DNA of 34,553 nucleotides, taken from NCBI GenBank assembly GCA_011051685.1, contig DRKQ01000115.1, positions 1-34,553 on the forward strand, written 5' to 3'. The position numbers were made by a program, and so were the translations under genes. Origin of the DNA: Gammaproteobacteria bacterium (GTDB lineage: Bacteria > Pseudomonadota > Gammaproteobacteria > SZUA-152). The first letter of the stretch is position 1. Every line of letters begins with the position of its first letter. The notes under the pieces were generated by a model. It was not told the DNA's origin, did not search any database, and saw nothing but the letters and a program-made list of their open reading frames with translations. This document shows positions 1 to 34,553 of the stretch, one piece after another.

Positions 1-398
1 ATCTGCCGGATATGGACGGCAAGCGACATCGCCTGGCGGATTACCGCGGCAAGGTGGTGGTGCTGAATTTCTGGGCCACCTGGTGTCCGCCCTGCCGGGA
101 GGAGCTGCCCTCCATGGAGAAGGCGCATCGGTTGCTGGCCGGTGAAGATGTAAGGATCGTGGCCATCAACGTGGGCGAGGATGCGGATACCGTGTTTACC
201 TTTACCGCGGATTACCCCATGAGCTACGACGTGTTGCTGGACACGGATTCCAGCGTCATCAGGCAATATCCGGTAATCGGTCTGCCCACCACGCTGATCA
301 TCGATCCCCGGGGGCGTATCGTCTATCGCGCCGTGGGCAGCCGGGACTGGGCGGATGCGGGACTGCTCAAAACCCTCAGGAAGTTGTTGCGTCCATAG
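1..398 (+). CDS. TlpA/ResA-like thiol-disulfide oxidoreductase, 5' end missing
   Basis: This is the C-terminal part of a periplasmic thioredoxin-fold protein. The reading frame is open from the first bases (codons in phase with position 3), so the start and any signal peptide or membrane anchor lie outside the window. The visible part begins with a typical TlpA entry, LPDMDGK, followed by the strand NFWATWCPPCRE carrying the CxxC redox pair. A cis-proline loop follows (GLPTTLIIDPRG), as expected for the family. Such proteins reduce disulfides in apocytochromes c or other periplasmic targets, or protect against oxidative stress. It runs toward the PepSY gene, and the two stop codons are about 35 bases apart. 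The family assignment is firm; the substrate cannot be told from the sequence. Confidence 0.9.
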   Translation, partial: LPDMDGKRHRLADYRGKVVVLNFWATWCPPCREELPSMEKAHRLLAGEDVRIVAINVGEDADTVFTFTADYPMSYDVLLDTDSSVIRQYPVIGLPTTLIIDPRGRIVYRAVGSRDWADAGLLKTLRKLLRP

Positions 399-432
399 TG
401 GCAGACAACACCGCCTGCATCTGCAGCAGGTT

Positions 433-1236
433 TCAACGCCGCTGACGCCGCCACCACACCCAGACGCCGCTGAGGGCGAGCAGCAGCATGGCCAGCGCCG
501 CGGCATCCATCAGCCACACCCCCCAGTCGCCGAGAATGCGCCCGCTGTGCAGGTCAAGCAGGGTGCGTTCCAGGGTCAGGCCATGGCCGCGATAGCGGGC
601 GGCGAGGCGCTGGTAGATGGGCTCGGGCAGGGCTTGTGGCTGCTGCCAGGGTTTACCGCCGATCTCGGTGTGCTGCCAGTCGAGGAAGCTGTCGTCGGTG
701 GTGTAAAGGCCATGGGCTGCCTTGAGCACCAGCGCGCCGTTTTCCACGCCAATGTTTTGCAGCCCGGCAGGCAGGCCGCCGGCGTTGCCGATGCGCTCGA
801 TGGTTTCCCCCTCGGGGGTGAGCAGGATCAGTTCCCCCTCGCGGGCGATGACAAAGACCTCGCCCAGGGTCACGGCGCCACGCAGGGCGCCGCCATTGCC
901 GGGCAGTTCCGTGATCTTGTCCGCGGAGGCGAGATAGACCCGTTCCCCCAGTTGCACCACCCAGTGGTCATCCACGCGGTAGGCATCACCGGCGGCGGGG
1001 GCGCGGATGCCGTACCAGTCCAGCAGCAGGCGGTTCTGCACATAGGACTTGTCCAGGCCGAGGCCGTGGCCGTGATTGATGATAATCCCCGTAACGGTAA
1101 GCAGGATGACGAACAGGGCCACGGTAACACCGATACGCCGGTGCCAGGCATACCACACGCGTAGCGGCACCCGGGGAGGTGGCGGGCGGTGCACCGGTAC
1201 CTGCGGGGGGGCGGGGGGATGGGGTTTCGATTTCAT
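433..1236 (-). CDS. PepSY-associated transmembrane protein
   Basis: A 267-residue inner-membrane protein. A proline-rich cytoplasmic N-terminus (to about residue 25) precedes a first membrane helix with the PepSY-TM signature WYAWHRRIG and the motif NHGHGL. A periplasmic domain of roughly 140 residues follows. A second helix near the C-terminus is preceded by DLHSGRILGDWG and ends VWVWWRRQRR. These His-containing motifs are typical of PepSY_TM proteins, some of which are ferrisiderophore reductases or partners of flavin-binding proteins. It is the last gene of a leftward operon, starting 9 bases after the FMN-binding gene stops, so they are very likely co-transcribed. Inference: it passes electrons across the membrane to the periplasmic flavoprotein or directly to ferric complexes. 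The exact role is not shown. Confidence 0.85.
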   Translation of the reverse strand: MKSKPHPPAPPQVPVHRPPPPRVPLRVWYAWHRRIGVTVALFVILLTVTGIIINHGHGLGLDKSYVQNRLLLDWYGIRAPAAGDAYRVDDHWVVQLGERVYLASADKITELPGNGGALRGAVTLGEVFVIAREGELILLTPEGETIERIGNAGGLPAGLQNIGVENGALVLKAAHGLYTTDDSFLDWQHTEIGGKPWQQPQALPEPIYQRLAARYRGHGLTLERTLLDLHSGRILGDWGVWLMDAAALAMLLLALSGVWVWWRRQRR

Positions 1237-1245
1237 GTTAGGTGG

Positions 1246-1782
1246 TTAGTTTTTTGCGCTATCCAGTTGCTGATCGAGAAACAGCGCCAGCCGCGCCAGC
1301 TTGGTGAGGGCGCGCACCGACAGGGTGGCGCCGGAGATGCCGTCGATGGGGCGGTCCAGTTGTTGGTCCGCGGTCAGCGTCGCGCCACTGAACTGGTCGC
1401 GGAAAAAGGCCTGCCGCACCTCGTCGCCCCGGCTCTCCCGGTACTCCAGCACGCGAATACTTTCCAGCCGGCTGTTGCCCTGGGCATCCCGCTTGACGAT
1501 CAGGCCCACGGTGATGGGTTTTTCCTTGCCGATTTCCTCCAGCACCCAGGCGCTGCGGCCGTCGCGCCGCCAGTAGCGGATGCGCAGGCGGTTCAGCTTG
1601 TGCCCCATGATCTTCTGCACTGCCGGGCGCAGTTTTTTGGTGATCCACAACACCTTGGGCTTGGGGGGATCACCGGCAAAGGCCTCGGCCACAAAGTCAC
1701 GCGGCGTCTGGTAGACGCCGCGTGCCAGGGCCAGTGAGCTGATCACCAGCAGGATAAAGATCAGGCTGAAACGAATTGGCAT
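1246..1782 (-). CDS. Periplasmic FMN-binding domain protein with SGAT flavinylation motif
   Basis: A 178-residue protein with an N-terminal signal sequence or anchor (hydrophobic residues 5-20, then ARGVY) and an FMN-binding domain from about residue 80 to 165. The motif DGISGATLS at residues 147-155 matches the site where ApbE attaches FMN to threonine in NqrC/RnfG-type domains; the predicted acceptor is T153. A second similar copy, DQFSGATL, lies at residues 129-136. The gene sits 9 bases after the porin stop codon and 9 bases before the PepSY start, in one operon. The likely role is an extracytosolic electron carrier working with the PepSY membrane protein. No ApbE flavin transferase is encoded in the window. 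It is not a full NqrC or RnfG, because it is short and the other subunits are absent. Confidence 0.85.
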   Translation of the reverse strand: MPIRFSLIFILLVISSLALARGVYQTPRDFVAEAFAGDPPKPKVLWITKKLRPAVQKIMGHKLNRLRIRYWRRDGRSAWVLEEIGKEKPITVGLIVKRDAQGNSRLESIRVLEYRESRGDEVRQAFFRDQFSGATLTADQQLDRPIDGISGATLSVRALTKLARLALFLDQQLDSAKN

Positions 1783-1791
1783 TGGATCCCG

Positions 1792-2991
1792 TCAGAATTG
1801 GTAACCGACGCCGAGGTTGATTCCCTGGAATTCATCCTTGCCGGCAGGCACGTCCTGTGTCTGGTAATCCGCCTTGATAACGACGTCGGGGTGGGGCCAG
1901 TAATTGACACCAATATTGGTTTGTGCGTATTCGCTGTCGGTGTTGTCACCGGCCTGATTATCCCACTGATTGTAGCGTGCAAACAAACCCAGTTTGGGGG
2001 TCACCTTGTAGGCGGGTTCGATGTACCAGCCGGTCTGCTCGTCGGCGCCAACGGCGGCGGGGCCCGTCCCTTCCAGGCTCCAGGTGGCGTACAGGGCGCG
2101 CAGGCCCATGGGGCCTTTCTGCCAGACCACGTGGGTCTCCAGCAGGGTGGCGCTGCCTGCGGTACTGTCGCTGCCCTGGGTGATATCCCCTTGTTGCTGC
2201 ACGGTGGCGGCCACTTCCAGGCCGGGCAGGCCGGTCCACTTGAGGCGCGCGGTGATGGCCGGGTCATTGGCGGCGGCTTCGCGCACGGCGTTGCGGCCCT
2301 TGCGTACGGCGTAGTTGATGGTTTTCGTACCAGACATAAGACCGGTTTCCAGGCCGGAATGCAGGGCCAGATCGTAGCTCAGGCCAGGCTGGATGCGTCC
2401 ACTGAGGCTCACGCCGCCTTCACGCCAGGTGGTGGGGATGATGTTTTTTTCCACCGGGTTGCGCTCCACGCCATAAAAGGTGGGGGGTTCGTGGGTCTCG
2501 TTGATGATGCCCGCGGGCACCAGGAAGATACCGGCGCGGCTGACGGTGTCGGGACCCAGGTCGAATTCCAGGTAGGCCTGTTCCATGGCCACTTCGCCAC
2601 CATCCTTGTCCGTCTGGGCGTGTTCCACTTCCAGTTCCGAGAAGAAGCGCACCTTGTCGTTGAATTCGTGGCCCAGGAAGATAATGAAACGGTGGAAGTC
2701 GATTTCCTTTTTATCGGCGCCGCCCGTGGTCTGGTTGGAGAGATTGCTGTAGTGCATCTCGCCATAGCCGCCCACGGTGGTGTTGCCGGAACTGCCGTGA
2801 CCACCGTCCTGGCCGCCCTGGCCTTCCAGCATGTCCAGGGTCAGCTCGAGTTTTTCCTTGACGGTATCGAGCTCATTTTTCAGGGTCTCCAGTTCGGGGT
2901 TGCCGGCGGCCAGGGCGTTGCCCGAGAGGGCGGCGGAGATCAGCAGGGCCAGAGCGGCGGGTTTTAGCAGGGAGGGTGTGCGGAGTTTCAT
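1792..2991 (-). CDS. Outer-membrane porin with N-terminal coiled coil
   Basis: A 399-residue outer-membrane beta-barrel protein. It begins with a clear Sec signal peptide (hydrophobic residues 9-22, cleavage near SGNALAA at 23-29). A short coiled-coil segment follows (about 30-58, ELETLKNELDTVKEKLE), then a Gly/Ser-rich linker and a barrel with alternating amphipathic strands, closing with GVGYQF (terminal phenylalanine, the usual BAM signal). Strand patterns such as DFHRFIIFLGHEF resemble OprO/OprP-type or short-chain porins. It is the first gene of the operon, with a good ribosome binding site (GAGGAA) before ATG 2991 and a Fur box 115-133 bases upstream. The context suggests a porin made under iron limitation to admit an iron complex or another ligand. 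The substrate is unknown. Confidence 0.85.
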   Translation of the reverse strand: MKLRTPSLLKPAALALLISAALSGNALAAGNPELETLKNELDTVKEKLELTLDMLEGQGGQDGGHGSSGNTTVGGYGEMHYSNLSNQTTGGADKKEIDFHRFIIFLGHEFNDKVRFFSELEVEHAQTDKDGGEVAMEQAYLEFDLGPDTVSRAGIFLVPAGIINETHEPPTFYGVERNPVEKNIIPTTWREGGVSLSGRIQPGLSYDLALHSGLETGLMSGTKTINYAVRKGRNAVREAAANDPAITARLKWTGLPGLEVAATVQQQGDITQGSDSTAGSATLLETHVVWQKGPMGLRALYATWSLEGTGPAAVGADEQTGWYIEPAYKVTPKLGLFARYNQWDNQAGDNTDSEYAQTNIGVNYWPHPDVVIKADYQTQDVPAGKDEFQGINLGVGYQF

Positions 2992-3105
2992 GGGGTTTCC
3001 TCTATAACAATGATTAAACGAACAATATTAATTGGATAGTGAGTAAGCGCATCATGGTGAAGTGGCACAGGGGGGGCGACCAAATCACCGTATTAATTAA
3101 CTGGC

Positions 3106-3124
3106 GCAAATGATAATCATTATC
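3106..3124 (-). promoter_or_regulatory. Fur box upstream of the porin operon
   Basis: The 19 bases gcaaatgataatcattatc match the classical Fur consensus GATAATGATAATCATTATC at 17 of 19 positions, and the core TGATAATCATTATC is exact. The site lies 115 bases upstream of the porin start, between that gene and a gene-free region, so it most likely represses the porin/FMN-binding/PepSY operon when iron is plentiful. The match is seen directly; the regulation is inferred. Confidence 0.85.
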
Positions 3125-3238
3125 ATATAGAAAAACAAGCCCTGTTTGGTGGGGAGGGACGGGGTGCCAGCAGCCGGCGCTTTAGGCAAGGGGTGAGCAT
3201 GCTCTGAGGTTGAAACGTGAACCCTCACCTTAACCCTC

Positions 3239-3301
3239 TTATGCCTTGTGGTGACGTGGTCAGTGGGTACTCCCAGTCTTGGGAGCACCCACAGGGCATA
3301 A
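3239..3301. repeat. Nested inverted-repeat element, 63 bases
   Basis: Outer arms TTATGCCTTGTGG (3239-3251) and its near-complement (3289-3301) match at 12 of 13 positions. Inside is a second inverted repeat, gtgggtactccca (3263-3275) and tgggagcacccac (3280-3292), with one mismatch. The inner arm partly overlaps the outer one, so the two folds may compete. There is no T-run to make it a simple terminator. It sits in a gene-free stretch next to two other palindromes. Confidence 0.6.
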
Positions 3302-3311
3302 AAAGGGGACA

Positions 3312-3329
3312 ATCGGCCGTACGGCCGAT
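3312..3329. repeat. Perfect 18-base palindrome
   Basis: The sequence atcggccgtacggccgat is its own reverse complement. It lies between the nested inverted repeat and the REP palindrome. Its role is unknown: it could be a protein binding site or part of a larger mobile repeat. Confidence 0.6.
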
Positions 3330-3381
3330 CAATGAGTCAACGCAAGATATCTCATAGTGCATCTATGCCATGCCAAATACG

Positions 3382-3430
3382 GTGGGAGCGCCTTTCCAGG
3401 CGCGATTCGCGCCTGGAAAGGCGCTCCCAC
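3382..3430. repeat. REP pair in perfect inverted orientation (BIME-like), copy A
   Basis: Two 24-base units, each beginning GTGGGAGC and containing the hairpin GCGCCtttccaGGCGC, face each other across one base (t3406), giving a perfect 49-base inverted repeat. The GTGG head followed by a foldback stem is the usual structure of REP sequences mobilised by RAYT (TnpA-REP) transposases. Near-identical units occur at 26634-26657 and 33141-33190. Confidence 0.85.
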
Positions 3431-3516
3431 ACGAGGATAAAGCCCTGTTGCATTTGTATTGAGACGATTATCGTTTGTTTGAGTAATTATGACACCACTG
3501 CGGCGTGTCATTGGTG

Positions 3517-4137
3517 TTAAAAGGCTCCGAGCAGTTGCCCTTTGATCGAGGTGGGGATTGCTTCGGGGAACAACAGACCTGCCACAAGCAGCCCCAGAAG
3601 AGAGAAAAACAGCAGCCAGGCCAGGCGGCGACCCCAGCGGGGAGGCGGCGGGGTGGGTGCTGGCTGAATGTCGGCGTTGGTGATGCTCTCCACTGGCGCG
3701 GGGGCCGGCTTGGGTTGTTTTACGCCCTCGACATTGAGGCCGGACATGCTCAGATCCCGGTAGCGCTGGAGCAAATCGGTGAGAGCGGTTTTAGGGGCAT
3801 CTGACTGGCTTGTCCAGTGCTGGGCGGCCTGCAGGCCGGCGCTGTAAATCTGCTCAATGAGTACATATCGTTTGTACAGTCGGGCATTGGATTCGATCAG
3901 CCCTACGGCATTGTCGGCGCTAAGGCCGAAGCGATCCTGCAGCAGTGTGCGTAGCGAGGCGAGGTAGGTTTTTTTCGGGGCCTTTAGGGCTTTGGCCAGG
4001 CCGATGGCGGCGCCGGTGAAAAAGGCCGTGGCCAGAATCAGGTGTACGGTGGAGGCGCAGATATCGCGCGTGGACAGTGTGCCGAGCTGATACTCGGCGA
4101 AGGCGCAGAGTTGGTCGTGGTGAGAGGGCTGGGTCAC
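3517..4137 (-). CDS. Unrecognised membrane protein with two hydrophobic segments
   Basis: I do not recognise this 206-residue protein. It has a hydrophobic stretch at about residues 30-49 (VHLILATAFFTGAAIGLAKAL) and a mainly helical soluble region to about 140. A proline-rich linker follows (about 142-167, including APTPPPPRWGRR), then a strong transmembrane helix (about 170-190) near the C-terminus. It starts with GTG only 7 bases after the stop of the upstream LysR gene, with a G-rich stretch in front, so it is probably translated from the same transcript. The tight spacing suggests a functional or regulatory link to the LysR/pirin locus, but nothing in the sequence gives a biochemical role. 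Confidence 0.7.
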   Translation of the reverse strand: MTQPSHHDQLCAFAEYQLGTLSTRDICASTVHLILATAFFTGAAIGLAKALKAPKKTYLASLRTLLQDRFGLSADNAVGLIESNARLYKRYVLIEQIYSAGLQAAQHWTSQSDAPKTALTDLLQRYRDLSMSGLNVEGVKQPKPAPAPVESITNADIQPAPTPPPPRWGRRLAWLLFFSLLGLLVAGLLFPEAIPTSIKGQLLGAF

Positions 4138-4144
4138 ACCCCCA

Positions 4145-5086
4145 TTAACGACAGTTGAGCAGGCCCTCTTGAATATCCGCCTGGCGGAGTTGTTCGAGGA
4201 ACCAATGCAGGGCCCTGCCCTGGTTGTCGCTGCGCCAGGCGGCCTGCAGCGGGGCTCGGGTGGACGCCGTCTCCACGGCTTTTACACATAACTCTCCGGC
4301 ATCGATGGCCGCCTGTGCCCAGTGGAGGGGCAGGTAGCCGACACCCAGGCCCTGGATTTGCGCGGCCAGCTTGCTGGCCATGTCCGGTACGGTGAGCACT
4401 TCCTGGCCGGTGAGCAGGCCGCTGCTGCGGGGCGGAAGGTGACGGGAGCTGTCGGCGATGGCCACGGCACGGTAGTTGAGTATATCGCTGCTGGGAATGG
4501 GTTCTTCGGCACTGGCCAGTGGGTGTCCGGGTGGGACGGCGAACACCATGGTGAATTCACCCAGGGAGAGGTGGCTGTAGCCTGCCCCTGCGGGGGCGTC
4601 TCCCGTGGCAATCACCAAGTCGGCACGACCGGATACCAGGGCGTCCCAGGTGCCCCCCAGTACCTCCCGTTGTAACTGTAATTGGGTACCCTTGCTTTGT
4701 GCTGTGGGGCAATCCTGGTCGTCTGGCCGGTGGACGCGATAAAAATCTGTCATCAGGGGGAGCAGGTTTTCGGCGGGAACCACTGTGTCCACGGCGATTC
4801 GCAGGTCGGCCTCCCAGCCGGTGGCGATACGTTTGACCTGATTTTCCAGGGTGTGGGCGGCCGAGAGCAAACGTCGGCCTTCTTCCAGTAACTTGTTGCC
4901 CGCCGGGGTGAGTATGGCGCGATGGCCGCTGCGATCGAAAATGGACGTGCCCAGATCCTGTTCCAGTTTTTGTACGGTGTAACTGATGGCAGAGGGTACC
5001 CGAAAGAGGGCCTCGGCGGCGGCGGCGAAACTGCCTCGTTGGTCGATGGCGTCCAGTACGTTGAGGGCATCCAGTGTGAGCTTCAT
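4145..5086 (-). CDS. LysR-family transcriptional regulator, YhaJ-like
   Basis: A 313-residue LysR regulator. Residues 1-65 form the winged helix-turn-helix (LNVLDAIDQRGSFAAAAEAL, then VPSAISYTVQKLEQDLG and LFDRSGH-type wing text). Residues 90-300 form the effector-binding domain. The N-terminal third strongly resembles E. coli YhaJ as I remember it, including DAIDQRGSFAAAAE, RVPSAISYT and FDRSGHR. In E. coli yhaJ lies next to the pirin gene yhaK; here the gene is divergent from a pirin gene across a 218-base spacer holding a T-N11-A site. It likely controls that pirin/nitroreductase operon in response to an aromatic or quinone-like compound. The family is certain; the effector is inferred. 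Confidence 0.92.
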   Translation of the reverse strand: MKLTLDALNVLDAIDQRGSFAAAAEALFRVPSAISYTVQKLEQDLGTSIFDRSGHRAILTPAGNKLLEEGRRLLSAAHTLENQVKRIATGWEADLRIAVDTVVPAENLLPLMTDFYRVHRPDDQDCPTAQSKGTQLQLQREVLGGTWDALVSGRADLVIATGDAPAGAGYSHLSLGEFTMVFAVPPGHPLASAEEPIPSSDILNYRAVAIADSSRHLPPRSSGLLTGQEVLTVPDMASKLAAQIQGLGVGYLPLHWAQAAIDAGELCVKAVETASTRAPLQAAWRSDNQGRALHWFLEQLRQADIQEGLLNCR

Positions 5087-5166
5087 GTGGTGGCCTGTGG
5101 TGATGTGAGTGATGGGTGTGTGATGAAATGTGTGACTGCACGTGAGTTGCTGAGGTGTGTTCGAAT

Positions 5167-5189
5167 ATTTTGATCAACTGGCGCAAAAT
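5167..5189. promoter_or_regulatory. Candidate LysR binding site (T-N11-A)
   Basis: ATTTTG at 5167-5172 and its exact complement CAAAAT at 5184-5189 are separated by 11 bases, the spacing expected for a LysR dyad (T-N11-A). It lies 81 bases from the LysR start and 116 bases from the pirin start, a suitable place to control both divergent promoters. Confidence 0.55.
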
Positions 5190-5304
5190 GTTCTGCTTTT
5201 TGTTGGCCGGGGTCAAGGCTAGGCTTACAGGCACACAAATCATGAGCCGACAGTGGCTCGTTCAATTTTGATTCATTCACTGGCCAGGCTGAAGGAGGCA
5301 AAAC

Positions 5305-5997
5305 ATGTTTGAACACAGACCCGCACAGGATCGTGGCCATAGCCAGCACCATTGGCTGGATAGTTGGCACAGCTTTTCATTCGCCGAATACGTGGATCCG
5401 GAACGCATGGGTTTTTCCGTGCTGCGGGTGATCAATGACGACCGGGTAGCGCCGGGCACGGGCTTCGCTACCCATGCCCATCGTGACATGGAAATCATCA
5501 GCGTCATCCTGCAAGGCACCATCGAGCACAAGGACAGCATGGGCAATGTCTTGCAACTGCATGCCGGCGATGTGCAGCGCATGAGTGCCGGCACAGGGAT
5601 CACCCACAGCGAATTCAATGCCTCAGCGGATGAGGAGTTGCGTTTTCTGCAGATCTGGATCCAGCCCAATCGGCAAGGTATTGAGCCGAGCTATGAGGAT
5701 CTGCAGCTGAGCGACAATGATGCCAAACTGCAGGTGCTGGCATCGCCGGACAGGCGTGATGGCTCCCTGTTGTTGCATCAGGATGCGGTGATGTTCGGCG
5801 GCAGCCTGAAAGCGGGAGAGGAACTGTCCCTGCCTCTGGGGGGGGTGCGGCGTTATTACCTGCATGTGATGAGTGGTGATATTTCCGTGGCGGATCATAC
5901 CTTGTCCGAGGGGGATGCGCTGAGCATGGAAAATGAACACGCGTTACACATCGTGGCAAACAATGAAGCAGAATTCTTGTTGTTCGATCTGCCCTAG
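5305..5997 (+). CDS. Pirin-family protein, YhhW-type (putative quercetin 2,3-dioxygenase)
   Basis: A 230-residue bicupin. The N-terminal cupin has the complete metal site: H57 and H59 in THAHRDMEI, H101 and E103 in GTGITHSEFN. These are the same residues and numbers I recall for E. coli YhhW, a quercetinase. Other family text includes GWLDSWHSF-like (HWLDSWHSFSFAEY), RVINDDRVAPG and EFLLFDLP at the end. A strong ribosome binding site (AAGGAGG) precedes ATG 5305. Pirins with intact ligands bind Fe(II) or another divalent metal and may oxidise flavonoid-like compounds or act as redox-sensing cofactors. It is followed 23 bases later by a nitroreductase gene and is divergent from a YhaJ-like LysR regulator, suggesting a response to aromatic or quinone compounds. 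Confidence 0.92.
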   Translation: MFEHRPAQDRGHSQHHWLDSWHSFSFAEYVDPERMGFSVLRVINDDRVAPGTGFATHAHRDMEIISVILQGTIEHKDSMGNVLQLHAGDVQRMSAGTGITHSEFNASADEELRFLQIWIQPNRQGIEPSYEDLQLSDNDAKLQVLASPDRRDGSLLLHQDAVMFGGSLKAGEELSLPLGGVRRYYLHVMSGDISVADHTLSEGDALSMENEHALHIVANNEAEFLLFDLP

Positions 5998-6020
5998 GGC
6001 CTGGAGAAAGGAGTATGACC

Positions 6021-6626
6021 ATGACCGAGAAGACCGCTGACACGATGGCGCCCATCGACCCGCTGATCGCCAGTCGTTGGAGCCCCCGAGCCTTTGATAC
6101 CCAAAAGGCAGTGGATGACGAGACGGTGCTGTCCCTGCTGGAAGCGGCGCGCTGGGCGCCGTCCTGCTTTGGCGATGAACCATGGCGCTTTGTAGTCTGT
6201 AATCGGGCTACGGACGAAACCGCCTGGCAAACAATGCTGGACTGTCTGGCAGAAAAGAATCAACTCTGGGCAGCACATGCCCCACTGCTGGTATTGGTGG
6301 CGAGTGTGCCCACCTTCAGTCACAATGGGAAGCCCAATCGCTGGAGTCAGTATGACACCGGCGCGGCCAGTGAAAATCTTTGTCTGCAGGCCACGTCCCT
6401 GGGGCTGGGTGCCCATCAGATGGGTGGCTTTGATGTGGACAAGACGCGCAAGGCATTCGGAATTCCCGCCGAGGTGGAACTGATGGCAGTGATTGCGGTC
6501 GGTTATCCGGGGAAACTTGAGGAACTGGTTGAAGAATTTCGTACCATGGAACAGGCCGGGCGAATAAGAAAACCCCTGGGCGAGGAATGCTTTCGCGGTG
6601 AATGGGGGAAACCGCTCTGCGGCTGA
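6021..6626 (+). CDS. Nitroreductase-family flavoprotein
   Basis: A 201-residue FMN-dependent nitroreductase-like protein. The N-terminal signature SRWSPRAFD and EAARWAPSCFGDEPWRFVV carry the FMN phosphate-contacting Arg/Ser positions. The central GAASENLCLQATSLGLGAHQMGG and the C-terminal VIAVGYPGK are typical of the family. I prefer ATG 6021 over ATG 6015, because the Shine-Dalgarno AAAGGAG (6007-6013) is 7 bases from 6021 but only 1 base from 6015. Family members reduce nitroaromatics, quinones or enones with NAD(P)H. Its position directly after a pirin gene under a LysR regulator fits detoxification of electrophilic aromatics. The specific substrate is unknown. Confidence 0.9.
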   Translation: MTEKTADTMAPIDPLIASRWSPRAFDTQKAVDDETVLSLLEAARWAPSCFGDEPWRFVVCNRATDETAWQTMLDCLAEKNQLWAAHAPLLVLVASVPTFSHNGKPNRWSQYDTGAASENLCLQATSLGLGAHQMGGFDVDKTRKAFGIPAEVELMAVIAVGYPGKLEELVEEFRTMEQAGRIRKPLGEECFRGEWGKPLCG

Positions 6627-6683
6627 TTGTGTTCTGTGTTTGTGCGGGGGGTGGTAGAGAGACATCAGGGTGGGATCAGTCAT

Positions 6684-7301
6684 ATGTATCATGGTGAACG
6701 CTTCAACAGTATCAGCCACCTGCTGGGCGCCGCTTTGGCCCTGGCCGGCCTGGTGGTGCTGGTTGTATTCGCCTCGCTGAAAGGTGACGTGTGGAAGATC
6801 GTGAGCTTCAGTATTTACGGGGCGAGCCTGTTTTTGTTGTACACCCTGTCCACGCTGTATCATTCACTGCGCGGCCGCGCCAAGCAGATCTTCATGAAGC
6901 TGGACCATGTGGCCATTTATTTGCTCATCGCCGGTACTTACACACCGCTGACCCTGGTCACGCTTCGTGGCGCCTGGGGCTGGACCCTATTCGGTATCGT
7001 CTGGGGCTTGGCGCTGTGTGGTATCGTGGTCGACACCTTGCACAAAGAGGGTTCCCGTCGCATTCAGATGGCCATTTATCTGTTGATGGGATGGCTGATC
7101 GTTATCGCCCTGTATCCGTTGGTGAACGCCCTGGCCATGGGTGGCTTGATGCTACTGGTGCTCGGTGGCCTGTTTTACACCGGTGGAATTGTCTTTTACG
7201 TGCTTGATGACCGCATCAGGCACGCCCATGGAATCTGGCACCTGTTCGTGCTGGCAGGCAGTATTTCCCACTACCTTATTATGCTGCTTTACGTGCTGTG
7301 A
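6684..7301 (+). CDS. Hemolysin III-family (PAQR-like) integral membrane protein
   Basis: A 205-residue protein with about seven membrane helices. It shows the family signatures near the start (GERFNSISHLLGAALALAG), in YTLSTLYHSLRG and LDHVAIYLLIAGTYTPLTL, and near the end (GIVFYVLDDRIRHAHGIWHLFVLAGSISHY). These conserved His, Ser and Asp residues resemble the metal site of PAQR receptors. I chose ATG 6684 rather than the upstream TTG at 6627, because the family normally begins a few residues before the NSISH motif. It follows the nitroreductase by 57 bases and may share its transcript. Despite the name, most members are not proven toxins; roles in membrane lipid homeostasis have been suggested. 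Confidence 0.9.
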   Translation: MYHGERFNSISHLLGAALALAGLVVLVVFASLKGDVWKIVSFSIYGASLFLLYTLSTLYHSLRGRAKQIFMKLDHVAIYLLIAGTYTPLTLVTLRGAWGWTLFGIVWGLALCGIVVDTLHKEGSRRIQMAIYLLMGWLIVIALYPLVNALAMGGLMLLVLGGLFYTGGIVFYVLDDRIRHAHGIWHLFVLAGSISHYLIMLLYVL

Positions 7302-7312
7302 ATGGCTGTACC

Positions 7313-7405
7313 TCAAAATGGGTAATAGAGTGAAGCGATAACGCCGGCGGTCATCAGTAGTATGGCCAGCAGTAATAACAGGTTGTCTCGGGTTCTCTTG
7401 TTCAT
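7313..7405 (-). CDS. 30-residue single-helix membrane micro-protein
   Basis: A very short reading frame starts at ATG 7405 and encodes a charged N-terminus (MNKRTRDN), one hydrophobic helix (LLLLLAILLMTAGVIASLYY) and a final PF. An excellent Shine-Dalgarno, AAAGGAGATT, lies about 7 bases upstream. It ends 11 bases from the convergent hemolysin III stop codon. The combination of strong ribosome binding site, positive-inside topology and clean helix makes translation likely. I do not recognise the family and cannot assign a role. The same strand also carries the yfdX-like gene upstream, so it could be the last cistron of that transcript. Confidence 0.6.
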   Translation of the reverse strand: MNKRTRDNLLLLLAILLMTAGVIASLYYPF

Positions 7406-7534
7406 GGTGTGAATCTCCTTTCGTTAATAGCTTATGTTAATGACTTGTGGTTAAAGATTTCTCTGCTGCTTGTTAAGCGGGCCGATTAGACCCCCCTCCA
7501 AGAGGCGGAGAGGGATCTGCCTAGCTGTTCTGGC

Positions 7535-8440
7535 TTAGTAACCGAAACGCTTGCGAAGGAATCGGTCGATCTTCAGGTTGATCTCATCAAAGGCACCAAT
7601 CTTTGCCTTGCTGCTCTTGGCGTACTTGAGGAGCTTGTCAATCTCTTCATAAAACGGCTCGTAATCAGATTCCTCTCCGTAACCCAAGGCGCTGGCGAGT
7701 TTAAGCTGGGTGCGTGCATTATCCAGCAGGGCTTTCAACTCCTTCTGCTGGGACGAGTTGCGGTTATTGGTTTCGAGCAGGCCTTTGGCCAACGCAAGCA
7801 TGTGCTCGGCGCGCAGTACCGGTAGCGGGATGGTGGTACGGGTAATCACCAAGGTGTCGGTGATGTTGTACAGCACATCCAGGGCGCTTTTCTTTTTGCC
7901 GTCGGCCAGCAAGGCTGCGGCATACTTCAGTGCTTCCGGATAGGTGCCCAGGGGAATGTTGGTAACTTGTATGTTGATTTCGCTGGCAAGTCCGGAAAGT
8001 ATCTGCCGTGCTTCCTGCAAGCGATTGTCATCGATCAATGACTTTACGGTCTTCACGGTTTTATTGACGGAGGCAATGTCGCCGTAAATATCATAGACCA
8101 CGGGCTTGACTGCGATCGGGGCCAATGAAAGTTCAGGATTGGCGGCAAGTACAATCTCCAGGTCACCGGTGGCGCTGGCGATATCTTTTATTGCCGCTTT
8201 CACGTCATCTTTTTGCAGGTTCTTGATGGCATCGATCACGTGATCCAGGGAACTCGCGGCTTCCTTGATAATGGTTTCCTCGATATCGCTGACCGCAGTT
8301 CGCCCTTCCTGTTGAACGCTCTTTTGTACCGATTTGACTTGTGCGTTGGGTTTATTGGCATTGTCTGCAAGACTGGCCTGGGGGATGACAAATCCCGTCA
8401 ACAGACCGGCGGCCAAAATGGGTATGATTTTTCTGTTCAT
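7535..8440 (-). CDS. YfdX-family periplasmic protein
   Basis: A 301-residue secreted protein. The signal peptide (IIPILAAGLLTGFVIPQASLA, residues 4-25) should be cleaved near SLADN. The mature part is all-helical, with YfdX-type segments: EAASSLDHVIDAIKNLQKDDVKAAIKDIASATGDLEIVLAANPELSLAPI, then a second half with YPEALKYAAALLADGKKKSALDVL and TRTTIPLPVLRAEHMLALAKGLL. A Shine-Dalgarno AGGAG precedes ATG 8440. E. coli YfdX belongs to an acid-stress-linked locus, but its biochemical role remains poorly defined, and here it stands alone rather than beside oxalate genes. A short palindrome upstream may be its operator. Confidence 0.85.
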   Translation of the reverse strand: MNRKIIPILAAGLLTGFVIPQASLADNANKPNAQVKSVQKSVQQEGRTAVSDIEETIIKEAASSLDHVIDAIKNLQKDDVKAAIKDIASATGDLEIVLAANPELSLAPIAVKPVVYDIYGDIASVNKTVKTVKSLIDDNRLQEARQILSGLASEINIQVTNIPLGTYPEALKYAAALLADGKKKSALDVLYNITDTLVITRTTIPLPVLRAEHMLALAKGLLETNNRNSSQQKELKALLDNARTQLKLASALGYGEESDYEPFYEEIDKLLKYAKSSKAKIGAFDEINLKIDRFLRKRFGY

Positions 8441-8475
8441 GATTTTCTCCTGTTTCTTGTTTGTGGGTTACTCCA

Positions 8476-8491
8476 TTTAAGGTGCCTTAAA
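8476..8491. promoter_or_regulatory. Short inverted repeat upstream of the yfdX-like gene
   Basis: tttaagg and ccttaaa face each other across two bases, 36-51 bases upstream of ATG 8440. The position suits an operator or a 5' leader hairpin. No T-run follows on either strand, so a terminator is less likely. Confidence 0.4.
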
Positions 8492-8698
8492 GGTGAGTTC
8501 GCATGACAGAAAATCAAGTGCCAAACCAGATAATTTTATGTTTTTTGCAGACCGATCTTTACGTTGAGGGGATGATGGAACTTTGCCGGGAGGAGAATAT
8601 CAAAGGCCGTTTTTTTGCGTTTTGAATAAAAAAATAATGCTCCGAAAGGTTGATAATGACGGAAGGAATCCCTATGAGTGCGTGGCAGAATGGTGTTC

Positions 8699-9913
8699 TT
8701 AAAAGTAGCGTGCAGCCTCCAGCTGTACATAGCTGTCTCTGCGGATGCCGAATAACAGATCGCTGTTGCTGACGTTGATGAAGGCCTGTCCCTCCAGGGA
8801 TATTTTCCAGTCTTCGCCAATGCGACGGCTGGATTCCAGGGTGAGCAGGCGCGTGGAGTCCCTGGTGTCGATGATCATGCCGAGGAGAAATTCCGTGGAC
8901 TGTTCATCGTTGAGGGTGAGGCGGGTGCCGAGCATGAGATCATCGGCGAAGGGAGTCAGGGCGTCGTCGCCGCGATCGTCATATAAGACTTCCGAGATCA
9001 CGCCGAGGTCGGCGCTGCTATCGGCAATGCCGACAAAGGTGTATTCGAGGCCGGCGGTGAGGGCGATATAGTCTCTTTTGTTCCCGGCTCGATCGGCTTG
9101 CCCTATACGGTTGATGGCTTCAAATTTCCATAGCCAGTCGCCCAAGGTGGCCTGCACATCCAGCCCCCATTGTTCAATGAGCGGATACAGGGGGATGAGT
9201 ACGGGCTGGCCCTGTTTGTCTATCCCGGGACTGAATCCCGGGTCACGACTGGTGCCCTTGAAATAGCTGAGGCCAAAGTCCCAGTCGCCGAGGTAATGGG
9301 CCCAGCGGGCGGCGTAGTCGATGTGCTTATCCTTGTCATCGGATTCATAAATCACCTGATCGGTGTCCACCGGTGGCGAGAAGCGCAATCGGCCTTCTGC
9401 GCCGGGGAAGGTGCGCTCCCGGAAACCAGGCAGGATAAATAAATCCAGCGTACCCCAGTCGCGAATCAGCGCGAGGTTGACCATGGGCTGGCCGAGTTTT
9501 TCCTCGCCGTCGGTGGCTTCCACCAGGTCGGTCTGGTTGATGATGTCCACCAGGTGTTGTGATTCGGTGACGCCCCAGAAGACTTTGCGAATGCCGGCGC
9601 GCAGTTCCCAGTTGTCGGCGGCCTTGAGCCAGGTGAGTTCGCGGATGTCCGCATGGCTGCGTTCATCGTCGTGTTCGTCCCAGCGGGCGAAGGGCACGAA
9701 GGTGAAACTTTGCTGACCATTGTCCCAGTCGGTGTAGTATTCAGGCTGTGCCGAGAAGGAGAGATTGTTGCCATCTTGGCGCGGGTCGACGGGGCTGTTG
9801 GGAAACACACGGACTTCACTGCTGACATAGCCCGACCACTCACCGGCATGGGCATGTCCTGTGAGACTCAGCAGGCCTGCGCTTAACATCAGCAATGAAA
9901 TCCGTGACAACAT
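8699..9913 (-). CDS. Outer-membrane beta-barrel protein of an MMPL transporter operon
   Basis: A 404-residue secreted protein. A signal peptide (ISLLMLSAGLLSLTGHAHA, residues 5-23) precedes alternating amphipathic strands rich in aromatic girdle residues; the chain ends QLEAARYF with a terminal phenylalanine, as in BAM substrates. Mid-protein text such as ELRAGIRKVFWGVTESQHLVDIINQTDL resembles the DUF1302-like outer-membrane proteins often found beside COG1033 RND transporters. It starts 2 bases after the LolA-like gene stops, so it is the last gene of the TetR/MMPL/LolA-like/OMP unit. Inference: it is the outer-membrane end of a lipid or hydrophobic-compound trafficking route. The family label is tentative, the barrel call firmer. 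Confidence 0.8.
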   Translation of the reverse strand: MLSRISLLMLSAGLLSLTGHAHAGEWSGYVSSEVRVFPNSPVDPRQDGNNLSFSAQPEYYTDWDNGQQSFTFVPFARWDEHDDERSHADIRELTWLKAADNWELRAGIRKVFWGVTESQHLVDIINQTDLVEATDGEEKLGQPMVNLALIRDWGTLDLFILPGFRERTFPGAEGRLRFSPPVDTDQVIYESDDKDKHIDYAARWAHYLGDWDFGLSYFKGTSRDPGFSPGIDKQGQPVLIPLYPLIEQWGLDVQATLGDWLWKFEAINRIGQADRAGNKRDYIALTAGLEYTFVGIADSSADLGVISEVLYDDRGDDALTPFADDLMLGTRLTLNDEQSTEFLLGMIIDTRDSTRLLTLESSRRIGEDWKISLEGQAFINVSNSDLLFGIRRDSYVQLEAARYF

Positions 9914-9915
9914 GT

Positions 9916-10713
9916 TCAGCGTGCGCGCTTGAGGCTGTTGCGGTCAAAGTCCCGGTCGCTGAGGCCGGTCTTGAAGCGGTAGTCTTTCCAGTACAGGTCG
10001 GTGCTCTTTTTGGTCTGGTGATTCACCATACTCATTTTCGAGGGACGCCAATAACGACCTTCATATTGTTGGTAATCGGCAAAGGTGAGGGTTTTCAGCA
10101 GGGCTTTTTTGCGGTCATAAAATTCCACCTTCAAGGGCTGATACATTTCGCTGTCCAGCCAGGTGATCAGGCGGGTGTAGCCGGAATGTTTGTATACCGG
10201 TCTGCGCTCGATGACAAAGGTCTCGCGGTTACCGAGTTTTTCCGTGCGCAGGTATTTGTAGGTGTATTTTTTCACCTCCTGAGAGGTGAGGTCTTCGTAG
10301 GCAAATTCACTGCCCATGAAGGGGCCGGACTTGTTGTTGGAAGAAATACGCTTGACGCGCTTCAATGCCGGCAGATACAGCCATTGCTCGTCGGGCTTCA
10401 GGGCATGGGTGTAGCTGAGAAAGGCGGTGCCCTTGATGTCGCGGGGTGAGTCGAAGATGCTCATGGATTTGTCTCCGTCACCTTCCACCTCAAGGGCTTT
10501 GCTGCGGATCTCACGCCGGCTTTCCTGTCCATGGCGGTTGCGCAGGATCATTTCCAGGCTGGCGGTTTGGTCCTGCCAGCCAGTGTCCCGCTTGTCTGCC
10601 TCGATGGCGATGGCCAGGCCGCGTTCCTCCGGGGTTTGCGCCATGGCGAGCAGGGGCAGTCCGGCCAGCAGCAGGACACCAATGTATTTGGGGTTCAATG
10701 GAAGATTATGCAT
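9916..10713 (-). CDS. LolA-like outer-membrane lipoprotein-sorting protein
   Basis: A 265-residue periplasmic protein of the type annotated as outer membrane lipoprotein-sorting protein (LolA-like fold, PF17131 type). I chose ATG 10713 because it has a good Shine-Dalgarno (AAGGAG) and gives a proper signal peptide (YIGVLLLAGLPLLAMA, residues 10-25); the longer frame adds an unlikely Cys-rich leader. The domain contains DIKGTAFLSYTHALKPDEQWLYLPALKRVKRISSNNKSGPFMGSEF and SGYTRLITWLDSEMYQPLKVEFYD, both characteristic. The start overlaps the MMPL stop by 8 bases, indicating translational coupling. It probably carries a hydrophobic cargo through the periplasm between the MMPL transporter and the outer-membrane protein encoded next. 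It is not classical LolA, which is shorter. Confidence 0.88.
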   Translation of the reverse strand: MHNLPLNPKYIGVLLLAGLPLLAMAQTPEERGLAIAIEADKRDTGWQDQTASLEMILRNRHGQESRREIRSKALEVEGDGDKSMSIFDSPRDIKGTAFLSYTHALKPDEQWLYLPALKRVKRISSNNKSGPFMGSEFAYEDLTSQEVKKYTYKYLRTEKLGNRETFVIERRPVYKHSGYTRLITWLDSEMYQPLKVEFYDRKKALLKTLTFADYQQYEGRYWRPSKMSMVNHQTKKSTDLYWKDYRFKTGLSDRDFDRNSLKRAR

Positions 10714-13042
10714 GTGTGGGCTCCTTGGTGAGGACAGGCTGTTTGAGCTGTTTTTTATCAAACAGCATGAGCAGAGGGGGTAACAGTAAAAAGTCAGCAA
10801 GTAGTGCGAAACTGATGACGATGGCGGTAAGCAGTCCCATGCCGGCGTTGAGCTCGAAGCTGGACAGGGCCAGTACCAGGAAGCCTACCACCAGCACGAC
10901 GGAGGTGGTGAACAGGGCCATGCCCACATTACGGAAGGCGTAGCGTACGGCATCTTCTGCGTTGAACCCTTTTTCGCGCCGGGCGCGCAGGTATTTGCTG
11001 AGAAAATGCACGGTATCGTCCACCACGATGCCCAGGGTCATGCCGGCAACAATGGAAAGACTCAGGCCCACTTCTCCCACCAGCAGGCCCCACAGGCCGA
11101 AGGCCATGCCTGCAGGTACCAGGTTAGGAATCATGCTCAGCAGGCCGATCTTTACCGAGCGCAGGGCGATCACCAGAATCAGTGAGATGCCGATGAGCGC
11201 CACGGTGGTGCCGAACAACATGCTGACGATATTGCGCTTGCCGATGTGGGCGAACATCATGGTGGTGCCACTGCCTTCGCCGGTAGTGATATGCGGGGCA
11301 TTGGCCTGCAGCCAGGCGGATGCGCGCTTATCCAGGGCAAGCAGTTCATTGGTGGACATGGTATGCAGGGTAGCGGTGAAGCGGGTGGCGGATTTGTCCA
11401 CATTGATCTGGTTGTTGAGGTCCAGGCCGTAGGGCAAGGACATCTCGTATAACAACAAGTATTGCGCCGCCAGGTCACGTTCTTCCGGCAGGCGGTACCA
11501 GGCCGGGTCATCACCGTGCATGTTTTTGTTGAGGCGCTGCATGATGTCGGTGAGCGTGTTGACGTGAATGGTTTCCGGTTGCTGCCGGTACCACTGGGCG
11601 AAGGCGCCCACTTCACTGAGGAATTCAGGATTGCTGATGCCGCCGGGCTCACCGGAGTCCAGCGAGTAGTCGATGACGTAGAGCCCGGTGAGATTTTCGG
11701 TCATGAAATCGGCGGCCTGACGGAAGGGCACGGTGTCATCGAAGTAGTGCACGAATACGTCGTTGAGTTCATTGCGTGGGATGGCGGATACCAACACGAT
11801 AACCACGATACTCATGCCCCAGATAAGTTTGTGGCGTTGACGAACCACGAAGTCACCGACGCTGTGCATGATGTGGCTGTCGTCATTGCCAATTTGACGC
11901 ACGCGCACAGGCAGTACGGTCATCAACGCCGGCAGGAAGGTGACGGACAACAAGAATGCCGCCACCACGCCGATGGCCACCATGTTACCCAGGTGGTTGA
12001 AGGGCGGCACGTCGGAAAAATTCATGCTCAAAAAACCCAGCGCGGTGGTGATGCTGGCGAGAAATACCGGCTGCATGTTGATGCGCAGGCTCTCCACGAT
12101 GGCGGCCTTTTTATCCCGACCCAGGCGCATCTCATGGAGCATTGTCACCAGGATGTGCACGCAGTTGGCGATGGCCATGGTGAGTACGATGGTGGGGGTG
12201 GAGGCAGATGGCGGGGTGATGGGGAAGCCCAGATAACCGCCCATGCCCATGGCCGTGAGGATGGAACCGACGATCACCAGCAGGGTGGCGATGGTGCCGG
12301 AGAAACCACGGATCATTAGCCCCAGGGTGATCAGCATCAATGCAAAACTGATGGGCACCAGCTTTTTCATGTCCGCCTGGGAGGCCTCGGCGAAGGCGTT
12401 GTTCATTAACACCATACCGCTGAGGTAGAGGTCAATATCGGGATATTGAGCCTTCATCTCTGCGGCGAGATTGCGTGAGAAGGCGACAATTTCCGGCACC
12501 TCGCTGATCTTTTCCCCGGGCAGTTGCACGGTGACGTTAACCCCGGTGACATGGGCGCGGTCCGAAACAATACGATTGAGCAGCATGGGTTCGCTCAGCG
12601 CGATGCGCTTGATCTTGGCACGGTTGTCGCTGCTCAGTTCCAGGTCTTCATCGACCAGATCCATCACCAGCAGGTCGTCACCTTCGGCCTCGGTATTCTG
12701 GAAATTGGCCAGTGAATCCACCCGCGTGGAATACGGTGTTTGCCAGGCCTTTTCGGTCAGGGTCTTCACCGCCTCCAGGGTTTCCTTGCTGAAGGCGTCA
12801 CCACTTTTGGGCGCGAGGATGAACATCACATTGTCATTCTTGGTGTACATGGCCTCCAGGGCTTCAAAGGCTAGCAGTTGCGGGTTGTCGTCACTGAAGA
12901 AGACCCGGTAGTCGGTTTTGAAGGCCAGGTATTTGCCGCCGCTGGCAGCGCCCATAACCAGCAGCACGGCGGCGATGATCACCAGCCAGGGATGGCGGGT
13001 AATCCATTGGGCGTAGCGGATAACAGCGGTGGATTCACTCAT
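10706..13042 (-). CDS. MMPL/RND-superfamily transporter (COG1033 type)
   Basis: A 778-residue inner-membrane transporter with the duplicated MMPL arrangement. Each half has one membrane helix, a large periplasmic domain and a five-helix bundle. The first helix is at about residues 17-33. The first bundle includes LITLGLMIRGFSGTIATLLVIVGSILTAMGMGGY, and the second includes GMTLGIVVDDTVHFLSKYL, the acidic motif likely used for proton coupling. It is preceded by a TetR gene (70-base gap) and overlaps a LolA-like gene, with an outer-membrane barrel gene last. Related proteins such as HpnN and MmpL move lipids or hopanoids. The operon suggests envelope lipid transport under TetR control. The cargo is unknown. 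Confidence 0.9.
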   Translation of the reverse strand: MSESTAVIRYAQWITRHPWLVIIAAVLLVMGAASGGKYLAFKTDYRVFFSDDNPQLLAFEALEAMYTKNDNVMFILAPKSGDAFSKETLEAVKTLTEKAWQTPYSTRVDSLANFQNTEAEGDDLLVMDLVDEDLELSSDNRAKIKRIALSEPMLLNRIVSDRAHVTGVNVTVQLPGEKISEVPEIVAFSRNLAAEMKAQYPDIDLYLSGMVLMNNAFAEASQADMKKLVPISFALMLITLGLMIRGFSGTIATLLVIVGSILTAMGMGGYLGFPITPPSASTPTIVLTMAIANCVHILVTMLHEMRLGRDKKAAIVESLRINMQPVFLASITTALGFLSMNFSDVPPFNHLGNMVAIGVVAAFLLSVTFLPALMTVLPVRVRQIGNDDSHIMHSVGDFVVRQRHKLIWGMSIVVIVLVSAIPRNELNDVFVHYFDDTVPFRQAADFMTENLTGLYVIDYSLDSGEPGGISNPEFLSEVGAFAQWYRQQPETIHVNTLTDIMQRLNKNMHGDDPAWYRLPEERDLAAQYLLLYEMSLPYGLDLNNQINVDKSATRFTATLHTMSTNELLALDKRASAWLQANAPHITTGEGSGTTMMFAHIGKRNIVSMLFGTTVALIGISLILVIALRSVKIGLLSMIPNLVPAGMAFGLWGLLVGEVGLSLSIVAGMTLGIVVDDTVHFLSKYLRARREKGFNAEDAVRYAFRNVGMALFTTSVVLVVGFLVLALSSFELNAGMGLLTAIVISFALLADFLLLPPLLMLFDKKQLKQPVLTKEPTHA

Positions 13043-13112
13043 GAGGGGATTCCTGTGTGGGTGGTGGACATGGGGTTCTCCTTTTCCCTGTGTTGCTTTG
13101 GTCGCTGGAGGG

Positions 13113-13721
13113 TTAGCGTTTTTTTAAACCGTTGAGTAACAGGCGCACCACGCTTTTGGCGCGTTTTTCGAAGATCTCGACACTGTACAAAGGCATTAGT
13201 AAAGGCATGCTGAAGGCGGTGATGGCGCTGAGTATTGCTTCGGCGGTGTCGTGGACATTAGCTATGGAGAATTCGCCGCGTCGGATGCCGTCTTCCAGCA
13301 GTTCCACCATCAGGTCGTGCTGGTTGCGCTTGTAGTCGTCCACGATGTCCATGCGGGCGTCGCAAATGGCGTTGACCATTTCATTCATGCGCGGGTTGTT
13401 GGCCCACTGGCCATGGGTATAGTGGAGGATCTGCAGTACTACGTCATGCAGCCGGTCGGCGGCGGGACGGTCTTTTTGCTGGATGATTTCCCGGGTTTCC
13501 AGCAGCTCGGTGCTGAGACAGCCACAGGCCAGGTTGGCGCCAATGTCCAGCTTGTTTTTGAAAAAGCGGTAGAGATTGGCGGCGGACATATCGCAGTCCT
13601 CGGCGATCTCCGCCATGGTGGTCTTGTTGTAACCGAACTGGGTGAAGCGCTGGCTGGCCGCAGCCAAAATGGTCATGCGGGTCTCTTCGGTGGGGTCGGG
13701 GGGCGTGTTTTCAGTGTTCAT
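13113..13721 (-). CDS. TetR-family transcriptional regulator
   Basis: A 202-residue repressor. The N-terminal DNA-binding domain is clear: ILAAASQRFTQFGYNKTTMAEIAEDCDMSAANLYRFFKNK (about residues 18-57), with the usual ANLYRFFKNK end of the recognition helix. The remainder is a helical ligand-binding domain. It is the first gene of a leftward cluster with the MMPL transporter, LolA-like and outer-membrane genes, and it has AT-rich nested inverted repeats just upstream, so it probably represses its own operon until a hydrophobic ligand binds. No clear Shine-Dalgarno is visible before ATG 13721. Confidence in the family is high. Confidence 0.93.
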   Translation of the reverse strand: MNTENTPPDPTEETRMTILAAASQRFTQFGYNKTTMAEIAEDCDMSAANLYRFFKNKLDIGANLACGCLSTELLETREIIQQKDRPAADRLHDVVLQILHYTHGQWANNPRMNEMVNAICDARMDIVDDYKRNQHDLMVELLEDGIRRGEFSIANVHDTAEAILSAITAFSMPLLMPLYSVEIFEKRAKSVVRLLLNGLKKR

Positions 13722-13739
13722 GGGGGATGACTGTAGCCG

Positions 13740-13784
13740 CTGAATAATGAATAATCAAGAAAATATTCACTATTTATTATTCAG
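13740..13784. promoter_or_regulatory. Nested AT-rich inverted repeats, candidate TetR operator
   Basis: CTGAATAAT (13740-13748) is the exact complement of ATTATTCAG (13776-13784). Inside lies a second pair, TGAATA (13748-13753) and TATTCA (13764-13769), plus a direct copy of GAATAAT. The cluster starts 19 bases upstream of the tetR-like start, where an autorepressor would bind. It contrasts strongly with the GC-rich surroundings. Confidence 0.6.
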
Positions 13785-13923
13785 GGGTGTTTCTGGCGCC
13801 AGTGACGGTGACGGGAGGGAGAGTATCGAGTAGACACAAGCCACCTAAAGGTGTGGAATTTCCAGGGGTTATGGTTTCTGTTATGGTCACGGCCAGAAGT
13901 TGCAGAGGAGCTGAGTTGCATTC

Positions 13924-14847
13924 ATGGGTGGAAAATGGCCGGGCAAGGGATGGTGGCTGGGCGGGCTGTTGTGCCTGCTGGCCGGGTCGGCAGGGGCGAA
14001 CGGGACCACGGCGTCTGGTCACAGCGATGCCTCTGTGCGTCCCCTGCAATTTGGTTTGCTGCCCTATGTCAGTACCCGGAAATTATTCACCTATTACCGC
14101 CCGCTGCGTGATTATCTCGTTCGAATCCTGGGGCGGCCGGTGCATTTGAGTACTGCACCGGATTTCTCCACTTATCTCCAGCGGGCCGGTGAGGGTGAAT
14201 ATGATCTGTATCACACCGCGCCACATTTTGCCGCCCTGGCTGAGGCCCGGTACGGTTACCGGCGGGTCAGTCGTCTGCTGCGCGACCTGGATGGGAGTGT
14301 GGTGGTGGCCCGTGACGGGCCCATTCAGAGTGCGGCGGATTTACGCGGACGTACTCTGGCGACGCCTGACAGCTTGGCGATAATTTCCTTTCTGGGTGAG
14401 CGATGGCTGCGGGATAACGGTCTGCGTCCTGGCATGGATGTCGAGGTTCAGCATCTGGCCTCACACAATTCGGCGATTCTCGCCGTGGCCCGGGGTGAGG
14501 CGGAGGCGGCCGTGACCTCGGCGGCCGTATTCGAGAATATGCCGGCGCAGATCAGCCGGCGCTTGCGTGTTCTGGCCAGTACCCGAGCGGTACCCCATAT
14601 GATGTTCATGGCGGGATCCCGCCTGTCCGATGAGGAATATCGAACTCTGCGTCAGGCCTTGTTGGCCTATACCGCCGAGGGCGCAGGCCGGGACTTTTTT
14701 GCGTTGACCGGTTATGGCGATATGGTACCGATTCGCGATGAGGACATGCGCCGCCTGCAGCCTTTCGTCAGAATACTGAACGACCACCTGCGTCAGGTTT
14801 CGCAAACACCGAGTAGCAAACGGCCAACGACCTGGGGGCATCACTGA
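13924..14847 (+). CDS. PhnD-like periplasmic substrate-binding protein
   Basis: A 307-residue periplasmic binding protein of the phosphate/phosphite/phosphonate family. The signal peptide spans about residues 1-25 (WLGGLLCLLAGSAGA). The mature part begins RPLQFGLLPYVSTRKLFTYYRPLRDYL, then has DLYHTAPHFAALAEARYGY, DLRGRTLATPDSLAIISFL and SHNSAILAVARGEAEAAVTSAAVFE, the canonical PhnD pattern. No ABC permease or ATPase gene is near. Instead its stop overlaps the start of a membrane histidine kinase, as in TorT/TorS and AioX/AioS, where a binding protein presents a ligand to the kinase. The mature chain has no cysteine, unlike arsenite-binding AioX, which needs one. The ligand is therefore unknown but could be a phosphorus oxyanion or another anion. 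Confidence 0.87.
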   Translation: MGGKWPGKGWWLGGLLCLLAGSAGANGTTASGHSDASVRPLQFGLLPYVSTRKLFTYYRPLRDYLVRILGRPVHLSTAPDFSTYLQRAGEGEYDLYHTAPHFAALAEARYGYRRVSRLLRDLDGSVVVARDGPIQSAADLRGRTLATPDSLAIISFLGERWLRDNGLRPGMDVEVQHLASHNSAILAVARGEAEAAVTSAAVFENMPAQISRRLRVLASTRAVPHMMFMAGSRLSDEEYRTLRQALLAYTAEGAGRDFFALTGYGDMVPIRDEDMRRLQPFVRILNDHLRQVSQTPSSKRPTTWGHH

Positions 14848-16730
14848 TGTCGAGCCGCAAATACGGGATTCGATCCCTGCGTTTCAAGCTGGCGCTGACT
14901 TCCACCCTGGTGGAGGTGGTCATGCTGGCGATCCTGATTGCCAACAGCGCCGCTATTGCCACAGAGGCATTGGAGAAGCAGACTCGCTACCGGGTGCAGG
15001 AAATCATTCCCCTGTTGAATGCCAGTCTCGCCAGTCCCCTGGTGGAGCGCGATTACGCCACCCTGGATGAAATATTGGCACAGGTGGTGCGCAAGGGAGG
15101 CATCGAATATCTCGCCGTCACCGATGAAGAGGGCCGATTGGTGGCAAACCAGGGTGAACGGCCAGAAGCGTATGGTCAGGAAGCTGAGACAGGTTTCAGC
15201 GATATCAATGACGTTGCGGGTTTTGGGCAAATCGAGGTACCAATCACTCTGGTGGGACAGACCGTGGGCAGGCTTCATCTGAGTATCAATACGGGTTTTT
15301 TACAGGCCACCATCAGCACGCTGGAACATGAGGGCCTGCTGATTGCCGGTGGCGAAGTGGTGATCACCTTCATTCTGCTGGCCCTGCTGGGGATGTTGCT
15401 GACACGGAACCTGGCCATTCTCGCCAGTGCTGCGCGAAGTATGACCGGTGGTGACCTCAGGGCGCGGGTGAACATCGATAGCAGGGATGAAATCGGCGCC
15501 ACGGCCCGTGCCTTCAACGCCATGGCCGCGCGTCTGGACGCCTCGTACAACTCACTCAAACGCAGCGAGCGTCGATATCAGACCCTGGCGGAGGTGTCAC
15601 CGGTGGGCATTTTCAATACCGATGCCGAGGGCCAGTGTATATACGTCAATGAACGTTATAGTGACATCACCGGCCTGCCTCAGGAAAGGTGTTTTGGTTT
15701 CGGTTGGAGTGAAACCCTGCATCCGGATGACCGCGAATTGGTGATGCGGGAATGGGAATACTGCGCCGCATCCGGGATTCCCTATGTGGGGGAATACCGG
15801 ATCTGCAATGCGCGGAGTGAAGTTGTGTGGGTTTATGTGCAGGCGGTGAAGTCCGATGTCATGGATGGTGGCTATGTGGGCACCGTCACCGATATCACCC
15901 GGCTCAAGGCGGTGGAGGAGGAGCTGGCTCGGCATCGTGATTCACTGGAAGGTCTGGTAAAGGCGCGCACCCGGGAACTGGAGGCGGCCCAGGACAAATT
16001 GTTGCGGCAGGAACGCCTTGCCACGCTTGGCCAGCTGACCGCTACGGTGAGTCATGAATTACGCAACCCGCTGGGGGTGATCAGCAATGCCGTGTATTTT
16101 CTCAAACGAAAATGTCAGGGTGCTGACGATGAATTGGATGCCAAGGTTGACCAATACCTGGAGATGATCAAACGGGAAATAGCGGCCGCGGATCGCATCA
16201 TTAGCGATTTACTGGCCACATCGCGCACCAAAGATCCTGTGGTGCAGTGGGTAAATCTGGATGAGTTGCTAGAGGCCATTGTCAGCGCCGGAGTTTTTCC
16301 CGACCATATTCAATGGCGCTATGATCGTGAACCCAGGCCTTTCATGATGCGCGCAGATCCCACCCAGCTGACCCAGGTCCTGCGCAACCTGATCGGCAAT
16401 GCCATTCAGGCCATCACCGCCAGTGGTAACGGACAAGGCGTGGTATCCCTGGTGGCCAGGGAAGAGAATGGCCATTATCAATTGTGTGTGTGTGACAGCG
16501 GCCCCGGCGTCGAACTGGCGGCGAGAAAGAAAATCTTTGAGCCGTTGTATACCACCAGGGCCAAGGGCAATGGGCTGGGGCTGTGGATTTCCCGGGAGAT
16601 TATCCGTGTGCATGGTGGAGAATTGTCTTGCGCTGAACATAATTGTGACAGTAACTTGTCGGGTGCGGCATTTATGCTGGTTTTGCCACGGGGTAATGCC
16701 AGGGAAAAAGCTCTGGCTGAATCGGCCTAG
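14847..16730 (+). CDS. Membrane sensor histidine kinase (HAMP-PAS-HisKA-HATPase)
   Basis: A 627-residue sensor kinase. TM1 spans about residues 18-38, a periplasmic sensor domain 39-164, TM2 165-187, HAMP about 188-238 and a PAS domain 241-352 (ETLHPDDRELVMREWEY, YRICNARSEVVWVYVQAVK). A short coiled coil leads to HisKA with VSHELRNPLG, the phospho-accepting residue being H403. The catalytic domain has NLIGNAIQA (514-522, N box), DSGPG (550-554, G1) and GNGLGL (574-579, G2), so it should be active. Its ATG overlaps the TGA of the binding-protein gene by one base (TGATG), indicating translational coupling. It probably reads the state of that binding protein. Its partner is likely the double-receiver protein downstream. 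Confidence 0.93.
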   Translation: MSSRKYGIRSLRFKLALTSTLVEVVMLAILIANSAAIATEALEKQTRYRVQEIIPLLNASLASPLVERDYATLDEILAQVVRKGGIEYLAVTDEEGRLVANQGERPEAYGQEAETGFSDINDVAGFGQIEVPITLVGQTVGRLHLSINTGFLQATISTLEHEGLLIAGGEVVITFILLALLGMLLTRNLAILASAARSMTGGDLRARVNIDSRDEIGATARAFNAMAARLDASYNSLKRSERRYQTLAEVSPVGIFNTDAEGQCIYVNERYSDITGLPQERCFGFGWSETLHPDDRELVMREWEYCAASGIPYVGEYRICNARSEVVWVYVQAVKSDVMDGGYVGTVTDITRLKAVEEELARHRDSLEGLVKARTRELEAAQDKLLRQERLATLGQLTATVSHELRNPLGVISNAVYFLKRKCQGADDELDAKVDQYLEMIKREIAAADRIISDLLATSRTKDPVVQWVNLDELLEAIVSAGVFPDHIQWRYDREPRPFMMRADPTQLTQVLRNLIGNAIQAITASGNGQGVVSLVAREENGHYQLCVCDSGPGVELAARKKIFEPLYTTRAKGNGLGLWISREIIRVHGGELSCAEHNCDSNLSGAAFMLVLPRGNAREKALAESA

Positions 16731-16757
16731 TGAGTGTTATGCCTGGGCATTGCTGAC

Positions 16758-16777
16758 AAACAGCAAACTGTTTTTTT
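16758..16777 (+). terminator. Possible rho-independent terminator after the kinase gene
   Basis: A short hairpin, AAACAG-caaa-CTGTTT (16758-16773), is followed by a T-run reaching 16777. The stem is only 6 base pairs and AT-rich, so termination may be partial. It would separate the kinase transcript from the response-regulator gene, which has its own candidate promoter site. Confidence 0.45.
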
Positions 16778-16904
16778 ATTGAGTGCAATACTTCTTTTGC
16801 AGACCTTTGCCTGTTGATGGAAAATGGAGAGCAGTTAAACCAATTGGTACAATGTGTTGAGCTTGCATGTCTGGTCATTACGTTATTTAATCACGTCCCA
16901 TAAT

Positions 16905-16918
16905 TTGATTGATATCAA
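16905..16918 (+). promoter_or_regulatory. FNR/ANR-type box upstream of the double-receiver gene
   Basis: TTGATTGATATCAA fits the FNR consensus TTGAT-N4-ATCAA exactly and is symmetric one base further out on each side. Its centre is about 69 bases upstream of the preferred start at 16981. A -10-like TATAAG (16930-16935) lies just downstream, although the spacing is not a clean -41.5 arrangement. The match is visible; oxygen control is inferred. Confidence 0.6.
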
Positions 16919-16980
16919 ACACAGTCAACTATAAGTTACACAACACATACTTTTGTGTTCGTCGTATGGGAGGAAGTCAG

Positions 16981-17751
16981 TTGGAAGCGGTAACAAAAAG
17001 AATCCTGGTGGTTGACGATGAAGTCAATATGCGAACAACCCTTGCCGATATTCTCGGCGACGAAGGTTATGTGATTGACACTGCGGTAGATGGTTTGAGC
17101 GCTGTGCAGATGTGTGAAAATCAGGACTACGATGTGGTGTTGCTGGACGTACGCATGCCGGGCATCGACGGTGTGGAAACCTTTCGCCGCATTCGCCGCC
17201 ACAGTGAGGCCGTGCGTGTGGTAATGATGAGTGCCTACAGCATGGACGAGTTGAAACGCGCGGCCTTGGAGGAAGGCGCCATTGCCTTTTTGTCCAAACC
17301 CCTGGATATCGATAACGTTGTAGGTTTGATCCAAGATGTGCGGGAAACCGCGATCTTGGTGGTGGGGGATGACGCTGACATCGCAGGGCCTGTTGAGGCA
17401 TCTCTCAAGCAGCAAGGATATTGGGTAAAAGTCACTTCATCACCTCACGATGCCATGGAACTTGCGGAGCAGATTCACTTCGACATTATTCTTATCGATA
17501 CCCAGTTGCCGGTAATGAATGGTCTGGAACTGTACCTGGCAATCAAGAAAATTACGCCTAGTTCCGTGGCGATCATGATCAGTGGCATGGAGGATGAGTT
17601 TGACCGGCTGGCCAGGGAGGCCGTCAAGCAAACGGCTTACACCATTATTCACAAACCATTGAATCTGGATAACCTGTTTGCCTTGTTGAAACGCATTACC
17701 GGTCAGCGCATTTCCAACGCCATCAGTAAACCGGCGCTCGATCCGCATTAG
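16981..17751 (+). CDS. Double-receiver response regulator without output domain
   Basis: A 256-residue protein made of two CheY-like receiver domains in tandem. The first (residues 6-120) has acidic pair D12-D13, phospho-acceptor D56 in VVLLDVRMPG, S84 and K106. The second (about 124-240) has D130-D131, acceptor D173 in IILIDTQLPVMNG and K225 in IIHKPLNLD. Both look phosphorylatable. No DNA-binding, enzymatic or other output domain follows. I chose TTG 16981 because GGGAGGAAG lies directly upstream at good spacing; a longer frame from TTG 16909 would begin inside the FNR box, and ATG 16966 lacks a ribosome binding site. It likely takes phosphate from the kinase encoded upstream and acts by protein contact. 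Confidence 0.87.
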   Translation: MEAVTKRILVVDDEVNMRTTLADILGDEGYVIDTAVDGLSAVQMCENQDYDVVLLDVRMPGIDGVETFRRIRRHSEAVRVVMMSAYSMDELKRAALEEGAIAFLSKPLDIDNVVGLIQDVRETAILVVGDDADIAGPVEASLKQQGYWVKVTSSPHDAMELAEQIHFDIILIDTQLPVMNGLELYLAIKKITPSSVAIMISGMEDEFDRLAREAVKQTAYTIIHKPLNLDNLFALLKRITGQRISNAISKPALDPH

Positions 17752-17777
17752 TATAACAGGCATTAGTGTAGTTCGTT

Positions 17778-20366
17778 TTATCTGGTGGCGTTGCCGGTAA
17801 AAGGCTGGATGCTGGAAAGGTGGGGATTGCGTTCTTTGAGCCACGTCCAAAATGCGGCCGCAGGAAGTGGTTTTGCGTAGAGATAACCCTGGGCAATGTC
17901 ACAGCGCAGTATCTGTAACAGGTCTCTGGTTTCCTTGTCTTCCACACCCTCGGCCACAACAGTCAGCCCTAGGTTGTGGGCAAGGTCAATGGTGGAGCGG
18001 ACGATCACCGAATCGTTTTCATCATTGTCCATGTCGGTGACAAAGGACTTGTCGATTTTCAGCTCATTGACCGGCAGGCGCTTGAGATAGCCCAGTGAAG
18101 AGAAGCCGGTGCCGAAGTCATCCACGGATATTCGCACTCCCATATTGTCCAGCTGGCTGAGAATGTCCACGGCCCGTTCCGGGTTGGCCATCATAGCGTT
18201 TTCGGTGATTTCCAGGCTGAGGTGTCTGGCGGGAAATTTATTGCGCGCCAGTAATGTTTTTACTTGATTGAGCAGCCGGTCATCCTCGAGATTTTGTGCC
18301 GACAGGTTGACCGACACGGTAAGGTCGATACCGGCATCCAGCCATTGCTTGGTTTGGGTCACCGCAGTGTTCAGCACCCAGATGGCGACATCGTGGATCA
18401 GCCCGGTTTGCTCTGCCAGCATGATGACCTCTTCAGGAGCAATAAACCCGTATTCCGGATGTTCCCAGCGTAACAGTGCCTCCATACCGGTGACAGTATC
18501 GCTGGCCAGGGTGATTTGTGGTTGATAATAGACATCGAGTCCGTCTTGCTTGAGCGCCTTGCGCAGGTCGGCCATGAGTCCCAGGCGCTGCAGGCTGTGA
18601 TTGTCCTTGTCCGGGTCATATACCGCCAGCTTGGATTTGTTGTTTTTGGCCTGGTACATGGCGATGTCGGCATGCTGGATCATCACCCGGGCATCGGCAC
18701 CATGTTGGGGATACACCGTGATACCAATACTGGCGCTGGTGTAGAGTTGACGGTTTTCCAGATTGAAAGGATGCGCCAGGGCAAGAGCAATCTTCTCGGC
18801 AATCTTGATGGCGTGTATTTCGTTGGCGGTGGGCAGAAGAATGGCAAACTCGTCTCCACCGAGGCGGGCAATGGTGTCGGCATTGCGCAACAGGCTGGAC
18901 AGACGTCGTCCCACCTCAATAAGCAGACGATCGCCGGCAGGATGCCCCAGGGTGTCGTTGACCTCCTTGAAATGGTCGAGGTCGAGCATCAACAGGGCCA
19001 GGGAGCCGTTGTTGCGCATTGCCTCCTTGATTGCCTGGGCCAGGTTGTCGGTGAGCCGGTTGCGATTACCCAGATTGGTCAGCGAGTCATGCAGGGCGTG
19101 GTATTCCAGGGCGGTTTGCCGGGCCTGTACCTGTTTACGCATGGTGCTGAAGGCGTCTACCAGGTTTTTGGTTTCGGTGGTTCGGTAATTTTTCAGTTCA
19201 GTTCCCTGAAGATTTTCCGATTCGTTTTTCAGGGCCAGGGCGATGGAGGCCACGGGGCGGAGAATCATCCGTTCCAAGGCGTAATAGCCGACAAGGATCA
19301 GGCTGAGACACAGAGCAGTGAACATGAGGAGGGTCTGGGTTTGACTCTCCGCCACATTGGTCAGTATGGACAGATCATTGTTGGCGGAATCCTCAATACT
19401 TTTATCCAGGTTGATCAGAGTACTCCAAACGATTTCCATGCGCGGTTTGATGGTGGTGCCGATGAGATTGGCATCGGCGCGCCAGTTGCCAGAATGGTGA
19501 ATACGCTTGATTTCAGCAAAGACCGTGAACCAAGCATCAGAGGCGTTGATCAGTTCTTCCAGCGAGGCACTTGCCTGAAATCCCAGCTCTTCCTGATCAT
19601 CGAATTTTTGCAGACGGTTGAGTAACCCCCGCAGCGCTTCGTACTGGATTATGACATCCTGTTCCTGCAGCGGCAGGGCGGGTTCATCGAAGGAGCCGAG
19701 GCGATTGGCCAGGTACATACGGAAATTGGAAATCATCTGCGTCCAGAGATGCCGGGCCTGAACAAAGGTCTGGTAGACCTCCTGGTTGCGGAAGGTCACG
19801 GGTTCTTCGAGTATTTCATTAATTGCCAGATCCGCGGCGGTATAAAAGATACTGTGATTGGGCAGCATTTCGTCCCGGGCCAGGGCAAGTGCAGGGTATT
19901 GGCGGCTAATGTCAGTGCGTACCTGGATCAGCTCATTGACGGCCTTGTCCAGCTTCGCCAGGGTGTCTTTGAGGATATTGATATTCTTTTGATACCCCCG
20001 CTGCCGCACCCAGGGGTGATCGAACAGCTGGTCGGCCTGCTGACGGGCGTCCAATAAGGCCTGCTGAATGCGCTCACGTTCAGCCTGACTACCGGGATCA
20101 AGCAAAAAGGTTGCCAGGGATTCCCGGGTTGTCCACACGGCATCGCGCACCATGCGGCTGCGCTCCAGTAACTGGTTACGTGCGGCAATATTTTGGGTGG
20201 TGAGCTCTCGCGCCTTTTGTAGCTGGATGTAGCCCAGATAGGCGCTCATCAGCACCACGATGGCCACGAGTCCCGCGACAACAGCATAACGACCGCGCAG
20301 ACTGTTTAAAAGCTTGTAATACAATACCTTGCACCATTGACAGGTTTTCGCCCCCTGTGAAAACAC
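17778..20366 (-). CDS. Membrane GGDEF-EAL c-di-GMP enzyme with HAMP domain
   Basis: An 862-residue inner-membrane protein. TM1 is at about 28-46, a large helical periplasmic sensor domain spans 47-345, TM2 is at 346-364 and HAMP-like sequence follows to about 418. The GGDEF domain has LGGDEFAILL (GGDEF at 503-507) and an inhibitory I-site RNAD (494-497) five residues before it. The EAL domain starts at GMEALLRWEHP (E629-L631) and retains ENAM, DDFGTGFSSLGYL and KIDKSFV, so both synthesis and hydrolysis of c-di-GMP look possible. The start is GTG 20366; an in-frame stop (20370-20372) lies just before it. It is convergent with the double-receiver gene (26-base gap). The periplasmic ligand is unknown. 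Confidence 0.93.
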   Translation of the reverse strand: MFSQGAKTCQWCKVLYYKLLNSLRGRYAVVAGLVAIVVLMSAYLGYIQLQKARELTTQNIAARNQLLERSRMVRDAVWTTRESLATFLLDPGSQAERERIQQALLDARQQADQLFDHPWVRQRGYQKNINILKDTLAKLDKAVNELIQVRTDISRQYPALALARDEMLPNHSIFYTAADLAINEILEEPVTFRNQEVYQTFVQARHLWTQMISNFRMYLANRLGSFDEPALPLQEQDVIIQYEALRGLLNRLQKFDDQEELGFQASASLEELINASDAWFTVFAEIKRIHHSGNWRADANLIGTTIKPRMEIVWSTLINLDKSIEDSANNDLSILTNVAESQTQTLLMFTALCLSLILVGYYALERMILRPVASIALALKNESENLQGTELKNYRTTETKNLVDAFSTMRKQVQARQTALEYHALHDSLTNLGNRNRLTDNLAQAIKEAMRNNGSLALLMLDLDHFKEVNDTLGHPAGDRLLIEVGRRLSSLLRNADTIARLGGDEFAILLPTANEIHAIKIAEKIALALAHPFNLENRQLYTSASIGITVYPQHGADARVMIQHADIAMYQAKNNKSKLAVYDPDKDNHSLQRLGLMADLRKALKQDGLDVYYQPQITLASDTVTGMEALLRWEHPEYGFIAPEEVIMLAEQTGLIHDVAIWVLNTAVTQTKQWLDAGIDLTVSVNLSAQNLEDDRLLNQVKTLLARNKFPARHLSLEITENAMMANPERAVDILSQLDNMGVRISVDDFGTGFSSLGYLKRLPVNELKIDKSFVTDMDNDENDSVIVRSTIDLAHNLGLTVVAEGVEDKETRDLLQILRCDIAQGYLYAKPLPAAAFWTWLKERNPHLSSIQPFTGNATR

Positions 20367-20369
20367 CCG

Positions 20370-20639
20370 TCACATCTGGTTATCCGATCCCTGGAATAAT
20401 TTATCGGACTTATTTGTATGCAACTTGAGCACCCGCAGCATATCTTCGCTTGACACTGCGATCTCCCACCATGAGTGTAGCGGGTATTTGCCCGGAGTGT
20501 GGCGATAAATATCCAGGGTTAACATTGGCTTGGAGTAGCGTGGCGGATAAAGCTTCACCCTGCCTTGCCGATAGGCTTGGCATCGGCACTGGGCATGGGA
20601 TGGCAGCTGTGTGAGTTTCTCCGAGAGAGAAAATGACAT
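20370..20639 (-). CDS. Possible 89-residue protein upstream of the GGDEF-EAL gene
   Basis: A reading frame starting at ATG 20639 ends TGA at 20370-20372, three bases before the GTG of the GGDEF-EAL gene. It has a plausible composition (SKPMLTLDIYRHTPGKYPLH, SWWEIAVSSEDMLRVLKL) but no family I recognise, no signal peptide and a poorly spaced ribosome binding site (GAGG next to the ATG). The tight abutment to the next gene is the main support for it. It could equally be untranslated leader between two divergent promoters, since sucA starts 34 bases away on the other strand. Confidence 0.35.
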   Translation of the reverse strand: MSFSLSEKLTQLPSHAQCRCQAYRQGRVKLYPPRYSKPMLTLDIYRHTPGKYPLHSWWEIAVSSEDMLRVLKLHTNKSDKLFQGSDNQM

Positions 20640-20673
20640 CCTCGAATTACGCACAAGAAAAAAAGGCAATGGC

Positions 20674-23502
20674 ATGACCGCAGCAATGAAAGACCTGCAG
20701 GAGAACAGCTACCTGTTCAGCACCAATGCGGCATTTGTGGAGCAGCAGTATGCCGCATTTCTCCAGGATCCCTCCTCGGTCAGCGCTGACTGGCGGGCCT
20801 TTTTCAGCCGGCTTGCCGAGGCTGGGGAGAGTGACACCGAAGCGGACCACCAGGCCATCCGTGAAGCCTTCAAACAACTGGCGCAGCAGCCCGCACAGCG
20901 CCATGCTTCCAGCAGAACTAGCCTCGGGAAGCAGTGTCTGGACGCCAAGCAGGTGGCCGTGTTGCAACTGATCAATGCCTACCGTTTCCGTGGTCATGAA
21001 CATGCCGATCTCGATCCCCTGGAATTGCGTGACCAGAACCTGGTGCCGGAACTGCATCCCGCATTTCACAAACTGGGCGAGGAAGACATGGATACCGTGT
21101 TCAACACCGGCTCCTTGGTGGGGGAGGAAACGGCTACACTGAGAGAGATTGTCGAGATCCTGCGCCGTTCGTACTGCGGTCATGTTGGCCTGGAATACAT
21201 GCATATCACCGACACCCAGCAAAAGCGCTGGATCCAGCAACGCGTGGAGGGCAATGGTCCACAATATCGGTTTCCCCCGGAGCAGCGCCTGGATATGCTC
21301 AAGGCCATTTTGTCTGCCACTGAATTTGAACGTTACCTGCATACTCGCTATGTGGGACAAAAACGCTTTTCCCTGGAAGGTGCAGAATGCCTGATACCCA
21401 TGTTGCGCCAGTTGTTGCAACAGGCTGGGGAAAATCGAGTGGCAGAGGTGGTGATCGGCATGGCCCATCGTGGGCGTCTGAATGTGCTGACCAATATCCT
21501 CGGCAAAGATCCCGCCACGTTGTTCGAGGAATTCGAGGGTAACGCCAGTGGCCCGACAGAGAATGGTTCGGGGGATGTGAAATACCACCAGGGTTTCTCA
21601 TCGGATATCGATACCCCTGGTGGCATTGTTCATCTAGCCCTGTTATTCAATCCTTCTCACCTGGAGATTGTCAGCCCAGTGGTGGGTGGCTCGGTGCGCG
21701 CCCGCCAGCATCGGCGCAAGGACACAGCGGGTGGGCAAGTGCTGCCGGTGCTGATCCATGGGGATGCGGCCTTCTCCGGCCAGGGCGTGGTGATGGAGAA
21801 TTTCCAGATGTCTCAGGCGCGGGGGTTCAATATCGGTGGAACTGTTCATATCATCATCAACAACCAGATCGGTTTCACCACCAGCAATCCGTTGGATGCC
21901 CGCTCCACCACCTATTGCACAGAAGTGGCGCGCATGATTCAGGCGCCCATTTTTCACGTCAATGGCGACGACCCCGAGGCCGTGGCCTGGGTCATGAAAA
22001 CGGCCATGGATTTTCGTATGGTTTACCGTAAGGATGTTGTGGTGGACATGGTCTGTTATCGCCGCCACGGCCATAGCGAGGCCGATGAGCCTGCGGCCAC
22101 CCAGCCCATGATGTACAGGAAGATTCGCCAGCACGCCCGGGTGGCGCAACTCTATGCCGACCGGCTGATCGATGATGGTGTAGTCACCAGCGATGAAATT
22201 GATGCCATCAATCAGCAATATCGCGATCGTCTTGACAAAGGCGAAACCGTCGCACCGGATGTGGTCACAACCTATTATAACAAACCCTATTGGGTGGACT
22301 GGACTCCCTACCTGGATGCCAGCTGGGACGAGGAGGTGGATACCAGTATTGCCCAGGAGTACGTACGGGACGTCATGGAACGGCTCTATACATTGCCCGA
22401 AAAGATCAGTCTGCATCCGAGTGTAAAACGCATCTTTGATGAGCGACGGAAAATGGCCAGGGGTGAGGCGCCCATGGACTGGGGTTTTGGCGAGACCCTG
22501 GCCTATGCCAGTCTCGCGGAAGAGGCCTGTCCCATACGCCTTTCCGGTCAGGACAGTGGCCGTGGCACCTTTTTTCACCGCCACGCGATCATCCATGATC
22601 AACAAACGGGCGAGAGTTACACCCCACTGCAACATCTTTCCAAAGAACAGGGTGATTTCGTGGTGATCGATTCCCTGTTGTCGGAAGAAGCCGTGCTGGG
22701 TTTCGAGTATGGCTTCAGCACCGCGGCTCCCTATGCACTGGTAATCTGGGAGGCGCAGTTCGGTGACTTTGCCAATGGCGCCCAGGTGGTGATCGACCAG
22801 TTCATCACCTCCGGCGCCTCGAAGTGGGGGCGGCTCAGTGGGTTGGTGATGTTCCTGCCACACGGTTTTGAGGGTCAGGGGCCGGAGCATTCCTCTGCGC
22901 GCCTTGAGCGTTACTTGCAGTTATGTGCAGAAAACAATGTTCAGGTATGTGTGCCCAGTGAGCCGGCGCAAATGTTTCACATGCTGCGCCGGCAGATGTT
23001 GCGTAAGCTGCGCACACCGCTTATTGTCATGACGCCCAAAAGCCTGCTGCGTCACAAGTTGTCCACTTCTCGTCTGGAAGACCTGAGTAGTGGAGCATTC
23101 AGAACAGTGATCGATGATCCGGACAAACTTAACCCGGACAAGGTTGAGCGCCTGGTGATATGCAGTGGCAAGGTGTTTTTTGATTTGCTGGACGCACGAC
23201 GTAAACGCGGGTTGGAGCATGTGGCGCTGGTGAGAATTGAACAGCTTTATCCTTTTCCAACATCAGAGTTTTGCGAGATGCTGGAAAAGTACGCCGACTC
23301 AAAACATATTGTCTGGTGTCAGGAAGAGCCGCAGAATCAGGGGGCCTGGCAGTACATCTGGCCTACACTGCGTGATAGTAAACAGAACCATCAACTCTTG
23401 TCTTATGCCGGCAGGCCGGCTTCGGCGGCACCTGCGGTGGGTAGTTACAAAAAACATATCCAGCAATTGCAGGCATTGATCGACACCGCCCTGGCTGAAT
23501 GA
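20674..23502 (+). CDS. sucA: 2-oxoglutarate dehydrogenase E1 component
   Basis: A 942-residue thiamine-diphosphate enzyme that decarboxylates 2-oxoglutarate and passes the succinyl group to the lipoyl arm of SucB in the TCA cycle. The start at ATG 20674 gives the usual N-terminus (NSYLFSTNAAFVEQQYAAFLQDPSSVSADWRAFF) and has AAAGG about 7 bases upstream; the longer frame from 20611 adds an atypical leader. Characteristic text includes AYRFRGHEHADLDPL, EVVIGMAHRGRLNVLTN, IHGDAAFSGQGVVMENFQMS (cofactor region), INNQIGFTTSNP and VDMVCYRRHGHSEADEPAATQP. The C-terminal region has FEGQGPEHSSARLER and EEPQNQGAW. Length matches the family. It leads the sucA-sucB-lpd cluster. Confidence 0.98.
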   Translation: MTAAMKDLQENSYLFSTNAAFVEQQYAAFLQDPSSVSADWRAFFSRLAEAGESDTEADHQAIREAFKQLAQQPAQRHASSRTSLGKQCLDAKQVAVLQLINAYRFRGHEHADLDPLELRDQNLVPELHPAFHKLGEEDMDTVFNTGSLVGEETATLREIVEILRRSYCGHVGLEYMHITDTQQKRWIQQRVEGNGPQYRFPPEQRLDMLKAILSATEFERYLHTRYVGQKRFSLEGAECLIPMLRQLLQQAGENRVAEVVIGMAHRGRLNVLTNILGKDPATLFEEFEGNASGPTENGSGDVKYHQGFSSDIDTPGGIVHLALLFNPSHLEIVSPVVGGSVRARQHRRKDTAGGQVLPVLIHGDAAFSGQGVVMENFQMSQARGFNIGGTVHIIINNQIGFTTSNPLDARSTTYCTEVARMIQAPIFHVNGDDPEAVAWVMKTAMDFRMVYRKDVVVDMVCYRRHGHSEADEPAATQPMMYRKIRQHARVAQLYADRLIDDGVVTSDEIDAINQQYRDRLDKGETVAPDVVTTYYNKPYWVDWTPYLDASWDEEVDTSIAQEYVRDVMERLYTLPEKISLHPSVKRIFDERRKMARGEAPMDWGFGETLAYASLAEEACPIRLSGQDSGRGTFFHRHAIIHDQQTGESYTPLQHLSKEQGDFVVIDSLLSEEAVLGFEYGFSTAAPYALVIWEAQFGDFANGAQVVIDQFITSGASKWGRLSGLVMFLPHGFEGQGPEHSSARLERYLQLCAENNVQVCVPSEPAQMFHMLRRQMLRKLRTPLIVMTPKSLLRHKLSTSRLEDLSSGAFRTVIDDPDKLNPDKVERLVICSGKVFFDLLDARRKRGLEHVALVRIEQLYPFPTSEFCEMLEKYADSKHIVWCQEEPQNQGAWQYIWPTLRDSKQNHQLLSYAGRPASAAPAVGSYKKHIQQLQALIDTALAE

Positions 23503-23597
23503 AAAAAATAACAGAAATTAACAAACGGGACGGTAGTGATGCATGAAGAAAAACATCAAACCCAGGCCAGATTCACTTTCTGCCAAGGAGAATGTGT

Positions 23598-24818
23598 ATG
23601 TTGATTGAGGTGAAGGTCCCCGTCTTCTCGGAATCCATCACCGAGGGCACACTACTGCAATGGCACAAGAAACCCGGAGAATTCGTGCGCCGCGACGAGC
23701 CCCTGGTGGATATCGAAACTGACAAGGTGGTGTTGGAGATCACTGCCCCGAAGGATGGAGTTCTGCAAGAAATCATCAAGGGTGATGGCGTGGTGGTCAC
23801 TAGCGAAGAACTGATTGCCACCATCAATGATGAGGCAAAACCAGCGCAGACATCTTCACCGGCCGCTGAGGCGCCGGCGCCAGTGATGGAAACAACGGCG
23901 CCCGGAGACAAGATTCCACAAATCTTGCTGAGTCCAGCCGCAAAGAAACTGGTGGCGGAAAAAAACATCGACCCGAGCCGCGTGGCCGGTACAGGGCGAG
24001 ACAACAGGATCACCAAGGCCGATATCATTCATTACCTGGAAAGCCACGGCGGCGGTAAGCAGATGGAAACATCTCTTGTGCCGCCGCAAGTGGGTATACC
24101 AACGGTGGAACCCGGCGGACGCCTCGAAAAGCGCGTCCCCATGAGCCGTTTGCGCCAACGTGTGGCAGAACGACTCAAGGATGCACAGAACACGGCGGCT
24201 ATCCTTACCACGTTTAATGAAGTCAACATGCAGCCTATTATGTCACTGCGCAACAAATACAAGGAGCAGTTCGAGAAAAGGCATGGCGCTCGCCTGGGGT
24301 TTATGTCTTTCTTCGTTAAGGCGGTGACTGAGGCACTGAAACAGTTTCCGGTGGTTAATGCTTCCGTTGATAGCAATGATATTGTTTACCACGGTTACTT
24401 CGATATAGGGATTGCCGTGGGCTCGCCGCGGGGACTGGTGGTGCCGGTGTTGCGTGATGTGGACCAGATGAGTTTTGCTGATATCGAAAAAGGCATTCGT
24501 GATTTCGGACAGCGCGCCAAAGATGGTAAGTTAGCATTGGAGGAACTGACTGGCGGCACTTTCAGTATCACCAATGGCGGCACCTTTGGCTCCATGCTTT
24601 CAACACCCATCCTCAACCCACCACAAAGTGCTATTCTCGGCATGCACAATATTACCGAACGGGCAGTGGTGGAAGGTGGTGAGATCGTTATCCGGCCCAT
24701 GATGTATGTGGCTCTCTCCTACGATCATCGCATCATTGATGGCAGCGATGCGGTATTGTTCCTGGTAGCGGTGAAGAATGCGCTGGAGGACCCGGCGCGA
24801 TTATTGTTGGAAATTTGA
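23598..24818 (+). CDS. sucB: Dihydrolipoyllysine succinyltransferase E2 component
   Basis: A 406-residue E2 subunit of 2-oxoglutarate dehydrogenase. The lipoyl domain (about residues 2-76) carries the lipoylated K43 in ETDKVVLEI. An Ala/Pro-rich linker leads to the peripheral subunit-binding domain (about 108-145, [22 protein letters not shown]). The catalytic acyltransferase domain runs to the end with [14 protein letters not shown], containing the active His and Asp. Start ATG 23598 is preferred over ATG 23592 because AAGGAG (23585-23590) is 7 bases from it and only 1 base from the other. It is 95 bases after sucA, likely the same transcript. Full length and no missing domain. Confidence 0.97.
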
Positions 24819-24877
24819 CGTTTTGTTGAATCGTAAATACTCCATCAGTTAAATAAACCTGGAGTATTCGCAATTCC

Positions 24878-25030
24878 CATCATTCCGGCGAAGGCCGGAA
24901 CAAAAGCGCGGAGCGCGTTGAACGCCCAAAGGGCGGTCCGTAGGATGAACGCAGCGAATAATCCAGACTGTTCGTATCTTGAAGTAACGTGGGAGTAACT
25001 TTCTGGATACCGGCCTGCGCCGGTATGACG
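24878..25030. repeat. MITE-like element with terminal inverted repeats
   Basis: A roughly 153-base stretch with matching ends. The left end reads catcattccggcgaaggcc and the right end is close to its complement (ccggcctgcgccggtatgac). The shared core is CATnCCGGCGnAGGCCGGnA. Between the ends is non-coding sequence containing gtaggatgaacgcagcgaat, a motif often seen in dispersed bacterial intergenic repeats. No transposase is present. It occupies most of the 367-base gap between sucB and lpd and could fold into a long RNA hairpin if transcribed through. Confidence 0.6.
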
Positions 25031-25122
25031 GAAGAAACTATTCAACAGGTGAAACCGTAGATTAAGCGAAATTTTTTATTCAAGCATACAGCTATGCCGG
25101 TAGTAGTTGGCTTCTGGCCCCG

Positions 25123-25149
25123 GCCATTCGCCGGAATGGCGGATATAAT
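25123..25149 (+). promoter_or_regulatory. Candidate lpd promoter with overlapping palindrome
   Basis: A consensus -10 hexamer TATAAT is at 25144-25149, 36 bases upstream of the lpd start. No good -35 is visible. Instead, the place where it would lie holds a perfect stem gccattc-gccg-gaatggc (25123-25140). This could be an operator for a regulator that activates or represses lpd separately from sucAB. Confidence 0.5.
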
Positions 25150-25185
25150 GCTAATCGAGTAACAGCGCACAAAAGGGGATGTGTC

Positions 25186-26598
25186 ATGGCGGACTTTGAT
25201 GTCATCGTAATAGGAGGCGGCCCCGGTGGTTATGTGGCGGCCATTCGTTGTTCCCAGTTGGGATTGAAGACCGCCTGCGTGGATGAGCGCCTCGATGAGC
25301 AGGGCAGGCCTTCCCTGGGTGGGGTTTGTCTCAATGTAGGTTGCATCCCTTCCAAGGCGTTGCTGGACAGTAGCCACCACTATCATCGCGCCCAACATGA
25401 ATTTGCCGATCATGGCATCGGTTTCAAGGGACTGGACATGGACCTGGCCACCATGATGGCGCGAAAACATAAGGTAGTGAAAATCCTTACCGACGGCATC
25501 GCCATGTTGTTTATGAAGCACAAGATTTCCTGGTTACAGGGGCGCGGAGTGCTGGCGGGTGACAGGCGTGTACGAGTCAGCGGCAGTGGTGAGGCGGAGA
25601 AGGAATATACAGCGGAAAACATCATTATCGCTACTGGTTCATCACCACAAATGCCTGAGGTCATTCCCGTTGATGAGAAGATCGTGGATTCCACCGGTGC
25701 GTTGTCTTTCGATACCGTGCCGAAGCGACTTGCCGTGATCGGTGGCGGGGTGATTGGCCTGGAGCTGGGCAGTGTCTGGTCCCGCCTTGGGGCGAAGGTT
25801 TCTGTCCTGGTGCGCGGTGATCGTTTTCTGAAAAACGTGGATCAACAGCTTGCCCATGAGGTGCAGAAAGATTTGCAGCAGCAAGGCATCGATATTCAGT
25901 TAGGCGCCAAGCTGGTGTCGGTCAAGCCCGGCAAAAAAACTGTGACCCTGAACTATGCTACACCGGAAGGTGAAAGCAAGCTCACCGTGGATCGTGTACT
26001 GGTGGCAACTGGCCGGCAGCCGAACACCACTCATATTGGTGCCGAGGTGGTGGGTCTGAATCTGGATGGCCGTGGTTTTATTGCAGTGGATGAGCAATGC
26101 CGCACCAATCTGCCCAATGTCTTCGCCATCGGTGATGTGGTACGTGGTCCCATGCTGGCGCACAAGGCCTCGGAGGAGGGGGTGGCGGTTGCGGAGCGCA
26201 TCGCTGGCCAGCAGCCTGAGGTGAATTACGCCCTGATCCCCTCGGTGGTGTACACCTGGCCGGAGCTTGCCTGGGTGGGGCAGACCAGCGAGCAATGTCA
26301 GGCGACAGGAATCGCTTTCAATACGGGTGTGTTTCCCTTTGCCGCCAGCGGCCGCGCCCATGCCGCCGGGGATACCCATGGCCTGGTGAAGATTCTCAGC
26401 GATGCCCACTCCGACCAAATTCTCGGCGTACACATATACGGTCCCAATGCCTCGGAGTTGATCAGTGAGGCGGTGGTGGCCATGGAATTCGCCGCCTCCG
26501 CAGAAGACTTGGCGCGCATCGTTCATGCCCATCCCACACTTTCGGAAGCGGTGCATGAAGCGGCGCTGGCGGTGGATGGGCGTTCGTTGCATTCGTAG
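25186..26598 (+). CDS. lpd: Dihydrolipoyl dehydrogenase (E3)
   Basis: A 470-residue FAD-dependent disulfide oxidoreductase that reoxidises dihydrolipoamide of SucB and reduces NAD+. It starts with the FAD-binding motif VIVIGGGPGGYVAAI (residues 6-20). The redox pair C48 and C53 is in GGVCLNVGCIPSKALL. The NAD-binding motif VIGGGVIGLELGSVWSRLGA follows in the centre, and the FAD motif FAIGDVVRGPMLAHKA after it. The dimer-interface catalytic pair is H449 and E454 in HPTLSE. AAAGGGG precedes ATG 25186. It lies downstream of sucAB across a repeat-filled gap and has its own possible promoter, so it could also serve pyruvate dehydrogenase or glycine cleavage elsewhere. Confidence 0.97.
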   Translation: MADFDVIVIGGGPGGYVAAIRCSQLGLKTACVDERLDEQGRPSLGGVCLNVGCIPSKALLDSSHHYHRAQHEFADHGIGFKGLDMDLATMMARKHKVVKILTDGIAMLFMKHKISWLQGRGVLAGDRRVRVSGSGEAEKEYTAENIIIATGSSPQMPEVIPVDEKIVDSTGALSFDTVPKRLAVIGGGVIGLELGSVWSRLGAKVSVLVRGDRFLKNVDQQLAHEVQKDLQQQGIDIQLGAKLVSVKPGKKTVTLNYATPEGESKLTVDRVLVATGRQPNTTHIGAEVVGLNLDGRGFIAVDEQCRTNLPNVFAIGDVVRGPMLAHKASEEGVAVAERIAGQQPEVNYALIPSVVYTWPELAWVGQTSEQCQATGIAFNTGVFPFAASGRAHAAGDTHGLVKILSDAHSDQILGVHIYGPNASELISEAVVAMEFAASAEDLARIVHAHPTLSEAVHEAALAVDGRSLHS

Positions 26599-26633
26599 TA
26601 CCTGTTAGTGGCGCGTTAGTACTGCGGGCACCT

Positions 26634-26680
26634 GTAGGAGCGCCTTTCCAGGCGCGAATCGCGGCCGAAAGCCGCTCCTT
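26634..26680. repeat. Composite REP pair, copy B
   Basis: The left arm, starting gtaggagcgcc (26634-26657), is the same REP unit as in copies A and C with one head change (GTAGG for GTGGG). The right arm (from 26659) is a diverged unit which, read on the other strand, is gaaggagcggctttcggc, closer to the common GTAGGAGCGGCTTT type. The two arms form an imperfect hairpin between the convergent lpd and diguanylate cyclase genes. Confidence 0.75.
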
Positions 26681-26739
26681 CCCGGGAATAATAACGAGGT
26701 AGAGACTTCTCAAGGTGTTTGCCCTGGTAATAAGCCATA

Positions 26740-28260
26740 TCACTCAAGCGAGCCGGCGCAGACAATCTGATTACGTCCCTGGGCCTTAGCGGCATACAGG
26801 GCATGGTCCGCGGACTTGAGCAACTGGTCGGGGCGGCCGTCCAGGCCGGGCAGGCAACTTGCGACGCCCTGAGTCACAGTCAAGTGCTTGGCGATGGGTG
26901 AAAAATTATGGGGAATCTCGATGGCCGCCAGTTCCTGTTTGACCAGCTGCGCCACCTTGAGGGCGCCGGCTTCATCGGTATCGGGGAGAATGATCACAAA
27001 CTCTTCGCCGCCGTAACGCGCCAAAAGATCCGTGGGCCGACGGATATTGCGTTGCAAGAACTGGGCAAAGCGGCGCAGACACTGATCGCCGGCAATGTGC
27101 CCATAGTTATCGTTATATTTCTTGAAATAGTCGATATCCAGCAGAATTACAGACAGAGGTTTTTGCGTACGAATACCCTGACGCCACTCAAGATCGATGA
27201 CCCGGTTGTACTCACGCCGGTTGGGTATCTCCGTGAGGGGATCCATGTGCGCGACTTCATCGAGCAGATCATTGGCGCGTTTCAGGCGCAGCAGGGTTCG
27301 TATGCGGGCCCTGAGTACCGCGACGGATGTGTCTTTGTGAATAAAGTCTGCGGCCCCCTTCTCAAAGGCACTGATCTCGGTTTGTTCGTCGCCTTGATTG
27401 CTGAGCAGAATAATGGGAATGATCAATCCCTGATTGTGCTCACTGAGCATTTCGCAGATTGCCATGCCGTTGGCCTCATTGTCGAGCAGCACCAGATCCG
27501 GCGGAATGGCTGACAAACAGATATCGATGGCTGTCTTGCTGTCTTCACAAAAGTGTAATTCGTAATCCTCTAGAGTGGACTGGAGATGCTGCCGCAGATC
27601 GGGGTCGGGGCTGACCAGCAAAATGTGCTCGCGGGGCTGCAGGGTACAAATGGCATCACTTTCGGCGCTAATGTTGACGCTGTCGCCAAAAATGAACAGT
27701 GTTAGCAATTGCTGGCTGGGCAGGCCCAAGAGCTTGTTGCCCTCGGCGGTGATCAGGGCAGGGATGTTGCGGGAGAAATCCCCGTGCTCCCATTGGTTTT
27801 GCCAATGTTGCAGAATCTCGTGTGTCTGCTGGCCGATGCCGGGGCGGGGAATGTTCAGGCTGTGGAGGATCTCATCGATTATCGCGGGATCGCCGATATC
27901 CCGGCCATCCACCCACAGGGCACGATAAAACCGGCTGCGTAGGATATCCGCCTGATGAGGGGCTTGTTGCAGCACTTCGGCAAGGATCTCATTGGCCAGT
28001 CGGGTATTGGGCCTGCCCGGGGGGACGTTGATGATGGTATCCGGTGCCAGTATTTTTACCTTGGCCACTTCCGTTTTCAGTTCAGTGGCGGCATTCACAT
28101 CCTGCGTATCGAAATGAACCTGTGGGGCATGCTCGATACACTGCCAGGCCACATGAGGAAGAGAGTTCCGCTCCTGCAGGTGTTCATGCAGCGCATAGCA
28201 AAACGGACAATTGAGATCCGCGTAGACCGTCAGTCGATTGTTACGGCTGCTATAAGGCAT
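26740..28260 (-). CDS. DsbA-like domain fused to receiver and GGDEF diguanylate cyclase
   Basis: A 506-residue cytoplasmic protein from ATG 28260 with three parts. Residues 10-195 are a DsbA/FrnE-like thioredoxin domain: LTVYADLNCPFCYALHEHL with CxxC at 18-21, a helical insertion, and a cis-proline-type loop NIPALITAEGNKLLGLP. Residues 212-325 are a receiver (HILLVSPDPDLR, phospho-acceptor D260 in DLVLLDNEANG, K309). Residues 335-500 are a GGDEF domain with ARYGGEEFVII (417-421) and an I-site RPTD (408-411), so an active, product-inhibited diguanylate cyclase is expected. No signal peptide is seen. Upstream in-frame GTG 28302 or TTG 28377 could extend it; none has a good ribosome binding site. 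It follows a PDZ gene. Confidence 0.85.
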   Translation of the reverse strand: MPYSSRNNRLTVYADLNCPFCYALHEHLQERNSLPHVAWQCIEHAPQVHFDTQDVNAATELKTEVAKVKILAPDTIINVPPGRPNTRLANEILAEVLQQAPHQADILRSRFYRALWVDGRDIGDPAIIDEILHSLNIPRPGIGQQTHEILQHWQNQWEHGDFSRNIPALITAEGNKLLGLPSQQLLTLFIFGDSVNISAESDAICTLQPREHILLVSPDPDLRQHLQSTLEDYELHFCEDSKTAIDICLSAIPPDLVLLDNEANGMAICEMLSEHNQGLIIPIILLSNQGDEQTEISAFEKGAADFIHKDTSVAVLRARIRTLLRLKRANDLLDEVAHMDPLTEIPNRREYNRVIDLEWRQGIRTQKPLSVILLDIDYFKKYNDNYGHIAGDQCLRRFAQFLQRNIRRPTDLLARYGGEEFVIILPDTDEAGALKVAQLVKQELAAIEIPHNFSPIAKHLTVTQGVASCLPGLDGRPDQLLKSADHALYAAKAQGRNQIVCAGSLE

Positions 28261-28366
28261 GGGTAGGGGTATGAATACGGGTATGTAAAGGGCATTACTC
28301 ACCTTACTATCAACGTCATTGGTTTGGAAATAGTTGCTAGGGATTATCAGACCGGGACAGCGGTTT

Positions 28367-29236
28367 TTATGGTGCAATGCTTACCGAACTCATGCGTATA
28401 CCCAGGGGACCGCGTTGTACGTAGAGGGTCATGGGTTTACCGTTGCGAACGATAGTTAATGGCACGGTTTCACTGATGTCTCCCTCGGTAGTGGCAGTGC
28501 GCAGGTCACGCCAGTTATAGATACGTTTTTCGCCGTAGGAAAGGATCTGATCATCGCTTTGCAGCCCGGCCTGGTCCGCCGCGGAACCGGCCAGGACACT
28601 TTGCACGGCAACCCGGTTGGACTGTCCCGTGGCATACAGGTAGGCGGCGTAAGTATCACCCCCCAGCTCTTCCTGCAGATTGCCCAGTTTGGCATCGAGC
28701 TTCTTTACCTCTTCACGATACCGCCGGCTGCCGAACCAGCCCTCGCGTACCGCCTGGTCACGGAGATAGAGTCGGTCCAATTCCTGTTTCTCAAAGCGGG
28801 CCTTGAGTTCCTGGGCGGTGGTGGCATCCACCCCGGCGTCGATAAGCGCCTGGGCATCGAACCAGGCGCGCCTGGCCCGGTTTTGCCTGGAGGGAGAAGA
28901 TGGGGAGTCTGTATGGGAGGAGTTTTGCCGGACTGGTTCTGCTTTGGAATCACTACCCTTGCCATCACTGAGTGTGGCCAGTTGCTGATCCAGTAGTTGC
29001 ACCTTTTCCTGCAATGCTATACGGGCAGCTATTTCCTGTTGGAGTTGCTGGCGTAGTGCACCCAGGCTGGTGGCGCTCGCCTCGGGCCCCGCTGTCGCCC
29101 GGACTGTATCAACGATGGAGTTGCTGGGGTTACCGATGGCCCTTGCCGGCGGCGCGGGTGGCGGGGGCTGCAACAACAGACCGATCACCACGCCGATGAT
29201 GCCGGCCAGTCCCAGACTGATAATGGATGAACGCAT
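28367..29236 (-). CDS. Membrane-anchored PDZ-domain protein
   Basis: A 289-residue protein with an uncleaved-looking N-terminal helix (SIISLGLAGIIGVVIGLLLQ, residues 4-23), a Pro-rich linker and a coiled coil (about 58-92, GALRQQLQQEIAARIALQEKVQLLDQQL). A charged helical region follows (120-195), then a C-terminal PDZ domain (about 208-280) with VLAGSAADQAGLQSDDQIL and PLTIVRNGKPMTLYVQRG. No protease domain is present, so it is more like GspC or a scaffold than DegP. It is followed at 28260 by the DsbA-receiver-GGDEF gene on the same strand; an extended start of that gene would overlap it. A structural or signalling partner of the cyclase is possible but unproven. Confidence 0.8.
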   Translation of the reverse strand: MRSSIISLGLAGIIGVVIGLLLQPPPPAPPARAIGNPSNSIVDTVRATAGPEASATSLGALRQQLQQEIAARIALQEKVQLLDQQLATLSDGKGSDSKAEPVRQNSSHTDSPSSPSRQNRARRAWFDAQALIDAGVDATTAQELKARFEKQELDRLYLRDQAVREGWFGSRRYREEVKKLDAKLGNLQEELGGDTYAAYLYATGQSNRVAVQSVLAGSAADQAGLQSDDQILSYGEKRIYNWRDLRTATTEGDISETVPLTIVRNGKPMTLYVQRGPLGIRMSSVSIAP

Positions 29237-29265
29237 ATCCTATCTCACTACTTGTTTGTTGTTAG

Positions 29266-30957
29266 TCAGTACCACTGACCTTCGCGGATCCGATTGATGG
29301 CCGCCGCCAGCTCGTGCAGCCGCGGCAGGGCCAGGTCGCCCACCTTGTAGGGGCTGAAGAGGTCCAGGCCCTGTTTACGGGCGTCGGCCATCACCCGTTG
29401 CAGGCCGTCGATGAGGCCGTCGCCGCTGGCGGCATAATGGCGCGCGTAATAGAGGATCATCAGGCCGATGCTGCGGGTCTGGCCGGCATCGATGAGTTGC
29501 TCCACCTGGGAGAGGTCGATGCGGTGCTCGCCGTACAAAATGTCGTCCACCGCGTAGGTGTTGATCTTCACCTCGCGATTGGCGCGGGAGGGATCGAGCA
29601 CCTCGGGCCCGGGGCGGCGCGTGCTGCGCCCGCCAAAAACAGGTGTGCTGCCGGGCAGGCGTTCGATGGGCCTTGCCAGGGCCCGGGCCTTGTCGGTCAC
29701 GTCGTAGGGCTCGTAGGCGTCGAGCATGATCACCGTGTCGGCCACGTCGAAGTAATCCCCGGAACCGCCCATGACGATTACCGAGGATACGCCGCATTGC
29801 TCGTACAGATCCCGCACCCGATGAATCAGCGGGGTGATGGGTTCCTTGTCGTCCGCCACCAGGGCCTGCATGCGTTCGTCGCGGATCATGAAATTGGTGG
29901 CCGAGGTGTCCTCGTCGATGAGCAGCAGGGAGGTGCCGCATTCCAGGGCCTCGATGATGTTGGCGGCCTGGGAGGTGGAGCCGCTGGCGTTCTCGGTGGT
30001 GAAGGCCACGGTGTCGCGGCCAAAAGGCAGGTGGTCGATGAAGGGGCTGATGTTGACCCGGGAGATGGCCCGGCCGTCTTCGGCGCGTACCTTCACCGCA
30101 TTGTCCACGGTGGCCACCCGCTCGCGGCCGTCGCCGGGGATGTGGTCGTACACGCCGCGCTCCAGGGCGTGCAACAGGGTGGACTTGCCGTGAAAGCCGC
30201 CGCCGACGATGAGGGTGACGCCGTGGCCGATGCCCAGCCCGCGCACCTCGCCGGCATTGGGCAGGGTCACGGTGCGCGCCAGGGACTCCGGGGCCTTGAA
30301 GGGCAGGGCGTCCTTTTGCAGGGGCCGGTCGTCCACGCCGCTGGCCCGCGGCAGTACGGCGCCGTCGGCGACAAAGGCCACCAGCCCGGCCTCGGCCAGC
30401 CAGCGGCGCAGGGCGTCCTGATCCTCCACGCTGCGCACGTGGCGTTCCACCTGGGCGGCGTCGAGGTTGGCATGGTACAGCGCGGCATCGACGACCTTGG
30501 GCAGCTCGTCGCAGAGCATGGCCACCGCCTCGCGCCCGGCGGCGCGGCGCCCCTGGGCCGGCAGCCCCAGGGTGAAGCGCGCCTCGATGACATCCTTACG
30601 CACGTGCACCGCGTTGCGTACCAGCACCTGCTGGCCGCTGGTGGAAATGGCGAATTCCCCGCTGCCGCCGCTGCCGCGATGGCCCTTGACGAAACGCCGG
30701 ATGGCGTCGCGGATGGCGCGGGCGATGAAGTCCTCCAGCGCCACGCGGCGCACCTCGCCTTGCCACAGCGCAGCGGGAAAGCCGCTTTTTTCTGTGTCCA
30801 CCGTGACGCTGATGCGCGAGGGGGTGGCGAAGGGGTCGCCCTGCACATGATCGATGCTCAGGTCGAAGGCCGGGTAGCGGTAGCTCCCGGCGATGGCCTT
30901 GTAGGCCTTGTAGCCCTTGCCATCCAGGGCCAGCAGTGTGTTGCGAAGGCGTTCCAT
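29266..30957 (-). CDS. ABC-class ATPase of the PF09818/COG3044 family
   Basis: A 563-residue soluble protein with one ATPase domain of the ABC type but no transporter partner. The N-terminus (LLALDGKGYKAYKAIAGSYRY, FDLSIDHVQGDPFATPSRI) is characteristic of the family. The Walker A motif GGGFHGKST is at 252-260, a signature-like ASGSTSQAANIIEALE at 324-339, and Walker B with SLLLIDEDTSATNFMIRD around 343-360. The last third contains VIVMGGSGDYFDVADTVIMLDAY. The cellular role of this widespread family is not well established; an RNA- or nucleotide-related role has been proposed for related ATPases. The gene is GC-rich with no visible Shine-Dalgarno before ATG 30957. The PDZ gene follows after 29 bases. 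Confidence 0.93.
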   Translation of the reverse strand: MERLRNTLLALDGKGYKAYKAIAGSYRYPAFDLSIDHVQGDPFATPSRISVTVDTEKSGFPAALWQGEVRRVALEDFIARAIRDAIRRFVKGHRGSGGSGEFAISTSGQQVLVRNAVHVRKDVIEARFTLGLPAQGRRAAGREAVAMLCDELPKVVDAALYHANLDAAQVERHVRSVEDQDALRRWLAEAGLVAFVADGAVLPRASGVDDRPLQKDALPFKAPESLARTVTLPNAGEVRGLGIGHGVTLIVGGGFHGKSTLLHALERGVYDHIPGDGRERVATVDNAVKVRAEDGRAISRVNISPFIDHLPFGRDTVAFTTENASGSTSQAANIIEALECGTSLLLIDEDTSATNFMIRDERMQALVADDKEPITPLIHRVRDLYEQCGVSSVIVMGGSGDYFDVADTVIMLDAYEPYDVTDKARALARPIERLPGSTPVFGGRSTRRPGPEVLDPSRANREVKINTYAVDDILYGEHRIDLSQVEQLIDAGQTRSIGLMILYYARHYAASGDGLIDGLQRVMADARKQGLDLFSPYKVGDLALPRLHELAAAINRIREGQWY

Positions 30958-31035
30958 TGGTGTGCGAAAAGTGGTTCCCGGTTATCTTACTGTGTTTGTT
31001 GGACCCGCGGCCAAGGAAAAAAGTCAGTGCTGTGG

Positions 31036-31914
31036 TCAGTACTGGGGGCAGCCGCCTTCGAACAGGGCCCTTTCCGCCTCCAGCGCCGCGGTCATGTGAT
31101 CACGGAAGGCCAGCACCCGGGCGGTGCGTTTCAGATCCGGGTGTAACAGGATCCACAGGCCGAGATGGTAGGCCGGATCCGGCGGGGCGTAGCGTTCGAG
31201 CTGGGGTTCGGCGTCGCCCATGAAGCAGGGCAGGATGGAGATCCCCACACCCGCCTTGATCGCCGCCAGGGTCAACAGGGTGTCGTCACTGATGAAGCGA
31301 TGCGGCTGAGTGCTGCCGGCCTGTCGGGTCCAGGTCCTGTGAAAGCCGCAGCAGGTCACCCCCAGCCAGTGGGGTTCGCGGCCGGTTTGGTGCAAGCTGT
31401 GCAAATACGCGCGGCTGCCATAGATCGCCGAGGCCACGGTCAGCACGCGCTTGCCGATGAGGGTGTCCGGCGGTGAATTACTCAGACGGATGGCCACGTC
31501 GGCCTCACGCTGCGCCAGGCTGGCATCGCTGTTGGAGACCATGATGTGCAATTCCACCTGGGGGTGTTGCTCACTGAAGCGGGCGAACATGGGCATCAGC
31601 ACCGAGGAGGCCATGTTGTTGATGGCGGTGACGCGCAGTGGGCCGCTGAGCCGGGTGTCGCGGTTTTGCAGCGCGCCGTCCACGGCCAGCATCTCGGCCT
31701 CCATGCGCAGGGCGGCCTGTTTCACATCCTCGCCGGCGGCGGTGAGTTCGTAGCCGGTCTTCTTGCGCTCCACCAGCCGCGTCCCCAGCTTTTCCTCCAG
31801 CTTGCGCATGCGCCGGGACACCGTGGAGTGTTGCACGTCCAGCTGTTTGGCGGCGCCGCTGATGGAGCCGCTGCGCGCCACGGCGAGAAAGAGTCGCAGG
31901 TCATCCCAGTTCAT
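31036..31914 (-). CDS. LysR-family transcriptional regulator
   Basis: A 292-residue LysR regulator. From ATG 31914, the first 60 residues form the DNA-binding domain (DDLRLFLAVARSGSISGAAKQLDVQHSTVSRRMRKLEEKLGTRLVER). The effector domain follows (PLRVTAINNMASSVLMPMFARF, EADVAIRLSNSPPDTLIGK). I prefer ATG 31914 to 31920 or the longer frame, because AAAGGA sits at the right distance only for it. It is divergent from a SAM methyltransferase gene across 133 bases containing a 16-base palindrome, so it likely controls that gene and itself. The effector is unknown. It belongs to a different LysR subgroup from the YhaJ-like regulator at 4145-5086. Confidence 0.9.
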   Translation of the reverse strand: MNWDDLRLFLAVARSGSISGAAKQLDVQHSTVSRRMRKLEEKLGTRLVERKKTGYELTAAGEDVKQAALRMEAEMLAVDGALQNRDTRLSGPLRVTAINNMASSVLMPMFARFSEQHPQVELHIMVSNSDASLAQREADVAIRLSNSPPDTLIGKRVLTVASAIYGSRAYLHSLHQTGREPHWLGVTCCGFHRTWTRQAGSTQPHRFISDDTLLTLAAIKAGVGISILPCFMGDAEPQLERYAPPDPAYHLGLWILLHPDLKRTARVLAFRDHMTAALEAERALFEGGCPQY

Positions 31915-31938
31915 GGCCATCCTTTCTTGTTGCGAGTC

Positions 31939-31954
31939 TGTGCATTTTTGCACA
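31939..31954. promoter_or_regulatory. Palindrome between divergent LysR and methyltransferase genes
   Basis: TGTGCA and TGCACA face each other across TTTT, 25 bases upstream of the LysR start at 31914 and about 94 bases upstream of the methyltransferase start. This is a good place for LysR autoregulation. It does not show T-N11-A spacing, so another factor is possible. Confidence 0.5.
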
Positions 31955-32047
31955 TTCGGTTTCTGATTTTAGGGAATTGTGGGAAAAAATATACAGCCTA
32001 GACTCTCCTCACCCATTCACACAAAGGTGCAAAAGGAGGAGCAGACC

Positions 32048-32917
32048 ATGACCCACAACCCACCCCAATTCGATGCCCAACAATACAAGGCCACCACCCT
32101 GCAGCAATGGGACAGCGCAGCAGAGGCGTGGCACCGCTGGTCGCCGCTGTTGTCCCGCTGGCTGGGACCGGCCACCGAGACCATGCTCGACCTGTGCGGC
32201 ATTGGCGAAGGCAGCCGCGTGCTGGATGTGGCCGCCGGCGCCGGCGAGCAGACCCTGGCCGTGGCCCGCCGCGTCGGCAACCGCGGCCAGGTGCTGGCCA
32301 CGGATATTTCCCCCCGCATCCTCGAGTATGCAGCCCAGTCCGCCCGCCTGGCCGGCCACGCGCATGTTGATACCCAGGTGCTGGACGGGGAGGAGCTGCA
32401 CCGGCTCGAGACTGACCCCTTTGACGCGGTGGTCTCCCGCGTGGGGCTGATCTATTTTCCGGACCAGGCCAGGGCCATGGACGGCATGACGCAGCAACTG
32501 AAGAGTGGCGGCAGGCTGGCGGCCATGGTGTACGCCAGCGCGGAAAAGAACCCGTTTTTCTCCATTCCGGTGTCCATCATCCGCCGCCGCGCCCGCTTGC
32601 CCGCACCCCTGCCGGGCCAACCGGGGCCGTTCAGCCTGGGCAGCGAAGAGGCCCTGGAGCGTCTGTTTGCCCAGGCCGGCCTTGCGGATATCGAGGTGGT
32701 GAGTATCGACGCCCCGGTGCGCCTGGACTCCGCGGCCGAATGCCTGCAGTTTGAGCAGGAATCCTTCGGCGCCCTGCATCAACTGATGTCGGGCCTGTCC
32801 GATGCCGAGCAGGACGAGACCTGGGAGGAGATCGAACAGGCCCTGGGGCAGTTCGAGAGCGACGGTCGGTTCGCCGGTCCCTGTGAGATGCTGGTGGCCG
32901 TGGGCACAAAACAATAG
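32048..32917 (+). CDS. Class I SAM-dependent methyltransferase (UbiE/COQ5-like)
   Basis: A 289-residue cytoplasmic methyltransferase. The SAM-binding motif I is VLDVAAGAGEQTLAVARRVG (about residues 59-78), followed by VLATDISPRILEYAAQSARLAG, and DAVVSRVGLIYFPDQARAMDGM at the post-I region, typical of the UbiE/Methyltransf_11 group. An excellent ribosome binding site (AAAGGAGGA) precedes ATG 32048, indicating high translation; the frame open from 31979 extends into the promoter region. The substrate is not evident. The ubiquinone enzyme UbiE is usually shorter and lies near ubiB, which is not here, so a small-molecule methyltransferase controlled by the divergent LysR gene is more likely. Confidence 0.9.
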   Translation: MTHNPPQFDAQQYKATTLQQWDSAAEAWHRWSPLLSRWLGPATETMLDLCGIGEGSRVLDVAAGAGEQTLAVARRVGNRGQVLATDISPRILEYAAQSARLAGHAHVDTQVLDGEELHRLETDPFDAVVSRVGLIYFPDQARAMDGMTQQLKSGGRLAAMVYASAEKNPFFSIPVSIIRRRARLPAPLPGQPGPFSLGSEEALERLFAQAGLADIEVVSIDAPVRLDSAAECLQFEQESFGALHQLMSGLSDAEQDETWEEIEQALGQFESDGRFAGPCEMLVAVGTKQ

Positions 32918-33351
32918 CAATAAATACGCAATCAAACGCAGGGAAGCTGAGATGAGTCCTATCGCAGTGGTGCAACGGTCGCCGGCCTTTCTGGACAAGC
33001 AGATAACCATCGCCCTGGCGGTGAGATCGTGGCCGGGTTAATAACTGACATCGGTGGCCGTTCACCACCTTGGAAATGACGGAAGGGGCAGTGACTGAAT
33101 GCAAGCTGATTCCAGGGCGCACTTATACAATGGCAAGTACTGTGGGAGCGCCTTTCCAGGCGCGATCGCGCCTGGAAAGGCGCTCCCACATGGGGTCATT
33201 TTGAGGCGATTAATAACGGTAAGTCATAAAAGGGCACCATCTCGCCCACCCCGCAAACAGCTTTTAACAATTCGCACTGTTATCATTTCCTCGACTACCG
33301 TGGATGCTGGCTCAACGCCGGCAGAACGAGACACATTCCCTGGGGAAGGCA
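32918..33351. other. Gene-free interval between methyltransferase and UMF1 genes
   Basis: This 434-base stretch has no convincing gene. It contains the REP palindrome copy C at 33141-33190. A 29-codon frame from ATG 32952 lacks a ribosome binding site and a recognisable product. The words atggcaagtac just before the palindrome and ttgaggcgatta just after it (33201-33212) are echoed around REP copy A. Confidence 0.6.
33141..33190. repeat. REP pair as a perfect 50-base palindrome, copy C
   Basis: Two 25-base units starting tgtgggagcgcc meet with no spacer, so all 50 bases form one perfect palindrome. The unit is the same as in copy A (3382-3430), with the centre changed from gattcg to gatcg. 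Such exact symmetry 30 kb from the first copy points to recent spread or maintained selection. Confidence 0.88.
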
Positions 33352-34553
33352 GTGCTGAACATTCACAAACACCGGCTGACACGACGCATCGTTGCCTGGG
33401 CCTTGTACGACTGGGCCAATTCCGCCTTCGCCACCACGGTGCTGGCGGGATTCTTCCCCATCTTTTTCAAACAGTACTGGAGCGCGGGTATCTCCAGTAC
33501 GCAAAGCACTTTCCAACTGGGACTGGGCAATGCCCTGGCCAGCCTGTGCATCGTGGTCGCCGCGCCCTTGCTGGGGGCCATTGCCGACCGCGGTGGGCTG
33601 CGCCGGCGTTTTCTGTTTTTGTTCGCCGCCACCGGCATGCTGGCCACCGCGGCGCTATACGGCGTGGGGCAGGGACAGTGGCAACTGGCCCTGGCCTTGT
33701 TCGTCGCCGCCACCATCGGCTTCATGGGCGCCAATGTGTTTTACGATGCGTTATTGATGGCGGTGGCGGATGAGCAGCAATGGGATTTCGTCTCTGCCCT
33801 GGGTTATGCCCTGGGCTATCTGGGGGGAGGCCTGTTGTTTGCCATCAACGTGGCCATGAGCCTGTCGCCGGAGAGTTTCGGCCTGGCGGATGCGGGGGAG
33901 GCGGTGCGCCTGTCGTTCGTCACGGTGGCCCTGTGGTGGGCCTTGTTTTCCCTGCCGTTGTTTTTCTGGGTCAAGGAGGTGCCTCCAAAGCAGGCTATTT
34001 CCGGTTGGGCCCTGGCGCGGGCCGGCTATCGGCAGGTGCTGGAGACCCTGCGCCATGTGCGCCAGTTGCGCGTGGTGGTGATCTTCCTGCTGGCCTACTG
34101 GTTTTACATCGACGGCGTGGACACCGTGGTGCGCATGGCGGTGGACTATGGCCTGTCCATCGGCCTGCAACAGCAGCACCTGATCACCGCCCTGCTGATC
34201 ACCCAGTTCGTGGGGCTGCCGGCGACCCTGGCCTTCGGCTGGCTGGCGGGCAGGCTGGGCACGGAGGGGCTGGGTGCCCAGCGGGGTATCTTTTTGGCGT
34301 TAGGCGTGTACCTGCTGGCGGTGATCGGTGCCTTTTTCATGGATTCCAGCGCGGAGTTTTACGCCCTGGCGGTGGTCATCGGCCTGGTGCAGGGCGGGGT
34401 GCAGGCGCTGAGTCGTTCGCTGTACGCGCGGCTCATCCCCGGCGACAAGTCCGCCGAGTTCTTTGGTTTCTACAACATGTTAGGCAAGTTTGCCGCGGTG
34501 CTGGGGCCCTTGCTGATCGGTGTGGTGAGCCTGGCCTCGGGCAGTCATCGCTG
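33352..34553 (+). CDS. UMF1-family MFS transporter, 3' end missing
   Basis: The first 400 codons of a major facilitator protein of the UMF1/Atg22-like family, open to the window edge. The signature RRIVAWALYDWANSAFATTVLAGFFPIFFKQYW is near the N-terminus, then LGAIADRGGLRRRFLFLF (MFS loop 2-3), MGANVFYDALLMAVADEQQWDFVSALGYALGYLGGG, FYIDGVDTVVRMAVDYG and QGGVQALSRSLYARLIPGDKSAEFFGFYNMLGKFAAVLGPLL. About ten helices are visible. I chose GTG 33352 because it gives the usual short leader before RRIV; ATG 33304 is in frame and would add 16 residues. Substrates of bacterial members are unknown. The C-terminus lies beyond the window. Confidence 0.93.
   Translation, partial: MLNIHKHRLTRRIVAWALYDWANSAFATTVLAGFFPIFFKQYWSAGISSTQSTFQLGLGNALASLCIVVAAPLLGAIADRGGLRRRFLFLFAATGMLATAALYGVGQGQWQLALALFVAATIGFMGANVFYDALLMAVADEQQWDFVSALGYALGYLGGGLLFAINVAMSLSPESFGLADAGEAVRLSFVTVALWWALFSLPLFFWVKEVPPKQAISGWALARAGYRQVLETLRHVRQLRVVVIFLLAYWFYIDGVDTVVRMAVDYGLSIGLQQQHLITALLITQFVGLPATLAFGWLAGRLGTEGLGAQRGIFLALGVYLLAVIGAFFMDSSAEFYALAVVIGLVQGGVQALSRSLYARLIPGDKSAEFFGFYNMLGKFAAVLGPLLIGVVSLASGSHR

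Follow-up and report, generated by a model that had tools for sequence, protein, structure and literature searches.

A rare DsbA-like, pseudo-receiver and GGDEF domain fusion in Gammaproteobacteria: a candidate thiol-controlled diguanylate cyclase of the cytoplasm

Introduction

Among the closest described counterparts of the protein reported here are diguanylate cyclases whose input is an Asp-phosphorylated receiver, namely PleD (REC-PsR-GGDEF) and WspR and DgcR (REC-GGDEF). In DgcR, the rearrangement of the Rec dimer and of the receiver packing moves the stalk and is thereby relayed to the GGDEF domain (PMC8041772), and in PleD the signal from the input receiver passes through a pseudo-receiver to reach the GGDEF domain (PMC12632262). 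Several pseudo-receiver regulators are redox-controlled; the atypical response regulators of the RitR and HP1021 type are pseudo-receiver proteins under thiol chemistry, with a transcription-factor output and a reactive Cys located in the receiver or the linker (PMC12632262). How pseudo-receivers switch without phosphorylation is an open question according to the same 2025 review (PMC12632262).

The control of c-di-GMP by cysteine chemistry is also documented. It is cytosolic in the case of the E. coli diguanylate cyclase DgcZ, whose CZB domain binds zinc and senses HOCl through a Zn-bound Cys (PMC8262984), and disulfide-dependent in the case of HmsC/HmsD and of the CSS-domain protein PdeC, which sense the periplasm (PMC8846402). 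In Leptospirillum, tfp8, the gene of a cytoplasmic thiol-disulfide oxidoreductase, adjoins a diguanylate cyclase gene, dgc (PMC7084401); the two genes are separate and the cyclase has a transmembrane helix. A 2022 census of c-di-GMP inputs makes no mention of thioredoxin (PMC8846402), and the full-text literature that we searched, outside of which most subscription journals lie, yielded no description of a thioredoxin/DsbA-diguanylate cyclase fusion.

The present analysis deals with such a fusion, encoded in a window of 34,553 nucleotides from a gammaproteobacterial contig. It shares the GGDEF domain, the I-site and the receiver stalk with PleD, WspR and DgcR, but a DsbA-like domain occupies the place of their phosphorylated input receiver, and its only receiver is degenerate. 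Compared with DgcZ, its sensor domain and the corresponding chemistry are unrelated; compared with HmsC/HmsD and PdeC, the putative sensor is cytoplasmic and fused to the cyclase; and compared with RitR and HP1021, the cysteine is borne by a thioredoxin-fold domain.

Results and Discussion

Domain organisation

The gene (26740..28260, minus strand) runs from an ATG at 28260 to a stop at 26740 and encodes 506 residues in which Pfam recognises three domains: DSBA (PF01323, residues 10-137, 27.2 bits for a cut-off of 25.6, or 30.5 bits when the domain is scored alone), Response_reg (PF00072, residues 213-321, 46 bits, above its cut-off) and GGDEF (PF00990, residues 337-498, E 4e-51). The DsbA/FrnE-like thioredoxin-fold domain, recognised by PF01323 and hhalign, extends over residues 8-195 (27676..28239, minus strand). 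It contains the CPFC active-site motif at residues 18-21 (28198..28209, minus strand) and, at residues 166-167 (27760..27765, minus strand), the Ile-cisPro loop expected of the family, from which the cis configuration is deduced, so that the DsbA/FrnE-like nature assigned to the N-terminus by an earlier note on this DNA is borne out. The receiver-like domain follows at residues 211-325 (27286..27630, minus strand) and the GGDEF domain at residues 337-499 (26764..27252, minus strand). The latter bears the GGEEF signature at residues 417-421 (26998..27012, minus strand), the I-site RxxD, here RPTD, at residues 408-411 (27028..27039, minus strand), whose R and D are found in all 23 aligned members of the family, and the metal and GTP residues D375, N383 and D392, which are invariant in the same alignment. 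Judged by these residues, the cyclase and I-site motifs are intact, as had been read from the window sequence at the outset.

Distribution of the fusion

With the N-terminal part as query, the fusion was retrieved from 2/24 genomes of the window's family and from 1/8 genomes of a second family; in the order of the third family, 23 of 41 genomes give a match, and these all belong to one genus. No further fusion was detected among 398 genomes sampled from the phylum, nor in two 369-genome draws of the class, which largely overlap and through which rare members may have slipped. Twenty genomes of these three gammaproteobacterial families supplied the 23 full-length proteins of the alignment, some members cut off by contig ends having been left out, and the set includes members no more than 34-59% identical to the window protein. 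That the whole architecture and its motif are conserved in 23 proteins excludes a chance origin: by its sequence the DsbA-REC-GGDEF arrangement is a real and conserved architecture rather than a one-off, and the rarity claimed for it in the earlier note is supported by its detection in three families only and by the lack of a further case in the wider samples. The trees of the GGDEF and DsbA parts, which contain several very long branches, do not separate one fusion event from two. The member of one genome (G286) has a frame change within its DsbA part.

The searches with other queries or in other collections returned no additional fusion. Nothing but ordinary GGDEF and REC-GGDEF proteins came out of the whole-protein search in a collection of genome contigs, since the search patterns were driven by the conserved GGDEF stretches, and none of the 26 that were inspected has a CxxC-bearing N-terminal part. 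With the DsbA domain as query, plasmids gave a single distant archaeal match of the DsbA family and viral contigs gave no match. The assembly of the window, made of 308 contigs, contains two other PF01323 genes, one for a DsbA-like protein whose N-terminus resembles a signal peptide, the other for a FrnE-like protein that lacks such a stretch. A second fusion candidate, an open frame of 491 aa in G262, turned out to be a stand-alone FrnE-like protein lying in a long open frame.

Cellular compartment

No signal peptide is apparent in the window protein. The exact start of its gene is uncertain: no clear ribosome-binding site precedes the ATG at 28260, and a GTG lies in frame 5' of it, at 28302. 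The relatives start 7-9 residues ahead of the first strand (MINNHLTIYAD in G013 and MKKENKVTVYAD in G080), and in G013 a ribosome-binding site (CGGAG) is found immediately 5' of that ATG. These short N-termini and this ribosome-binding site agree with the cytoplasmic location already proposed for the protein, a placement that holds whatever the start codon since the output of the GGDEF domain needs the cytoplasm.

A conserved thiol-disulfide motif as the probable input

The earlier note had named the loss of the CxxC motif among homologues as an observation that would speak against its redox reading; the motif proves to be conserved, since Cys18 is present in all 23 members and Cys21 in 20 of them. 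The cis-Pro position, Pro167, is also occupied by Pro in 23/23 proteins, Tyr13, Asp15 and Trp116 are invariant, and the DsbA module possesses a signature of its own in the fusion family, D[LF]NCPFCYAL[HN]E. The remaining three members, L116, L127 and L134, have Ser at the second position and are thus natural CPFS variants with a single active-site Cys.

The reading that we favour, at roughly even chances, is that of a cytoplasmic cyclase in which a thiol/disulfide input of the DsbA/FrnE type drives the GGDEF domain through the pseudo-receiver. The invariant Cys, the cis-Pro and the chemistry of the family lead us to consider a thiol reaction as the signal, and redox control of the cyclase thus appears likely. 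Two points count against such a switch: the three CPFS members indicate that some of these proteins can do without an internal disulfide, and a conserved Cys and Pro would also be expected of an active oxidoreductase with no regulatory effect on the cyclase. The existence of the CPFS members suggests that the first Cys, perhaps via a mixed disulfide, matters more than the internal disulfide.

The invariance of Cys18, whereas Cys21 can be Ser, also fits the main rival of this thiol-switch model, in which the DsbA-like domain would be a sensor of glutathione or of another small thiol or conjugate, bound in a pocket resembling that of FrnE, GST kappa or the isomerases, with Cys18 aiding the binding or forming a mixed disulfide. 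The thioredoxin-fold homology of the domain is based on profiles. PF01323 matches all 8 sampled members, and the profile of eight fusion-type sensor domains aligns in hhalign with that of four stand-alone FrnE-like proteins at a probability of 98.8% and an E of 6e-17, the match covering the first 135 positions, which start at the CPFC and include the helical part. Against the solved structures, a profile search ranks DsbA first (3bci, E 7e-5), followed by FrnE at an E of 0.02, which is not significant alone. The weak matches to GST kappa and 2-hydroxychromene-2-carboxylate isomerase chains that accompany DsbA and FrnE, and that would suit a binding pocket, are not significant (E about 0.3), and most members retain both Cys and the cis-Pro, as oxidoreductases do. 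We therefore regard the sensing of a bound small molecule as rather unlikely. The structure predictions computed from the single sequence, for the whole protein and for the domain, are of low confidence (mean pLDDT 36 and 38).

The kinship with FrnE is that of a fold family. The FrnE and FrnE-like proteins of the cytoplasmic DsbA family (PF01323) share with the fusion the CP[F/W/Y]C motif, the cis-Pro and the cytoplasmic location, but they are stand-alone enzymes, whereas the fusion's domain is the N-terminal module of a cyclase. The C-terminal CxxxxC of many FrnE members is absent from the N-terminal domain of the window protein, as it is from some accepted FrnE proteins (PMC8945050).

Could the domain simply be an active thiol-disulfide oxidoreductase with a client protein as its substrate, the GGDEF domain controlling or localising it or merely making c-di-GMP alongside? 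The GG[D/E]EF signature is intact in 20 of the 23 members, the exceptions being L134 (RGGSF), L135 (GGGSF) and L136 (KGGMF), each of them the second copy of a genome whose other copy is intact. All three keep the RxxD motif, and two of them keep the catalytic set of CxxC and cis-Pro, as an oxidoreductase independent of the cyclase would. In most members, however, the cyclase signature is kept as well as the Cys motif, and the receiver-GGDEF stalk contains invariant residues, which points to the regulation of the cyclase and makes the client-protein reading improbable. With their degenerate GGDEF and intact RxxD motifs, L134, L135 and L136 are possibly c-di-GMP effectors.

Loss of the phosphorylation site in the receiver

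The five residues of the phosphorylation site (acidic pair, Asp, Ser/Thr and Lys) read S-P-D-S-K in the window protein, Ser217-Pro218 (27607..27612, minus strand) replacing the acidic Asp-Asp pair in the alignment. The complete site is found in none of the 23 members of the fusion family versus 25 of 26 ordinary REC-GGDEF controls scored with the same script, these controls being proteins of the whole-protein search, some of them from the window's own genome. The phospho-acceptor position, Asp260 in the window protein (27481..27483, minus strand), is occupied by Asn in 16/23 members, and the switch Lys is replaced by Arg in 11/23; L121 and L124 have the site nearest to completeness, D-N-D-S-K. 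A pseudo-receiver being defined as a receiver in which one or more of the five are missing (PMC12632262), all 23 members contain one, and the middle domain is on this sequence definition a pseudo-receiver. The earlier note had suggested redox control in addition to phosphorylation, a view at odds with these counts; the cyclase would probably be switched in the cell by thiol chemistry rather than by phosphorylation.

An ordinary response-regulator cyclase, phosphorylated and provided with an accessory domain, would account for the retention of Asp260, Ser287 and Lys309 in the window protein and for a PF00072 score above the cut-off. The replacement of the Mg-binding acidic pair by Ser-Pro, the lack of a complete site throughout the family and the nature of the neighbouring genes, lpd and a PDZ protein gene, which do not encode kinases, make this explanation very improbable; some residual phosphorylation is still conceivable in L121 and L124 or, through Asp260, in the window protein. 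A lineage-specific fusion whose DsbA part would be a passenger or a decaying domain, as its restriction to three families and its non-detection in the other sampled genomes might suggest, is the least credible explanation, for the DsbA domain accounts for 20 of the invariant positions, the receiver for 8 and the GGDEF part for 35, and Cys18 and Pro167 are kept among members whose identity to the window protein is only 34-59%.

Proposed mechanism

In the thiol-switch model that we propose, the nucleophilic Cys18 would undergo a reversible reaction with an oxidant of the cell, with a disulfide of low molecular weight or with a redox partner, Cys21 acting as the resolving Cys in most members. The resulting change of the DsbA domain would be relayed via the non-phosphorylatable receiver, which would behave as a passive, dimer-forming adaptor, and would run along the C-terminal receiver helix and the stalk, thereby setting whether the two GGDEF domains meet and make c-di-GMP. 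The binding of c-di-GMP to the RxxD site would result in feedback inhibition. The reactivity of the Cys as the signal and its transmission through the pseudo-receiver are what we infer; the model makes no prediction as to whether oxidation would turn the cyclase on or off.

The fusion family thus offers a conserved case in which a probable thiol-active input is joined directly to a pseudo-receiver, with an output that is easily assayed. If the model is true, it adds to the c-di-GMP inputs a type of sensor missing from the 2022 census (PMC8846402), and it links the thiol state of the cytoplasm to the c-di-GMP lifestyle switch.

Genomic neighbourhood

In the window and in G013, the nearest relative, the cyclase gene adjoins sucA-sucB-lpd and is transcribed towards them. 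Upstream lies the gene of a PDZ membrane protein (PF13180; 28367..29236, minus strand), to which the earlier note had attributed a possible role in localising the cyclase. This suggestion finds no support in the relatives: the gap between the two genes, 106 bp in the window, reaches 1124 bp in G013 (contig L146), and no PDZ match was found beside the cyclase gene in the inspected relatives of the other two families (f154 and f58). The PDZ protein is probably not part of the cyclase system, and the more likely partner of its gene is that of a PF09818 ABC-class ATPase (29266-30957, minus strand), located 30 bp upstream of it. On L146, a small open frame starting MDISGASSVSAGQ (about 8220-8392, minus strand) lies between the PDZ and cyclase genes; it was not seen in the window.

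A different arrangement is found in G103, where a stand-alone relative of the DsbA-like domain (213 residues, DLNCPFCFALNE) overlaps a PAS-HisKA-HATPase-REC gene that is followed, 5 bp further, by a REC-HD-GYP gene. This row (L154:3768-7152) is a possible thiol-linked c-di-GMP phosphodiesterase pathway and, in this one genome, connects the DsbA-like domain, here unfused, with the turnover of c-di-GMP. It leads to a broader and more tentative proposal, to which we give somewhat less than even chances: the DsbA-type thioredoxin-fold domain would have become a thiol sensor that serves c-di-GMP signalling in the cytoplasm, both as a part of the pseudo-receiver cyclase, where it would have replaced Asp phosphorylation as the input, and as a partner encoded separately beside a hybrid kinase and an HD-GYP phosphodiesterase.

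Elsewhere in the window, at 14847-20366, the gene of a HAMP-bearing PAS histidine kinase lies close to that of a protein with two receivers and to an oppositely oriented gene for a GGDEF-EAL protein; together they form another c-di-GMP signalling locus.
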